From Hoylesella shahii DSM 15611 = JCM 12083 (GTDB lineage Bacteria; Bacteroidota; Bacteroidia; Bacteroidales; Bacteroidaceae), in NCBI RefSeq assembly GCF_000613445.1, contig NZ_BAIZ01000014.1:1-64000 (forward strand): a stretch of DNA of 64,000 nt, written 5' to 3'. This document shows, in pieces, positions 1 to 64,000 of this stretch. The number at the start of each line of letters is the position of its first letter. Positions within the stretch are counted from its first letter, which is position 1. The notes beneath the pieces were generated by a model, which saw only the letters and a list, made by a program, of their open reading frames with translations, searched no databases and was not told the origin of the DNA. Both the position numbers and the translations under genes were made by a program.

Positions 1-1
1 G

Positions 2-373
2 GGGAAGGCTGCAACGGTTATGGGCGTGGCCGTGGGAATGACGATGGTTGCGGGATGTAAACAGGGCAGTAACAATGCTCCTTCTGTCACTGCACCTGGC
101 ACAGAGCAACCAAAACGTGTGGAAACTGGCGGTAAAACTTGCCCCACGCGCAATACCTCGCGTACAGATACCTCCTTGTTAAAAAACACAAATGGTGCTG
201 ATGATGGCTTATTAATACAAGGAGAAATTAGCATAGACAGCGTAGTGGAAGCAGCAGAGAGATGTACCAGCGACCCTTTCCCACTAGGTAAGATTGCACC
301 CGATAAGGCTGAAAATAAAGGAACTACTCAAACTCTCAAAGCGTATAAAAAGAATGCCCGCAGACCGCGTTAA
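2..373 (+). CDS. 3' part of a small Cys-motif/membrane-anchored protein (partial)
   Basis: The reading frame is open from the window edge, so the start lies outside. Its first visible residues (GKAATVMGVAVGMTMVAGC) match the internal hydrophobic segment of the next gene (GKAVTVMGVALGITLTTGC). This is therefore the C-terminal part of a tandem paralogue, not a protein starting at the ATG at 20. After the hydrophobic stretch ending in Cys the sequence is polar and low in complexity. Function unknown; the hydrophobic segment suggests membrane association. Confidence 0.6.
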   Translation, partial: GKAATVMGVAVGMTMVAGCKQGSNNAPSVTAPGTEQPKRVETGGKTCPTRNTSRTDTSLLKNTNGADDGLLIQGEISIDSVVEAAERCTSDPFPLGKIAPDKAENKGTTQTLKAYKKNARRPR

Positions 374-425
374 GGTAATCAAAGTTGTTAAAGAGAAACG
401 ACCATAACAAGTAAAGTGAAAGCGT

Positions 426-917
426 ATGAAACCAAATGGAAAGAGTATTTGCGCCTCCTTAAAGCAAGTACGTAAGCGCGTGGCCGACTCCAACGGTATT
501 GTATATGCCCCCAAAGAATGCCACTTTGAGGGCGATTGCAATGGCACTTGCCCTGCTTGCGAGGCCGAAGTGCGATACCTAGAACATCAACTCGACCTGC
601 TGCGAAAGGCGGGAAAAGCTGTGACAGTTATGGGCGTGGCTTTGGGAATAACCTTGACAACGGGTTGTAAACAAACCAACAACCCGAAGGCTTTGCAAGA
701 GACGCAAGATAGCGTGCAGACTAACGATAACCAAATAACAACAGGATTGGTTATCTCGAAAGAGGGAACAACTTGTTCAGAGACCGACTCTGTGTTTGAA
801 GATGTGGACGGAGCGATTTCTTCCAGCAGCTCTTCGGATAACCAGAAACCTAAAAATAAGAGTGAGAAACACAACGTGCGCGTGTTCACAAAATTTGTTC
901 CGCCGAGTGTCAAGTAA
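426..917 (+). CDS. Small protein with CxGxCPxCEAE motif and one hydrophobic segment
   Basis: 163 residues. The N-terminal 70 residues contain CHFEGDCNGTCPACEAEVRYL, a conserved Cys cluster (CxGxCPxCE) I associate with small uncharacterised Bacteroidales proteins; four spaced Cys could bind metal. A basic stretch and a hydrophobic segment ending TTGC follow (about residues 63-81), then a polar, Ser-rich tail. It begins 52 nt after the upstream paralogue, so the two are probably co-transcribed tandem duplicates. The hydrophobic segment is internal, so this is not a classical N-terminal lipoprotein signal. Function unknown. Confidence 0.6.
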   Translation: MKPNGKSICASLKQVRKRVADSNGIVYAPKECHFEGDCNGTCPACEAEVRYLEHQLDLLRKAGKAVTVMGVALGITLTTGCKQTNNPKALQETQDSVQTNDNQITTGLVISKEGTTCSETDSVFEDVDGAISSSSSSDNQKPKNKSEKHNVRVFTKFVPPSVK

Positions 918-971
918 CAACCTGGTAGTTCATTTGCCCCCATGCATCGTGCAGTTTCTTTGTTTTTTTCG

Positions 972-979
972 TACCTTTG
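972..979 (+). promoter_or_regulatory. Putative -7 promoter element upstream of mtnN
   Basis: TACCTTTG followed by C matches the Bacteroidota -7 consensus TAnnTTTG. It lies 110 nt upstream of mtnN. No good TTTG -33 element stands at the usual 19-21 nt spacing, so the call rests on the -7 box alone. Confidence 0.45.
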
Positions 980-1089
980 CAGATGTTGAGGCATACACAA
1001 ATGGCTTGCTCTAAGGCGATACATCGCCAAGAGGCAGGCTTAACCATACCCATACACATCTTTAATATAAAGAAACAACACAAGGAAAA

Positions 1090-1773
1090 ATGAAAATAGC
1101 ACTTATCGTGGCAATGGATAAAGAGTTTGCACAACTCCGTTCGTTGCTCGAAAACGAAAAGGCGGAGACGCATCGCAACATTACTTTTGTTACGGGAACC
1201 ATTGGTACGCACCAACTTGTTTTGCTGCAATGTGGCATCGGAAAAGTGAATAGCACCATTGGAACTGTCGAAATGATTAACCGTTACGCACCCCAATTGG
1301 TGGTGTCGACGGGTGTTGCTGGTGGTGCCGACGTGCAAATGAATCCGCTGGAGGTGGTGGTAGGCACGCAATATGCTTATCACGACCTGTATTGTGGCAC
1401 GGAAGTGGCCTACGGACAACTGCCTGGATTGCCAGCTCGCTTTGATGCCGCTGCACAAATGGTTAACTGTGCATTGGCTTTAGATGCCGAAACGCCCATT
1501 CATGGCGGACTGATTGTTAGTGGCGATTGGTTTGTTGATAGCAAAGAGAAGATGCGTAGCATACTCGAACACTTCCCCGAAGCCAAGGCTGTAGACATGG
1601 AAAGCTGCTCTATCGCGCACACCTGCCATCGTTATCAAACACCATTTGTTAGCTTTCGCATCATTAGCGATGTGCCATTGAAAGACGAAAAAGCTGCCCA
1701 ATATTACGACTTTTGGGAGCGAATGGCTAATGGTTCGTTTGCCGTGGTTAGTAAATTTCTCAACAATATCTAA
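1090..1773 (+). CDS. mtnN: 5'-methylthioadenosine/S-adenosylhomocysteine nucleosidase
   Basis: 227 residues, the normal length for MTA/SAH nucleosidase. It hydrolyses S-adenosylhomocysteine and methylthioadenosine to adenine plus the ribosyl thiol. Visible family features: MKIALIVAMDKEF with the catalytic Glu12, the GIGKVN and STGVAGG loops, VDMES with Glu171, and the catalytic Asp194 in ISDVP. luxS starts 117 nt downstream, so its product S-ribosylhomocysteine feeds directly into the next enzyme: the two-step Pfs/LuxS route of the activated methyl cycle. Cytosolic. Confidence 0.95.
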   Translation: MKIALIVAMDKEFAQLRSLLENEKAETHRNITFVTGTIGTHQLVLLQCGIGKVNSTIGTVEMINRYAPQLVVSTGVAGGADVQMNPLEVVVGTQYAYHDLYCGTEVAYGQLPGLPARFDAAAQMVNCALALDAETPIHGGLIVSGDWFVDSKEKMRSILEHFPEAKAVDMESCSIAHTCHRYQTPFVSFRIISDVPLKDEKAAQYYDFWERMANGSFAVVSKFLNNI

Positions 1774-1889
1774 TGGCGCAAGGCTGTTGCGCAAGTATAA
1801 CGCTAACAAGTAGGCATTTTTTTGTTTACTCCTTATTATATAGGCTACCAATATGGTGGCCTGCAAACCCCTAAAACAATACAAACAAC

Positions 1890-2369
1890 ATGGATAAGAT
1901 ACCCAGTTTCACCATCGATCATAACAAACTCAAGCGTGGCATATATGTAAGCCGTAAAGACAACGTTGGAAACGAAGTGGTTACAACTTTTGATATACGT
2001 ATGAAAGAACCCAATCGAGAGCCCGCCCTTGAACAAGGCGCTATACACACGATGGAACATTTGGCCGCTACCTTCTTGCGTAACGACCCCGAATGGAAAG
2101 AACGCGTGGTGTATTGGGGACCAATGGGATGCCTCACTGGCAACTATCTGCTGATGAAAGGCGACTTAAAGTCGGCCGATATCGTTGACCTGATGCGCCG
2201 TACCTTTGAGTTTGTGGCCAACTTTGAGGGCGAAGTGCCTGGAACTGAAGCTAAAGACTGTGGCAACTATTTGCTACACGACCTGCCTGCTGCTCGCAAA
2301 GAAGCTCGCAAATATGTTGACGAGGTGCTAAATTGCATCACAACCGAAAATTTGGTTTATCCCGAATAA
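1890..2369 (+). CDS. luxS: S-ribosylhomocysteine lyase (AI-2 synthase)
   Basis: 159 residues, full length for LuxS. The metal-binding HTMEH motif supplies His53 and His57, and Cys124 lies in KDCGNY; together they hold the catalytic Fe/Zn. It cleaves S-ribosylhomocysteine to homocysteine and DPD, the precursor of autoinducer-2. It lies between mtnN and a rhomboid protease gene that begins 6 nt after its stop, so the three are likely one transcript. Confidence 0.96.
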   Translation: MDKIPSFTIDHNKLKRGIYVSRKDNVGNEVVTTFDIRMKEPNREPALEQGAIHTMEHLAATFLRNDPEWKERVVYWGPMGCLTGNYLLMKGDLKSADIVDLMRRTFEFVANFEGEVPGTEAKDCGNYLLHDLPAARKEARKYVDEVLNCITTENLVYPE

Positions 2370-2375
2370 TGAGGT

Positions 2376-3131
2376 ATGATACCTGAAGAACACTTCAACG
2401 CAGGTGGGTTTGAGGATGAACCTTGCTCCCTTACACCTCAACAAAACGCTAGTATGCCCCAACAAGCTCCAGTAAGGCGCTTGTATGTTAAGCCTGTGCT
2501 TAACATTAGGCGCAGTGGGCGTAGTTTTGGTCAAAATTTTAAGATTGATAAGCACACCTATCCACTGGCATTACCCATGGTGGTGTGCTTTATTTATTTC
2601 CTTGCAATGACTTTAGGGGGCGTTAACCCCTTGAGAGATAGCGCAGAGGTGTACTTAAAATGGGGCGGGGGAGAGCACGATAGTATCTATGGTGCAGGCC
2701 AATGGTGGCGACTTGTTACCAATGTGTTTGCTCATGCAGGCATAGAACACTTTTTGAGTAACCTCGCTGCTTATGCCTTTGGCGTGATGTTTCTTAAGCA
2801 GTTAATGTCTCCATGGAAGGTACTAGCCGTGTTTTTGTTGTGTGCCTTTGCAGGAAGCGTGGTTTGTTCCATTGTTACCGACTATGTTTTCCTTGGTGCT
2901 TCGGGTGGGGTGCTAGGGCTTTTTGGCACATTTATCGGTTGCACCATGTTGCAATCCGATTTGTTGGCGCAGTATAAAACCTCTCTTTATGTGTCTTTGA
3001 TTGTGGTGGCGGTTAGTATTTTGTTGAGTTTTCAAGCTGATGTTAGTCTCACAGCTCATCTCGTTGGCATCATCACAGGTGTGATTATAGGTTTTATTGT
3101 TTATTATTTTAAACGTCACAAGGCCAATTAA
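2376..3131 (+). CDS. Rhomboid-family intramembrane serine protease
   Basis: 251 residues. About 60 polar N-terminal residues precede six hydrophobic segments. The rhomboid signature is intact: WRLVTNVFAHAGIEHFLSN in the first part, catalytic Ser176 in GASGGVLG, and catalytic His228 in TAHLVGIITG. It would cleave transmembrane helices in the inner membrane; the substrate is unknown. The 6-nt spacing from luxS suggests co-transcription without a clear functional link. A strong bidirectional terminator follows. Confidence 0.88.
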   Translation: MIPEEHFNAGGFEDEPCSLTPQQNASMPQQAPVRRLYVKPVLNIRRSGRSFGQNFKIDKHTYPLALPMVVCFIYFLAMTLGGVNPLRDSAEVYLKWGGGEHDSIYGAGQWWRLVTNVFAHAGIEHFLSNLAAYAFGVMFLKQLMSPWKVLAVFLLCAFAGSVVCSIVTDYVFLGASGGVLGLFGTFIGCTMLQSDLLAQYKTSLYVSLIVVAVSILLSFQADVSLTAHLVGIITGVIIGFIVYYFKRHKAN

Positions 3132-3277
3132 TCATTTCCCTTTTCCCCTTTCTTACACGATATATCGTGCCACTTGTGCTCTAAACAGCTTGCTAGTGGC
3201 ATGCTGCAACCGCCCTTTCAGCGTTATTGATGTTGGCAAACTCAATGAGTTCTGCACTAATAATCAGTCAAAATAAA

Positions 3278-3315
3278 AAGGCTGCACCAAAATGAAACCA
3301 TTTTGATGCAGCCTT
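3278..3315. terminator. Bidirectional rho-independent terminator
   Basis: A 17-bp inverted repeat with one mismatch (arms 3278-3294 and 3299-3315, loop AAAC) between the convergent rhomboid and fimbrillin genes. A-rich and T-rich flanks allow termination on both strands. Confidence 0.85.
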
Positions 3316-3337
3316 AATTATGTAAAAGAGGTTACGA

Positions 3338-6156
3338 TTAGTTTGTTCTTACTGGGCGAACGCTAAAGCCATAGCTGTAAGCGTTGCGAGCCTCTCCGTC
3401 GTTTGTGGGTGCAGACACGCCACCAGTCGACATCTTGATGCGCCAAGCATAGCCAAGTTGATTATTAACAAGTCTTGTATTGGCAGTCCAGAAGTAAGCA
3501 CCAGTTCCAACTGCAACTAACTTACCGTTTTTGGACATATCACGTGCACCACCTGCAGGGAAGAAAATCTTCTCATTGCTGCTAAGTTTGAAGGTAAATC
3601 CTTTATTCCACGAAGCATTTGTGGTGTTGAAGTTGTCGAATGCATATGGATCAGGTATTTGGAAACCAACTGGTGAGGGGTCGTAGATGGTCTTTACAAC
3701 ATCGCGCGTTTTACCATTGCGGTCGTTGTTATTCACTGACCATAAGTTGATGTACTGTTTGTATTGCCATCCAAGCTTACCTGCACCAACCTCTGGTAGG
3801 AAAGTACCAGGGAACTGGATACCACGACCTATCGTACGAGTTAACATTCGAGATCTGTATGGCTCTTGGTTTTCACCTTGATCAGGAAGTTTGGTGAAGT
3901 TATCAGCAGAGTAACCCGAAATGCCATCTACACCAGGAAGTGCATCCTTACGACCCCACTGATACATTGTAGCATTACCTTCTTGATCGGCAATTCCTGC
4001 GTGTTGTACAAGAAGAACGGTAGCAGTTTCCTTCTTACCATCAGGACCTTCTTGTTCAAGCTTTACACTAACCTTACGTTCTGCAGTTGCACCCATCCAC
4101 TTTGTATATCTCCAACCAAGTGTCTCTGATGTGAATTTGTATTCCTTATCTCTAGAAGTATGGTTAATTGTAGAAAGAACACTTTTTGGTGCAAACCACA
4201 AGTGCCATGACCATAGAACCACACCCGTTTCATTTGTTACGGCAACAACAGCGTTACCATTAATTAGATTTTCCTTCTTAACGGTGAATTCTAGGTAATC
4301 GTCTGTACCAAAGCCTCCGCTTACCCTAACAACGTTAGGTGTGCCACTAATTGCGCCAGGTGCATCGGTCCATACAAGTTTACCCTTTGTTGCGGGGTCT
4401 GAAGCGTTCTGTCTGTTGATATAAGGAGTGGTGATCTGGTTGTCTTTGTGGTCTACAAAATGCTCTAGTACCAAGTTCTCAGTATAAGGTGGCAGATACT
4501 CAGGACTAGCTGTACTGGTATAAGCACTGCTATTTTCTCTACCTTCCTTAACGGCATTACCGTATACCAAGGGAATGCGATACGTACCTGGAGCAGAAAT
4601 TACGTAGCTGTTTGCTGTATTCTGAACAAGTGCAGCACCCGTAGAGTTAGCAAGGTTGTAATTAGTAACAGCCGGTGCCTTCTGCAGTTCAGCGTTGCGT
4701 TCAGACAAAAGGTCGCGAATATTCTTTGTAATGACAGCTTGACGAGTTTCTCCAGTTGCATCTGCGCTGCCTTCACCACCGTCAAGACTAGTCAACCAAG
4801 ATGGTTTTTCATTTATAGAGTATGTGCCGTCTAAGTTTTCGTCGTAACCAACAACATTCCATTTAACCTTCTTCTGTACCTTTCCGTCTTGATAGTAAGA
4901 GATAACTTTGAATTGGCTCGATAGAGTTGCATCATAAGCAGCAGAATCCTTAGGAGCTTCCACGCTAAATACATATTTGTAGCTGTTTGCACTTTGCGAC
5001 AGCGCATAGGTCTTAGTTGTTCCGGCCTTCCATGTTCCCTTTAGAGGAATCTTAATAGCTGGAGTTGCTTCACCATCAAAGTAAACATGGATGTACATAC
5101 CTTTGCCTGTCAATTCCTGAGGAATCATATAGAAGGTTTCGTTTTTACCATCACGGCCCACGATAAGTGCATTAACATTTCCCTTTGTGGGAGCTTCAAT
5201 GTCAGAGAGTGTGAAGTCTTTTGGTGAAGTAACTTCGCTCCAAGCATTATCAAGGTCGGCCCCTGTAGTCGAGAGAACCGATGAAGGCAGGGTGAACTTA
5301 CCCTGGCTCATGGCTTTGGTAATGACAATCTTGGTAATCTTATGGTCGGGCGACAGGTTGCTACCTACTTTGAAGCGGATAGCTGTCATGGCGTGTTGAA
5401 ATCTCAAAGGCACAGTTGGGGCTGTACCCTGAGTGGCGTAATGTATAGGAGTTTCGCCCGAACAAGCGGTCATCAAGTCTATTTGTTGCGAAACATTCTC
5501 CTTCACGTCGATGGTTACGTAAGGCGTAGACGTGTTGCTCTTTGGTGAAAGAGTAAGCTTAGAAGGAATGGCATCATAAGGATAAACAGCAAAGAAGCGT
5601 GCATAAGGCTCTGTAAATGCCCAGCGTTTAGCCTCTTCAAGGTTACCGCTCTTGTTTGTTTTGTTGTTGTAGAACCAAGGAGTGGTGCTGATAGCATTAG
5701 CAGCTGTTCCACGATAGGCGGTAACAGAGAAATTCCCAAGCGATGATAGTGTGGTGATTTCTGCACGTGTAGCAGCAGTTCCCGAATTTTCTAATATGTC
5801 ATTATCAATACCCGCAACAGTAGACTCTATAAGACACATGTCGCTGTGTCCAGGAATTTCGTGCTTTTGTATTGTTAGGTCTTCGGGTGAAAGACCTTGC
5901 ATGCGCAGTTGCTCGGCAAATCCAGCACGTGTTGCAGCATAAGCAGGATTGGCTTTGGCTGCATCTTGAGCTTCTTTGTCGGCCATTGATACTTTAAAAG
6001 TAACCAAAGCGCCATCCTCTTTGTTGGTGGCTTGGTCGAGTTCGTTGTCAGAGCAAGCGTGAATCCTAGTGCAGTCAATCCGCTGAGACATGCAAAAGTA
6101 AACGCTTTGGCGCTTATGTTGCGCGTAAAGCTGTTTCTAAAATTAAGTATCTTCAT
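3338..6156 (-). CDS. Fimbrillin-like surface lipoprotein (one-base frameshift near the lipobox)
   Basis: About 939 residues once repaired. The signal peptide MKILNFRNSF... is read from the ATG at 6156 and runs through a hydrophobic stretch. The frame then breaks near 6060-6075, and the rest, beginning HACSDNELDQ, is open to 3338. Adding one base (for example in the GG of CTAGGATT) restores signal peptide, lipobox Cys and mature protein. The mature part has fimbrillin/Mfa-like features: an N-terminal domain with YAATRAGF and RFQHAMTAIRFKVG, and a C-terminal region ending YGFSVRPVR as in FISUMP/C-type-lectin-like modules. It probably forms or caps fimbriae on the outer membrane. Its likely upstream partner gene (45992-46159) is now separated from it by the prophage. 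The frameshift is probably an assembly error, though phase variation is not excluded. Confidence 0.75.
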
Positions 6157-6175
6157 TTTGATGATATTTTCGAAT

Positions 6176-6180
6176 GATAT
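6176..6180. repeat. Putative 5-bp target-site duplication (left copy)
   Basis: GATAT immediately outside the three transposase-site motifs, matching GATAT at 45981-45985. Five bp is the duplication length of Mu-type transposition. GTGCC is a competing candidate (6204-6208 and 45971-45975). Confidence 0.5.
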
Positions 6181-6189
6181 ATAATCCGC

Positions 6190-6246
6190 AAAACGAAATG
6201 TTCGTGCCATTCAGAACGAAGCGTTCTATTTCGTAAAACGAAACGT
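6190..6246. repeat. Three transposase-binding-like sites at the prophage 'right' (attR) end
   Basis: AAAACGAAATGT (6190-6201), AGAACGAAGCGT (6213-6224) and AAAACGAAACGT (6235-6246) are direct repeats with starts 23 and 22 bp apart, about two helical turns, resembling the close R1-R2-R3 array of Mu attR. The second and third occur inverted at the other end (45959-45970 and 45868-45879). Confidence 0.65.
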
Positions 6247-6272
6247 ACCTAAGTGTCTCTTTATTTTTCTCT

Positions 6273-6296
6273 AAAAAATCGACCGGCTTCGCCGGT
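6273..6296 (-). terminator. Rho-independent terminator of the late tail operon
   Basis: On the minus strand, ACCGGC-GAA-GCCGGT (6282-6296) is followed within two bases by a run of T (A-run at 6273-6279 on the plus strand). It lies 79 nt past the stop of the DGR target gene. Confidence 0.75.
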
Positions 6297-6309
6297 ATGA
6301 ACAATATTA

Positions 6310-6342
6310 GAACGGCGTTGGAATTATCCTCCAACGCCGTTC
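6310..6342 (-). other. 13-bp hairpin/cruciform downstream of the DGR variable repeat
   Basis: A perfect 13-bp inverted repeat (arms 6310-6322 and 6330-6342, 7-nt loop) starting 33 nt after the target gene stop and about 100 nt from the end of the variable repeat. It has no T-run of its own, and a separate terminator follows. Hairpins or cruciforms downstream of VR are known to assist mutagenic retrohoming in the Bordetella phage BPP-1 DGR; the same role here is inferred. Confidence 0.6.
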
Positions 6343-6374
6343 TTTCGCTTTGTCGCTTCGCTCCCGCTTTACGC

Positions 6375-9300
6375 TTACGCCACCTCGCTGACCGACTTGT
6401 ACGCCGCCACGCTCTGCGCCCTCACGATTCTGCCGCGGAAGGCCAGACGCGAACCGACACTCGTGTGCGAAGCCGAAGCATCGCTATTCGCATTCGTGTA
6501 CGAGACACCGCAGTACGGGTACGCGTAGCTGCCGCCACGATAGACAACACGGGAACTGCCACCACTGAACCAATAATAGTCCGAATAGGAGGTGGAAGAC
6601 GAACCGGCTACATTTCCCACCGGTATGACGTCCATATATCTGCCGTGGGCCACTGCGGTTATCCACGTGCTACTTGTCATACCCTTTACCATACGGACAG
6701 AACCGGCAGGCATAAAGATGCGCCATTTACCGACATTGCCACTGTCGTTCGGTACATCCACACCGTCCATCATATCCCACTTATGCCCGTATATATCCTC
6801 ATAGCCGAGGCAGCAGATGTTGTTCACCTGAGTAACCGCGGCACCGCCGTACTCGTCTGCGCTCTTGTACCAAGCGTACTGGTGGACGGCATTGTCCACG
6901 AGGCTGTTCGTCACGTTGCCATTTATGCTCTTTGCTTCTTCGTAGCCTATCGTGTCCGTCATACCCCTTGACGCTGTAACACCCGTTGTACGTGTGTCCG
7001 TATGCTGTCCGGCTCCGCATTGTTCCTGTGCGTTCAGGCGACCGTACCACGCATAGAACAGGTTGGCGATGCGCGAGTGCATCAGCGCGTCTATCTGCTG
7101 CATACCCCTCTGTACCGAGTAATAATGAAAGTCCGTCCATGTCATGCTCGCCGTAGTGCTGCCGCCTGTAATAGCCGCCCGCAGCTTGGAGCCGATAACG
7201 GTCGAGCCTACCACGGCGCACAGGTGTTCATCACTGGCAACCCAATCAGGTTCCATATCCTCTATCCTGTCACTGTTGCTCAGCACAACACAGTCGAACT
7301 CTGCCGTATTGAGGATAGTGAAGTGCAGGTTCACGGCCTTTTCCGGCACATCGGCTATGAGGTACATACCTGCCTCGAACTTGTTACCGATGGTCGGTAC
7401 CACGACGGAGCTGATGACCTTGCCTCCGCATCCACGAACACGGAGCCGATGAGGTTCGTGCCGGGAACGCTTGGGAAGCGTACCCGCTTGAAGCCCTCAA
7501 CGCCCACCTTGCATACGCTGTATGCGCTGTCGGTGGTATAGGAGCCTGCCAGCGTGTCCTTGCCGCTCATTATCTTCTTGCCGGACAAAAATCCGTTCTG
7601 GGCGTTCTTAACCTCTTTTTCCGTCAATACGGTTGCTGCTGGGCTGGCAGGTCTGTGGCTACGGTCGTTGCTGCTGTAGCAGCTGTAATGCCTGCCCTTG
7701 AGGTAGTCGTTTATACCCTTGTACCAGAAGAAAGGCTCATACATCATCCAGTCGCCCTCCGTGCCGTCCAGCTTCGCCTCCGTACCGTCTGCGTACTTGT
7801 TGCTGTCGGTATCATCCAAGGGATAATAGATTACCTCACCGTCAAGGTTGGGAACGGCCACGTCCTGACCTGCCATGTTCACGTTGCGCGTCGTGGCTTT
7901 CTTGGTAACCTTGGCCAATACTCTGTGCCGCTGCCTCATGATGGCCGAGATATGACCGCTCGGCTTGTAGGGCGTGCTGCTCCGGTAGCCCGTGCCGTTG
8001 TCAAGGTTGGTCACATTGACATCATCGGCGATGGAATCGTCGAACTCTATCATCGTGTAGTCCGGCTGTCGGATGTTCAGTTCGGGGAAGTGGGCGCACA
8101 ACTTCCCGTACTCTTCCTCCTCCACATACTTGGTGAGCTGTACCGTACCGACCAGCGCACAGGTCTCGGTGGCATTGCCTCAGCGTCCACACCGCCCATA
8201 TTCGCAAACCGTTTCAGCCAAGTGCCGTCGTCGGTCTTGCTGATGCCGGTTACACGCAGACGCTCCACGCCCGTACAGCGCAGAAGCAGCGTTTCCCAGT
8301 TGATGTTCGGACAGCCGTCCACGATGAGCGTCTTAATTCCTGAATAGCTTTCAAGGCTCAGCCCGTTTACCGTCAGTTTGCTCAGGTATTCGAGCTTCAG
8401 TACATTCAGCGTGCCGGGAAACAGGGCTGTCGTTACAGGCGCACCCTTGGCAAAGGCAATGCTCTTTGGCTGTGTGCCGCGCGCGTCAAGATACTCCAGC
8501 TTGGTCTGGTTGGAGAAGTCAAGTTCCGTGGAGGTGCTGCCGCCTGTCTTGGCCTGCTGCTGATTGCGCAGGTTTACCTTCCTCAGCTGCCGGCAGCTGC
8601 CGATGTTCAGCCACCATCGTGCTTCCGGTCGTACCGGACTGAAGGTCCAGCTCGCGCAGGGCGGTACACTTGCCGAGGTCAAGGCCGTTTTTCAGGTGGT
8701 CGGCTGCATCCGTCATATCCAACACCTGCATACGGCTCGCGCCATATACACGTAGAGGATCATTCACGGTATAGGAGCCTATTATCCTCAGTTCTGCGGT
8801 CTTGCCAGCGTCCACGATTCCGCTGTTGCCAAGGTTAGGGCTGTTGTTCGTACCATAGCCGAAAGCATACACTTCCCCGGCGGTTATCCTGAGCGTGTCC
8901 GCCGTGTCCGCACCTGTCCGGGACATATAGAGGTCAATGTTATCAGAGGTAAAGCTGCTCGTGCCGTATTTCGCGTCGAGCAGGGCAAACCGGTTCCTCA
9001 CGAAGTAGGTCAGGAACGCCTTGTTGCTGCCCTGCAGGGCGTAGATGAACGGCCACTTCTTGCCGTAGGTGTCCACCATGGCAGGGCGGATGTATTTTAG
9101 GTAGCCGCTCTTGTTGTAGGCACGGTCGCTCCAGTTGCCCATCTGCTCCACGGTCAGCATGGACAGCACACGCTCCGGAGTCATCTTCGCCCGGTAGTTG
9201 GCCGCGCAGCGTTTCAGGTCATCGCCGAGGTTGGCCAGCACGAGGTTCCACAGCCAGCTCTCCCTGCCCTCGAAGGCGTACTTGCCTGCCTCCGCGTCCC

Positions 9301-12300
9301 AAGTGTTCCTGTCGATTGTGTAGTCATAGGCAAGGAAGCAATCATTACGCTTGCCGTCCTGCGTATCACCGTCATAATAGGTGATGTACCATAATTTACC
9401 GTCCCAAGTTCGCAGCAACATATTCTTGGCGCGCTGGTCCACACTGGCGTGGTAGTCCGTATGGATATAGTAGGTGAGCAGGAAGTCCTTGTCGAAATAC
9501 CGGCTTATCTCGGATACGAATTTCTCACTCCTGAATGTAGAGAGATCATCTGCCTTCGCACCTTCGGGAACGCATGCCCTTATCCATCCGAACAGGCGTT
9601 TCAGGGCAGCCTGCTGTTCTTCCGACAGTCCTGCCCATTTCACATCGTCCGGCACGTTGGTTTCCAAGCCTGCATCGAAGTCCGCTGCGAGGTCCTCGTC
9701 GCTCTCGCTCTGGAACAGGCACGCTTTTTCTCCATTGTTCAGCGTTTCCAGTGTCAGCGGACATTCCGGATTGAATCCGTCCACGCCCTCCATGCCGAAC
9801 AGCTTTCCACTCTTGGATTTCTCATTATTGAAATTGTACTGCCCGAAATAGGTGCTCTCGCCGTCCACCGTCTCCGCGCTGAACACGTCGATGGGGAAGC
9901 CGTCAATGGCCGTGCGCACCGTTACGGCGTTGAGGCTCTTTCCGCCCTGCTCGTACTGATACCGCTGTGGGGGTGTCAGCAGCCCCAGTTCCTTCATCAC
10001 GTCGTTGAAGAGCTTGGCACCGCCCGTGTTCAGGCTCATTGACGAGTCGGAATAGTCACTTTTCATACAGTAGAGGTTCATCGCTATGGCACCGGGGCGC
10101 ATCCTGTACTTTCCACCCTCGACGGGCTGCCCGTTCACTTCAAGGCTGAGGTTGGCACCGCCCTTGCTGAAATAGATACGGATATTCTTGCTCGGATACT
10201 TGGTCGAACTGGTTCCCTGTATGCGGATATAGCAGTCGCGCAGGATGAAGTCATACTCCTTTCCGAACGGGCTGTAGAAATACACGTCGGCAATGAAGTC
10301 CGTCTTCTTGTTGTTGGTCTGGTTTACCTCGTCAAGGCCGCCCTTGCGCACGATGCGCATCACGCCCTTGCCCTTGGCACGCAGCTTGTCAATATCGACA
10401 TCACCCGTCTCGCCGATGATGTCGTTCTCTTCCCATATACGCATCATGTCATCCGTACTGCCCGCATCGACTATACGGTTTTCCAGCACCTCGTCATCGG
10501 TAAGGGGACGGTTGTAGATGCGTATGTTCCTCATCTCAAGGTCGGCAGCCTCGCTCGACAGGGTAATGCCCACGGGGTTGTCCTGCCGGAAGTAGTAGCT
10601 GCCGTCATAGATGTCCGCACCGGCACGGTTGCCGTTCACGTACAGTTCCATAAGCCGTCCCTCCGTCCGCTTGCCGATGACGAAGCGACCTTCAGCCACT
10701 CTTCCGGGGCGAACTTGGTGCCGATCTTTATCTCACGGCTCGCATCGGCGCCTTCCTCATTGGTGTAGTGCAGGATGGTCCCGGTCTTGATACTTGCCTC
10801 CACGGGTGTTACGCCCAGTCCCTTGCCGCCGGCCATACAGCTGATGACCTCCGCGGAACGGTCCATCACGTTGGTTACTTTGAACTCCATCTCGATGGTC
10901 ATGCCGTTTGCGCCTGCGTCTTCCCTGAACAGCTCATAGCCGATGACGGCCTTCGCACCGTTGGAGAGTTTCAGGCTGTCGCCCGTCCAGCCGTTGCTCG
11001 ACCAGTCGAAGCCCTCGAATGCCGTTTTAACGCCGTTCGACTCCCATTTTGCAGGATCGCTCTCACCATTGCTCCTGCCGGCAGGACTCAGTCGTACCTG
11101 CAAGCCATAGGAAGCCTCGCCAATATCGATTCCGCTCTCTTGCACGTCAATGTAGAGGGAATAGGTGGCTGTGCCTGTCGTGAACGTTATCGTCTGCCGT
11201 CCTTTCTCAGTAAACCGGTTCTGGTAGGTCTGCATCGTTCTCGGCACGCTTACGGTCTGGAGAAGCGTGTCGTTCCGTCTTACTGAAACGGTGGCCGGGG
11301 TCTGGCTGGGGTCATAGACAACGAACCTGAACTCGCACGACTCGTATTGCCCCACGCTGATAACCGGCTTCAGATATTCCCCTGCCGTCTGTATTCTGCC
11401 GTCTGGTGGGTAATCATCAGCCCGATGAACGGCGAGTTGCCCCCTGCTTTCAGGAAGTCGAAATAGATACTCTCACTCTTCAGGGTCAGTGTGTCAGCCT
11501 CCATTTCAGCAACCATCTGCACGGTATGCCGCCCGACGGACAGACCGCTCATCGACAGGTTGAAGCTGCCGTTGGTTGTGCCGCTGCGCGTTATGGTTTC
11601 GGTATTGCGCTGCGTACCGTCCACATAGAGGAACACTGTCTTGGTACCGCTGCCGCTCACGGAGAAAGGAACGCTCACCATTTCCGAACTGCTGTATCCT
11701 CCGGAAGACAGACCCGATGCAAGGTTGTAACCCGTGGAGAGGGACAGGGTAACGGATTTTACTGGTACGTAGCACTGTTTACGCTGCGCCTTGCCTGTTG
11801 TCGGGTCAGTAGTCGTGGCTATCACGTAGATGTCGTTCGTACCCAGTAGCAGGTATTTGGTCAAATCAAGGGTATAGGTTCCTTTGCCCGTTTCTTTCAC
11901 TGTCTCGTTATACGTCGTGGTGGCACCGCGCTTGACCATTATCTGTATCGCCGCCTTCTGTCCCGTACTTTCCCCATCTGTATTCCTGTGGTCATAGGTA
12001 TAGGTCAGCTTCACCACATCACCTTCCTTGATGGTGGTCTTGTCCACACCGGCTGTCAGTACTATTTTCGTCGCGCTGCTGTCGCCACCACCTCCACCAC
12101 CGCCGGCAGGAATGTCCGCTGAGGCTATCTCTGTACCGCTTTTGTTCGTAAGAGCGAGGCGTACCGTATTCGCATCGTCACTCAATTCTGCCGTCATTCC
12201 GAAAACGGTACCTGCCTCCACTTCACTGAGTTTGGTGGCCACGGCCTTGTTCTGGACAGGATTGGAACTGTCTGCATCGAGGCTCTCGTCCACATCGATA

Positions 12301-13263
12301 TTGTCTATCGTGAGGCTCACGTTGCCCTCCGCATCGGCAGTCTGCTTCCTGCCGTTCACCGTCAGACTCTTTATCGTGCCTGCGCCACCGAAGTCCTCCC
12401 AGCTGGCTTCCTGCGCCCAACTGTCGATATTCGTGCCGATGAATTGCTTCGTGCGCCATTTTCCCTGACTTTCCTCAAAGGTGATGCAGCAACCTCTGAC
12501 ACGCTTCTTTTCCTCCACAGCCTTGATAGCAGTCGCCAATGTATAATATCCCGTTTCAAGGGATAAGCTGATGTTACATTAATGGTATTACCGCCACCGC
12601 TGCCAGTGATTTCCGCCAACTCATCGTCTGCTCCGTTCCACGCATAGATTACGGAACCCAGCAGGTAGAGCTTGTTCTTGCGTATCTCCTTTCTGTTCTC
12701 GGTGAGGTAAAGGTCTGCATTCTTCCAGTTATTGTAATACTTATTTCCGTTTTTACCTGCGAAGATTTTTTTTGCCGTAACATAGTACACGCCCGTTACT
12801 TCCAGAACACTGAGTGTCTCAATGGTCGCATCGGTAAGAATCCCGTCAAAGCGCGCCGTCGCACCATTCAGGCTTGCACGGCCACGCCTTCAAACTGTTC
12901 GATGACCCGCTGTGCCGAAGTCCTGACCTGTTCGAGTTCCCCTGTAGCCCTGCCCGCTGCCTGCGCTGCCTCTTGTGCCTCCTGTGCTTTTGTCGCGGCA
13001 TTGGCGGCAGCCTGTACTGCGTTTGTCGCAGCGGTATCTGCCGCTTGCTTGGCAGCCTGTGCCTGTGCTGCCGCATCGGAGGCTGGCTTGCCCAGCAGAC
13101 TGATCGGAGCCGTTACCAGTTCTTCGCCACGCATTGCAGGGAGTGTCTTCACACCATCGAGGCTTGATACCTCCTGCAGTTCATTTACTCCCTGACTCTC
13201 ACTCTTTATCTGAGAAATAATATCCCGCTTCAGATCCTGTTTTTCTTGTTCTGTCAGTGCCAT
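6375..13263 (-). CDS. Giant phage tail-tip/fibre protein, DGR target (about 2,297 aa; seven apparent frameshifts)
   Basis: One gene read as eight overlapping pieces. Shifts lie near 12878, 12555, 11402, 10688, 8611, 8178 and 7424; six are repaired by adding one base (for example GAGGCAA to GAGGGCAA) and the one near 8611 by removing one. Each junction then reads as continuous protein and the length becomes a multiple of three. Order: N-terminus MALTEQEKQDLKR with an Ala-rich coiled-coil stretch; Ig-like and LamG/concanavalin-like regions (EEWLKVAFVIG, ELYVNG); a CotH-like central part (around IRIQGTSSTKYPSKN); a leucine-rich-type repeat region; then a C-terminal C-type-lectin-like domain with WYKSADEYGG, GSRLAFRGRIV and the variable repeat. 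It is the last gene of the late operon, as host-range proteins often are. Probable receptor-binding protein diversified by the DGR. Confidence 0.75.
6442..6554 (-). repeat. DGR variable repeat (VR)
   Basis: 113 bp on the minus strand, aligning without gaps to the template repeat at 32494-32606. There are seven differences, all at template adenines: AGC to GGC; AAC to AGC, then AAC to TAC three times; AAC to AGC; AAT to AGT. In the protein these give Ser to Gly, Asn to Ser and Asn to Tyr changes in the surface loop before GSRLAFRG. VR ends 67 nt before the stop codon. Immediately upstream, similarity continues weakly (TGG AAC versus TGG TTC) but with indels. Confidence 0.97.
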
Positions 13264-13286
13264 GTCATTATGATTTATATTTGTTG

Positions 13287-13406
13287 CTAATTCTGTCTGT
13301 TGATTATTCTCGCAGTATATTGAGTACTGAAACCATCTATCTGTGCAGTACGCTCTGGATCATACACCAGCAGCAGCTCCACAGTATCTCCTTGTCCCAT
13401 TGTCAT
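13287..13406 (-). CDS. Short phage protein, 39 aa
   Basis: Starts MTMGQGDTVELLLVYDPERT. Its ATG overlaps the TGA of the preceding tail gene (ATGA), and it ends 23 nt before the start of the DGR target gene. The coupling favours a real small gene in the tail operon. Function unknown. Confidence 0.45.
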   Translation of the reverse strand: MTMGQGDTVELLLVYDPERTAQIDGFSTQYTARIINRQN

Positions 13407-16038
13407 ATCCCCCACTGTTCACCATTCCAAGTAGTAAGCAGCGGATAGTCCTCTTTGTCCCAAGGTGTCTCCTGCTTGCTGTTCTTGTTCTTGTTGCGCC
13501 CGAATATCACGAAGTCTCCTGCTCCCAAGTCTGATGTAACAGTCAGCCGGAAGGCAAATGGTGTATCCTGTCCTATACCCAGAGTTGAACGCATTGCCGG
13601 AAGACGGGGCAGGGCTATGCCGGCATTGCTCACGGCACAGGCCACAATCAGGCGGTTGCTGTCCTTTATCTCCACATCATAGATGGTATTGGCTTTATCC
13701 ACCTTCACCTTATCAAAGCGGAATCCATCCACGAAGCCATTCAGTGCACCGCTTCCTTTCCCTGCGAAGGCGAAGTTGCCGCTCATGGAATTCTCTATGT
13801 CGAAGATGATGCCATATTTAGGTAGAAAACCCCATTTCTTGCCGTTGCTGTCAGTATAGTCTGTTGCCGTGTCAACAAGCCTTGTGAGCATAGGCTGTCC
13901 AAGACTATGCCACGTTCCGAAAATCGCCTGTCGGTCTTTGGCGTTGAAGCCTATCATCGTGTCATACAGGAACAAACCATCCCTGTCATCCACAACTTTG
14001 TAGCTACCGTCCGGCTGCAATACACGGCTTGACACACCGATATGGTTTCCACTGATGCAAAGCCGCCAATGTATCCTGTCTCAGCATTGACCTCGCCGCC
14101 GAACTTTCCGTTCTTTGCCTCAATACTGCCGTCGGGGAGTATCCTGAAATTCCCATTCGCAGTTACCAGTCCTTCCAACTTGATATTGTCGGCAAGCAGC
14201 TTGATGACGGTCCTCGTGTATCCTTCGGCATCGGTCTCTTCCACCGCTACACCGATGAGTGCCAGTTTCCCGTCGGGACCTTGTGCATAGATACCGCTAC
14301 CCTCAGCCTTTACCATGATGCCACTCTCGGCAAGCACACGACCGTCCTTATCGAAGTTCTGTGCTGCGATTTTTACGAGTTTCTCGCTTTGCTCGAACAG
14401 TGTCCTGTACTTGTAGGTCAGGCTCTCTATCTTGTCCGTACTCAATATTAGCATATAAAGGTAGATGTCGCCCGTAAAGCTCAGCTTGAAGTCGCCCGTG
14501 CCGTTCCAAAGCCCGTTGCAGGTGTACTGCTTGTAGCCGTTGGTAGGTGCAAGCACTTCCTCTACCTCCAGCGAGTTGAAGTTCTCAAAGCCTGTCTTAT
14601 CGACATTCTCAAACCTCACCTTCAGCGTACCCTCACCGGCGCAGCGATAAAAGAAACTCAGGTACACGGGCAGGGCTTCTTTCTTACCGTTGCTATTCGT
14701 GTTCATAGGTGGCACGCTCTTCAGGCTGGCGTTCTTCTGTGTGATATACTTGTTCCTGATACGCACCACGACACGCCCGTCATCTTTCGTAACGCTGGCA
14801 CCGTCGCCTTTCTTCGTGAGCACCTTGTCGTTGGCCCATATCCATTTGTTGCCCACCAGCCAGAACACCGTCTCGTTCTCGGTCAGCCACTTGGACAGCC
14901 CCTCATCAAAGCTCGGATTGTTCAGATAGCCCTTGTCGGTGGCAAAGTCCTGACGCAGCGCGCTCACGCTGCTTGCTATCTTTCCCTCGGTTATCTCGAA
15001 CTTTGTCTTGATGTCCTCACCTGTAACAAGCAGGAAGGTTCCGCGCAGATAGGCATTGTCACTGTACAGGCCGTTTCCGCGTGGTTGGTTGTCTGCAGGA
15101 AAACGGGCATCATTGATGCCGTCAAGGTTGCCAAGACGGGCACGCAGACAGTCCTTGAAGTTCTTTGCTTTCACACCGTCCATCACGTCGATGCGTGGCT
15201 GGCCGTCCTCCGTGGCTGAAATGAGAATGATGTTCTGCCGTTGCCTGTTCTCGGTATTTCCCATCAGCACCACCTCGTCGCTGACCTCTGGAAGTGCTCC
15301 TGTGAATTCCGTCTTGGCTATTTTCACACCCTTGGTATCCGTTTCAGCAACCTCTACCCAATAATGCTTCATCTGCCCACCACTGAAGGTTTGGCAGCGC
15401 ATCAGGTCGTGTGCCTCGAAGGTGTTGTCCTGTTCAAACTCTATGTAATAGGAGCCGTCCTGTTCGCTGACTGCCTTTATCTTGCCATTGGCCGCGCTCA
15501 CGCAGATCATACCGCCTACGCTGCGCATCTTCTCGATGAGCAGCTCCAGTACCGTCATGGTCTGCCGTACCGTCAGTTTGTCGATACAAAGATAGGTTAC
15601 ACCATCTTCATCTCTCCACAACTTAAAGCCCTCGCCAAGCAGTCCGTCAACAAATGTTCCAGCACTGCGGATGCTGTCCGTTTCCACGGAAGCAAACTGC
15701 ACATGGTCGCCCTTGCGTACCGGCTGATCCATATAGTCATCAAACTGCCGGTTGTCCCACCGGTCGGAGTCATCTGCCATTTTTGCGTGGTCAGCTTCCT
15801 TGGCATGTCCTGCTTCTTCCGCATATTTGGCACGTTCCGCATTGCCTGACAGGTCAGCTTTCTTGGCATGATCAGCCTCTGCCGCATGCGCTGCCTCCTT
15901 TGCCTGTTCCGCTATATCGGCTTTGGCTGCATGCGCTGCTTCCTTCACAGCCATTCCCCCGTATGCGGTACCACCCGTCTTGATGGCCGGAGCAGTTCCC
16001 TCGTTTTTCGGTTTCCTGATTATCTTGACGTCTATCAT
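13403..16038 (-). CDS. Phage tail-tip/fibre protein with Ala-rich heptad repeats (one apparent frameshift)
   Basis: About 878 residues once the frame break near 14045 is repaired; the sequence then runs GGFA..SGNHIGVSSRVLQ. After MIDVKIIRKPKNEG there is a repeated AHAAKAD/AEQAKEA/AHAAEADH segment (about residues 30-90), likely a trimeric coiled coil. Further on are carbohydrate-binding-type and tail-spike-like stretches (NPSFDEGLSKW, LPVYLSFFYRC) and a C-terminal beta-rich part with LPDGSIEAKNGKFGG, typical of siphovirus distal tail proteins. Its start overlaps the corrected stop of the next upstream gene (ATGA). Likely structural, at the tail tip. Confidence 0.7.
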
Positions 16039-18721
16039 CGCTCTATCTCCTTTAATGTCATTTCCGCCTCACCCGATTCAAGGTTCCGGCTCACGCCCTG
16101 TACAAAGAATGCCCTGTTCATGCAGGATGCCGGTAATGGGAGAACATATCCACGATACCACCATCGGTGTCCACCAGCTTCTGAACCATCTGTATGCGCG
16201 GTTCGTGGTATTCTTTATAATAGCTGTCCACATAGAACTGTTCGGGCTTGCCGGCTTCCTTTCGCACGTGGTCATACACGGACAGGACGCCCTCGCCCGT
16301 TTCCGTATTCATCGGTGTACTCATCTTCACGCTGTCCGTAACTCCAAGGTTCCGGCTCTCCGAAGAAGTCAGCGCAGAACTTATCCTGAACTCCACGTCG
16401 TCTTTCCTGTTCACAAAACGTTCCTTCGTGTCGCTCATATACACAATGTCGTTGTCCCCGGTATTGTTCACCAGTCCATTGTCGCTGTACACCTTGACCT
16501 CGAAGGATTCCACGAAGATACTGCTCACATGCGCAAGCAGAGGTATCGTGCTGCTGCCCCATTTCGTATGTCGGAAGAATGTAGGGTGCCGGCGTGTTAT
16601 CACGTCCCATGTTGAGTTTACAGGACCTAAAATCATGAACTTGACCTGTCCGCTGACCCTGTCCTTTTTCCTGATGGGGATAGCTGTGCCCTCTGTATCA
16701 ATGCCCAGTTCGTAGCTGATGTTGTTCTGCAGGTCGAACTTCGTACCGATCAGTTTGTCCCCGATTTTAGGATCAAAGCCTATCGTAAAGCACTGCTGGT
16801 AATATTCGTCCTCGTTTGCACATTTATCCAAAGGCTTGTATTTTCTCCATTCAAAGTCGCCCGGCTGTCCGGCAGTCCCTTTCTCCACCACACACTTATC
16901 CCCGATGATGAGCATACATGCCAGCACGCCGATTTTGGAAATCTGGTCGCTGCTGTCGCCGATGGCACTGTATTTGAACTCATACTCCTCTGGTCCCGTC
17001 TCCGTGAAGGGAACCAGTCCGTGTGCAGTGGTTTCGTCCCACTGGGGTTCCGTGCCGGGCGTTTCCGCACGCCACCAACGCTGGGTGTAATAGCGACCAT
17101 CTCCGTTGTTCCGGCTTGGTACAGTCCGGTGCCACCACTGGTAGATGCCGCCACTCAGTGGATTATACACCGATGTAGGCTTGTAGTTGTATATGGCCTT
17201 GAAAGTGTCTGTTACTGCCATCACGGGATTCAGCACTACCTTGCCACTCAGTACGATGTAGTTAGTAGTCTTCTCGTCCGAGGGAGAGAATACACCGCCT
17301 GTAGTGTTTCCATTATATACCGCACAGGGTATGCCGGCTCTGAGCGTGGCTTCATTCGGATATACCCTATTCTCGTCCCTGTCCTCACCGTTGCCGTTCA
17401 CGCTCACGACGAGGTAGTTCGTCATAGACACCTTCGACACGGGTGAGTTATCCGTACCCGCGCTCTTCCTTTCAACCTTACCCAAGGCTACTATCGCCGT
17501 GCCCGGCTCCGTTCCGAGTATGTTGGGAAGTGCCTGCTGATTCCGGTTGTCCGAGCAGTACAGGTCCATCAGGTCCCCCTTGCCATTCCTTGGAAATGAC
17601 CACTGTGTATTACCCATCACCTGCATGAACCAGTCCGTGGTTTTCGCACCGTCATAATCCGTCGGATTGCCGTGTGTTATTGCATCAAAAGCACCGATGG
17701 CTCTTTTCCCCTCACCGTCGCAACTGTATTCCGTCATATATTTCTGCTTGTTGCTGAAGGGGCTTTTCAGCAGGTCATCGTCCAGAGGACTTTCGATGAC
17801 ACTCTCCACGCTCTCTATCTTGCAGGTGAGCAATATCTGGTTATACACCTCGCCCACGCTGATAGTCGTGTCCGTTCCCGTAACATTCCCCGTGGCGATG
17901 TCCACGGCTTGGCGGTTCATCGACATACGCTCGCCACTGACGATGTCGCGCCAGTATATGCTGTCGTTCCCCTTCACGCTCTCCCAAGAGAATATGTAGA
18001 AGGTAAAGCCCTCTTGGACGATATGCAGGTTCAGGTACTTCAGTATTTCCTCCAACACCTCGTCCTGCTGCCATACCTCGTCCTCATCAGAGCCGAGGAA
18101 CAGCAGCTCGCTCACTGAGAGCTGACCGAACACGGCGTGCCTGTTCGCCGTCAGGCTGTCCACGGCACGGCTGCCGTCATAGAGGCAGCGCAGGGAATGA
18201 CCGCCCTTGATGTCAAGCCCAGCCGTCATATTCCCCATTATCTCCTTGATGATGTCAAGCATAGTACGTTGGCGCGCCGAGGATTTAACCACACCGTACA
18301 GCACACCCAGCGCACCCACATTGCCGTACTTCGCATATTGCAGCGCAGTCAGCACATCAATGCAGCTCAGCTCGATCTCGTCCTGTTCCTCGTTGTAGCC
18401 CTGCGAGTAGGTCTGTGGCTCCACGAAGCCGGCGAACAAACATTTCCCTTCTCGGTAGATGTTCACCACCGCATCCCTGCACGAGGCACAGAAGAAGTCT
18501 GGCACGAAGTTCTTGGTGAGCAGTCGCACGCTTGCCTGTTGTCGCAGCAGCACGTCGAAGGTGTCGCTTACCTCACTCGTGATGTCCACGGGGTCATCGG
18601 TCCAGTCAAGATCGCTACCCTCGGCACCAATCTCAACCTCCGTCGTCCTGTCGCCCAGCGTGAGGATATGTACTTCGATACGTTCGTTATGCTCGTTGTA
18701 GAAATGTCCGTATATATACAT
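16035..18721 (-). CDS. Phage tail-tip (baseplate hub-like) protein (one apparent frameshift near its end)
   Basis: 867 residues in the uninterrupted frame (to 16118). Adding one base near 16127 (HPA then MNRAFFVQG) extends it to about 895 residues, with a TGA that overlaps the next start at 16038. The N-terminus MYIYGHFYNEHNERIEVHIL and the following region (FVPDFFCASCRDAVVNIYREG, LFAGFVEPQTYSQ) resemble tail-associated hub proteins of Bacteroidales siphoviruses. It lies directly after the tape measure gene, where distal tail and hub proteins are encoded. No lysozyme-type motif was seen. Confidence 0.65.
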
Positions 18722-18726
18722 AGGTC

Positions 18727-21700
18727 TTATAGCTTTATGTTTGTCTTCTTCCTGTTGATACGCGTTTCGTTGGCCAAGGCAATCACGATGTCCCGTCCTT
18801 TAAGCCTTGCCTCAAGCCTGCCGTTGAACCCGCCCCCGGCATCGCCTATCAAGGACTTCAGCTTATCAAGCGGTGCTATTACTTCTGGATTAGAACTTGC
18901 ACCGCCATACTCTCCCATGAGGGCAAGGGTCGGTCCGTACACCAGACCTCCGTTGGCAAACGGCGTGACGGCAACAGAAGCCACCAGTCCTTCCATCATG
19001 CGATGAAGCCGGCAGCGATACCTGCACCTGCAAACGGTATATAGGCGTGGGCCGCCATAAACTCGGAAGCTGCAAGTTCCCGGTATGCCATGGCCTGAGC
19101 TTGACTGCAATCGTGGATACCGTGGCAGCGGCAACCTCTTCGGGGGCAGCGGCGACCTTGGCTGCCGTGGCGGTAGTTGTCGCAACGCCACTGGCCGCCA
19201 CGACGGTATTGGATGTTGCCGTTGCCGCTGTCAGCGCATTGATGATTGCTATAATGCTGTTTACCCCTTGATAAATCTGTATAGCCGCATCGACTACACT
19301 GGTAATGGTTTCCCAAGCCCCACGGTTACCCTGAAGTGCATCTGTCAGTGAAGAGATACCGCCACCTATACCTTTGAGAGAACTCCACGATTTTTCCACC
19401 GTTACATTGCTCTTTTTAAGTATTTTCTGGTATTTCTCATAACTCTCCACAAGTTTGTTCACTTCGGCACGCTGACTTTCGTCCATTGGATTCTTCGTGT
19501 CAGAGAGCATATCCTGCAACTCCTTGATGCGCTTTTTCACACCATCCAATCCCATTACCCGTAGTTCCATCGTAAGCTCCCTGCCGTTCATACCATTAAG
19601 TTTGCCTACCTCGTCCTGCAATTCCGGGATACGTGTCAGCTGCTTCATGGCATCACGCTTTTTCTCCAATGCCATGATGGTACGCTCTATCTCGGATATT
19701 TCCGAGGCACTTGCCTTCTTCTGCTTGGACTCATAGTAGCTGATGGCCTTGTCCAGTTCCTCTATGCTGTCCAGCCTTGAAATATCTTCAGGCTTTTTCA
19801 GCTCGTCCAGTGTATCGTCCCACTTCCTGCGTAGGTCATTCAGTGCATTTATCTGCTTCTGGATTTCGATACGCTCTTCCGCAGTGGCAGTCTTCAACAG
19901 GTCAGAATAATACCTCACTTCCTCCTCCAGCTGCCTATATGTCCTTATCTTGTCAATGCCGACATCAATGTGCGCATTGCGTTCGAATGCTGTTTTAAGC
20001 TCGTTCAAACGCCCGATTTCCTTATCAATACCGGCAAGGTCAGATTCTGCAGCCCGTTTTCTAAGTCCCTGCTGATAGGCTATCTCATTGTCAATATCCT
20101 CAAGGGATTTCAATTCCTTGGGTCGTGCTGCCAGCTCCTGAATACGGGCGATGGCTTCCTGCTGCTTCTGAAGCAGGGCAATCTTTTGAGCATAAAGGGA
20201 TATGGTCTTGGTCTCTGTCCCTTTTGTCGTTTCGAGCTTGTTCTGGTAATACTGGATATTGTTGCCAAGCTCCTTGTAGCTCGTGGCATTGGCTATGAGG
20301 TTCTTTCCATCGTACGGGTCGGTGTCCTTCTTGGTCTTCTTTTTGTCTTTCTTCTTTTTATCACCGACAGGGGCGTTGAACTTTTTGTTTCCTTTAAGTG
20401 CCGCCTGCGCATTGGCGGTCTTCGCTTTCGTGTTTTCTTTCAGTGCCTTGGTCTGCTTTTCTATTCCATCGGTCTGTTTTACCGGACCGCTGTCATCAAT
20501 GCCGAAAAACTTTTTTACCCATTCCCATGCCGCTTTTATGACAGCACTTGCCCTTTCAAAGGCTTTGACAAGAAAGTCCCATACTGCTGAAGCCAAGTTC
20601 TTCACCACAGCCCATACTTGGTCGCATATATTGCGGAAAGTCTCACTATTATTATAGGCTGCCACTAATATGGCAACAAGTCCGGCTATTGCATAATGAC
20701 TATACCTATGGGATTGGCACTCAGTACGAAATTCAATGCTATCTGTGCAATTTTCCAAGCATTGGAAGCAAGTACGGCAATCTTTGAGGCTGCTGCCTGT
20801 GCGAGTGTGGCAATTTTGACAGCCCTCAATCCGGACACGACAGCTACCAGCCCACCCTTCAGTTGTGCCATACTCATTAACGCCAGTCCCGTGTTAGCTA
20901 TCATCTCCATATAAGGGGCGGATGTACTGGCCAATGAGCCCGCCCAGTCAAGCATGGATTGCACTTGGTTCTTCAGCATCTGTCCGACGCTGTCCCCTGT
21001 ACTTGACATTTCATTGAAGGCCTCCTCTATCGTGCCGGCAGAGTCAGCCATGGCTCCTATGTTCTCTGAAAACTTGTCTTTCTGCTCACCCGTCAGGGAA
21101 CCGAGCAGGCGGAGAGCCTCTGCACTTCCGAACAATTGTCCGTAGATGGTTTCGCTAAGCTGGCCGGTCTTGGCCGAATATTCCTGAATGCTTGCATCCA
21201 GTCCCAGCAGGAAGTTCTCAAGTCCTCCTGCAGCCTGCACACTTGCGGCATTGAAGCCAATGCCCATAGCCTCTGCTGCCTGTGTCGCTTCGGCAGACGG
21301 CTTGATAAGTGCATTCAAGACTGCTGCCAGCTGGGTAGAGACCTCTGCTGTATTACCGGTAACACCTGTAGTCGTTGCAAAGACGGCCATGAGTTCGTCC
21401 ATTGAAACGCCCAGCTGAGAGGCACTTCCGCTGACACGGGGCAGTGCCTGACCAAGCTGTTCGAAACTGGTTACACCATTCTTGGCCGTCATCTGTATCT
21501 TGTCCTGAATGGTCCCAGCCTGATCCCAGCTCAGTCCATAGTTCTTGATAAGGGTCGAAGTCACTGTTACGGTCTGACTCAAATCGGCAAGCCCACCGAC
21601 TGCAGCCTTACTCGACTGCTCCAAAAAACTTATCCAGTTGTCTTCGGGCACACCATTTGATATTGTCTGATACAATCCATTGGCGAGTTCCTCACGTGCC

Positions 21701-22044
21701 AGCGGTATATTTTTGCTCAGCCCAACTATCTTGTCAGAGAGTGCATCGAACTCTTCTCCGCTCTTGCCGGCCATCGTATTAGCACTCCGCATGGCTGTCT
21801 CAAAGCTGTTGAAAGGAGCAGCCAGTCCTCCTACCATATCACGGAGGGTCTCGACCGAGCGCATCGCACCTTCGAAAATCATGCTCTTAGCTGCCATTTC
21901 CTTCAGCTGAGAGCCTGTGCTACGCGCCGTCTCACCTACCTTTTCCAAAGCTTCGTCAAGTCCGGTAGCTTCAACGGTCAGGTTTTTCAAAACGCTGCCG
22001 TCGCCGCTTTTTATCTTGATTTGAAATTCTACTGCCTTTGCCAT
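18727..22044 (-). CDS. Tail tape measure protein (three apparent frameshifts)
   Basis: About 1,106 residues after adding one base near 20697 (IVIM then AIAGL), 19097 (VK then AQAMAYREL) and 19007 (GFIA then MMEGL). The N-terminal 330 residues show the TP901-type pattern (ANTMAGKSGEEFDALSD, PRVSGSASQLGVSMDELMA, FATTTGVTGNT). Hydrophobic segments follow (about residues 395-475), then long charged coiled coils with Lys-rich linkers, and a C-terminus reading FANGGLVYGPTLALMGEYGG, a common tape-measure ending. It sets tail length and enters the host with the genome. It sits between the tail chaperones and the tail-tip genes. Confidence 0.85.
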
Positions 22045-22054
22045 CTTGGTTGTG

Positions 22055-22412
22055 CTATTTTAGTCCGTTACGCCGTTTCGCTTCTTCGAAACGCCTGTTG
22101 AATTCTTCCTTGCTGATTTCCTCCCCCTTGACACTGCTGTCTTCCTCGTCCCATGGAAGCGGAAGAACGTCATGCACCGTCAGCTTTCCTTTTACGTATG
22201 GCTGGATAAAGAACATAGCCATCACCCGTGCCCGTTCCCATGCACCACGCTCGCTGTCCCTGTGCTGCTGTCCCCATCGGTTCCATACTTCGTAGAACTC
22301 AAAAGGGGTACACCGTTCAAAGTCATCTCTGCCCATCCCGATGCACCCCAAGGCTATACCCAGCAGTTCGTCAATGCTTACCTGCCCGGCACAGGATTCT
22401 CCGTTTTTTTTT
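22055..22412 (-). CDS. C-terminal (T) half of the tail assembly chaperone, reached by -1 frameshift
   Basis: In the -1 frame after the A9 run the sequence continues NGESCAGQVSIDELLGIALG and then GRDDFERCTPFEFYEVWNRW, ending in a charged helix (EEFNRRFEEAKRRNGLK). No good independent start fits so well upstream. As in the lambda G/GT pair, the product would be a GT fusion starting at 22689 (about 210 residues). Because this assembly contains many one-base deletions, a genuine A10 giving one plain fusion gene cannot be ruled out. Confidence 0.6.
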
Positions 22413-22689
22413 GTGAGGTAGCCATATCTTCGTAAAAGGAGTTAACACTGTCCGGCTCCAACGAGTCGGCAAACGTCTCAAAGTCCATGTCGAAGTCCAC
22501 GTGGTCCGCATGGCACGCACTCTGCACGCAACAGAAGATGAACAGTACCAGTTCCGAAATGTCGGTCTGTTTCAGTTCACTCACATCTTTTCCTGCCGCA
22601 TTCTTGAAGCGTACCATTGCTCCCATGGTTACGCGGCAGGGATATTCCTTGCCGGCAATCTTCAGCTTGTTGATATTCTTCTTATCCAT
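22378..22689 (-). CDS. Tail assembly chaperone (gpG-like)
   Basis: 103 residues, MDKKNINKLKIAGKEYPCRV... Small acidic protein between the tail tube and tape measure genes, the invariant place of tail assembly chaperones. It ends 34 nt after a run of nine A. A -1 slip there fuses it to the next frame (see the frameshift entry). Confidence 0.7.
   Translation of the reverse strand: MDKKNINKLKIAGKEYPCRVTMGAMVRFKNAAGKDVSELKQTDISELVLFIFCCVQSACHADHVDFDMDFETFADSLEPDSVNSFYEDMATSQKKTENPVPGR
22404..22412 (-). promoter_or_regulatory. Candidate programmed -1 frameshift slippery run (A9)
   Basis: On the minus strand the zero-frame codons read CAA AAA AAA ACG; the heptamer A AAA AAA fits the X XXY YYZ slippery pattern. 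The zero-frame stop comes 9 codons later, and the -1 frame stays open to 22055. Confidence 0.55.
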
Positions 22690-22700
22690 GATTTTCCGTT

Positions 22701-23180
22701 TTAATGACCACCAGACGCAGGTTTAGGGCTGCTACCCGTCAACCCGGAATCGTTCTTTGTTACCGCCCCGCTGTTCTGCAGGGTGATAGAGTATTTCGCA
22801 TCATCGCCAGCCTGACCATCAAGGTCCAATGACGTGATGAGATACTTGCCCTTATACCCGCCGCTGGACTTGCCCGTGCGCTTGTCGCCGTCACGGAGGT
22901 TGTATGCACCGTCGACGGGTTCGCCCTTCAGCATCGCAGCCTTCAGCTGGTCGTAACTCGGCACTTCGTCTGTCCCGTCCGTCAGCACCACACCGTCAGC
23001 GGTAATCTGTTCAGAAAAACTCTTGATGTAGCTTTCCTTCCACTTGCCCCCGGAAGCCTCCTTAGTTACTCGCTCTCCTGTTTCAGCAGAGGTGGATACC
23101 TTGCAGCCGGTGGAAAAGCCGAGGGCATTTCCTCCGATGGACAGAATGAGGTCGGTTCCGTCTAAAACACTTTTTGCCAT
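22701..23180 (-). CDS. Major tail tube protein
   Basis: About 159 residues from MAKSVLDGTDLILSIGGNAL. The start was chosen at 23180 because the upstream extension to 23243 overlaps the spanin gene and does not look coding. The GFSTGCKVSTSAETGERVTKE region and the beta-rich SYDQLKAAMLKGEPVDGAYN segment resemble TP901-1-type major tail proteins of Bacteroidales phages. It directly precedes the tail chaperones. No sheath gene accompanies it, which implies a non-contractile tail. Confidence 0.75.
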   Translation of the reverse strand: MAKSVLDGTDLILSIGGNALGFSTGCKVSTSAETGERVTKEASGGKWKESYIKSFSEQITADGVVLTDGTDEVPSYDQLKAAMLKGEPVDGAYNLRDGDKRTGKSSGGYKGKYLITSLDLDGQAGDDAKYSITLQNSGAVTKNDSGLTGSSPKPASGGH

Positions 23181-23704
23181 ATCTTTCTTGTTAAAATGGT
23201 TAATACTATGCCGGACGCCACCCCGACGATAAAGGCGATACATATAATTCTAAGACCGGGTGAGGCACGCTCCTTTGCCGTTTCCTTCAGCTCGCTGCTT
23301 GACCTTTTCGCCTCTTTCAGCTGCCGTTTCAGCGCACTGATGGTCTTTGAGTAACTTGCCGCCACCAGCTCCAGAGAGTCGCAGCCGGCTTCTATGACCA
23401 ACTGTTCAGGCTCTTTCTCCGTCGCAGTCTTCCGTTTTACCTTCACGCTCGCCTGTCCTTTCCTCGCTATGTATCCCGCTCCGGGAGGCAGCAGCCGAAG
23501 ACTGTCCACAGGCAGTGTCAATATTACTGATGACATCGGGACTTTCACGGGCGTTCGCCATGTTTCTACAACGCTCACCATGCTGTCCACGGCGTGCAGG
23601 CTCTCCTCGTGGCTCGTTTCCGTCTGACGGCTCACGCTTTTTCTGCTCGATGCGCATCCGCTTAAGCACAGGACAGTTATCACTGTAACGGCAACTGTTA
23701 GCAT
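23162..23704 (-). CDS. Unimolecular spanin-like lipoprotein (lysis)
   Basis: About 180 residues from MLTVAVTVITVLCLSGCASS: a lipoprotein signal with lipobox LSGC, a periplasmic stretch with a coiled coil (residues about 125-150), and a C-terminal transmembrane segment (LRIICIAFIVGVASGIVLTI) before a basic tail. A lipid anchor at one end and a membrane helix at the other is the architecture of u-spanins such as phage T1 gp11, which join inner and outer membranes and fuse them in the last step of lysis. It lies just after the amidase and a membrane/coiled-coil gene. The start at 23704 was chosen for the signal peptide. Confidence 0.65.
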   Translation of the reverse strand: MLTVAVTVITVLCLSGCASSRKSVSRQTETSHEESLHAVDSMVSVVETWRTPVKVPMSSVILTLPVDSLRLLPPGAGYIARKGQASVKVKRKTATEKEPEQLVIEAGCDSLELVAASYSKTISALKRQLKEAKRSSSELKETAKERASPGLRIICIAFIVGVASGIVLTILTRKIWQKVF

Positions 23705-23981
23705 CGTCGATGGCCTTGCGGAGGCGTGCCATCTCGCGCTTGGTCGCGTTGAGGTCTTTCCTTGTTTCATTGAGTTCTTCCTTTAAAGGGTTTACAATAT
23801 TCTCTATAAGTATCCGGGTGGCTTTGTCAGTATTATCTATCCGGACAGTCTCGGCTTCAGCCAACGCTTTCTCAGCTTCCGCTTTCGCTTTTCTCACGGT
23901 CGATTTCATCGTGATGACGGCTATCACCGTCGCCACAAGGCCGCCACCCAGCACCAGATTGATAAATTCACTGAGTTCCAT
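23406..23981 (-). CDS. Small membrane/coiled-coil lysis-region protein (holin- or i-spanin-like)
   Basis: One N-terminal transmembrane segment (about residues 6-25, INLVLGGGLVATVIAVIT), then a long Ala/Glu/Lys coiled coil to about residue 90 and CRYSDNCPVLKRM. The last roughly 100 residues overlap the spanin gene in another frame, are Arg/Glu/Gly-rich and look non-coding; the true end may be lost to a one-base error near 23640. Position between endolysin and spanin suggests a lysis role. Confidence 0.5.
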   Translation of the reverse strand: MELSEFINLVLGGGLVATVIAVITMKSTVRKAKAEAEKALAEAETVRIDNTDKATRILIENIVNPLKEELNETRKDLNATKREMARLRKAIDDANSCRYSDNCPVLKRMRIEQKKREPSDGNEPRGEPARRGQHGERCRNMANARESPDVISNIDTACGQSSAAASRSGIHSEERTGEREGKTEDCDGERA

Positions 23982-23993
23982 ACCTTTATATTT

Positions 23994-24458
23994 TTATTGT
24001 CGGATACCAATCTCACGCAGCCATGCCGCCACATCAAAGCTCGGACACGCCTTGCCGGGATTCAGATCGTGGTGTCCCACGATGCGTATCTGTGGGAACC
24101 TGCCGTGGAAGTCCTGCACATAGCGTTTTAGAGCCTCACGCTGTGCTGCCGTCCGCGTGTCCTTGGGCTTCATTTGCCTGTCGCAGCCACCCACATACAC
24201 GATGTGCCGGCTCACACTGTTGTAGCCTGATGCCCCGTTGGTCATTTCCCACGGGTCCACTTGCGCGTCCTCGTTGTTCTTGACCAGCCGCTCCACACGC
24301 CCGTCGAGGTGGAAGAGGTCGGTATAGCCTACCTGCTTCCAGCCCCGCCCGGCAGGTGGTGGCGAGGTATGCCACCGGCGTATTTCAGCCGAGCTCACCT
24401 CACGCCCCTCCGGGGTTGCCGTGCAGTGAATGACGAGGTACTTCATCGGTTTGCACAT
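23994..24458 (-). CDS. N-acetylmuramoyl-L-alanine amidase (endolysin)
   Basis: 154 residues, Amidase_2/T7-lysozyme family: MKYLVIHCTATPEG with the first Zn ligand His, HIVYVGG with the core His-strand, and GHHDLNPGKACPSFD near the end, with the second His and the Cys of the typical PGKxCP motif. It cleaves the amide bond between muramic acid and the stem peptide. No signal peptide, so it needs a holin. Its ATG overlaps the stop of the capsid gene (TAATG). Confidence 0.9.
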   Translation of the reverse strand: MCKPMKYLVIHCTATPEGREVSSAEIRRWHTSPPPAGRGWKQVGYTDLFHLDGRVERLVKNNEDAQVDPWEMTNGASGYNSVSRHIVYVGGCDRQMKPKDTRTAAQREALKRYVQDFHGRFPQIRIVGHHDLNPGKACPSFDVAAWLREIGIRQ

Positions 24459-25513
24459 TATGGATTCTCCTTATAGCCGCTTGCCATTACCACTCCTGCA
24501 TCTGCCTTCTTCGGCATGCAGATAAAGTAATGACGGAAGTTGATCTTGTTGCGCTGGTATTCCGGGTCGGTCGAAGCCTCGCTGTAATACATCTTGGTCG
24601 AACCCGTGGCCTTGAATACGCGTGGAGTATAGAACGCGAACGAACACTGGAACTCACCCTTTTCGGCTGTCGAGCCCAAGTCTTTCTTTACGCCGGCAGT
24701 AGTGTAGAGCGGTGTGTTGGCATACTCATAGATGTCGAAGCCGTACAGCTTGCCGACCTTACCAGTGTTGCGGTCTATGTTGTACTGCTCACGGAAGTTC
24801 TGGCTGACGAGCAGCAGGTCGTTCACATGATCAGGACAGAGGACAAGGCGGCGATTCTCAGATGGCACCTTCATTTTGTCCAGCGCACGCTTCATCTCCA
24901 CGAGGTCATTGGGTGTCAGGCGCAGACGGCCTGTCTCCGCATCACGCTCACCAGTCGTTGTCAGTACAGGTGTCTTGGCAGTGTTCTTCTGGGCGCACAG
25001 TGCGTGGGCAGCCTTGGTAAACTTTCCATCGACCAGCGAGTTGCCGTGGCTTTCCTTCACGCGGGCCATCTTATCGTAGCTGATGGCATACAGTTCGTCG
25101 TCCGTGATAGGGGTAACCTTCGTCTGGAACTTGTCCAGCTTGATGGCAATATCCTTATCGTCCAAGGCCTGAAGGGGAATGGGATATGTCGTGTTGTTTA
25201 CCAGTACGTCAGGGTCCACACCGACATCCACAAGGTGAATTACGTCGTTCTCCGCAATGGAACTCTGGTCGGGCACACCGTCCAGCCAAGAGCCTTCAAG
25301 ACCGCTGCGTAGGGCCTTTACCAACTCGCCTGTCCATATTTCCGTAAATACACCGGCACGCAACACACCATTGGGCATAGTGCCGACAAGTGCAGCCACC
25401 ACATTCATACCCAAGGCACCGGTAACAGGCGGCAGTCCTACCGTCCCGGCCAACGTCGCACCTGCTATCGCATTGAACAGCAGGGCAGTAAACATCATTA
25501 AAATTCTGTTCAT
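24458..25513 (-). CDS. Major capsid protein
   Basis: 351 residues, immediately downstream of the protease/scaffold gene and upstream of the lysis cassette. Features: a hydrophobic/Gly-rich N-terminus that may be processed, then FTEIWTGELVKALRSG, a mid region with LDKFQTKVTPITDDELYAIS, LRLTPNDLVEMKRAL, and a C-terminal INFRHYFICMPKKADAGVV. This resembles the Mu T-like/HK97-fold capsid proteins of Bacteroidales Mu-like phages. Assigned by context and general resemblance. Confidence 0.8.
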   Translation of the reverse strand: MNRILMMFTALLFNAIAGATLAGTVGLPPVTGALGMNVVAALVGTMPNGVLRAGVFTEIWTGELVKALRSGLEGSWLDGVPDQSSIAENDVIHLVDVGVDPDVLVNNTTYPIPLQALDDKDIAIKLDKFQTKVTPITDDELYAISYDKMARVKESHGNSLVDGKFTKAAHALCAQKNTAKTPVLTTTGERDAETGRLRLTPNDLVEMKRALDKMKVPSENRRLVLCPDHVNDLLLVSQNFREQYNIDRNTGKVGKLYGFDIYEYANTPLYTTAGVKKDLGSTAEKGEFQCSFAFYTPRVFKATGSTKMYYSEASTDPEYQRNKINFRHYFICMPKKADAGVVMASGYKENP

Positions 25514-25536
25514 CTTTTCTATTTTAAGGGTTCTAC

Positions 25537-26478
25537 TTAAATCTCACAATCAATACCGTACTCGGCCTTGTACAGGCGCTTGTATTCCTCCGGGTTCTCC
25601 GAGCGCAAGACCGCTATCTGGTCGGCCGGCACCTCGCTCAGCTTCGTGAACTTCTGCTCACCAGCAGATGCACCGCCCTGATGTCCCAATACGGAAGACA
25701 GTTTCACGGCAGGGTGCATCGCCTTCAGTGTCTTCTCCAGCTCCTCCGCGCCAATTTTCTTGCCCAGTTCCACGAACTGGTCTTTGTCCTTCTCCTCAAG
25801 TCGCTTCTCGGCGATGGCCTGTGTGACGAGATTGGTGATGTTCACCAGAGTAAGGCTCTCTTTCTCTTTCAGCAGAGATACGTTCTGTTCCTTCAGCGCA
25901 TTCAGCTCCGTGAGCTTTGCTGAAATCTCCGCATCCGTAGCCGTTTCCGGCAGCCCCAGTTGCAGGGCAATGGTCTTGTTTTCCATTTCTTCTGTTTTTT
26001 TTTGTTTGTTATTATTGTTCAAAAGCGGCAGGTCGCAGTCGCCGTCCCTGCCGAGAGTTATCATCTTTCCGTTTCTCTGAAGCACGAGCGCATCGTCGTT
26101 CGCGCCGACATCGGCAATGCTGACCTCGAAGAGTTTGCTCTTGGTGATGGTAGGACGTGTCTGCCCGGCTACGAGCAGGTCCTTGTCCTCACTCGTCTCA
26201 AGTATCTCCAGACCGGCACTCACCATCCTGAGGCTTCCGAACTCAAACTGCTTCTTGCAGCGTTGGCTCAGTTCTGAGGCACAGTCGAACATCAGCTCGC
26301 CGGTTACCTCATTGTTCTCCACCTTCAGGTCTTTCACATAGCCCACCACATTGCCGCGCTCGTGCATATAGAGCAGTACGGGGTTACGGCTGTACTGGCC
26401 AACGTCCATGCCGCTCGTCAACACTCTGAACCCGTAGCTGTTCAAGCTGTCATTAGATATTCTTACTCGCTTTCCCAT
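25537..26478 (-). CDS. Prohead protease with scaffold domain
   Basis: 313 residues. The N-terminal half looks like a prohead maturation protease: NPVLLYMHERGNVVGYVKDL carries the His, SLRMVSAGLEI the conserved Ser region, and SKLFEVSIADVGANDDAL ends the domain. The C-terminal half (about residues 165-313) is a charged coiled-coil scaffold with a Gln/Lys-rich linker. An internal start around MENKTIALQLG (25988) could give scaffold alone, as in Mu I/Z. First gene of the leftward late operon, with capsid following 23 nt on. Confidence 0.82.
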   Translation of the reverse strand: MGKRVRISNDSLNSYGFRVLTSGMDVGQYSRNPVLLYMHERGNVVGYVKDLKVENNEVTGELMFDCASELSQRCKKQFEFGSLRMVSAGLEILETSEDKDLLVAGQTRPTITKSKLFEVSIADVGANDDALVLQRNGKMITLGRDGDCDLPLLNNNNKQKKTEEMENKTIALQLGLPETATDAEISAKLTELNALKEQNVSLLKEKESLTLVNITNLVTQAIAEKRLEEKDKDQFVELGKKIGAEELEKTLKAMHPAVKLSSVLGHQGGASAGEQKFTKLSEVPADQIAVLRSENPEEYKRLYKAEYGIDCEI

Positions 26479-26681
26479 TTGCGTTTAACATTCGATTTCG
26501 ACTGCAATATTACGTCATAAATCATTGACTACCAAAAAAGTATGAAACCACTGCACGCTTCTATGAAGCGGCTGCACCGTTTTTTTGAAACCTCAATAAA
26601 ATAAGGCAATTTTGCAGTGGGAACGAAACTCCCAAGCAGACGTTTGAAAACGTCTGCTATGTAGAACCATACAAGCAGATT
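26479..26681. promoter_or_regulatory. Divergent control region between the two late operons
   Basis: 203 nt separating the leftward protease/capsid operon from the rightward terminase operon. It contains a perfect hairpin GCAGACGTTT-GA-AAACGTCTGC (26636-26657) 24 nt before the terminase start, and a second small inverted repeat CGCTTC-TAT-GAAGCG near 26556-26570. No clean TAnnTTTG element was found, so these late promoters may need a phage activator. Confidence 0.5.
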
Positions 26682-27146
26682 ATGACAAAAGCAGAAACAG
26701 AAAAGAAAAAATCCCTTGCACGCTCTCTCTACCTTGCGGGAATGGAGCAGAACGAGATAGCGGAGAAAGTAGAGGTGTCAAGGGTTACCATATCCAAGTG
26801 GTGCAATGCGGATGGGTGGAAAGAGGCGAGGGCTGCAAAGAACGTAACACGACCGGAACTGGTCAATAAACTGTTACTCACAATCGACAAACTCATTACA
26901 GAGGTGAACGAGTCGGAAGACCCCTCGCTCATAGCAGGGCTGGGCGACAAGCTCGCCAAACTGTCCTCCGTCATCGAGAAGCTCGACAAGAAGGCCAATG
27001 TCGTGGATGCGATAGAGGTCTTCATGGCATTTTCCAAGTGGCTGGAGTACCGTGCCACCATCGACCCGACCGTAACGCCGGAGCTCATCAAGACCATCAA
27101 CAAGTTTCAGGATATGTACCTCACCGAGCAGATGGGGATAAAGTAG
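26682..27146 (+). CDS. Phage terminase small subunit-like (gp27-type) DNA-binding protein
   Basis: 154 residues. An N-terminal helix-turn-helix (SLARSLYLAGMEQNEIAEKVEVSRVTISKWCNADGW) is followed by a helical region. Its position 8 nt upstream of the large terminase and the HTH-plus-helical layout match Mu-like small terminase proteins. It would select the packaging start on concatenated or host-joined phage DNA. Confidence 0.75.
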   Translation: MTKAETEKKKSLARSLYLAGMEQNEIAEKVEVSRVTISKWCNADGWKEARAAKNVTRPELVNKLLLTIDKLITEVNESEDPSLIAGLGDKLAKLSSVIEKLDKKANVVDAIEVFMAFSKWLEYRATIDPTVTPELIKTINKFQDMYLTEQMGIK

Positions 27147-27153
27147 AAGGCGT

Positions 27154-28713
27154 ATGGCAACAGCAGCAGAAAAGAAACTGGCATTCGAACAGTGGAAGGA
27201 GCATTGCAAGCGCATCCAGTCCATTACGGACACCACGGCACTTGCCAACGAGACACCTGCCCAAAAAGACAGGCGCAAGGAAAGACTGCTCAGCAACTAT
27301 GCCGCCTTCTGTGAGTATTATTTCCCTCATTTCCTCACGCTGCGTGATAAGACAACGGGCGAGGTGGTGCGAACGGTACACAACGCGCCGTTCCACAATC
27401 AGGCTGCACGCAAGGTTATGGAAACACCGAACCTGAAAGCGGTCTTCATGTGGCCGCGCGGTCATGCAAAGTCCACGCACTTCGACATCTTCATGCCGCT
27501 CTGGTTGATGCTGCGCCCCAAACGGCTCATCAATTTCATGGTCGTAGTTGGTAAATCACAGGACAGCGCAAACCGGTTGCTCGGAGATATTCAGGCAGAA
27601 CTGGAATATAATCAGCGCATCATCGCTGACTTCGGGCAGCAGAAGAACCTCGGACTGTGGACGGCAGGTGAGTTCAAGACAGCCTCCGGCGTGAAGTTCC
27701 TTGCTGTTGGCCGTGGCCAGTCGCCGCGTGGACTGCGTGAGCGCGAGGCGCGTCCGGACTACATTGTCATCGACGACCTTGACGATGACGAGCTCTGCCG
27801 CAATGAGAAGCGTGTGCACGATCTCACCGATTGGGTGAAGGAGGCACTCTTCGGGGCGCTCGATGTGGGGCGCGGGCGTTTCCTTATGGTGGGAAACCTC
27901 ATATCAAAGACCTCCGTACTGGCCAACATCGCAGCCACGCGAGGGGTATTCGTCTCAAAGGTACAGGCCGTCGATAAGAACGGTGAGCCGGTATGGAAGG
28001 AGAAATGGACCAAGGAAGACGCACAGGAGTACCGAGACTTCGTGGGCTACCGTGCGTGGGAGAAGGAGATGATGCACAATCCCATCGTGGACGGCACCAT
28101 CTTCCGGGCCGACTGGATAAGGTACAAGCCCATGCCGTCGCTCCGCAAGTATGATATGCTCGTATGCTATACCGACCCGTCTTTCAAATCAACCACAGCC
28201 AACGACTACAAGGCTTCCCGGCTGTGGGGCAAGCTCGGAAACGAACTCCATCTCATAGACTGCTATGTACGGCAGGACACGGTCGGAGGTATGGTACGAT
28301 GGCTTTATGACCTCTACGAACGGACGAGGGACAAAGTGGCCATACTCTTCTTTATGGAGGCGAACTTCATGCAGGACGTCATTCTGGACGAGTTCGCCGT
28401 GGAGGGCAACCTGCGTGGATACCAGCTGCCTATTATGCCCGACAAGCGCAAGAAACCTGAGAAAATACAGCGTATAGAAGCTGTCAGCCCACTGTGGGAA
28501 CGTGGCTACGTTTACTACAATGAGAAGCTCAAGGACTCACCCGATATGCAGGTGGGCATAGAGCAGACGCTGGCTCTCGAACGTGGCAGCCGTGTGCATG
28601 ACGATGCACCGGACGCTGACGAGGGGGCGATATGGATCCTGCAGCGCAATGCAAGACAGGAAAGTTTTCAACCGGTGTTCGGAAAAAGACCGACCGCCAA
28701 AAATTCATGGTAG
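27154..28713 (+). CDS. Phage terminase large subunit
   Basis: 519 residues. ATPase motor: Walker A variant MWPRGHAKSTHFD (about residue 95), Walker B YIVIDDLDDDE (about residue 208). Nuclease domain: MLVCYTDPSFKSTTANDYKA with the first acidic residue and a downstream DDAPDADEGAIWIL. It packages DNA into proheads. The gene is uninterrupted. Confidence 0.9.
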   Translation: MATAAEKKLAFEQWKEHCKRIQSITDTTALANETPAQKDRRKERLLSNYAAFCEYYFPHFLTLRDKTTGEVVRTVHNAPFHNQAARKVMETPNLKAVFMWPRGHAKSTHFDIFMPLWLMLRPKRLINFMVVVGKSQDSANRLLGDIQAELEYNQRIIADFGQQKNLGLWTAGEFKTASGVKFLAVGRGQSPRGLREREARPDYIVIDDLDDDELCRNEKRVHDLTDWVKEALFGALDVGRGRFLMVGNLISKTSVLANIAATRGVFVSKVQAVDKNGEPVWKEKWTKEDAQEYRDFVGYRAWEKEMMHNPIVDGTIFRADWIRYKPMPSLRKYDMLVCYTDPSFKSTTANDYKASRLWGKLGNELHLIDCYVRQDTVGGMVRWLYDLYERTRDKVAILFFMEANFMQDVILDEFAVEGNLRGYQLPIMPDKRKKPEKIQRIEAVSPLWERGYVYYNEKLKDSPDMQVGIEQTLALERGSRVHDDAPDADEGAIWILQRNARQESFQPVFGKRPTAKNSW

Positions 28714-28714
28714 T

Positions 28715-28945
28715 ATGATAAAACTGATAAAAGACATCATTTTCGCTTGGAAATACAAGCGTGCAGTCCGTAAGGCAAAGAAACTGTCGGCCTTGTTCGG
28801 AATGAAGTATTATGTGCTTAGTATGGGAGGTAATCTCAAGGTCGTTCCCAAGCAGAATATTCGCCACCTCGTGCGCACCCGTCGCTTCCGTAAGGGCGTA
28901 AAGGTGTCGGACATAGAGAAGCACGCATTGTATGTAACTGTATAG
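28715..28945 (+). CDS. Small basic phage protein
   Basis: 76 residues starting MIKLIKDIIFAWKYKRAVRK; very rich in Lys/Arg. The ATG at 28715 directly follows the terminase stop. It lies between terminase and the gp36-like gene in a head-gene cluster. Function unknown. Confidence 0.6.
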   Translation: MIKLIKDIIFAWKYKRAVRKAKKLSALFGMKYYVLSMGGNLKVVPKQNIRHLVRTRRFRKGVKVSDIEKHALYVTV

Positions 28946-28960
28946 AAAAGGAGGTGACAG

Positions 28961-29380
28961 ATGTTTATTACAGACGAAGACTACAGGGTGGTCATAGGTG
29001 AGGCAGCCCTGAAGACCGTATCACAGACCTCTGCCGAAAACCGTGCCAATGCCGAGAGTGAGGCGCAGGAGGAGATTTCAAGCTATCTCAGACCTGTTTA
29101 CGACTGCAAGGCAGTGTTCACAGCAGAGGGCGATAAGCGAAACAAGCTCATTGTCATGTACACCTGCGACATAGCCCTCTATCACATGGTATCGGCCATG
29201 CCCCAGAAGATGGGCAGCGAGATCCGGAAGGAACGTTACGAGCGTGCCGTGAAATGGCTGGAAGGCGTGCAGGCGGGGAAGATAGTACCGGACCTGCCCG
29301 TCTGCGTTGATGCGACAGGGGAACCGTCTGGCATCGGGGTCGTCTTTCACTCACAGAAACCTTTAAGACATAACTGGTAA
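28961..29380 (+). CDS. Mu gp36-like (DUF1320-type) head-tail connector
   Basis: 139 residues. MFITDEDYRVVIGEAALKTV and a helical body with AESEAQEEISSYLRPVYD and YTCDIALYHMVSAMPQ fit the DUF1320/gp36 family. Its stop overlaps the ATG of the portal gene (TAATG). Confidence 0.75.
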   Translation: MFITDEDYRVVIGEAALKTVSQTSAENRANAESEAQEEISSYLRPVYDCKAVFTAEGDKRNKLIVMYTCDIALYHMVSAMPQKMGSEIRKERYERAVKWLEGVQAGKIVPDLPVCVDATGEPSGIGVVFHSQKPLRHNW

Positions 29381-30708
29381 TGGATATAAAGAGATTTTTC
29401 AGCGGTCTGACAGGACGCTCTGACACGAACGTCCTTCACACTCACTATGGCAGTTTCAACCTTGCCAAGGAAGATGACCGCCAGCGTGTGAAGCATGTGG
29501 TCATGGCACTGCAACGGACCACCGACGCCCTGACGAGAAAGGATATTGCAGATTGGCGCAGGGCGTGGCAGATGGCCATCAACGTAGATGAACCCAACCG
29601 TCAGAGGTTGTACGACATCTATCGCGACTCTGACGCTGACGGCCACCTTTCTGGCTGTGTCCGCCAGCGTGAAGGCTTCGTCATGGCTAAGTCGTTCAAA
29701 CTTGTGGACACAGCCGGGAACGAGAGCGACGAGGCACTGCATTACTTCGACCAGTCGTGGTTCAAGCAGCTGTGCCGTCTTGCCCTTGATTCCGTATACT
29801 GGGGGCACTCGCTCATTGAGCTGGGCGACATCGTGCAGGACGGTGACGGATTGCGCTGCTATGACTGCGTGAGGCTCATACCTCGCAAGCACGTCATTCC
29901 TGAGTATGGGCGTGTGGTAAAGCAGATTGGTGATGACTGGAAGACAGGCATCGACTTCCACCAGCCGCCGTTCTCCGACTGGCTCATAGAGGCAGGACAG
30001 CCCGACAACCTCGGTCTGTTTCTGAAGGCTGCACAGCATACGATTCCTAAAAAGAACATGCTTGCCTTCTGGGACACCTTCGGTGAGATATTCGGCATGC
30101 CCATGCGTATTGCCAAGACAGCATCACGGGACAGTAAGGAGATAGACCGGCTTAACCGTATGCTCGTCGAGGCTGGCGCTTCGCAGACTGCCGTCATGCC
30201 CCTCGACACGGAACTTGAGTTCATTGAATCCACGCGTGGCGATGCGTACAATGTCTATAACCAGCGCATAGACCGTGCAAACTCAGAACTGTCCAAGCTC
30301 ATCATCGGGCAGACGATGACCATCGAAGACGGCAGCAGCCTCTCGCAGAGCCAGACGCACCTGCAGGTGTTCCAAAACCTTGTGGAGGATGACGCGATAT
30401 GCTGCGTGACATTGTCAATAACCAGCTCATTCCACGAATGGTTGCCCACGGCTTCCCGCTCAAGCTTTCGCTTCGACTGGGACGATTCCATCGACTATAC
30501 GCCGGAGCAGCAGGTAGCATACGAGACGATGGTGGCAGACCGCTACGATGTGGATCCGGCTTACTTCGCGGAGAAGTATTCCATGCCTGTGGGGGAACGA
30601 CGGAACAATATGCCTATGATGGAACCGCAAGAAGACCCTGACGACAAAAAAGGGAAGACTGATGATAAGAACAAACAGCAAAAAAATGTACACCCTTTTT
30701 TCGATTGA
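29380..30708 (+). CDS. Portal protein, Mu gp29-like (DUF935), two apparent frameshifts
   Basis: 442 residues. MDIKRFFSGLTGR, DGHLSGCVRQREGFV, IPRKHVIPEYG and FGEIFGMPMRIAKT are typical of DUF935 portals. Between about 30395 and 30470 the stated frame reads poorly, while another frame gives MLRDIVNNQLIPRMVAHGFP, the expected portal sequence. One missing base near 30396 and two near 30470 would reconcile the frames. The C-terminal tail is acidic and Lys-rich. It forms the DNA-entry ring of the capsid. Confidence 0.85.
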   Translation: MDIKRFFSGLTGRSDTNVLHTHYGSFNLAKEDDRQRVKHVVMALQRTTDALTRKDIADWRRAWQMAINVDEPNRQRLYDIYRDSDADGHLSGCVRQREGFVMAKSFKLVDTAGNESDEALHYFDQSWFKQLCRLALDSVYWGHSLIELGDIVQDGDGLRCYDCVRLIPRKHVIPEYGRVVKQIGDDWKTGIDFHQPPFSDWLIEAGQPDNLGLFLKAAQHTIPKKNMLAFWDTFGEIFGMPMRIAKTASRDSKEIDRLNRMLVEAGASQTAVMPLDTELEFIESTRGDAYNVYNQRIDRANSELSKLIIGQTMTIEDGSSLSQSQTHLQVFQNLVEDDAICCVTLSITSSFHEWLPTASRSSFRFDWDDSIDYTPEQQVAYETMVADRYDVDPAYFAEKYSMPVGERRNNMPMMEPQEDPDDKKGKTDDKNKQQKNVHPFFD

Positions 30709-32102
30709 GCCCCACTGACTACGTGGGGCTGCACAGCCGGTATGGGGAAATCCTACAGTCTGCCCACCACACACTGACACTCGACAAGGAGACCGAGGAT
30801 AAAGTCCAAGCAAAACTTACCAAGGCTTTCAAAGATATGATGTCAGCACTTTTCAAGCAGAAAGGGGCGACGCTCGACATCAATATTCTTGCATCTGACG
30901 AGGCGCAGGAGTTTATCGGAACCCACGCCTCCGTTCTGGATACTTCTTTCAGACAGGTAAAGATGTCTGAGGGTATGCGCAGAAGGCTTGAACGCTCCAA
31001 CTACATTTTCTCCGGACTGAAGACATTTCACGAGCTGAACGAGGCTTTCCCGTCGCTTATCGATGAGAACGGCAATCGGAAGCCGTTTGAACGCTTTTTG
31101 AATGACGTTAAAACAATAGACACCACATACAACCGGAACTATCTCCGTGCCGAGTATAACTTCGTCCGGTCATCTGCCGAGATGGCTGCCAAATGGGAGC
31201 AGTACGCAGAGGACGGCGACCGCTACAACCTGCAGTACCGGACTGCCGGCGACAGCAAGGTGCGCCCGGAACACGCTGCCCTCAATGGCGTTACACTGCC
31301 TATGACAGACCCGTTCTGGGAATCCTATTACCCACCCAACGGCTGGGGCTGCCGGTGTACGGTCGTGCAGGTACGCAAGTCAAAGTATCCGGCTACACCG
31401 CAGGACGAAGCGATGGCTCGTGGAGAGGAAGCCCTGCAGGGCGACACGAAAGGGATATTCCGCTTCAATGCCGGCAAGCAGAAGAAGACCGTGCCCGATT
31501 ACAATCAATACACCATCAGACGGTGTAACGACTGCGACTTAGCAAAAGGCAGGACAAAACTCGCCTTTATCCCTGAGAACGAACTGTGCGCTGCCTGCAA
31601 GCTCATTAGAATGTGCGAGAGCCAGAGGTTTGAAACGAAAAGGCAATATCCCAATGGAGGCAGGGTACAGGTACATCAGTTGGTCAATCCTGCCGACAGC
31701 GACTATCATAAACTCATGCAGGTTGCCGAATTCTTTGCCAAGCAGGGACAGCAGGCGAGGCTTACTCCCAAGATGTCCCGACCGCAGAAGTTCGTCTATC
31801 AGAATATCTACCACTCGCTCATGGGAACAAAGTACGAGGGCAAATGCCCTGACCTGCTCATCGATGGCAAGTGGTACGAACACGAGGGATTCACCTCCAG
31901 TAATCCAAAGCGGGCATTCCGAAATATGCTGAATGATGGATTGAAACAATCGGATAGACTAATTATTGACAAACCTGATTTGACCGAAGCGTACATGAAA
32001 CGCATCATCCATCAGAGAATAAAGGACGGACAGCGTATCACAGAAGTGTGGTTGAAGAATGGAGAAAAATTAGAAGTATTGTATAAAAAGTTAGAGGAAT
32101 GA
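30705..32102 (+). CDS. MuF-type head morphogenesis protein with C-terminal nuclease-toxin-like domain
   Basis: 465 residues; starts with TTG at 30705, overlapping the portal stop. Residues about 1-260 are MuF (Mu gp30/SPP1 gp7): YNLQYRTAGDSKVRPEHAAL and YYPPNGWGCRCTVVQV. A Cys-containing linker (CNDCDLAKG, CAACKLIRMCE) follows. The last roughly 140 residues are not MuF and resemble CdiA-type tRNase/PD-(D/E)XK toxin tails: a conserved PDLLIDGKWYEHEG core and a LNDGLKQSDRLIID helix. MuF-toxin fusions are a described class of phage polymorphic toxin. No immunity gene was recognised next to it. Confidence 0.75.
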   Translation: MSPTDYVGLHSRYGEILQSAHHTLTLDKETEDKVQAKLTKAFKDMMSALFKQKGATLDINILASDEAQEFIGTHASVLDTSFRQVKMSEGMRRRLERSNYIFSGLKTFHELNEAFPSLIDENGNRKPFERFLNDVKTIDTTYNRNYLRAEYNFVRSSAEMAAKWEQYAEDGDRYNLQYRTAGDSKVRPEHAALNGVTLPMTDPFWESYYPPNGWGCRCTVVQVRKSKYPATPQDEAMARGEEALQGDTKGIFRFNAGKQKKTVPDYNQYTIRRCNDCDLAKGRTKLAFIPENELCAACKLIRMCESQRFETKRQYPNGGRVQVHQLVNPADSDYHKLMQVAEFFAKQGQQARLTPKMSRPQKFVYQNIYHSLMGTKYEGKCPDLLIDGKWYEHEGFTSSNPKRAFRNMLNDGLKQSDRLIIDKPDLTEAYMKRIIHQRIKDGQRITEVWLKNGEKLEVLYKKLEE

Positions 32103-32196
32103 TTGCTCATTCCTCCTTCTGGCGAGGAATCGGTAGTCATTAGCTACGGAATCCTCACTGCAAATATAGTAATAAACCATCAAATATCAAACAATT

Positions 32197-32430
32197 ATGA
32201 AGAAAATTATCGAATTTCTCAAAAAATCAAACCACTACAAGCGCCTTATCGGTGGTTTTATGGTGGGATTGCTTGCCTGTTCGCCTTGGACAGCACTCTA
32301 TTCGGCTGTCGTGGCAGCCACCTGTCTTGAACTCAAGGACAAGATGTACAGCAACATCTATGGCTGGACAGACTGGTCGCTCTCGGTAGGTGGTGGTGCC
32401 GTTGCCGCGCTTATCTGGCTGATTCTCTGA
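32197..32430 (+). CDS. Small phage membrane protein (two TM segments)
   Basis: 77 residues. Two hydrophobic segments (about 19-42, GGFMVGLLACSPWTALYSAVV, and 62-77, SVGGGAVAALIWLIL) separated by a short polar loop. It lies between the MuF gene and the DGR template. Size and topology would suit a holin or a similar small membrane protein, but nothing specific was recognised. Confidence 0.55.
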   Translation: MKKIIEFLKKSNHYKRLIGGFMVGLLACSPWTALYSAVVAATCLELKDKMYSNIYGWTDWSLSVGGGAVAALIWLIL

Positions 32431-32460
32431 AAAGTTGAACGGAAGCCCCCTAAATATGAG

Positions 32461-32468
32461 TACCTTTG
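32461..32468 (+). promoter_or_regulatory. -7 promoter element for the DGR template RNA
   Basis: TACCTTTG plus C fits the Bacteroidota -7 consensus. A start about 7 nt downstream would place the RNA 5' end about 20 nt before the template repeat core. The -33 region is weak. Confidence 0.5.
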
Positions 32469-32474
32469 CATTTG

Positions 32475-32819
32475 GAACGGCGGAGTCCCCCAATCCCGTG
32501 TTGTCTATCGTGGCAGCAACAACGCGAACCCGAACTGCGGTGTCTCGTACACGAATGCGAATAACGATGCTTCGGCTTCGCACACGAATGTCGGTTCGCG
32601 TCTGGCAAACAATCAATCGGTCCCACGGCAAAGGAGGACGTGTCCTTACAGCTGCACCGAGGGGGGCAAGCCATGGCAAAAGCACTCATCAGGGTGGAAA
32701 GCCGGAACATCAAGTGTCGGGTGGAGTTTGGTAGGTCCACACCAAGACTCGAAAAACTCAGGCCCGGAGTAAGGAAGGCTAATGCCTTTCGTGTATAAAT
32801 ATAAAAGCAGATAAAAGAG
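32475..32819 (+). ncRNA. DGR template RNA (template repeat plus spacer before the RT)
   Basis: Non-coding stretch between the membrane protein gene and the RT. It contains the template repeat (32494-32606) and a 213-nt spacer. In BPP-1, sequence between TR and the RT gene forms a structured RNA needed for cDNA priming; the same is assumed here. The 5' end is inferred from the promoter element, the 3' end from the RT start. Confidence 0.55.
32494..32606 (+). repeat. DGR template repeat (TR)
   Basis: 113 bp matching the VR of the tail protein with seven mismatches, each an adenine here. Adenine-rich AAC/AAT codons (pseudo-translation GSNNANPNCG and YTNANNDASA) concentrate the mutable sites, as in other DGRs. 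The GC-rich end shared with VR (TCGGTTCGCGTCTGGC) is the likely initiation-of-mutagenic-homing region. Confidence 0.97.
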
Positions 32820-34121
32820 ATGCGCAGGGAAGGATACATCATCGAGGAGGTCGTAGAATACTCCAATATGTCGGACTCGTTCGACAGGGTGCTGCGTGGT
32901 ACCAAGCGAAAGGAAAGCCCGCAGGGGTGTTCGCTGCTTGCCCATCGCGAGGAGGTAATTCGCGAGTTAAGTGAGTGTATCGAGGCAGGAACCTTCACGG
33001 TCAGGGACTACCGTGAGCGTGAGATCAATGAGAACGGCAAGGTACGCCGCATACAGATTCTGTCAATGAAAGACCGTATAGCAGTACACGCTATCATGGC
33101 AGTGGTGGACAGACACCTGAAGAAGCGTTTTATCCGGACCACCTCTGCAAGTATCAAGGGAAGGGGTATGCACGACCTTCTGGCATATATCCACAGGGAT
33201 ATGCAGGAACAGCCGGAATCGACACGCTACTGCTACAAGTTTGACATCAGCAAGTTCTATGAGAGCATTTCTCAGGATACGGTGATGGATTGTGTACGCC
33301 GGGTGTTCAAGGACGAGAGGCTCATCGCTATGCTTGACGGTTTTGTCCGTATGATGCCTCATGGACTGAGCATAGGGCTCCGTTCCTCACAGGGACTTGG
33401 AAACCTGCTGCTGTCCATACACCTTGACCACGTGCTGAAAGACGAGTGCGGTGTACGTCACTTTTACAGGTATTGTGATGATGGAGTTGTACTTGCCGGT
33501 TCCAAGAGGGAACTTTGGGAAGTGCGCGAAATCATACACCGTCAGATAGAGAGCATCGGTCTGAAGGTAAAGAGGAATGAGCGTATATTTCCTGTTAGGG
33601 AAGGAATAGACTTCCTCGGCTACGTAATCCGTCCTGACCACATTCTCCTGCGCAAGCGTATCAAGCAGAAAGCCGCTAAGAAACTGAATGAAGTAAAATC
33701 AAGAAAGAGACGGCGTGAACTCATAGCCTCGCTTTACGGCATGGCAAAGCACGCCGACTGCAATAATATGTTTTATAAATTAACAGGCAAAAAAATGAGA
33801 TCATTTAAGGACTTGAACGTTTCTTACCAGCCGGAAGACGGCAAGAAACGTTTTCCCGGAACAGTGGTGAGTATCCGGGAACTGGTAAACCTGCCTATCG
33901 TGGTCAAGGACTTCGAGACGGGTATCAAGACAGAACAGGGGGATGACCGCTGCATTGTCTCCATCGAGGTGAACGGGGAGATGAAGAAGTTTTTCACCAA
34001 CAGCGAGGAAATGAAGAATATCCTCGCACAAATCAGGGAAATGCCGGACGGCTTCCCGTTCGAGACAACTATCCGGACGGAAACTTTCGGTAAGGGTAGA
34101 ACAAAATACGTTTTCAGCTGA
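32820..34121 (+). CDS. DGR reverse transcriptase with C-terminal extension
   Basis: 433 residues. RT motifs: KFDISKFYESI with Asp142, motif 4 IGLRSSQG (residues 185-192), showing the SQ characteristic of DGR RTs rather than the SP of other retroelements, and catalytic YCDD at 218-221. Residues about 325-433 form an extra beta-rich domain (FPGTVVSIRELVNLPIVV to TKYVFS) absent from minimal DGR RTs; it may bind nucleic acid, but I do not recognise it. No Avd-type accessory protein is visible. Stop overlaps the next ATG (TGATG). It copies TR RNA with adenine mutagenesis and donates cDNA to VR. Confidence 0.95.
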   Translation: MRREGYIIEEVVEYSNMSDSFDRVLRGTKRKESPQGCSLLAHREEVIRELSECIEAGTFTVRDYREREINENGKVRRIQILSMKDRIAVHAIMAVVDRHLKKRFIRTTSASIKGRGMHDLLAYIHRDMQEQPESTRYCYKFDISKFYESISQDTVMDCVRRVFKDERLIAMLDGFVRMMPHGLSIGLRSSQGLGNLLLSIHLDHVLKDECGVRHFYRYCDDGVVLAGSKRELWEVREIIHRQIESIGLKVKRNERIFPVREGIDFLGYVIRPDHILLRKRIKQKAAKKLNEVKSRKRRRELIASLYGMAKHADCNNMFYKLTGKKMRSFKDLNVSYQPEDGKKRFPGTVVSIRELVNLPIVVKDFETGIKTEQGDDRCIVSIEVNGEMKKFFTNSEEMKNILAQIREMPDGFPFETTIRTETFGKGRTKYVFS

Positions 34122-34618
34122 TGATTAGAGTACAAGGAAGTGCCGGTGTGAGGCTGCTCGAATGCACCAACCCGGCAAGAGGAAAATGGCGTGTGCGTTG
34201 GGACGTGCAGCAAAAAGATGATGGCTCGGCAGATTATATGGAACACGAGTTTGACCACCTGCCGGAACTGGAGGAAGTAAAGAGCCTCATAATAGCATGG
34301 TACAATGCCAAGGTAGATGAAGCCATACTTTCGGGATTCACCTACGAGGATATGGCTGTATGGCTGTCGTCCGAAAACCAGTTCAACTATAAATCGGCAT
34401 ACGACCTTGCCATACAGACCGCAGGGGCAACCCTGCCCGTTACCTTCAAATTCGGGACAGACGAGCAGCCGCAGTACCGCAAGTTTGAAACGCTCGACGA
34501 ATTGACGGATTTCTACGTCAAGGCGATGACTTATATCCAGTCCTCTCTGGCCAATGGTTGGAAGGAAAAGGACGCCATCGACTGGTCGGCATACAGGAAG
34601 GAGGCTGACCATGAGTAA
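34121..34618 (+). CDS. Unknown phage protein translationally coupled to the DGR RT
   Basis: 165 residues, overlapping the RT stop by one base. Acidic; an N-terminal beta-rich part (RGKWRVRWDVQQKDDG, YMEHEFDHLP) and a helical C-terminus (DELTDFYVKAMTYIQSSLANG) resemble DUF4376-type phage proteins linked to tail-fibre assembly. Two roles are possible: chaperone for the diversified tail protein, or DGR accessory factor. Neither is demonstrated. Confidence 0.6.
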   Translation: MIRVQGSAGVRLLECTNPARGKWRVRWDVQQKDDGSADYMEHEFDHLPELEEVKSLIIAWYNAKVDEAILSGFTYEDMAVWLSSENQFNYKSAYDLAIQTAGATLPVTFKFGTDEQPQYRKFETLDELTDFYVKAMTYIQSSLANGWKEKDAIDWSAYRKEADHE

Positions 34619-34895
34619 GGGCTGTGGTTGTCAGAGTGGAATCTTCAGGTGGTTCAAGCCACCCTATGCAAAGTTGTTCTATGCGGCATGCTGCATCCAC
34701 GATGATGACTACGACCGTGGGGGCAGTGAAAGCGACCGCAAGGCTGCTGATGTCCGCCTGTTCGTGAATTGCTTCCGGAAGATAGGAAAGTGCAGTTTCG
34801 CACCGGCAAAGGCTCTCTGGGTAGCTGTCATTGCACTATGCTACTACTGGAGCGTCCGCCTGCTTGGTGGAAACTATTTCAAGTATAGTGGATAG
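34611..34895 (+). CDS. Small Cys-rich membrane protein with phospholipase A2-like CCxxHD motif
   Basis: 94 residues starting MSKGCGCQSGIFRWFKPPY (start at 34611, overlapping the previous gene). AACCIHDDDYDRGG matches the phospholipase A2 active-site pattern CCxxHDxxY. A C-terminal hydrophobic segment (ALWVAVIALCYYWSVRLLGG) could anchor it in the membrane. A small phage lipase could act in entry or lysis; activity is inferred from the motif only. Confidence 0.55.
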   Translation: MSKGCGCQSGIFRWFKPPYAKLFYAACCIHDDDYDRGGSESDRKAADVRLFVNCFRKIGKCSFAPAKALWVAVIALCYYWSVRLLGGNYFKYSG

Positions 34896-34919
34896 TTGAG
34901 AGTCCCTTCGGGGGAGGGA

Positions 34920-35052
34920 TATAAAAAGCCCCCGGCCTGTTAATAGTCATCTCACCTACATATTAACACATAAACGCCACAAGAGCGCGACCGGGGGCAA
35001 ATGCCCTTCCGACCACTCTTATGGCTTTTTTTATGCGCCTATGTAAGTGAGA
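34920..35052 (-). ncRNA. Candidate phage small RNA with interleaved stems and terminator
   Basis: On the minus strand a -7 element TATCTTTG (35065-35058) is followed by about 130 nt with no gene of its own. It holds two interleaved inverted repeats: CATCTCACTTACATA (35054-35040) pairs with 34962-34948 (14 of 15), and GCCCCCGG (34998-34991) pairs with CCGGGGGC (34935-34928). The second stem runs directly into TTTTTAT, like a rho-independent terminator. The order A-B-A'-B' allows a pseudoknot. Confidence 0.55.
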
Positions 35053-35074
35053 TGTTGCAAAGATACAAAATTTT

Positions 35075-35323
35075 ATGAAGATGAAGATAATTGAGGTCTT
35101 GAAATTTAACAGGGAACTGATAAAAAGACTGCGAATGGCAGGAATACGCTTGGAAGATGAGCAGTTCGTGGACTTGTATAGTGATTATACCACACTGCTT
35201 GCGAAAGGAGAAAAGGTGTCATACATCGTGGCTATCCTTTCAGAAAGGTATGCCGTAAGTGAACGGAAGGTGTATGGGCTCATCAAGCACTTTCAAACAG
35301 ACTGCACGCCCTCTGCAGTGTGA
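35075..35323 (+). CDS. Small putative HTH protein (possible Mor/C-like regulator)
   Basis: 82 residues. The C-terminal part KVSYIVAILSERYAVSERKVYGLIKHF reads as a helix-turn-helix similar to the end of Mor/C-type activators of Mu, though the protein is shorter than Mor. It is the only obvious regulator between early and late gene blocks. Tentative. Confidence 0.5.
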   Translation: MKMKIIEVLKFNRELIKRLRMAGIRLEDEQFVDLYSDYTTLLAKGEKVSYIVAILSERYAVSERKVYGLIKHFQTDCTPSAV

Positions 35324-35392
35324 TTTGCCGGCTTTGTTCTTTCGTCTGTACCGGCATGGGTATCTTTGTGCCGACAAGCAAAAAGACGAAAT

Positions 35393-36030
35393 ATGAACAA
35401 GTATTACCAAATTCTTCAAAGAATCCTCGTGTCAGGGAAGACACAGGACAACAAGAAGGGAACCATCCGCTACCTGCTCAACGAACAGCTGACACTCAAC
35501 CCCGGTGACCTGCTCGACATCTTTGAGAGCCACGCATTGCCCGAAAGAAACTGAAAAATGAACTCCGCCTCTTTATGCAGGGGGAGCGTAATGTAGAGAA
35601 ATACAGGGAAGCGGGTATCAACTGGTGGGACTACTGCGGTCCGGTTCTTGTGAACAGCTATCCCACTTATCTGGAGAAACTTCCACCATTGATTGCGAAG
35701 ATCAACCGTGAGAAGCGCAGCAGCAAGAACTATGTCCTTTTTCTTGGCTCAACAGATGCAGAAAGCAATCAGGCACCCTGTCTCAGCCTCGTGCAGTTTC
35801 AGATTGAACAGGGAGAACTCGTGCTTACTGCCTACCAGCGCAGTAGCGATGCCAACCTTGGACTGCCTGCCGACATCTACCATCTCTACCTTATGGCAAG
35901 ACAGATAGAACTGCCGCTGAAGTCCATCACGCTCAATATCGGCAATGTACACATTTACGAGAATAACATCAGCCGGACGGAACAGCTTCTTGCCGGAAAT
36001 GAGGACACTAAATTTGACCTAAATGTATGA
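35393..36030 (+). CDS. Thymidylate synthase-like protein (one apparent frameshift)
   Basis: About 212 residues once one base is added near 35540 (TTGCCC to TTGGCCC). N-terminus MNKYYQILQRILVSGKTQDN; then LRLFMQGERNVEKYREAGINWWDYCG, as in the TS FLQGDTN region; NQAPCLSLVQFQ with the catalytic Cys; and YQRSSDANLGLPADI, the TS dUMP-binding signature, with IGNVHIYENN near the end. Shorter than cellular ThyA (about 264). Phage members include dUMP/dCMP hydroxymethylases that make modified bases. The stop overlaps the start of the methylase gene, suggesting a joint role in DNA precursor or DNA modification. Confidence 0.75.
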
Positions 36031-36866
36031 GCCGTATGTATAAGTCAGCCCCACTGCCTTTCGTAGGACAGAAAAGAATGTTCGTCAAGGAGTTTATAAA
36101 GGTTTTGTCGCAATTTCCTGCCGACACCGTATTCGTGGATTTGTTTGGAGGCTCCGGGCTGCTCTCGCACATTGCCAAGCGTACCAAACCTGAATCGACA
36201 GTGGTTTACAATGATTTCGACAACTATCGCTGCCGACTACAGCACATTCCACAGACCAACAGGCTGATAGCCGACCTGCGCGACATCGTGGCAGACAAAG
36301 TGCCACGCAACAAGCCCATCACTGGCGAGTTGAGGAAGCGTATCTTCGCCCGTATCGAGCAGGAAGAGAGAGTGGTCGGATATGTTGATTTCATTACGCT
36401 GTCCTCATCGATTATGTTCTCAATGAAATACAAGTTGAGTGTGCCTGAAATGCGAAAGGAAACCCTTTACAACAGTATCCGGAAGAGTGACTACCCAACC
36501 TGCCCAGACTATCTCGACGGGCTTGAGATAACCTCCTGCGACTACAAGGAACTATTTAACCAACACAAGGACACACCGAGCGTGGTGTTCCTCGTGGATC
36601 CTCCTTATCTTTCCACGGAGGTAGGCACCTATAATATGTACTGGAAAATGGCTGATTATCTGGACGTGCTGAATGTCCTTGCAGGTCATTCCTTTGTCTA
36701 TTTCACTTCCAACAAATCCTCCATTCTTGAATTGTGTGAGTGGCTGGGACGTAACCGGTCCCTCGGCAATCCGTTTGAGAATGCTGTCAAGGTGGAATTC
36801 AACGCGCACATGAACTACAATGCCTCGTACACGGATATGATGCTGTTCAAGAAGGAGGCTGTCTGA
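36027..36866 (+). CDS. DNA N6-adenine methyltransferase (D12 class, Dam-like)
   Basis: 279 residues. PLPFVGQKRMFVKEF and VDLFGGSGLLSHI form the AdoMet-binding motif, and VDPPYLSTE is the catalytic DPPY. Phage Dam-type enzymes protect DNA from host restriction or mark it for packaging or transposition control. Target sequence unknown. Last gene of the rightward operon; a strong terminator follows. Confidence 0.88.
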   Translation: MSRMYKSAPLPFVGQKRMFVKEFIKVLSQFPADTVFVDLFGGSGLLSHIAKRTKPESTVVYNDFDNYRCRLQHIPQTNRLIADLRDIVADKVPRNKPITGELRKRIFARIEQEERVVGYVDFITLSSSIMFSMKYKLSVPEMRKETLYNSIRKSDYPTCPDYLDGLEITSCDYKELFNQHKDTPSVVFLVDPPYLSTEVGTYNMYWKMADYLDVLNVLAGHSFVYFTSNKSSILELCEWLGRNRSLGNPFENAVKVEFNAHMNYNASYTDMMLFKKEAV

Positions 36867-36897
36867 TCGCGTTTATTTCCAACCTGTGCGCATGAAA

Positions 36898-36929
36898 AAG
36901 CCCCGACGGTAAATTGTCCGTCGGGGCTT
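36898..36929. terminator. Bidirectional terminator between convergent phage operons
   Basis: Perfect 12-bp stem (36898-36909 and 36918-36929, 8-nt loop) with A-run before and T-rich sequence after, between the methylase (+) and the gp37-like gene (-). Confidence 0.85.
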
Positions 36930-36950
36930 CTTTGTTTCGATGCAGGGCGT

Positions 36951-37354
36951 TTATTCCGTCATCAGATAACGCACTTCATAGCTGTCTATGCTCTCCAATA
37001 TGTCCTCGTGGTTGTGGTTGGTGTCTATTGCGACGAGCGTCATTCCATTGAAACGCTCACCGTCCAGCCTTCGAGTGTAGAATGTATTTTATAGCTCAGA
37101 TCCCAAGCTGCGTCCTGACCGCCCTCGATCCAGTCTGTAACGATGTGCAGGCGCACCAGTCCCTTGCCACGATGCCCCCTGCCTTGGAACGGCGAGCAGT
37201 TGATGGTGGCTATCTCCACGAACACGGCAGGACGTTCCCAGTTATCCTCCTGCTCAATGAACTCCACGTTGTGGTTCCACAGGGCAATGTGCGCCACTTC
37301 GGGCACGTTTACATTCAGTTTTTCCTTGATGGCGTTGTATAATTCTTTTCTCAT
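36951..37354 (-). CDS. Mu gp37-like protein (one apparent frameshift)
   Basis: About 134 residues after adding one base near 37055 (SG/FNGMTLVAIDTNHNHED...YLMTE). MRKELYNAIKEKLNVNV and RLHIVTDWIEGG suit small tail-terminator/gp37-type proteins that cluster with Mu G. Without repair it stops at 37040. It overlaps the G-like gene by 4 nt. Confidence 0.6.
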
Positions 37355-37905
37355 TTTTGTTTGATGTCTAAATGGTCAAAATACTCGGTCAGATTTTCCT
37401 CTATGATTTCGGTTACCGTTTTCTCCACTTCAGGTGCCGTGCCGAGGAACTGCCGCTTGGGTATCTTGATACTGCTGCCGACTTTCATCAGGGCAAGCAG
37501 TTTCCAGAACTCGGCCTCCGTACTCAGCTGCACCGTGCGTTTGTCCTGCCTTCGTTCCCCGTTCTTCTTGCGTCCGAACGAGCCGACCGCCTCGTAATAC
37601 CTGTGCCAGAAGTAAGCCTTCATCTTCCTCGTTACCTTGATTTCGCCCCCCTCGTTGTGAATGACAGCTGCAGGGTGAGAGGAATAGAAGGTTATACTGC
37701 TGTCCGTACTCCGGCTCTGCACGCTGCGCCGCAGACCGCCAGTGTCAATCAATATGGAACCACCGGGGCGCATCGGACTTTTTCGCCTTGCCCACTTCTG
37801 TGAGAAAAAGCCCTGCCGCTCGAAATTCCTGTCGAACTCGTCCGTAAGATCGACACGGATGTCTTTCAAAATTCGGGCAATAACCTCGTGCAAATCATCT
37901 TTCAT
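37351..37905 (-). CDS. Phage virion morphogenesis protein (Mu G-like)
   Basis: About 184 residues from MKDDLHEVIARILKDI (a start at 37923 is also possible). FERQGFFSQKWARRK, SILIDTGGLRRSVQSR and YSSHPAAVIHNEGG are the family hallmarks, followed by PKRQFLGTAPEVE. Mu G family proteins act in head-tail joining or tail completion. Unusually it is at the end of the leftward early block rather than with the tail genes. Confidence 0.8.
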   Translation of the reverse strand: MKDDLHEVIARILKDIRVDLTDEFDRNFERQGFFSQKWARRKSPMRPGGSILIDTGGLRRSVQSRSTDSSITFYSSHPAAVIHNEGGEIKVTRKMKAYFWHRYYEAVGSFGRKKNGERRQDKRTVQLSTEAEFWKLLALMKVGSSIKIPKRQFLGTAPEVEKTVTEIIEENLTEYFDHLDIKQK

Positions 37906-38140
37906 TGTCGTTACCGAAATCAAAGAGCAATAGCTGACGGGTATCGTCAGCTATCTTATTCTTGCTTTCTGCGCTCGCGTTCAGTATGTTGTAGAACGTG
38001 CGCTCCGTAATGGCATACACAGGATATACGTACCGTCGCCATATCTCGCGGTTGGAAATTCCGCTCTTGGCATGCTGGTCGTATATCCTGTTTATTTCCT
38101 CCACACGTTTCTGGTAACTTACTCCGCGTCGCTTCTGCAT
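37895..38140 (-). CDS. Small phage protein, possible HTH
   Basis: 81 residues. SGISNREIWRRYVYPVYAI and TERTFYNILNASAE look like a helix-turn-helix of the type seen in small Mu-like phage regulators. Basic N-terminus. Function unknown. Confidence 0.5.
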   Translation of the reverse strand: MQKRRGVSYQKRVEEINRIYDQHAKSGISNREIWRRYVYPVYAITERTFYNILNASAESKNKIADDTRQLLLFDFGNDNER

Positions 38141-38143
38141 ATC

Positions 38144-38338
38144 CTATCGCTCCTTTTGTTTGTAAGGTCTGATGTCATATTCCATAACCGCGCTCACCGT
38201 AACCCTGCCTGAACCCTCGCACTGGGGGCACTGCTCAAAGGTAAACGTGCCGTCTGTCGCTATCCGCCGGTAATGCCCCGTGCCGCAGCACTTGCGGCAC
38301 AGGGCTACTTTGGGCGCCTTTGTTACTTGGTGCTTCAT
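38144..38338 (-). CDS. DnaJ-type zinc-finger protein
   Basis: 64 residues from MKHQVTKAPKVALCRKC. Two CxxCxGxG units (CRKCCGTGHY and CPQCEGSGRV) form a DnaJ-like zinc finger. The start at 38338 was chosen because upstream codons overlap Gam. A similar protein lies at 39802-40038. Role unknown. Confidence 0.65.
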   Translation of the reverse strand: MKHQVTKAPKVALCRKCCGTGHYRRIATDGTFTFEQCPQCEGSGRVTVSAVMEYDIRPYKQKER

Positions 38339-38853
38339 GCCGTTTCCTCCTTCTTGGGTTCCACGTAGAAGGCTTCGTCCTGCACTACCTGAATGCCGCA
38401 TTTGGCCATGCTATCCGCCATCTGTTCGGCATCACGGTCGGCAAGCAGCTTATCCTTGGCGATGTCCCAAGTCTGGCGTGCATAGTCAGGAAGGAACTCC
38501 TTAACCAGTTGCAACGCGCTTGCCCATGTAAAGCCTTTGATGGTCTTCAGCTTCGGCGTGCCCGTGCGGAAGCCTATCACACCGTGCGCCATGTCGAGGC
38601 TCTTCTTCTTGGTGAACAGCTCGGCTTGGTTCTCCGTGGCGAATGCCTGAAGAGTGTCGAACGCCTTGTCGCGCTCCTCCGAGAGGGTGGCTATCTTGTC
38701 GGCATACTTCTCACGGTACTTGGCGCACTGCAACTCAATGTCCGCATTGATTTTCTGCAACTGTGCATCGCTCTTGGCATAGGTTGCAAACGCTTCATCG
38801 GCGGCTTCTCTGCTCACGCCGGTAATGATTACTTTTTTCTTTCTTGTTGCCAT
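38335..38853 (-). CDS. Host-nuclease inhibitor Gam-like protein
   Basis: 172 residues, the usual Mu Gam length. MATRKKKVIITGVSREAADE, a long coiled coil (residues about 25-75), then SLDMAHGVIGFRTGTPKLK, as in Mu Gam, and FYVEPKKEE at the end. Gam binds ends of linear DNA and blocks host exonucleases during transposition and replication, and is related to Ku. Confidence 0.88.
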   Translation of the reverse strand: MATRKKKVIITGVSREAADEAFATYAKSDAQLQKINADIELQCAKYREKYADKIATLSEERDKAFDTLQAFATENQAELFTKKKSLDMAHGVIGFRTGTPKLKTIKGFTWASALQLVKEFLPDYARQTWDIAKDKLLADRDAEQMADSMAKCGIQVVQDEAFYVEPKKEETA

Positions 38854-38876
38854 TGTATTTTCTTTTTATAGGGTTA

Positions 38877-39048
38877 TTAAACAAATTTATTTTCGCTGCT
38901 CAATAGCTGCCAGTTTACGTCCTGTTGCTCGGTGTCGAGTTCGTAAGAGAGTAGCTCAAGACCAGTGCTGTAATCCTCATTACTCATTTCCTTACCGAGT
39001 TCCTTGATGTGCTCCATCGCACGCTTGACAAATTTTGTTGGTGTCATA
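38877..39048 (-). CDS. Small phage protein (about 56 aa; one apparent extra base)
   Basis: Reads MTPTKFVKRAMEHIKE, then hits an early stop. Removing one A near 39001 continues LGKEMSNEDYSTGLELL to a TAA at 38877. The protein-like continuation and fit between Gam and the next gene support a real small gene. Function unknown. Confidence 0.4.
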
Positions 39049-39052
39049 TTCA

Positions 39053-39526
39053 TTAACTTTCTGCTATATTGCCCATAGGGACATAAACAAATGAGGTCGT
39101 ATTCTTTTGCTCTTCCCGTGCTTGCCGTGGTTTCAGACCGCCCTTGCGCTTGATAGTCCTCAGTTTTACAGCGAGGTCTTCAAGCTCCTCTATGCTGATG
39201 TTCCTGAAAGGCTTACCGGCAAGACGGGAATTCAGACAGAAGTTGTCTACTCGCGCCCAGTCTGTGGTATCCACACCGAGCTGCTGCATCAGCTTCAGGC
39301 ACACGCTGCGCTTCCGTCTGAGTTCCTTCCGGATGGCCTCCCTGCGCTCATCGAATCCTGCCACTCGTTCCATATCGTTGCACATCGCGTCATACTCCTG
39401 TATGGAAGTCTCGTGAAGGTGGACCGTCCGACCGTGGGTATATTGCTCCACAAGCGTTTCCTTATCTGCTCCGGGCAGTTTTTTCAGCAGACAGTAGAAA
39501 CGTGCGTAGTTCCGTTCCGCTCCCAT
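39053..39526 (-). CDS. Phage early-region protein (possibly GemA-like)
   Basis: 157 residues, Arg/Lys-rich and helical: YARFYCLLKKLPGADKETL, LKLMQQLGVDTTDWARVDNF, ELEDLAVKLRTIKRKGGLKP. The position and general pattern recall the GemA/DUF1018-like regulatory proteins of Mu-like phages, but the match is weak. Its start overlaps the previous gene. Confidence 0.5.
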   Translation of the reverse strand: MGAERNYARFYCLLKKLPGADKETLVEQYTHGRTVHLHETSIQEYDAMCNDMERVAGFDERREAIRKELRRKRSVCLKLMQQLGVDTTDWARVDNFCLNSRLAGKPFRNISIEELEDLAVKLRTIKRKGGLKPRQAREEQKNTTSFVYVPMGNIAES

Positions 39527-39789
39527 AGCTTCTCCTCCTTCCAGTCCTTGTATGCGCTGCGGCCACAGGCTACGACCTCGGCCACGCTGTTCTTGAAAAT
39601 ATCAATGTCGAACAGTGGTGTGCCGTGTACACAGATGTACAGCCTGCTGTTGAATTCCATTACCTGCACAGCTTCCCGTGCCTCTGCATCAAGTGCCGCC
39701 TGACGGTCTGCCTCGATACGCTCCGCACGCTGCTCGTGCCACACTTGAATACGCTTCTTGATTTCGTCTAAAAAATTGCTCATTGTCAT
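39484..39789 (-). CDS. Unknown phage early protein
   Basis: 101 residues. The N-terminal half is a charged helix (KRIQVWHEQRAERIEADRQA); the C-terminal half has RLYICVHGTPLFDIDIF. Overlaps the next gene by 43 nt. Not recognised. Confidence 0.5.
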   Translation of the reverse strand: MTMSNFLDEIKKRIQVWHEQRAERIEADRQAALDAEAREAVQVMEFNSRLYICVHGTPLFDIDIFKNSVAEVVACGRSAYKDWKEEKLWERNGTTHVSTVC

Positions 39790-39801
39790 ATTGATTAAAG
39801 A

Positions 39802-40038
39802 TTATACATTGTCTGACGCTCTCCACTCAACGGTTATCAATGCGTCGAGCCTGCCGCTGCCATTGCATATCGGGCACTCTTGCTTGTAGCGTTCCTGCCA
39901 CTCATCTTCCTGCCAATGGTAGCCGTTCCCTTGACAGTAAGGACAACTGTGCCCACGGCTCTCGATGCGGTCTGTCATACGCCCGCCCGGACTCATACGT
40001 CCCGGAGTGATTTCAATCATCCGTCTTTCCTTGCTCAT
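39802..40038 (-). CDS. DnaJ-type zinc-finger protein
   Basis: 78 residues. CPYCQGNGYHW and CPICNGSGRLDALITVEW form a pair of CxxCxGxG units, parallel to the gene at 38144-38338, whose ending VTVSAVMEYD is also similar; the two may be paralogues. Start could also be an internal Met. Confidence 0.6.
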   Translation of the reverse strand: MSKERRMIEITPGRMSPGGRMTDRIESRGHSCPYCQGNGYHWQEDEWQERYKQECPICNGSGRLDALITVEWRASDNV

Positions 40039-40192
40039 AGCGATCTTGTTTTGATAGTCTTATTCTTTCGGGCAGTACCACGGTATAGTTGCAATATCGG
40101 CAGCACCGTCCTTCCGTTCTCACAGGATAGGGATTATTACCCATCCCCTCTATCTCTTTGCCGCAGATGCAGCATTTTTCTTTCTCGTCCAT
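40013..40192 (-). CDS. Zinc-ribbon protein, 59 aa
   Basis: MDEKEKCCICGKEIEGMGNN... with two Cys pairs, CCIC and CCRYC, spaced about 20 residues: a zinc ribbon. It starts 2 nt after the ATPase gene ends and overlaps the next gene by 26 nt. Short but clearly gene-like. Confidence 0.6.
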   Translation of the reverse strand: MDEKEKCCICGKEIEGMGNNPYPVRTEGRCCRYCNYTVVLPERIRLSKQDRYEQGKTDD

Positions 40193-40193
40193 A

Positions 40194-40829
40194 TCACAGA
40201 TTGTTACTTGTTTTCAATATACCTTCTTTCCAGACTACATAATGGTTTCCGGCTTCACCGATTGACCTGCCCAAGCAGTAGGCTTTGTAACCCATCACAC
40301 GAACCTTCATATCGCAGATATACCTGAGCCGTCGTGCCGGTTTGCCTGTTGGCTCACTTTTGTCTTCCTGACTGATGAAGATGAAGCACTTGCGATTGAA
40401 ACGGCGCATCAAGGCAACAGCAGCAGGATAAGTCCAGCCGAAATCGTCGTATGCCACTTGGTAGGAGTCCACGATAATGAACTTCGGGCTCTTTGGCTTG
40501 GCAAGGCGTTCGGCAAGCTCATCTATCGAATCATCAGTTACAACGCGAAAGCGTCCTTGCACCTCGTTCATTCCCAAGTAGTCCATGCGTCGCTGAAAAC
40601 TCTGGTTTACACGTTCCTCATAGCTCATGTAGAGAACAGGACCATACTTGCACAGTTCCTTGCCTAACTGCATAACAAACGAACTTTTACCCTGCGCACT
40701 CGCCCCGCTGATAAACCAAGAGGCGTTTTCGGCAGGGAAGCCAAACGGCTCACTCCACTGCTCACCCCAAGGCAATGTTACCCATTTCTTGGCTGCAATC
40801 TCTTTCGGACTGTATGCGCGTTTGGTCAT
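40194..40829 (-). CDS. RecA/DnaB-fold ATPase
   Basis: 211 residues. Walker A GASAQGKSSF (about residues 43-52) and Walker B KFIIVDSYQ (about 117-125) with a sensor-like FIFISQEDK. Single-domain RecA-like ATPases in the early block of Bacteroidales Mu-like phages are probably involved in replication. No helicase primase domain is present. Confidence 0.7.
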   Translation of the reverse strand: MTKRAYSPKEIAAKKWVTLPWGEQWSEPFGFPAENASWFISGASAQGKSSFVMQLGKELCKYGPVLYMSYEERVNQSFQRRMDYLGMNEVQGRFRVVTDDSIDELAERLAKPKSPKFIIVDSYQVAYDDFGWTYPAAVALMRRFNRKCFIFISQEDKSEPTGKPARRLRYICDMKVRVMGYKAYCLGRSIGEAGNHYVVWKEGILKTSNNL

Positions 40830-40830
40830 A

Positions 40831-41100
40831 TCACTTTATCCTCTTTGATTTCTTTTTCCCGCTATATTTATAGAACCAGCCCATAAGACGGTTGAAAGTG
40901 AGTGCTATGCTGTGAATGGTATCAAATACTGCAAAATCACCATCGTCGTCCACTTCTCCATCACAATAGCCATGAAACACCTGTAGATTATTCATCACGA
41001 AGCAGGCCTCTTGGTGCTCATCTATATTATTCAACTCGCTTCGACTCTTCAGCACTCTGCGTGTTCCGCCTTCAAATGTCACTGTTATCTTTGTTTCCAT
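40831..41100 (-). CDS. Unknown phage early protein
   Basis: 89 residues, acidic centre (CDGEVDDDGDFAVFDTIHS), basic C-terminus (KYSGKKKSKRIK). It sits between the ATPases. Not recognised. Confidence 0.5.
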   Translation of the reverse strand: METKITVTFEGGTRRVLKSRSELNNIDEHQEACFVMNNLQVFHGYCDGEVDDDGDFAVFDTIHSIALTFNRLMGWFYKYSGKKKSKRIK

Positions 41101-41103
41101 GTA

Positions 41104-41975
41104 CTATGCTTTTTTTAGTTTCTCTATCTCTGTATATACCCTTCTCAGTCCGCCGCCACTTCTGCGCACAATCTGTCCGATGTCGATTCCTTTCGGTGCG
41201 TTCACGCTGGCCACGGCACGGGCTTGCTCCAACAGGAACTCCCTACGGTCATCTTCTTGGTCAGGCGTTACACGGCTGTACTTACCGCCATAGCGTGAGA
41301 ATATCTCGCATAGCCCACTTTCTGATGTTCCACCATTCTGTTGATTTTGGCACGCAGTCCGTCTGCTCCCATCATATACCAGCCACAGCACATTTCCGTT
41401 GCGTTCCACAATGCCTTCAGTTCAAGGAAAGCCTCGTACTGCAAGTCCCCAGCTTCGTCCAGCACTACCAACGGACGCTCCATCGAGCGTAGATAATACA
41501 CGAGATCCTCGTAGGTGTCCTGATACTTGCCGCTGATGCCGACACCAAACTCCTGTGCTATCTTCTTGACCAACGCACGCTTCGTCTTCACTTGTGAGCA
41601 ATCGACGTACACAGCGTTACGGTGTTCGTGTACATACCAGCGTGCCGTATAGGTCTTGCCGATGTTGGGCAGGTCGCAGAGTATCACGCTTAGGCTACGC
41701 TCTTGACACGCCTCCATCTGCAGGCTGATATATTTGAAAGTCTCCGTCTGTGCACCTTTCCACTCAATCGTCTCTCGGAGGTTCACGTCCAGCCTCCGGG
41801 CAATGTTCACCCAGTTGGCATCGCTCAGCGCTTTCTCCGTCTGACCTTTTTTCAATCCGTTATAGACACTTGGAGAGATACCCAGTGCCGATGCGTGTTT
41901 CGCATCGCTTGGATAATTCTTGCGGTTGGCTGCTATCGCCTCCAGTATCCGCTGTTTTTGAGTCTCACTAATCAT
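41104..41975 (-). CDS. MuB-like transposition ATPase (one apparent frameshift)
   Basis: About 290 residues after adding one base near 41309 (GYA/EIFSRYGGKYSRVTPD...IEKLKKA); unrepaired it ends at 41268. N-terminal HTH (SDAKHASALGISPSVYNGLKKG), Walker A variant CDLPNIGKTYTA, Walker B LVVLDEAGDL, and a C-terminal helical domain rich in Arg. MuB binds target DNA, confers target immunity and activates MuA. It follows the transposase by 25 nt, as in Mu. Confidence 0.85.
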
Positions 41976-42000
41976 ATTCTAATGGCATTTTAACGTTATT

Positions 42001-43992
42001 CTATATGTCTGCGACCGCTCTGTCCGATGCGCTTGGCAATGGCATTTTTGGCTCATATTTCAGAGGAGCGGAGGGGTTCAGTTCCAGTACCTCCTGCTGT
42101 GCCTGTTGGCTCGGCTTCAGTATTCCCAGTCTGTCGATGGCGTTGTCCTCAACATATTTGTTGAACTTCGCTATCTTTTTCTGCTGTTCCACGAATGCAG
42201 CTTGGTCTTCTTCCGTCTGTTCGGCCATAACACGGCTGTAAGTATTCACTTTCTCCACGGTGTCGATGTATTTGCCTTTCTGATAGATAAACACCTCCTG
42301 TGGTGCGCCTTCATCATCGGGAAGATAACAGGCCGTTACCTTATAATTGTTCGGTTCCAGCCGTTCCAGTACGCTCGTGCTGCTCAGCCACCAGTCTTCG
42401 TGTGCCACCCTTACGGTCGAATTTCTGCGAATACTCGTTTCCACTCTTTCACCGATATGATAGGCAAGCGTTCTCGCATCGTATGGCAGCAGGTTCGGGT
42501 TGATGTTTGCCTCCAGCACCTGCCAGCGCGTCATTCCCGGATACATCTTCTGGTTGGGGTGCAGCATGTTGTTCCACTCTTCATTGTCCTTACGGTCATC
42601 GGCAACCAGCTGCTCCCAAGTGAAATATTCCTTGTCCTCGTAGAGTTCGTTGGTCTCGTCGCTGATTTTCTGATACTCCTGACGCCACTTGCCCTTGCCG
42701 TAGAAACGGCCGATGCCTTCGTGGTTCTTGTGTATCACGCTGCGCTTCTTCGCACCGTTCAGAGGCTCAGCATATTTCTCCTGTGAGTTCAGAGGAGCGC
42801 AGAAGCGTACGAACTGGAACACAGTCTCGGCTTTCAGGAAGCCCTCCTTATACTGGCTCATCAGGTGGTTCTCCACCTCGATACCGGCAGGAATGCCCCA
42901 GCCGTTACTGGCTATCAGTCGGAACATATCACGGAAGCAGTCCACTACGAGCCGCTCGTCCTTCTTCCTCGCATAGCTTGCGCCTATCACGCACTGGCTT
43001 ACCACATCGTAGGCATAGTAGGCATGAACACGCTGCTTCGTATCTTTCAGCTTGCGTGTGAGGTCCACGTCGTCCATCGTGATCTGGCTCAGTGAGAACT
43101 GTCCGCTATGACGGTGCATATAAGGCATTTGTTCGTGCATAAAGGTACTCCAGCTTGATAGCGACTTTTCTATCAGCATTTTGGTTGCCGGCTCGTTCAG
43201 TATATTGTTGATGGTACTCTCGCTCAGGGACTTCGGGTCGCCGTTCTTATCCGTGAAATCATCGGGATTGAACAGTTCTCCGGTTTTCGGGTCGTAAACA
43301 TCAAGCTCGCCACAGACAAAGCTGATATACATCTCGTGTACGTTACTGTTGTAGGGCTTGTTCGGCAAGACTGCCAAGCCACGGACCAGTTGCTTGGTCT
43401 TGTAATCCACTTTCCTTGCGCTCTGGTTTCCAAATTTGCCGCTGATAAGGCAGCCGTAGCCGTTGCGCTTGTAGTCGTTTACCTTCTTCCTGAAGCGCAG
43501 CGTACTGGCAGGGAGCGTGTGTCCCAGTTCCTCGCGCAAGGTTTCTATGGTCTTCGTCATCATATCCCAGTTGTATCTGCCACCGAACAGACGTTGGCTG
43601 TCCCGTGCCCGCTCATAGAGCTTGATGCAGCAGTTCAGTACCGAGGCGTTGATGATGTACTCGCGTTTCTTTTTCTCGTCAAGGTCGATACCAGTCTTGC
43701 TGCGGTCATGGAAAAATGCAACGGCAGCTTGGTCCATCTCGTAATTGGACAGTACCCAAGTCTTGATGCGCACCTCATCGCCGCCGGGGTACTTTTTCTC
43801 AACAGCCGCCTTGTACTTACTCGGCAAACTGTCTATGGCAATCAGAGCACAACAATCACTCGCACCGCCTCCATGCCGAACTACCTTTACCTTCTTTCGA
43901 TAGGTAAGGCTATTGTAGTTCGAGGCAGTCATAATGCCACCATCTACAAGTTCGCCGTATGATATGCAAAGCCTATTGTTGTAATACTCCAT
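42001..43992 (-). CDS. MuA-like DDE transposase
   Basis: 663 residues, the same length as Mu MuA. The N-terminal DNA-binding part is followed by an rve-like core with ITMDDVDL (about residue 306, first acidic residue), a second acidic position in GIEVENHLMSQ (about 372; Glu rather than the usual Asp) and YAEPLNGAKKR (about 408) as the likely third. A C-terminal helical part follows. It catalyses integration and replicative transposition of the phage. First large gene of the early operon. Confidence 0.88.
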   Translation of the reverse strand: MEYYNNRLCISYGELVDGGIMTASNYNSLTYRKKVKVVRHGGGASDCCALIAIDSLPSKYKAAVEKKYPGGDEVRIKTWVLSNYEMDQAAVAFFHDRSKTGIDLDEKKKREYIINASVLNCCIKLYERARDSQRLFGGRYNWDMMTKTIETLREELGHTLPASTLRFRKKVNDYKRNGYGCLISGKFGNQSARKVDYKTKQLVRGLAVLPNKPYNSNVHEMYISFVCGELDVYDPKTGELFNPDDFTDKNGDPKSLSESTINNILNEPATKMLIEKSLSSWSTFMHEQMPYMHRHSGQFSLSQITMDDVDLTRKLKDTKQRVHAYYAYDVVSQCVIGASYARKKDERLVVDCFRDMFRLIASNGWGIPAGIEVENHLMSQYKEGFLKAETVFQFVRFCAPLNSQEKYAEPLNGAKKRSVIHKNHEGIGRFYGKGKWRQEYQKISDETNELYEDKEYFTWEQLVADDRKDNEEWNNMLHPNQKMYPGMTRWQVLEANINPNLLPYDARTLAYHIGERVETSIRRNSTVRVAHEDWWLSSTSVLERLEPNNYKVTACYLPDDEGAPQEVFIYQKGKYIDTVEKVNTYSRVMAEQTEEDQAAFVEQQKKIAKFNKYVEDNAIDRLGILKPSQQAQQEVLELNPSAPLKYEPKMPLPSASDRAVADI

Positions 43993-44001
43993 AGTACCTC
44001 C

Positions 44002-44379
44002 TTACAGTGTTGCTGCCCAGTCCTGAATGCCCTGGATGTCGCTTGTCATCAAGTTATCAAACCGGCGTACCTTCTCACCCTGTTTGAATACATCGCACCA
44101 CGGCTCCGTCTTCGAGAACTCCAGTAAAATGTCGCCACGGTAACACCTTATATAGCCGTCCGCATCATGCAGAACTTCCCATTCGGGAGCCTCAATCATT
44201 ACGATACCTCTACGCTCCAAAGCAAGGGTACGTATCTTCCGGGCAAGGTCGCTACCCTCATTCATATCTTCAAAGTGAATGGCGTTATACACGGTACGCT
44301 TGGAAACCTTGAAAGTCTTTGCGATGAACTCGCGATCCGCTTTCTGAATGTGAATGTACTTTTTCATAATTTCACCCAT
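44002..44379 (-). CDS. Early HTH regulator (Ner-position protein)
   Basis: 125 residues; MKKYIHIQKADREFIAKTF (alternative start at 44367) followed by SKRTVYNAIHFEDMNEGSD, a small helix-turn-helix. First gene of the early operon, 9 nt upstream of the transposase, the position of Ner in Mu. A role in turning down the early or repressor promoter is inferred. Confidence 0.6.
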   Translation of the reverse strand: MGEIMKKYIHIQKADREFIAKTFKVSKRTVYNAIHFEDMNEGSDLARKIRTLALERRGIVMIEAPEWEVLHDADGYIRCYRGDILLEFSKTEPWCDVFKQGEKVRRFDNLMTSDIQGIQDWAATL

Positions 44380-44418
44380 TTAATTGTTAAACCGTTCTTT
44401 ATTCTCGCCCCTTTTTTG

Positions 44419-44426
44419 TATCTTTG
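44419..44426 (+). promoter_or_regulatory. Putative -7 element of the repressor promoter
   Basis: TATCTTTG on the plus strand, 92 nt upstream of the repressor start, pointing towards it. The -33 region (TTTA at 44398-44401) is weak. Confidence 0.45.
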
Positions 44427-44452
44427 AGCGCATTTCCAAATGGAATATGCTG

Positions 44453-44483
44453 CAAAGATACAGAAATTCTGTAATACAACAAA
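44453..44483 (-). promoter_or_regulatory. Early (transposase) promoter
   Basis: On the minus strand TTTG (44483-44480), a 19-nt spacer and TATCTTTG (44460-44453): both elements of the Bacteroidota consensus at canonical spacing. It drives the early operon starting at 44379 and is overlapped by two operator-like palindromes. Confidence 0.75.
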
Positions 44484-44505
44484 ATATTTTTCAGTATTTC
44501 TGAAA
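44461..44505. promoter_or_regulatory. Repressor operators (CAG-N5-CTG palindromes)
   Basis: Two palindromes, TACAG-AAATT-CTGTA (around 44459-44473) and TTTCAG-TATTT-CTGAAA (44489-44505), bracket the early promoter -33 region with centres 31 bp apart. A third copy, TTCAG-AAATA-CTGAA, lies inside the repressor gene (44638-44652). Confidence 0.65.
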
Positions 44506-44518
44506 TAAATTTTATAAA

Positions 44519-44992
44519 ATGGTGACAAAAGCAGATATAAATATGCGTTTCGTGAAAGCTATAGAGTCGCTCTTACAGGACAAAGGACTGACCAAAACAG
44601 GCGTGGCACAAAGTTTAGGCATTAAACCTGCTAAGTTTTCAGAAATACTGAATTTTAGAATGAATGTCGGTACTGAAACTATAGCACTATTATGTGATCT
44701 TTATAGTTTCAATCCAACTTGGATATTGCTTGGAGAAGGCTCTATGCTTACAGCTGGTAATATCAAGGGGCGCTCCAAGTCCGCAATTGCTGTACCAAAA
44801 TTGCCAGATTTTCCACTGGACTCAAACGGAGTTTGCGAAATGTTTCTCACTCTCATGCAGGATAAAGACTTGCGAGCGAATGAGCTGGCAGAGGAAATCG
44901 GGCAACTCAAGGCTCAGGTCCGTCAATTAACTATTGAAAAAGAAAGGCTTGCCGCCAATGCCCAATCTTCAAGCACTGCGAACGTCGGATAG
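44519..44992 (+). CDS. Phage repressor, XRE-type HTH
   Basis: 157 residues. N-terminal HTH (GLTKTGVAQSLGIKPAKFSEIL) with the FNPTWILLGEG segment common in Bacteroidota XRE regulators, and a C-terminal coiled coil (LRANELAEEIGQLKAQVRQL) for oligomerisation. Transcribed toward the prophage end, divergent from the early operon, exactly as Mu c. Presumed to bind the CAG-N5-CTG sites and hold lysogeny. Confidence 0.8.
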   Translation: MVTKADINMRFVKAIESLLQDKGLTKTGVAQSLGIKPAKFSEILNFRMNVGTETIALLCDLYSFNPTWILLGEGSMLTAGNIKGRSKSAIAVPKLPDFPLDSNGVCEMFLTLMQDKDLRANELAEEIGQLKAQVRQLTIEKERLAANAQSSSTANVG

Positions 44993-45272
44993 ACGTCTTT
45001 AGAGTTATCAAGGGAGGACGTTGGTACGAGAAAGAATAACGAGAAGATACACCATAACCCTCCAGTCCCATCCCTTTCTCCCCCTTTTCTCTATCCCCCC
45101 CCTCTTTAACACCCTTGAAAATAGGAAAGTGCTTGATATAGCGTTATTTAATAAGGTAGAGTTCCAAAAATAGGTGGCATTTAAGGGGGGGGTATCGGTG
45201 GCATAAATTCGAATATCATTAAAAAAGTAGTATTTTCCCCCACTGTATCATACCCCGTCAAAACCTATTTTT

Positions 45273-45329
45273 GCATAACCACTTTTACAAAAATGCGTAA
45301 CCACTTTGCATAACCACGTGCATAACCAG
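45273..45329 (+). repeat. Four GCATAACCAC direct repeats
   Basis: GCATAACCAC (45273), GCGTAACCAC (45295), GCATAACCAC (45308) and GCATAACCAG (45320), spaced 22, 13 and 12 bp. Likely protein-binding sites near the phage end. Confidence 0.7.
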
Positions 45330-45361
45330 CCCTGAAAATTGCCTTCGAATACATGTAAAAA

Positions 45362-45417
45362 GGGTGATAAAACCACTCCGATTTTACCACCCTCTTAAAC
45401 GGCGTTTTAATGCCGTT
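45362..45417. terminator. Two adjacent terminator-like hairpins
   Basis: GGGTGATAAAA (45362-45372) with TTTTACCACCC (45382-45392), one mismatch; and AACGGC (45398-45403) with GCCGTT (45412-45417). They separate the repressor from the convergent small gene at 45434. Confidence 0.6.
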
Positions 45418-45433
45418 CTAAGCTCCTTTTTCC

Positions 45434-45649
45434 TCAGTTTTTATACGTTGCTCCAGAACCGCCAGAAATGAGCGTAGTTATGATTGTTCCATTTCCAGAA
45501 AGCCCTGCATGGAGCAAATAATTACGTGTAGCACCCACCTGTTCAGGCGTAAATACTGTATAAACGGCAGAAATACTGCTGAAATACCAGTCTTTCCGTT
45601 TCGTATCCTTTAATCCGTGTATCAAATGTACGTGTATAACCTTTGCCAT
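45434..45649 (-). CDS. Small phage-end protein, 71 aa
   Basis: MAKVIHVHLIHGLKDTKRKD... ending LISGGSGATYKN. Compact, no recognised motif. A -7-like TATATTTG (45676-45669, minus strand) lies 20 nt upstream. Transcribed from the prophage end inward, separate from the lytic operon, so possibly expressed in the lysogen. Confidence 0.6.
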   Translation of the reverse strand: MAKVIHVHLIHGLKDTKRKDWYFSSISAVYTVFTPEQVGATRNYLLHAGLSGNGTIITTLISGGSGATYKN

Positions 45650-45867
45650 AATCTATTATTTTACGCTGCAAATATACTAAATAATAATTATATGGAATAA
45701 AATAGTACTTTATTTTTTCTAAGACCACAATAAAAAAGAGCAGATTTCCTGCCCTCGTTGTTTTCCTCGTCATCCTATGTAAGCCTTCTGTAAACCTATG
45801 TAAGCCTTTAGTAAATCCTATGAGCCTCAACGAGCCCCAAATGTAAACCGAAATTAAAGCAATGCAA
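45650..45867. repeat. AT-rich end segment with about 21-bp repeats
   Basis: Contains CCTATGTAAGCCTT at 45774 and 45795 and a degenerate CCTATGAGCCTC at 45817 (spacing 21-22 bp). No credible gene. Lies 120-210 bp inside the prophage end and may bind transposase or an accessory factor. Confidence 0.55.
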
Positions 45868-45970
45868 ACGTTTCGTTTTACAGGCTCATATTCTATCAAT
45901 ACGCATAACTCTTTGAAACATAAAGCAATAAGCCGTTTTTATCTTCAACTCATTTTATACGCTTCGTTCT
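45868..45970. repeat. Two transposase-binding-like sites at the prophage 'left' (attL) end
   Basis: ACGTTTCGTTTT (45868-45879) and ACGCTTCGTTCT (45959-45970), inverted relative to the copies at 6235-6246 and 6213-6224, and 91 bp apart. Mu attL likewise has a wide gap between L1 and L2 whereas attR sites are close. Confidence 0.65.
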
Positions 45971-45980
45971 GTGCCCCATA

Positions 45981-45985
45981 GATAT
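45981..45985. repeat. Putative 5-bp target-site duplication (right copy)
   Basis: GATAT, matching 6176-6180; it lies 10 bp outside the outermost site motif. Confidence 0.5.
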
Positions 45986-45991
45986 TTGTTT

Positions 45992-46159
45992 TTAGTCTTC
46001 TGGAATTAACTCGGTATCTTCATCGTCTGCTACAGGTTCCACAGTGGATACATCAAACGCTGGTTGAGGACTGGCTGCAAGAATTGCACTCTCTTCTTGC
46101 AATTCGTAAAAATGGATTTGAGGTTCCAAATAAACCTTTCTCGTTCTCTTTACTTTCAT
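45992..46159 (-). CDS. Small peptide associated with the fimbrillin operon, 55 aa
   Basis: MKVKRTRKVYLEPQIHFYEL, then EESAILAASPQPAFD and an acidic C-terminus. Short basic-then-acidic peptides with a LxAAS stretch commonly precede fimbrillin-type genes in Prevotella. Removing the prophage would put its stop about 30 nt before the fimbrillin ATG at 6156 on the same strand. Function unknown; possibly a leader or accessory peptide of the fimbrial locus. Confidence 0.6.
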   Translation of the reverse strand: MKVKRTRKVYLEPQIHFYELQEESAILAASPQPAFDVSTVEPVADDEDTELIPED

Positions 46160-46820
46160 TACTTAAATAATAATTTAATAATACTTTATCTATATCTGTG
46201 ACTTATACACATATCATGTGTATGTCTTATTTGTTTTGTAACTAAGAAATTCGAAAACTAACAGCTAAGTAAATACTTTATTATCCTGTCGTAGTCTTTG
46301 TTGCGCTTTAAAAAAATGTCGCAACGTTCTGTTATATTTGACTTGTTTACATTGCGGGTGCAAAGGTAATGAAATTAAATGAATTTCAATGAAAAAATGT
46401 TTATAATCCGTCGTAAATCCTTGATTTTCTGTGATAAATGGCGTATTATTTTACAGATTTGCTTAAACATCGCCTAAGAATTGTGTGTTTTCGGTTTCTG
46501 TTTTTGCAGTTCTTGTGGTTACAAATTGTCGCGCTTTTTGGCGTTAGCAGTGCAAAGTGCTTTGCAGTGAGGGGCGGCTTTTCTTGTGAATTGGCGTAGG
46601 CGAAAGATGTGAAAAGGTTTAATTATGCATTTAATTAGTGCTGTGGCTTGCGGTTGTTGTTTGTTTTTCGTTTTAATCATTGGTTGATAACACTTTGCGA
46701 TGTGTTATGGGCGGGGATGCTTTTGGCCATTCGGTGCTTTGAGTTAGAGTTCTTTGTGCCCTTGGTTTTGTGGTTTAATGTGTTGCCTTATAGGGTAAGC
46801 TTGTGTATGCCCATATAGAA
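46160..46820. other. Non-coding AT-rich region
   Basis: No convincing gene on either strand. Contains the promoter of the small fimbrial peptide and, at the right, the rpsO terminator. Confidence 0.5.
46361..46368 (-). promoter_or_regulatory. -7 element of the fimbrial peptide/fimbrillin promoter
   Basis: CAAAGGTA on the plus strand, i.e. TACCTTTG on the minus strand, about 200 nt upstream of the 55-aa peptide gene. The long leader may be regulatory. The -33 region is weak. Confidence 0.5.
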
Positions 46821-46858
46821 ACTCCCCACAACGAGTGGACATCACTGTTGTGGGGAGT
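46821..46858 (-). terminator. Terminator downstream of rpsO
   Basis: Perfect 12-bp stem ACTCCCCACAAC (46821-46832) and its complement (46847-46858), 14-nt loop, 40 nt beyond the rpsO stop. Confidence 0.75.
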
Positions 46859-46897
46859 AGATTTTCGCAAGCGAAGGCAACATGGTTGCCTGGCGTC

Positions 46898-47166
46898 TTA
46901 GCGACGCAGACCAAGAGCCTTGATGATAGCGCGATAGCGTTCGATGTCGCGGTCGTACAGATAGTCGAGCAAACGACGACGCTTACCTACCAACATGGTC
47001 AATGATCTTTCCGTGTTATAATCTTTACGGTTCTTTTTCAAGTGTTCCGTCAAATGGGAAATACGGTATGAGACAATGCTATCTGGCTCTCTGCAGAACC
47101 AGTATCAGAGTTAGACTTCCCGTATTGTCCAAAGATCTCTTGTTTTTTTGCTTGATCTAAATACAT
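46898..47166 (-). CDS. rpsO: 30S ribosomal protein S15 (one apparent missing base)
   Basis: Start MYLDQAKKQEIFGQYGKSN, then GSAESQIAL; the frame breaks near 47062, and continues SYRISHLTEHLKKNRKDYN, SLTMLVGKRRRLLDYLYDRD and IKALGLRR. Restoring one T (TTGTCT to TTGTTCT) gives exactly 89 residues, the universal S15 length. S15 binds 16S rRNA and nucleates the 30S platform. As this core gene is present here in broken form, the break is most probably a sequence error. Confidence 0.92.
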
Positions 47167-47209
47167 AGAACTTTTGTTTATAAAATGATTTTGTGCATAA
47201 ATGCGAGTG

Positions 47210-47217
47210 CAAAGGTA
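47210..47217 (-). promoter_or_regulatory. -7 element of the rpsO promoter
   Basis: CAAAGGTA on the plus strand (TACCTTTG minus), about 45 nt upstream of the rpsO start. Confidence 0.55.
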
Positions 47218-47356
47218 ATACTTTTTGTTGGTTTCGCCATCGCATTAGTGGGTAATTTGTTGGTAATACCTGCTTTTTTTAACAAATTGACTGTGTGTAT
47301 TGTCTTTGTATGGCTTGTTTTTAGAGGGTATGATGCTTTTTCTTGCTGGTTAAAAG

Positions 47357-47387
47357 TTTTCTGTCTCTCACCTTTTTACTACCTTTG
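47357..47387 (+). promoter_or_regulatory. Promoter of the TonB-dependent receptor gene
   Basis: TTTT at 47357-47360 (near-consensus -33), 19-nt spacer, TACCTTTG at 47380-47387; the start codon follows 25 nt later. Confidence 0.65.
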
Positions 47388-47412
47388 CACCGTTTTATTA
47401 ACAATTTAATTT

Positions 47413-49442
47413 ATGTATAAATCATTATTCAACAAGCGTGCGAGCCTGCGTTTCACGCATTTTTCTCGCAAGGGATATGCGCTTTTCTCGTGTTTGGGAA
47501 AAGAAGTTATCGTTGGCACGCTGAGCGTTGCAACCTTGGCGCATGCTAAGGCTGAGGGCTTGAGCACCCGCACCCCGTTGGTGGCAGACACCTTAGCACA
47601 TAAGGAGCTGAAACTAGACGAGGTGGTGGTCACTGGTTCGCGAGCGCCGCTCACCGCTTTACAGGCAGCTAAGGTAGTTGCTGTTATCAGTAGCGACGAC
47701 ATTCAACGGTCGGCCGCAACCAGTGTAAACGATGTTTTAAAGTTAGTCTCAGGCGTGGATGTTCGTCAGCGCGGAGGCTTTGGTGTACAGACGGACATTT
47801 CTATCAACGGCGGAACGTTCGACCAGATTACCATTCTATTGAATGGGGTGAACATTAGCAACCCGCAAACAGGACACAACGCCGCTGATTTTCCTGTTTC
47901 TCTTTCTGATATCGACCGCATTGAGGTGCTCGAAGGTGCTTCGGCACGTGTGTTTGGTGCTTCGGCTTTTAGTGGGGCAATTAATATTGTTACCAAAACC
48001 GAGGCTCAAAGTGGCGTTAGGCTCTCGGCCGATGGTGGCTCGTTTGGCACTGTTGGTGGCAGCGTGGCACTTAGTTTGGCCTCTAAGACGGTGCGCCAGC
48101 AGCTTAGCGGTGGCTATTCGCAATCGGATGGCGGAACAATCAATACTTATTTTCGTAAGCGACAGGGCTTTTATCAAGGCAATTTCGAGACTAAGGCAAT
48201 AGACTTGTTTTGGCAAGCGGGACTCGTTGCTAAGGATTATGGCGCTGGCACATTCTATGGCATTGCTAGCGACAATCAATATGAGGAGACGCGACGGTTT
48301 GTGGCTTCGGTGGGTAGCAACATCCGCCCCCTGCCCAACAACGTGCTAACCCTATCGCCCACCATCTATTGGCAACGCAATTGGGACCACTACCAGTGGA
48401 AGCGTGGCATGACGGGGGCTGCGCAAGGCGAAAACTATCATCGCACCGATGTGTATGGCGGAGCTTTAAATACGGTGGTGAACTGGGCTTTGGGTAAAAC
48501 TGCACTGGGGGTCGACTTGCGTAAGGAGCTGATTTATAGCACGGCCTATGGCGAAACATTGCCTGCCCACCAATGGAAAACCATACATGGCAGCGACCGA
48601 ATGTACGAAAGGCGAGGCGAAAGAACCAACACGAGCTTGTTTTTAGAACATAATGTGGTGCTCCAACATTTCACACTCTCGGCTGGTTTGCTGGCTAATC
48701 ACAATACTTGGCTTTCTGGTGGGCTGCATTTTTACCCTGGGGTAGACCTCGCATGGCGACCAAATGCCCAATGGAAGGTGTTTGCTTCGTGGAACAAGGC
48801 CTTGCGCTTGCCCACCTATACCGACCTCTATATCAGCAATCGCGCACAGATGGGCGACCAAAATCTTAATCCCGAACGAGTAAATACTTATAAACTGGGG
48901 GCGCGTTATCGCACAACGGCTCTCCAAACTCAGGTCAACGCCTTTTATAGCAATGGTCGCGACATGATTGACTGGGTGTTCGAAACATCGGCCTCCACGC
49001 GTTATCATGCCCTTAATATTGGTAAACTAGATAATATGGGGGCATCGGTAGACCTGGCTTTTATGCCCAAAGAGTTGTGGGCGAATAGTCTTTTCACAGC
49101 TGTTAGGTTGAGTTATGCTATATTCACCAACAACACCACACCACACAACCTATATATAAGTCGCTCTATGCTTTGGAATATCTGCGCCATAAGTTCACGG
49201 CCACGGTAGACCATCGCATTGTTTCGCGCCTTTCGGCTCATTGGGCGATGCGCTGGCAGCAGCGAATGAATGGCTATCATCCTTATACGAAGGTGGATTT
49301 GAAACTGCAATGGACGGCGCCCAACTATTCGCTCTATGTGCAGGCTGATAACCTTACGGCTCACCCTTATTACGATTTGGGAGGAGTTAAGCAACCGGGG
49401 TTGTGGGTGATGGCTGGCGGAAGCATTAAGTTAAATCTTTAA
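47413..49442 (+). CDS. TonB-dependent outer-membrane receptor (one apparent frameshift)
   Basis: About 676 residues after adding one base near 49124 (SYA/YIHQQHHTTQ), which joins the plug and first part of the barrel to the last strands ending YDLGGVKQPG and SIKLNL. Signal-like N-terminus, then KLDEVVVTGSRAPLTAL (TonB-box region), plug domain with ISINGGTFDQITILLNGVNI and RIEVLEGASARVFGA, and a barrel. Similar in size to BtuB/CirA-type receptors. No SusD partner is adjacent. The ligand cannot be told from sequence. Confidence 0.88.
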
Positions 49443-49495
49443 CCCCAATATAAACTGCCACTATTGCTACTGGGCAGAGACTTGTGGCACGGTGT

Positions 49496-49530
49496 AACGG
49501 CAAACTTCTCGCGGTAAGAAGTTTGCCGTT
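49496..49530 (+). terminator. Terminator of the TonB receptor gene
   Basis: Perfect 14-bp stem (49496-49509 and 49517-49530, 7-nt loop) followed by ATTTTTG. Confidence 0.85.
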
Positions 49531-49618
49531 ATTTTTGTGCTTTCGCTTTAGCGGGTTACACGGTAGACTAGTGCGTGTTATTTAATGTGATTTGTTTAGC
49601 AATACGCATAATAATAGT

Positions 49619-49626
49619 TAACTTTG
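49619..49626 (+). promoter_or_regulatory. -7 element of the aldo/keto reductase promoter
   Basis: TAACTTTG followed by C, 24 nt upstream of the chosen start; a TTTA at 49595-49598 gives a 20-nt spacer. Confidence 0.55.
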
Positions 49627-49649
49627 CATTTAATCAACAACAAACAATC

Positions 49650-50648
49650 ATGGAATATATAAAACTGGGAGCAACCGACCTTCGATTGTCGGTTATTGCC
49701 TATGGCTCGTTTGCCATTGGTGGCACAATGTGGGGCGGAACCGACGAGGCCGACTCGATAGCTGCTGTTCGCGCCTCTATTGACAACGGTATAACAAGTA
49801 TTGACACCGCACCTTTCTATGGGTTTGGACTGAGCGAAGAGATGATTGGTAAGGCCATCAAGGGCCACGATCGCTCGCGTGTGCAATTGCTAACCAAGTT
49901 TGGATTGGTGTGGGATGGCAGCAATGCTGGACGTGGCGAGCGCTCTGGCAATGCAATTAAAGATGGTAAAACGATTGAGGTTTACAAATATACGGCTAGA
50001 GAGAATATACTGAAAGAGGTGGAAGAAAGCCTTAGACGATTGGATACCGACTATATTGACTTGCTGCAACTGCATTGGCCAGACAACACTACGCCCATAA
50101 GTGAAACAATGGAAACGCTGGATTTGCTGGTGAAACAAGGAAAAATAAGGGCGGCTGCGGTATGCAATTACAGCGTTGAACAACTGGAAGAGGCTGCCAA
50201 AAGCATACAGCTAGCCAGTAACCAAGTGCCTTACAGCATGCTGAACCGCCGAATTGAGGAACAACTTGTGCCTTACGCTCTGGAACATAACCTGGGCATA
50301 ATAGCCTATAGTCCTATGGCGCGCGGATTGCTTACTGGGAAATACTTTGAAGGTGGGCAATTAAAGGCCGACGACCATCGCAACGAATATTTTTCGCGAT
50401 TTAATTTAGCACGCGTTGAAACGATGCTTAACCATCTTAAACCCCTTGCTGCAGAGAAGCAAGCAACCTTGGCGCAGCTTGTTTTGAGATGGACAACGCT
50501 GCAAAAGGGTATTAGTGTGGTGCTAGCAGGGGCGCGAAATGCCGAACAGGCCATTAGTAATGCTGCTGCCATGAGTTTTTCGCTTTCCGATGACGAGTTG
50601 CTGTTTATCGCTCGCGAGATAGATGCTTGCACGGCCAAGCCGCTTTAA
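49650..50648 (+). CDS. Aldo/keto reductase
   Basis: 332 residues from MEYIKLGATDLRLSVIAYG; the open frame extends upstream, but that part overlaps the promoter. AKR catalytic tetrad visible: TAPFYGFG (Asp just before, Tyr), LTKFGL (Lys) and LQLHWPD (His). NADPH-binding end: LVLRWTTLQKGISVVLAGAR. Resembles the YajO/IolS-like AKR group. Substrate unknown. Confidence 0.88.
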   Translation: MEYIKLGATDLRLSVIAYGSFAIGGTMWGGTDEADSIAAVRASIDNGITSIDTAPFYGFGLSEEMIGKAIKGHDRSRVQLLTKFGLVWDGSNAGRGERSGNAIKDGKTIEVYKYTARENILKEVEESLRRLDTDYIDLLQLHWPDNTTPISETMETLDLLVKQGKIRAAAVCNYSVEQLEEAAKSIQLASNQVPYSMLNRRIEEQLVPYALEHNLGIIAYSPMARGLLTGKYFEGGQLKADDHRNEYFSRFNLARVETMLNHLKPLAAEKQATLAQLVLRWTTLQKGISVVLAGARNAEQAISNAAAMSFSLSDDELLFIAREIDACTAKPL

Positions 50649-51640
50649 TGGCTAGTGGAACTAGCGGGTTTTTCTATGTGTGATGTGGTGACGAGGGATG
50701 TTTTGTGTGTGGCTTTATCTTGTTAAGGCGTAAGAATAGTTCTTGTTAATTTGCTGTTTTGTAAAAATAAAAGAGAGGATATTCGCGCAAATACTGCCCT
50801 CGCCAGTCAGCAAACATTCACTCGACGCCAAATATTCAATTCTCGCGAGAGTTTGGGGTGATGCAAAAAGGGGCAACTTGCTTAGGGTTATAATGCTGTC
50901 TGGTATTGCATGAAATTGCGGTTTTTAGGGCGTAACGTGCCATTTCTAGCTAAAATCGGTGTTATTTGCTGCATTTAGCCTTGCGTTTTGTAGCAAAACG
51001 CAAGGCTAAATGTACCAAAACGCGAGGTAAACTGCAGCAAAACGCAGGGTTAAATGCAGCAAAATGCAAGGCGAAATGCATTAAAACACGCATCTATTTG
51101 TATTATTATACGAGGAGGATAGGGGGTTGAAGCCTTTAATTTGATAAATATATTCTGCTTTTTAAGGCTAAAATGTGTTAGAAAGGTGTGATTTTAGTTG
51201 CTAAAAGTTGGTTTTGGAGTTGCGAAAAATTGTGCGTCAACTGCCAAATAGAAAGGCTAAATGGTGCAAAACGCATGTGGCGCGCCTCAAATAGGTGTAA
51301 AAAATAAATTTGAAAGGTTGAAAATAGTGCCCAAAAGCATTGTTTTACGCCTTATTTTTTTCTATAATGATCGGCGAACAAATGTCTGTTTGTAAAATAT
51401 TTGTACGTCATTTTGAGCGGTTGGCAAACAGCTGGGTTTTGAAAATTGAAGTCACAAAGTTGTTAAGCCTAAATTTATGACCTTTTTTTCAGCCTTGAGC
51501 GCAATAGTTTTAGAGTAGACGCCTACGTTTTCTTCGCGCTTTATCGTATTCTTGTTTTGTTAAGTAGAGGAGGGGGTGTGCGTTAGGGGCGGCATTGGCG
51601 AGAGGTGAAAGGGCGAGGTGTGGCAATTAGGGGAAAAGAA
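50649..51640. other. Non-coding region with tandem repeats
   Basis: About 990 nt without a credible gene. Contains a 19-bp palindrome and four 22-bp tandem units (next entry) and scattered related words such as GCAAAACGCAT (51257). Confidence 0.5.
50972..51080 (+). repeat. 19-bp palindrome merging into 22-bp tandem repeats
   Basis: A perfect 19-bp inverted repeat (50972-50990 and 50994-51012, loop TAG). Its right arm is the first of four 22-bp units starting at 50993, 51015, 51037 and 51059, each close to GCAAAACGCAAGGCTAAATG plus two bases. Confidence 0.75.
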
Positions 51641-51644
51641 AAAT

Positions 51645-51683
51645 GGGATTGGTTAGCCCCAAGTGGGGTATTTAACCAATCCC
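51645..51683 (-). terminator. Terminator of the lipoprotein gene
   Basis: GGGATTGGTTA (51645-51655) pairs with 51673-51683; an inner GCCC stem is also possible. On the minus strand it is followed by ATTTTTCTTTTCC. Confidence 0.8.
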
Positions 51684-51703
51684 AATATAACTCGTAGCGA
51701 AGC

Positions 51704-52168
51704 TTATTGCTGGTTTACCACCACTTTCGCATCCTTATACGCCTTGTTTACCACTAGCAACATGATGGGGCGAATGGTGAAACTGCGCTTAGCGCCAACC
51801 TCAACCTTGTAGTTAAGGTGAAGTGTGGCGTTGTTGCCAGTAAGAGACACGTTGGTGATTTTTGTGTCGTTGTAGGTTTCGGGCAACACAATGGGCAACA
51901 CAAAACTTTTAGAGAAGTTAATAGGAGTGGCTTCTCCGTCTTTTCCCATGAATGCTGCGATGCCAAAATATAGGTTGAAATCTTTTTCGCGGGTAATTTT
52001 TTCGCCCACATTCAGTTCTTTTCCCGTATTCAGAAAATAGTTGCGTGCCTCGTGAAAGCTAACTTGTGTTGAGTTTGTTGTGCTTTTGCAGCAGGAGCAT
52101 GCGGCAAAGGCCAGAATAGCAACTATTGCAAAAGAGGCAAAAATGGTTTTCTCTAATTTCTTTCTCAT
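51704..52168 (-). CDS. Hypothetical lipoprotein, 154 aa
   Basis: MRKKLEKTIFASFAIVAILA with lipobox AFAAC; start at 52168 chosen for the signal peptide. The mature part is a single beta-rich domain (GKELNVGEKITREKDFNLYF, NNATLHLNYKVEVGAKRSF). Acts at the envelope; family not recognised. Has its own terminator. Confidence 0.65.
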   Translation of the reverse strand: MRKKLEKTIFASFAIVAILAFAACSCCKSTTNSTQVSFHEARNYFLNTGKELNVGEKITREKDFNLYFGIAAFMGKDGEATPINFSKSFVLPIVLPETYNDTKITNVSLTGNNATLHLNYKVEVGAKRSFTIRPIMLLVVNKAYKDAKVVVNQQ

Positions 52169-52405
52169 TTTAGATAATATGCTTTTGTGTTGATAATCTG
52201 CGATTGTTGCCCAATATTGTCCATCGCGTTGCGTGCTTATAGCTATGCGATGTTTGGAGCAGACAAGCAAAAAGTCTAAAGAGACATGGTTAGATGTTCG
52301 CTTTAGACTTCTTTCTTTTTGCTTATTGAAGCGCTACCATTGTTTGTTATGTCTTATTGTCGCTGGCGCGTCCCCATAGTTTTGAAAATATCCCCCACGT
52401 ATATA

Positions 52406-52516
52406 TTACGTGTACCAGATAGAAGAATCTACTGTTTTACCGTAGAGCTCTTCTTCGTTGTAAACGTTGTCGAGTTCGTAGTCTTCTTGACTGTAGCTCT
52501 TTCTTTTAAGTTTCAT
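52406..52516 (-). CDS. Small acidic peptide, 36 aa, with strong ribosome-binding site
   Basis: MKLKRKSYSQEDYELDNVYN ending SSIWYT. Preceded on the minus strand by AGGGAGG 7 nt before the ATG, an unusually good Shine-Dalgarno for this phylum. A -7-like TATCTTTG lies upstream at 52672-52665. Function unknown. Confidence 0.45.
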   Translation of the reverse strand: MKLKRKSYSQEDYELDNVYNEEELYGKTVDSSIWYT

Positions 52517-52664
52517 GGTTAAACCTCCCTTGGGATCTCTGGTCTCTAGCAGATCCCTGTTAGTTGATGGTAGATGAAGAGACCGTCATCTTCATTGCAT
52601 AGATAGTAGAGTAATATTAAATGAAAACTAAATGTTGTATTACATGTTAGCTTCATTTGTTTTG

Positions 52665-52672
52665 CAAAGATA
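52665..52672 (-). promoter_or_regulatory. -7 promoter element of the 36-aa peptide gene
   Basis: CAAAGATA on plus (TATCTTTG minus) followed by C; about 150 nt upstream of the small gene. Confidence 0.45.
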
Positions 52673-53031
52673 CACATTAATCTTCTAACTTGTTACTTTT
52701 TTAGTTTGATTTTTCTGTGTTTTAGCACTTTTTTGTTTATTGAGGCTTTAATTTTTCACTTCTTTGGGTTATTTTTAGTATATTCTGTTGTTTGGTGTTT
52801 GACGTAAAATCAATATTTATGACAAATTTTTAATTCCTTTTGTGTGAATTTACGATAAGTCTTTACAAGTTGTAAACATTAGTGTTATATGCGCTTGCAA
52901 TGTGTATGAAAGGTGAAAAACGGCGCGTTTTGCAGCTAATGTGAGTGGCGATAAGGTTTTTTATAATGTGTATCGGGGACTTTATTCGAGGTTTATGGTT
53001 AACTTTGTGCAAGCAAAATATAAATAGCATC

Positions 53032-53772
53032 ATGATAAAATCATTGCAACATCGCACAACCATACGCCGATATAAGGATAAAGACGTGAGTGAAGAGCTT
53101 TTGAATGGTTTGTTGGAACAAGCCATGCGTACCCAAACCATGGGTAACTTACAGCTTTATAGCGTGGTGGTGACGCGCGACGATAAACAAAAACAACGCC
53201 TTGCACCTGCGCATTTTAATCAGCCAATGACCACACAGGCGCCTGTGGTGCTTACCATCTGTGCCGATTTCAGGCGTACCACGTTGTGGGCTAAGCTGCG
53301 AAAGGCCAATCCGGGCTATGATAATTTCCTTTCGTTTATGAATGCGGCCACCGATGCGCTGCTTTTTACACAGACTTTTTGTTGTTTGGCCGAAGAAGAG
53401 GGACTGGGTTATTGTTATCTTGGTACTACCATTTACAACCCTCAGCAGATAATTGATGTGCTGGAGTTGCCACCATTGGTGTTGCCTGTGGCTACACTTA
53501 CACTGGGATGGCCCGACGAAGAGCCTGTGATGAGCGACCGGCTTCCACTCTGGGCCATTGTGCATGATGAGGTTTATCGCGACTATACACCTGTGCAGAT
53601 TGACGATTGTTATGCTGCGAAAGAAGAGTTGGCCGTGAATAAGGCGTTTGTGGCCGAGAATAAGAAGGAGACTTTGGCGCAAGTTTACACGGATGTGCGC
53701 TACACCAAAGCCGTTAACGAGGCTATTTCGGAAGGGCTTTTAAAGGTGTTGAGACAACAAGGGTTTATGTAA
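53032..53772 (+). CDS. Nitroreductase-family NAD(P)H oxidoreductase
   Basis: 246 residues from MIKSLQHRTTIRRYKDK, which holds the FMN-binding Arg cluster (HRTTIRRY); start at 53032 chosen over the longer frame for this reason. QAMRTQTMGNLQLYSVVV and GLGYCYLGTTIYNPQQI are family hallmarks. Reduces nitro or quinone compounds with FMN. A -7-like TAACTTTG lies at 53000-53007. Confidence 0.85.
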   Translation: MIKSLQHRTTIRRYKDKDVSEELLNGLLEQAMRTQTMGNLQLYSVVVTRDDKQKQRLAPAHFNQPMTTQAPVVLTICADFRRTTLWAKLRKANPGYDNFLSFMNAATDALLFTQTFCCLAEEEGLGYCYLGTTIYNPQQIIDVLELPPLVLPVATLTLGWPDEEPVMSDRLPLWAIVHDEVYRDYTPVQIDDCYAAKEELAVNKAFVAENKKETLAQVYTDVRYTKAVNEAISEGLLKVLRQQGFM

Positions 53773-53871
53773 GAGAATGATGTTGTTGGCTTGTTACTTG
53801 TGTGTTTGTCACTTTTGGGGGCAACTAGTGGCAAGTGCTTGATAAGTATTTTCTAAAACAATTATAATTTT

Positions 53872-54294
53872 ATGAAGAAGAGACTTTTTTATTTGATGTT
53901 TGTGGCTTTTGCTGCCATGTCTGTGAGTTTGATAACGTTTACCTCGTGCAGTAGCAACGACAATGCCGACGAGGTGTTACCAGCAAAAGAGGAAGTTAGT
54001 AACTTGCTTATAGGGCGTTGGAATCTTGTTGGAAACTATAATAGCGAAGGGAAAGAGATTGACCAGCAGATGCCAGGCGAAAGCATTTCGTTTGATGTTG
54101 CGGGCCGTATGTTGAAACAGTGGTTTAATGTTAAACGTAGTAGCTATAGGTGGACCGTATACGAAGCGGATGGAAAGCTTTATTTGATGGTTGATGTGGA
54201 ATCATATAGAATTAAAAAACTTAATGCCGACGAGTTTGAATTTTATTACTCGGAGGCTGATGGTAAATATAGCAAGTACAAAAAAGCCAAATAA
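53872..54294 (+). CDS. Lipocalin-like lipoprotein
   Basis: 140 residues. Signal peptide and lipobox FTSCSS; mature domain LLIGRWNLVGNYNSEGKEID, then beta strands ISFDVAGRMLKQWF and YRWTVYEADGKLYL, the lipocalin-like/DUF5640-type fold common in Bacteroidales. Role unknown; strong terminator follows. Confidence 0.7.
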   Translation: MKKRLFYLMFVAFAAMSVSLITFTSCSSNDNADEVLPAKEEVSNLLIGRWNLVGNYNSEGKEIDQQMPGESISFDVAGRMLKQWFNVKRSSYRWTVYEADGKLYLMVDVESYRIKKLNADEFEFYYSEADGKYSKYKKAK

Positions 54295-54304
54295 TAAATG
54301 AAGA

Positions 54305-54349
54305 AAAAAGACCAACGAACTGGCTAACTGCTGCTTCGTTGGTCTTTTT
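54305..54349 (+). terminator. Terminator of the lipocalin-like gene
   Basis: Stem arms AAAAAGACCAACGAA (54305-54319) and 54335-54349, 15-nt loop, followed by further T residues. Confidence 0.85.
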
Positions 54350-54431
54350 TTTCTTGTTGCGCCATTGCGCGTAATGGGCAGTGTGCTGAGCTTAGCAGGT
54401 TGCTTTTGCTCAACTGGTAAGTGTTCAGTGG

Positions 54432-55283
54432 CTATAATAAGTCGTGGTTGTGGTGTTTACCCATATCGCCATAGGGCGAGAGGTCTATTTTGTGGCCGTA
54501 TTTTTCGCCCAAAACCCTGATGTCTTGCAGTGTTTTGGCAATAAATGCTTTGTATTCAGTACTTTCTGCATCGAATGGTTTGTGCTTGAGTGCAGCCAGA
54601 AGGGGTTGCCATTCTTTTAAAAATGCGTGGGTTAGGGGGGAGAAATAGGCATTAGAAAATTGTTCCCAGATGTATTCCACGGCCTGTTCGGTGGGATGAA
54701 GCATATCGGGCGCGTAGAAACGGTAATCGCGTAGCTCGTCGTTCATGATTTCGTAAGCTGGGAAATAGCTTGTGCAATCGGGATGAAGACCAAGCAAGCG
54801 ATGCGTGGCTAATATCAACGTGGCCTTAGAAAGCTGACTGCCTACGAAGCCATATTTGGCATAACGTATAGGACTAACCGTGATAACAACTTGCACTTGC
54901 GGGTTGCGTGTTTTTAAAATCTCTATGGCTTGATTAAGAAAGGATACACATTGGTCAATGGTTAGTTCCTTTTCATCAAAGAGCTTTTGGGGCATTTTTT
55001 TGCAGTTGTCGGCTATTTCGCCCGTCTCTTTCCAGCAATACACGCGGTTAGTGCCCAGCGTAAAGATGGCCACAGCAGGACAATCGGTGCAACGTTGCAC
55101 CGTGTGCAGAATGCTTCCAGGGTTGTACATCACGCCAAAGGGATTAACTGTGGTTTGAAATTGAGCCTCAGAAAATCGTTTGCCCATGTTTTGAGCAAAG
55201 CAAGAACCCACGAGCAGCACCTTTTGGAATGGCTCGATGGCGAACAGGGGGCGTGGTATGGCTACTTGAGTTTGCAGTTGCAT
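54432..55283 (-). CDS. GSCFA-domain protein (SGNH-like hydrolase)
   Basis: 283 residues from MQLQTQVAIPRPLFAIEPF (start at 55283; a longer frame to 55325 exists). LLVGSCFAQNMGKRF contains the name-giving GSCFA motif; VNPFGVMYNPGSI, TLGTNRVYCW and DMLHPTEQAVEYIWEQF, which has the catalytic-type Asp-His pair, complete an SGNH-hydrolase-like pattern. Family function uncharacterised. Confidence 0.85.
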   Translation of the reverse strand: MQLQTQVAIPRPLFAIEPFQKVLLVGSCFAQNMGKRFSEAQFQTTVNPFGVMYNPGSILHTVQRCTDCPAVAIFTLGTNRVYCWKETGEIADNCKKMPQKLFDEKELTIDQCVSFLNQAIEILKTRNPQVQVVITVSPIRYAKYGFVGSQLSKATLILATHRLLGLHPDCTSYFPAYEIMNDELRDYRFYAPDMLHPTEQAVEYIWEQFSNAYFSPLTHAFLKEWQPLLAALKHKPFDAESTEYKAFIAKTLQDIRVLGEKYGHKIDLSPYGDMGKHHNHDLL

Positions 55284-55383
55284 CGGCGTAGATGGCTTGT
55301 ATTGTTGTTTGAGATGGGGTAGCAAAGAGGTTTGCTAGTGTGCGTTGAGCTTAGGTAAACATGGGCAAAGATAGTATAGAACA

Positions 55384-56526
55384 CTAGTATTTGCGCAATA
55401 CAAGGCACACAGGCTTGCCTATGTTGATGCACTTTCCCGTGTCGGTAAGCAGTCCGGTACGGGCATTGCGTTTAAAAATCTGGATGGTGTTATCGTCTCT
55501 GCAAGCCACTAGAAGATATTTTCCGTTGGGCGTTATGGCAAAGTTGCGCGGATGGATGCCCGTTTCTTGGTAGCCCACCTTTGTGAGAAGACCCGTAGAA
55601 GGGTTGATAGAGAAGATGGCAATACCATCTTTTTTCAGTCGATGCGAGGTGTAAAGGAACTTTCCATCGGGACTAACGTGAATGTCGGCGCTACCTTTTC
55701 CGCCGCCTTCATCGGCCATTAGCTGTTGTTCTTCTATTAGTTTTCCGTTGTTATAGCGCAAAACGACACAGGTTCCGCCCAGTTCGTTGATGAGATAGAG
55801 ATGCTTCTCGTCTTTACCAAAGGTGATGTGGCGTGGTCCCTCGCCTCGTTTCGCCTCGTAAACCACGGCGTGTTGCGTTAACACCGCTGTGGCTTGAGGG
55901 TTTAAGTCGAAGCGATAAATGCGGTCGTTGCCTAGGTCGGTGACCAAAAAGTGTTTGCCATCGGGTGTGCGTATGCCGCAATGTATGTGCGAAACGCTCT
56001 CTGCATCGCGCCCTTGGAAGCGCGTTTGTTGTGCCGTTTGTTGCAATCTACCTTGTTTGTCGAGCTTAAATACACTGATGTCTCCGCCCGAATAGTTGGC
56101 CGTTATTAAGCATTGGCCATCGGTAAAGAGGTTGCAGGGGTCGCTGCCTGGTAGGTTTTTGGGGTCGTTTTGTTGGTCGCCAGCCTTTGTAGAGGCAAAA
56201 ATAGGATTTGTTAATTTACCCGTTTTAGCATCATAATCAAAACTGTAAGCCCCTTGTTTGCCATCGTTAAATTCGCTTACGGCATAAAGACGTTTGCCAT
56301 TTGGTGACACGGCCACGAACGAAGGGTTGCCAGCTTGGGCTGTAGAGCGCAGTTTGAAGGCGCCAGTTTCTTGGTTGAAGTTGTACACATAGATGCCTTT
56401 CGACAAACTGTTTTGTGTGTATGTGCCAACAAAGAGGGTGAGGTTGGCTTGTTGTTTGGCTTTGGCAAAGGCGCAAAGCGACAAGGCCGAGAAGGCCAAA
56501 GGCAAGAGTAAGCGATGAACGTTCAT
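55384..56526 (-). CDS. Secreted lactonase-family beta-propeller protein (6-phosphogluconolactonase-like)
   Basis: 380 residues with a signal peptide (LPLAFSALSLCAFAKA). FVGTYTQNSLSKGIYVYNF and repeated blades with NGKRLYAVSE, DGKHFLVTDLGND and NGKYLLVACRDDN indicate the 7-bladed lactonase/Pgl family. Export argues against the cytosolic pentose-phosphate enzyme; substrate open. Confidence 0.8.
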   Translation of the reverse strand: MNVHRLLLPLAFSALSLCAFAKAKQQANLTLFVGTYTQNSLSKGIYVYNFNQETGAFKLRSTAQAGNPSFVAVSPNGKRLYAVSEFNDGKQGAYSFDYDAKTGKLTNPIFASTKAGDQQNDPKNLPGSDPCNLFTDGQCLITANYSGGDISVFKLDKQGRLQQTAQQTRFQGRDAESVSHIHCGIRTPDGKHFLVTDLGNDRIYRFDLNPQATAVLTQHAVVYEAKRGEGPRHITFGKDEKHLYLINELGGTCVVLRYNNGKLIEEQQLMADEGGGKGSADIHVSPDGKFLYTSHRLKKDGIAIFSINPSTGLLTKVGYQETGIHPRNFAITPNGKYLLVACRDDNTIQIFKRNARTGLLTDTGKCINIGKPVCLVLRKY

Positions 56527-56581
56527 GTGTTGTTGTGAGAAAAGGGTGAGAATGTAGGGAGAAAAGTGCGGTGAGGCAAAC

Positions 56582-56995
56582 TTAGTTGATTATCTCGCTT
56601 AGGGGTTGCATCACAAATTGTCGTTCGTGCATGTGTGGATGCGGGATAATCAAGTCGGGTTCGTTTATTTGTAGGTCGTCGTAAAGCAAGATGTCGATGT
56701 CTATTGGCCGGTCGTGATACCGTCCGTTGGTGCTTTTTTGCGTTCGTCCCAACGTGCGTTCAATGTGTTGCGTAGTCTCGAGTACCTCTCTAGGCGAGAG
56801 CAATGTTTCACAACACACCGCAGCATTGATGAAACAGTTGTTAGATTCGAAGCCCCAAGGGGCAGTTTCGAGCAGAGCCGACTGGCGCACAACGGTGCCA
56901 ATCAGCTCTGAAATATATTTAATAGCAGTCTTGATATTGGCTTCGCGGTTACCCAGGTTAGCCCCAAGACTTAAGTAAACCTTATGTTTGGGCAC
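56582..56995 (-). CDS. folK: 2-amino-4-hydroxy-6-hydroxymethyldihydropteridine pyrophosphokinase
   Basis: 137 residues. MPKHKVYLSLGANLGNRE is the HPPK N-terminus, ETAPWGFESNNCFINA and DRPIDIDILLYDD are the substrate and Mg/ATP sites, and IPHPHMHERQFVMQPL is the end motif. Folate pathway: transfers pyrophosphate to hydroxymethylpterin. Begins 7 nt after queA. Confidence 0.94.
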   Translation of the reverse strand: MPKHKVYLSLGANLGNREANIKTAIKYISELIGTVVRQSALLETAPWGFESNNCFINAAVCCETLLSPREVLETTQHIERTLGRTQKSTNGRYHDRPIDIDILLYDDLQINEPDLIIPHPHMHERQFVMQPLSEIIN

Positions 56996-57002
56996 GTCTT
57001 TG

Positions 57003-58168
57003 TTAGTCGTTTAAGATGAGCAATGCGTCGCCGAAGCAGCCAAATTTGTATTCGTTTTCCACTGCCAGTCGGTAAGCTTCCATCACAAGGTCGTAACCGC
57101 CGAAGGCAGCAGTAGACATCAAGAGGGTGGAAAGGGGATGATAGAAGTTGGCCAGCATTGTATCTGCCAATCCAAAGTCGTATGGAGGGAAGATAAAACG
57201 GTTGGTCCAGCCAGTGTATTCTTTCAACATGCCATCTGTTCCAACAGCAGTTTCGGTGGCTTTTATCACGCTTGTGCCGACGGCGCAAACGCGTCTGCCC
57301 TCTGCTTTTGCCTTGTTTACAATGGCGCAAGCCTCTGCACCGATATGCATTGATTCAGAATCAACCTTGTGTTTGGTGAGGTCTTCTACTTCGATGTCGT
57401 GGAAATTACCCAGTCCGCAGTGCAAAGTGATGAATGCCGAGTTGATTCCGCGTATCTCCATGCGCTTAAGTAGTTCGCGACTAAAGTGCAAACCTGTGGC
57501 AGGAGCCGTTACGGCACCTTCGTTTTGGGCGTAAATGGTTTGGAAGTCCTCCATATCGTCTTCCGTTCCGTGGTGATCTTCGCGTGCGTCGATGATGTAA
57601 CGCGGCAGTGGCGACTCGCCTAAGGCGAAGAGCGAGCGTTTAAATTCGTCGTGATCGCAGTCGTAAAGGAAACGTAGGGTGCGACCGCGGCTCGTGGTAT
57701 TGTCTATAACCTCGGCCACCATAGTGCCACTGTCGTCGAAAAACAGTTTGTTGCCGATACGAATTTTGCGTGCCGGTTCTACCAGAACATCCCAGAGGCG
57801 CATCTCTTGATTGAGTTCGCGCAGCAAAAACACTTCAATCTTGCGTCGGTCTTTTCTTTCATACCGTAAAGGCGTGCGGGGAACACCTTTGTGTCGTTGA
57901 ATATAAAGGTGTCGCCTTCGTCAAAATAGTCTATCACATCGCGAAACTGTAGGTAATCTCCTTTAACAGGCTTACCTTTTTTGTCTTTACGATAGAGGTC
58001 GATGGTGCCCGATTTCTTGTGAAGAATCATTAGGCGACACTCGTCGCGACGCGTTAGGCGCGACATTTCTTTTTCTCCCTTCTCGTTATGTATCTCGTGA
58101 TAAACACTGTTGGGGTACAAGGCGATGAGCTCTTGTGGCAGCTTGAAGTTGAATTGCGATAGCTTCAT
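57003..58168 (-). CDS. queA: S-adenosylmethionine:tRNA ribosyltransferase-isomerase (one apparent frameshift)
   Basis: About 388 residues after adding one base near 57837 ([13 protein letters not shown]). First part [19 protein letters not shown] and [12 protein letters not shown]; second part [47 protein letters not shown] and [19 protein letters not shown]. Adds the epoxycyclopentane moiety in queuosine synthesis. Probably intact in the organism. Confidence 0.92.
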
Positions 58169-58397
58169 GTTGATGAATTGTATTGTGGAGGATTTTTATT
58201 TGTGGTAGTTGGGGAGTGGAGAGAGGCAGAATAAGTCTCGCATCAATCCACTATTCAGAGGTAAAAGGCTTGTGATGCCTTTGTTTAAGTTGCTTTAGGG
58301 GATGTGTTTAGAAAGGGTGAAGCTTTCTTTTTCAGAGAATGATGTTTGGTTTTAAGCCCATTGTATGCTTACGTTTTGGAAATATTCACCCTCGTAT

Positions 58398-59132
58398 CTA
58401 CGGTTCCTGTTGTTTTTGTTGTTGCGTTTGCGGTTCTTCAAACTCTTGTTTGTCGAGCCACTCTTTAAAGGTGTCTAGTTGTAAGCAGTTCTCAACGCGC
58501 ACGTCGCCCACCCTTGTTCGGCGCAATGCTGTGAGGTAAGCCCCACTATTAAGCGCCCTTCCCAAGTCGCGAGCCAAAGCTCTGATGTATGTTCCTTTGC
58601 CGCAAACCACGCGAATGGTGAGTAGCATTTGGCTTGGGTCGAAGTGTTGCACCTCTATTTCGTCAATTCTTAGCGTTTTAGGAGCCAGTTCCACATCTTT
58701 CCCTTTTCGTCTTAAGTCGTAGGCTCTGTCGCCGTTAACCTTCACTGCACTGTAAGTTGGAGGCACTTGTTGTATCTCGCCCACAAATTGTTGCAGGGCT
58801 TGGTGAATGGCTTCGCTAGTGATATGTGCCGTTTCAAAAGTCTCGTTAACGGGGTGTTCCATATCGTAGCTAGGCGTAGTAGCGCCCAATTGCAAGGTAG
58901 CCACGTACTCTTTAGTGTGGGTTTGCAGTTCGGCAATGCGCTTAGTTGCTTTACCTGTGCACAGCACTAGGACGCCAGTGGCCAGCGGGTCGAGTGTTCC
59001 TGCGTGTCCAATTTTTACGCGTTTAACGCCTAATCGTCGTGACAGCAAGTATCTAACGCGCGCTAATGCCCCAAAAGAAGTTATCTCGTAGGGCTTGTCG
59101 ATGCAAATAATCTCGCCTTGTTGAATGTTCAT
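58398..59132 (-). CDS. truB: tRNA pseudouridine(55) synthase
   Basis: 244 residues from [18 protein letters not shown]; start at 59132 chosen because it overlaps the uppP stop (ATGA). HAGTLDPLATGVLVLC holds the catalytic Asp; YVATLQLGATTPSYDMEH, QVPPTYSAVKVNGDRAYDL and GKGTYIRALARDLG are TruB motifs. The C-terminus is Gln-rich. Confidence 0.95.
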   Translation of the reverse strand: MNIQQGEIICIDKPYEITSFGALARVRYLLSRRLGVKRVKIGHAGTLDPLATGVLVLCTGKATKRIAELQTHTKEYVATLQLGATTPSYDMEHPVNETFETAHITSEAIHQALQQFVGEIQQVPPTYSAVKVNGDRAYDLRRKGKDVELAPKTLRIDEIEVQHFDPSQMLLTIRVVCGKGTYIRALARDLGRALNSGAYLTALRRTRVGDVRVENCLQLDTFKEWLDKQEFEEPQTQQQKQQEP

Positions 59133-59992
59133 CAGTCTACCATGGCTAAAGAATGACCTGCCGACAGCCATGCAAGAATGGCAGCGCCAAGGATGATGCG
59201 GTACACACCAAAGGCCCAGAAACCGTATTTAGTGAGGTAGGCGATAAAGGCTTTGATGGCAAAGAGTGCCACAATGAAGGCCACTACGCTACCAAGAAGC
59301 AATGTTCCGGCGTGACTGGCAAGCATAGAGTAGTCGCCTATCTTATGCATATGCAAGAAAAGTTTCAGCAAATCGAGGCATGTTGCAGCAAACATGGTTG
59401 GCACGGCGAGGAAAAACGAGAACTCGGCAGCGTCTTTTCGCGTGAGTTTTTGGGCCATACCGCCCACGATAGTAGCCATTGAGCGTGATACACCAGGTAT
59501 CATGGCCATGCATTGAAACAAACCGATGGTGAAAGCGCGACGAGTGGTGAGTTTTGTTTCGGGCGAGCCATTGCCGAAAAGCCTATCGCAGAACAGCATT
59601 ACAACGCCTCCCACAATCAGCATCGAAGCAACCACTCTTACGTTTCCCAGCAAGATATCGATGTACTTGTTGCAAAGTCCGCCGATAACCATTGCCGGAA
59701 TAAAGGCGATGAGAAGTTTATAGTAGAAGTCCCACTTGCGCAATGTGCGTTGAACGGGTGTTAGTCCTTCGGGTGGAGTGGAGTGGTCGAGCCTAAAAAA
59801 GCGTTTCCAATACAGCACCACCACCGCTAGGATGGCGCCAAACTGAATGATAACGTCAAAGGCTTTTACAAATTCGTCGCTCTCTATTCCCAACAATGCT
59901 TGTGTAATAATCATGTGGCCCGTAGACGATACGGGGAGAAACTCGGTGAGTCCCTCCACGATAGCTACGATAATGGTTTGAATGATAGTCAT
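59132..59992 (-). CDS. uppP: Undecaprenyl-diphosphatase (BacA type)
   Basis: 286 residues, about eight membrane segments. Motifs [15 protein letters not shown] and [13 protein letters not shown] are the two BacA catalytic loops. Recycles the lipid carrier for cell-wall synthesis. Overlaps truB by one base; starts 6 nt after the DUF3098 gene. Confidence 0.95.
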
Positions 59993-59998
59993 ATTGTG

Positions 59999-60244
59999 TT
60001 ATGCTTCTTCTTTTTCTTGAGGGTCTTTGGGCTTGCGAATTACGGCATATATGATGGATATAAAACCGATGAAGCATACTGCCGGAGCCACTTTAATGCG
60101 TGTAGCACTGAAGATGTCGGGGTTGAAAGCGGTGTCGGTAGAGCCCGGTCCGCTCATAAGTATTAGGCCCAGCAGCACCACTGCCATACCCACGGCCAAC
60201 AAGATGAAGTTTATCTTGTCGAAAGCGAAGTTCTTTTTGTCCAT
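59999..60244 (-). CDS. DUF3098 small membrane protein
   Basis: 81 residues, two membrane segments (INFILLAVGMAVVLLGLILM and APAVCFIGFISIIYAVI). MDKKNFAFDKINF and SGPGS...FNPDIFS are typical of DUF3098, which conserves its place between ftsX and uppP in Bacteroidetes. Function unknown, likely envelope biogenesis. Confidence 0.85.
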   Translation of the reverse strand: MDKKNFAFDKINFILLAVGMAVVLLGLILMSGPGSTDTAFNPDIFSATRIKVAPAVCFIGFISIIYAVIRKPKDPQEKEEA

Positions 60245-60338
60245 TTCTTATGTGTTCGTTTTTGTTTATTGGCCCTGTCGCAATTATTTAGTGTGGTGCG
60301 ATGGGGCTTTAACATTGATGTTGCGATGATGAATTACA

Positions 60339-60376
60339 CCTTATTATATAGCGCTTGCACACCTTATTATATAAGG
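60339..60376. repeat. Tandem CCTTATTATATA repeats
   Basis: CCTTATTATATA at 60339-60350 and again, as the palindrome CCTTATTATATAAGG, at 60362-60376; the same word occurs at 1831-1844 upstream of luxS. Confidence 0.5.
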
Positions 60377-60403
60377 AGTGTTGTGTCAATGCTTGATAAA
60401 GGG

Positions 60404-61285
60404 TTAAATCTTATAGAGTTCTCCGGCCTTCATTCGCAAGAAACTGTTTACCGAAACGTAAGCGCAGATGGCCGTGATACATATTCCGAAGAGCAGCACT
60501 GCACATCCAGTGATGGCCAATACTTCCCATGTAATGATGCTAAACACGTTTTCTTGGTAGCGATAAAGACCGTAAACGAGGCATGCCAGCACAATAATGG
60601 CTAGCAGTGCGGCAATGATACCCACGCTCACAGCTTGTTTAATAAAGGGTCTGCGTATAAGGCCCCACGACGCACCCACTAGTTTCATGGTGTGAATAGA
60701 GAAGCGTCCGACATAAATACCCAGTCGCACGGTGTTGTTAATCAACGAGAACGAAACGAATGTGAGCAATGCAGCCAGCACCAAGAGCACCAACGACACT
60801 TTACTAAGAGTGGTGTTAACATCTTCCACCAGTTCGTGTTGGTAGGTGATGTCGGCCACTTTGGGGTAGGCTTTCAGTTCTTTCGAAATCCAGTTTAGTG
60901 AGTCGTTATTGGCGTAGTCGCCTTTGAGGGTTAGCTCAATGGATGCTAGAAGTGGGTTATCACCGCCCATAAATTCGCTTGGGTCGGTGCCCATGGCAGC
61001 CGTTTGTTCCTTAAGGGCCTGTTCTTTGCTAATGAAAGACAGACTCTTGATATAGGGTCGCGCTTGTAGACGCGTACAAAGTCGTTGGGCTTCAGGGTTA
61101 GTTAGGTCTTGGTCGAGCATCATGGTCACTACGAGATTCTCTTTAACGTAGTTGGTAAGGTTACGTGTGCTGAATACCGAGAGCACTATTATGCCCAGCA
61201 AAATAAGCACCAGTGCAGTGCTTATGCATAGCGTTATTACCTGCAACCCGTAGCGGCTGCGGGGTTTATTGTGTTTCTTTCTCAT
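60404..61285 (-). CDS. ftsX: Cell division protein FtsX
   Basis: 293 residues. An N-terminal basic tail and TM1, a periplasmic domain (LVVTMMLDQDLTNPEAQRL, ISKEQALKEQ), then three TM segments with SLINNTVRLGIYVGRFSIHT and MKLVGASWGLIRRPF, the FtsX permease pattern. Works with the FtsE ATPase to activate cell-wall hydrolases; ftsE is not adjacent, as usual in Bacteroidetes. First gene of the cluster to folK. Confidence 0.92.
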   Translation of the reverse strand: MRKKHNKPRSRYGLQVITLCISTALVLILLGIIVLSVFSTRNLTNYVKENLVVTMMLDQDLTNPEAQRLCTRLQARPYIKSLSFISKEQALKEQTAAMGTDPSEFMGGDNPLLASIELTLKGDYANNDSLNWISKELKAYPKVADITYQHELVEDVNTTLSKVSLVLLVLAALLTFVSFSLINNTVRLGIYVGRFSIHTMKLVGASWGLIRRPFIKQAVSVGIIAALLAIIVLACLVYGLYRYQENVFSIITWEVLAITGCAVLLFGICITAICAYVSVNSFLRMKAGELYKI

Positions 61286-62077
61286 TTTTAAGTGACACTA
61301 TTACACCGAATTTCTTGCAAAGTAACGAAAAAATCTCTGATTGTGCAACGTTTTTAACGCTTATTTGCGAAAATGCCTCGTGTGTGCGTACGACGATTTG
61401 TTTGTTTGATTGGAATGAAAAGTAGATAGGTTTTATGTGCGTGGTGAGGAATTTACCCTATGGTAGGTGGCTAAGGGTTAGTGTTTACCGTTTCAGTTAA
61501 GTTGTTAGCGCTGGTTTCGAGAAGTTTGTTCTTGAGCAATTCTTCTAAATCTCATTCTGCAGCAAGCCAAGACGTACTTGTTGAATGTTTTAATTGTGGT
61601 GTGCATTGTGCAAAATGTCGCAGTAGAAAGTTTTTTACTGCTTACGAATGATGTAAAAAGGAAAACAAAGGAGGTGGAAAATAAATGAAAGTTTTCTATT
61701 TTAGCAAACAATTGCGTTGTGTTTGCCTATCGTTGTGTAGCTGTTAGAATGCTGTTGTTGGGCTGTTTCTTGTCGTTCTTCTTTACATGGAGGTTTTGTT
61801 AAGATGCTAATTTTGAAAGTGTTGTATTGCTATAGGGCGTTGGTTGTTAGTTTGTTATGTTAGTTGTTGTGGGCGCAAATTTATACTTCGGAATGTATTA
61901 TAAAGATATGTGCGCGGAAGTTAATCTTTGTTTATGAACAATTGTTTGTAGTTCGTAATCTCCACAAATAGAGAATGTTTGAGAAAACCAGATTTTCTTT
62001 TCTGAAAATTGCTATAACCACACTTGATAATATCAAAAATAGTTAGTAGCTTTGCAAAAGAAAATAGAGGTTTAGTA
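61286..62077. other. Intergenic region upstream of the ribonucleotide reductase gene
   Basis: About 790 nt, AT-rich, with no convincing gene. I looked for a cobalamin riboswitch because of the B12-dependent enzyme and did not see one. The promoter lies at the right end. Confidence 0.5.
62023..62054 (+). promoter_or_regulatory. Promoter of the B12-dependent ribonucleotide reductase gene
   Basis: CTTG (62023-62026), a 20-nt spacer, TAGCTTTG (62047-62054); the ATG is 23 nt downstream. Confidence 0.65.
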
Positions 62078-64000
62078 ATGGTACAAACAAACACTTATTC
62101 ATACGAAGAGGCTTTTATGGCCGCTTTGGATTATTTTGCTGGCGATGAATTGGCCGCGAGAGTCTGGGTAAACAAGTATGCCATGAAGGATAGCTTCGGC
62201 AGGATTTATGAAAAATCGCCCGAAGATATGCACTGGCGAATAGCGAATGAAATTGCACGTATAGAGGGTAAATACCCCAATGCGCTGTCGGCTCAAGATG
62301 TTTTTGAGTTGCTCGATCATTTTCGTTATATCGTGCCAGCTGGCAGTCCGATGACTGGTATCGGTAATAGCTACCAGGTGGCATCACTAAGCAACTGCTT
62401 TGTGGTGGGACTTGAAGGCGACGCCGACTCGTATGGGGCTATCATGCGCATCGACGAAGAGCAGGTGCAGCTGATGAAACGCCGTGGCGGAGTGGGCCAC
62501 GACCTCTCGCATATTCGGCCCAAAGGTTCGCCCGTAAACAATTCGGCGCTAACATCTACAGGACTAGTGCCCTTTATGGAGCGTTACAGCAACTCAACGC
62601 GCGAAGTGGCGCAAGACGGGCGACGCGGTGCGCTGATGCTTTCGGTGAGCATTAAACATCCCGACAGCGAGGCTTTTATCGATGCTAAAATGACTGAAGG
62701 CAAGGTGACGGGCGCGAACGTGTCGGTGAAAATAGACGATAATTTTATGCAAGCTGCTGTTGAGGATAAACCCTACGTTCAGCAATTCCCCATTGATAGC
62801 GATAAACCCGAGGTGGAAAAAGAAATATCGGCTAAGGTGCTTTGGGAGAAAATTGTGCACAATGCCTGGCAAAGTGCAGAGCCTGGTGTGCTTTTCTGGG
62901 ACACCATTCTGCGTGAAAGCATCCCCGATTGCTATGCCGATCTAGGTTTCCGCACGGTTAGCACCAATCCCTGTGGTGAAATTCCACTCTGTCCTTACGA
63001 CAGTTGTCGCCTGCTTTGCGTCAATTTGTTTAGCTATGTGGTTAATCCTTTCACCAAAGAGGCTTATTTCGATTTTGAGAAGTTTGCCAAACACGTGGCT
63101 ATCGCCCAACGTATGATGGATGATATCGTGGATTTGGAACTCGAAAAAATCGACCTTATCATGGAGAAGATTAAGGACGACCCACAAAGCAATGAGGTGA
63201 AGGGAGCCGAATATCATCTTTGGGAGAAGATTAAGCACATGAGCAGTCTTGGAAGACGCACTGGCGTGGGCATTACTGCCGAGGGAGACATGATTGCGGC
63301 ATTGGGTTTGCGCTATGGAACGCAAGAAGCAACCGACCTTAGTGTTAGCGTACATAAGTGCTTGGCGCTGTCGGCCTATCGCTCTTCGGTGGAAATGGCA
63401 ATAGAACGCGGCGCTTTCGAAGTGTTCGATGCTAAGCGCGAGGCCACCAATCCTTTTATCCTTCGATTGAAAGAGGCCGACGAGCAGCTGTATAACAATA
63501 TGGTGGCCCACGGAAGACGCAACATTGCCTGCTTAACGATTGCTCCCACAGGAACAACCAGCTTGATGACGCAGACAACGAGTGGCATCGAACCCGTGTT
63601 TATGCCCGTATATAAACGCCGTAGAAAGGTAAATCCCAATGATACAGACGTGCATGTAGACTTTGTTGACGAGGTGGGCGACAGCTTTGAAGAGTATATT
63701 GTGTACCATAAGAAGTTTATGGACTGGATGAAGGCCAACGGCTTTGATACCGAAAAGCGATATACGCAAGAAGAAATAGATGCCATTGTGGAACAATCGC
63801 CTTATTACAAGGCCACTGCAAACGATGTGGATTGGCTGATGAAGGTGAAGATGCAGGGCGAAATACAGAAGTGGGTGGACCACTCTATCAGCGTAACGGT
63901 GAACTTGCCCAACGATGTTGATGAGGCTTTGGTTAACCGCTTGTATGTAGAGGCGTGGCGTTCGGGCTGCAAAGGCTGTACGATTTATCGCGACGGAAGC
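62078..64000 (+). CDS. nrdJ: Adenosylcobalamin-dependent ribonucleoside-diphosphate reductase (partial, runs off the window)
   Basis: 641 residues visible from MVQTNTYSYEEAFMAALDYF. Class II RNR features: PAGSPMTGIGNSYQVASLSN with the first active-site Cys region (SNCFVVG), MKRRGGVGHDLSHIRPKGS (specificity loop), STNPCGEIPLCPYDSCRLL with the active-site NxCxE, and RNIACLTIAPTGTTSLM. It ends in WRSGCKGCTIYRDGS, typical of B12-dependent NrdJ. Makes deoxyribonucleotides from ribonucleotides with a B12 radical. The 3' end is outside. Confidence 0.93.
   Translation, partial: MVQTNTYSYEEAFMAALDYFAGDELAARVWVNKYAMKDSFGRIYEKSPEDMHWRIANEIARIEGKYPNALSAQDVFELLDHFRYIVPAGSPMTGIGNSYQVASLSNCFVVGLEGDADSYGAIMRIDEEQVQLMKRRGGVGHDLSHIRPKGSPVNNSALTSTGLVPFMERYSNSTREVAQDGRRGALMLSVSIKHPDSEAFIDAKMTEGKVTGANVSVKIDDNFMQAAVEDKPYVQQFPIDSDKPEVEKEISAKVLWEKIVHNAWQSAEPGVLFWDTILRESIPDCYADLGFRTVSTNPCGEIPLCPYDSCRLLCVNLFSYVVNPFTKEAYFDFEKFAKHVAIAQRMMDDIVDLELEKIDLIMEKIKDDPQSNEVKGAEYHLWEKIKHMSSLGRRTGVGITAEGDMIAALGLRYGTQEATDLSVSVHKCLALSAYRSSVEMAIERGAFEVFDAKREATNPFILRLKEADEQLYNNMVAHGRRNIACLTIAPTGTTSLMTQTTSGIEPVFMPVYKRRRKVNPNDTDVHVDFVDEVGDSFEEYIVYHKKFMDWMKANGFDTEKRYTQEEIDAIVEQSPYYKATANDVDWLMKVKMQGEIQKWVDHSISVTVNLPNDVDEALVNRLYVEAWRSGCKGCTIYRDGS

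Follow-up and report, generated by a model that had tools for sequence, protein, structure and literature searches.

The closest described error pattern is that of the Ion Torrent PGM. In the excerpt of PMC3623719, strand-asymmetric indels on this instrument are mostly C and G deletions, with 82% falling in homopolymers of two to three bases. According to the same excerpt, PGM indel sites recur across runs above chance and cause frame-shifts in the assembly, and the high-frequency indels overall include many insertions, with only 29% in homopolymers. Ion Torrent reads and Newbler assembly were used for drafts of Bacteroides JCM strains, the Bacteroidales drafts being obtained in ∼95–112 contigs at 22–38x (excerpts of PMC3907732 and PMC3924377). 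When Corynebacterium pseudotuberculosis Cp162 was resequenced, the number of frameshifted pseudogenes went from 116 (SOLiD) to 67 (Ion Torrent) and 41 (Illumina), and the authors attribute the surplus pseudogenes to indel errors (excerpt of PMC10836205).

The draft genome examined here amounts to 3.49 Mb in 142 contigs, one of which is only 506 bp long, and has a completeness estimate of 92.27%. The window, by which we mean the whole stretch of 64,000 nucleotides that was analysed, corresponds to positions 1–64000 of contig C129 (68,118 bp). The named relatives of a prophage gene in it are Bacteroidales, mostly Prevotella-like; the gene is mobile and therefore a weak guide to the host. A plasmid search of 50700–52900 gave no match. 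An earlier note on this DNA had listed about 22 breaks, nearly all of them single-base deletions in short homopolymers, and had ascribed them to sequencing error. We located breaks with a homology scan in which relatives' proteins were used as queries on the coding strand only. Breaks with an offset >2 or short arms were excluded, as were queries shorter than 100 aa (60 aa for viral loci). rpsO was lost to this length filter and was assessed separately. A gene-model frameshift scan gave several calls per ∼20 kb in each of eight further loci, from phages or relatives, and in the P. falsenii locus itself. It was too noisy on phage DNA, and the break counts for C129 were therefore taken from the homology scan. 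The features concerned are as follows.

3338–6091, minus strand: fimbrillin-like gene (Mfa_like_1), open frame, 917 aa
6375–14100, minus strand: prophage tail-region genes, deletion-like breaks near 7421, 8177, 10684, 11406, 12558, 12872, 13409 and 14055
18890–22044, minus strand: prophage tape-measure gene, deletion-like break near 20683, also in P. falsenii
28713–28716, plus strand: terminase end and start of the next gene, ordinary gene boundary without a break
35075–36030, plus strand: prophage thymidylate-synthase-like gene, deletion-like break near 35542, spanned by 25 loci
37040–37354, minus strand: prophage gene of unknown function, deletion-like break near 37067, spanned by 34 loci
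41104–41975, minus strand: prophage AAA-ATPase gene, deletion-like break near 41309–41313, also in P. falsenii
46898–47166, minus strand: rpsO (ribosomal protein S15), two frames joining near 47074–47080
47413–49442, plus strand: TonB-dependent receptor, deletion-like break near 49.14–49.16 kb
57003–58168, minus strand: queA, deletion-like break near 57843, two pieces of PF02547, break spanned by 13 relatives' loci

A relative's 89-aa S15 protein matched the window in two different frames, with residues 1–31 at 47166–47074 and residues 30–89 at 47080–46901. Matches to the same query in the relatives were confined to a single frame at 19 of 19 loci. In a search of the whole genome, the broken rpsO was the sole match to the S15 family in the draft. 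Seven further genomes reached via other loci, P. falsenii among them, carry one S15 match apiece with no internal stop. Alignment with relatives, which was partly legible, indicated that the window rpsO is one base short inside a two-base A/T run. The frame break and the gene limits reported earlier for rpsO were both reproduced, while the repair site proposed at 47062 lies ∼12 bases from the actual junction.

Of the 68.1 kb of contig C129, 50.0 kb was matched in the homology scan. Deletion-like breaks there numbered 16, compared with 3 insertion-like breaks and 1 of two bases; with rpsO and the TonB receptor added, the deletion-like total is 18. One listed site, 28714, was rejected as a break, for two frames were found there in 50 of 53 records holding both pieces, window included. 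Removal of this gene boundary and of two weak breaks near gene ends (16122 and 19017) left 15 breaks, four of which (7421, 8177, 11406 and 12872) are backed by a single relative's locus each. The scan of C129 with its own gene model gave 10 deletion-like vs. 8 insertion-like calls and missed both rpsO and queA. The earlier description of many deletion-like breaks, phage genes included, holds with corrections; the count of 22 was somewhat high against ∼15 supported by homology. The predominance of single-base deletions is seen by homology (16 vs. 3 insertion-like and 1 two-base) and not by gene model. Two breaks named before were found again: both pieces of queA match one Pfam family and are bridged in the relatives, and the C-terminal piece of the TonB receptor lies inside a 632–764 aa frame in 13 of 13 matching relatives (23 other genomes searched). 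A break previously assigned to the fimbrillin-like gene was not found in its open frame. At all eight tail-region breaks the P. falsenii prophage is one base longer. In the thymidylate-synthase-like gene, the piece downstream of the break corresponds to PF00303 positions 109–227 of 266.

The Mu-like prophage in the window also carries a reverse transcriptase gene (32820–34121, plus strand). It is preceded by a 113-nt repeat at 32494–32606 (plus strand), a 94% inverted copy of which lies at 6442–6554 (minus strand) near the 3′ end of gene 6375–7403; all seven differences between the copies fall at A of the copy adjoining the reverse transcriptase. The gene and its repeat pair likely constitute a diversity-generating retroelement, judging from this arrangement. 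An RT-3 RNA (RF03068, 120 bits) was detected between repeat and gene at 32615–32766 (plus strand), and a literature search turned up no description of this RNA. The P. falsenii prophage (loci L274 and L196) is without the 1.9-kb reverse transcriptase stretch (window 32207–34121). It keeps the target copy, in which 8 of 12 differences from the window template are at A positions of the template.

We then compared the rest of the genome with 14 relatives. Fifty-one of 57 loci fetched from the other contigs of this genome were used; the remaining six (L076–L081) consist entirely of N and were left out. One contig of 3,176 bp (L082, G000:C43) proved to be 23S and 5S rRNA. The gene-model scan detected 116 deletion-like and 20 insertion-like breaks in 941.6 kb of the other contigs, vs. 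35 and 24 in 1,128.7 kb of the relatives. Expressed per 10 kb, the rates in this genome and in the relatives were 1.23 vs. 0.31 for deletions and 0.21 vs. 0.21 for insertions. By homology, 132.9 kb of matched sequence on the other contigs gave 27 deletion-like, 0 insertion-like and 2 two-base breaks (23 of the 27 deletions being supported by one relative's locus each). The relatives gave 11, 2 and 2, respectively, in 290.5 kb matched, and 9 of these 11 control deletions lie in the single locus L119. The excess of deletions is not limited to one element and is present across the other contigs; the fault is wider than a single contig and extends to the whole genome. The stretch L119:139–4774 (G016:C1), with nine deletion-like breaks within 5 kb, is also matched by viral queries and is probably a decayed prophage.

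Essential genes are among those affected. The rpoC gene of this genome was matched in four consecutive stretches with three frame changes between C137:92940 and 93883 (∼1 kb). Frame arithmetic from the match coordinates showed that each change is of the one-base-deletion type and that the third returns to the first frame. No other match to rpoC was found in the draft. The ileS gene contains two in-frame TAA codons, and a short part of it lies in a different frame. In ffh, rpoB and dnaE the frame is intact, and some intact genes are expected at the observed rate. The fault was also seen in two other drafts: ileS of P. falsenii JCM 15124 is in three frames, and rpoC, dnaE and ileS of P. oulorum JCM 14966 are each in two. 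Taking rpoB, rpoC, dnaE and ileS together, 6 of 12 copies are affected in these three genomes, vs. 0 of 40 copies divided over more than one frame in ten further, distinct genomes (G044, with coordinates identical to G010, was counted once, and rpoC of G016 was counted as unsplit). In the latter, at G016:C1:2884434–2887487, the rpoC match stops oddly at model position 989 within a 4044-aa open frame. Cells do not survive without rpoC. Since rpoC is essential and is split here, the deposited sequence differs from the cell's own.

We concluded that the breaks are very probably (roughly 95%) errors of the draft sequence rather than mutations of the organism. This agrees with the cause proposed earlier, and the comparisons that point to it are a deletion-only excess across the genome, the triple interruption of rpoC, the state of ileS and the intact genes of the relatives. 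In the living cells, the apparent pseudogenes are almost certainly whole genes of the bacterium, and we infer from the sequence comparisons that its own DNA is intact. Sequencing or assembly would have lost single bases genome-wide, at a density of ∼2 sites for every 10 kb of coding sequence with a match (27 in 132.9 kb). Each lost base would shift the frame, so that an intact gene would appear as two overlapping pieces. Mean identity after the break minus that before it was +0.7 points for C129, -3.7 points for the other contigs and -5.2 points for P. falsenii, all measured on broken genes only.

Two of the prophage breaks call for separate treatment. The AAA-ATPase gene, presumably MuB-like from its position, is read in a single frame in 33 records and in two in both the window and P. 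falsenii (L005). The tape-measure gene is in one frame in seven records and again in two in the window and P. falsenii (L196/L274, one genome). The break reported at 41309 is thus present in the window as claimed but is not private to C129. P. falsenii covers 13 C129 breaks; 10 are absent there and three align without a gap, one of these being a gene boundary. The breaks at 20683 and 41309 may be genuine and have come with the prophage by descent or exchange, the remaining breaks being errors; we entertain this possibility with more doubt than confidence. It draws on the identity of the break in two genomes and on the unusually long identical tracts surrounding both, 116 nt for the tape-measure gene and 359 nt for the AAA-ATPase gene, where the median tract in the alignment is 6 and 3 nt, respectively. 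The P. falsenii draft, however, carries the same deletion fault, with 18 deletion-like and 0 insertion-like rows in 63.4 kb (overlaps counted twice). Merging of overlapping loci reduces the 18 rows to 14 distinct places, one of which is the terminase boundary; five deletion-like breaks lie in the 20-kb locus L292. Because that draft has the same fault, the sharing does not decide between real and spurious breaks at these two sites. IMG/VR record 2585427898 shares 7,026 bases of identical sequence with the P. falsenii draft and hence is no independent witness. PGM indel sites are also described as recurring between runs (excerpt of PMC3623719), and an identical tract provides an identical context. 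Divergence between the window and P. falsenii is mainly silent downstream of the breaks, as it is upstream: silent to other differences were 87:30 (tape-measure) and 14:4 (AAA-ATPase) in the downstream parts, and 98:16 and 21:2, respectively, in the upstream parts. A real, old inactivating mutation does not fit this pattern, which agrees with recent exchange or with an artefact that recurs. It is very unlikely that the two shared breaks are real and bridged by frameshifting in Mu-like Bacteroidales prophages, in the tape-measure protein and the transposition ATPase; if this were true, the bridging would account for silent-biased divergence on both sides of the breaks.

It is also very unlikely that the genes are truly broken, in a decaying or mutator lineage with accumulated one-base deletions. 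The breaks are indeed present in the deposited sequence, many of them in a prophage, a kind of element that often decays, and the prophage-like locus L119, with its nine deletions in 5 kb, would be such decay within the genus. Genuine pseudogenes are expected to be dispensable, which is contradicted by an rpoC that is split three times with no second copy matched, and rpsO and ileS are affected as well. Insertions are at the control level, and the sequence after the breaks is little less conserved than that before them. A slippage mutator is generally expected to strike long runs, and in both directions. Lastly, programmed frameshifting or a recoding rule by which ribosomes read through the breaks would suit the conservation that persists after them, but it is hardly credible, since relatives have the same genes in one frame (only P. 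falsenii has the two shared prophage breaks), no common sequence was found among the located sites, where bases and run lengths vary, and rpoC would require three events in ∼1 kb.

If the breaks are errors of the drafts, as we favour, claims of gene loss, pseudogenes, phage decay or a missing ribosomal protein drawn from this genome, from P. falsenii JCM 15124 or from P. oulorum JCM 14966 are doubtful without accurate reads. Breaks common to such drafts are not independent evidence for a real mutation.

To place the lost bases, we used the DNA of the top-ranked relative, which was at least 80% identical at 13 C129 sites; both weak breaks and both shared ones are among these, and relatives disagree on the base at several of them. 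Ten of the 13 placed losses on C129 lie in a run of at least two, compared with 44.8% expected from coding bases (p = 0.02). Nine of the 13 are G or C in a run of at least two (21.3% expected, 0.213 per site; p = 0.0003), and for seven of these nine the run is two or three bases long. Relatives of the other contigs are 58–79% identical and placement is poor; only 5 of 25 sites placed there are in any run of at least two, which is below chance. In P. falsenii, ∼6 of 14 distinct places lie in such a run. A preference for short homopolymers is seen among the sites placed on C129 and is not borne out on the other, poorly placed contigs.

A literature search found no paper on the sequencing platform of this genome. 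Perhaps the genome was sequenced on an Ion Torrent PGM and assembled with Newbler, the combination published for other JCM strains at that time; this is a guess by analogy, which we lean toward. The excerpts of PMC3907732 and PMC3924377 cover neither this genome nor P. falsenii nor P. oulorum, so that a common method would be inferred; the likeness to those JCM drafts lies in fragmentation, here into 142 contigs. Compared with the Cp162 resequencing (excerpt of PMC10836205), the organism is different, and the completeness estimate, which was unchanged for Cp162, is 92.27% here. In relation to the strand-asymmetric PGM indels of the PMC3623719 excerpt, the present breaks differ in that the run preference was seen on C129 only. 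They resemble those indels in the dominance of deletions on the other contigs, at 116:20 by gene model and 27:0 by homology.
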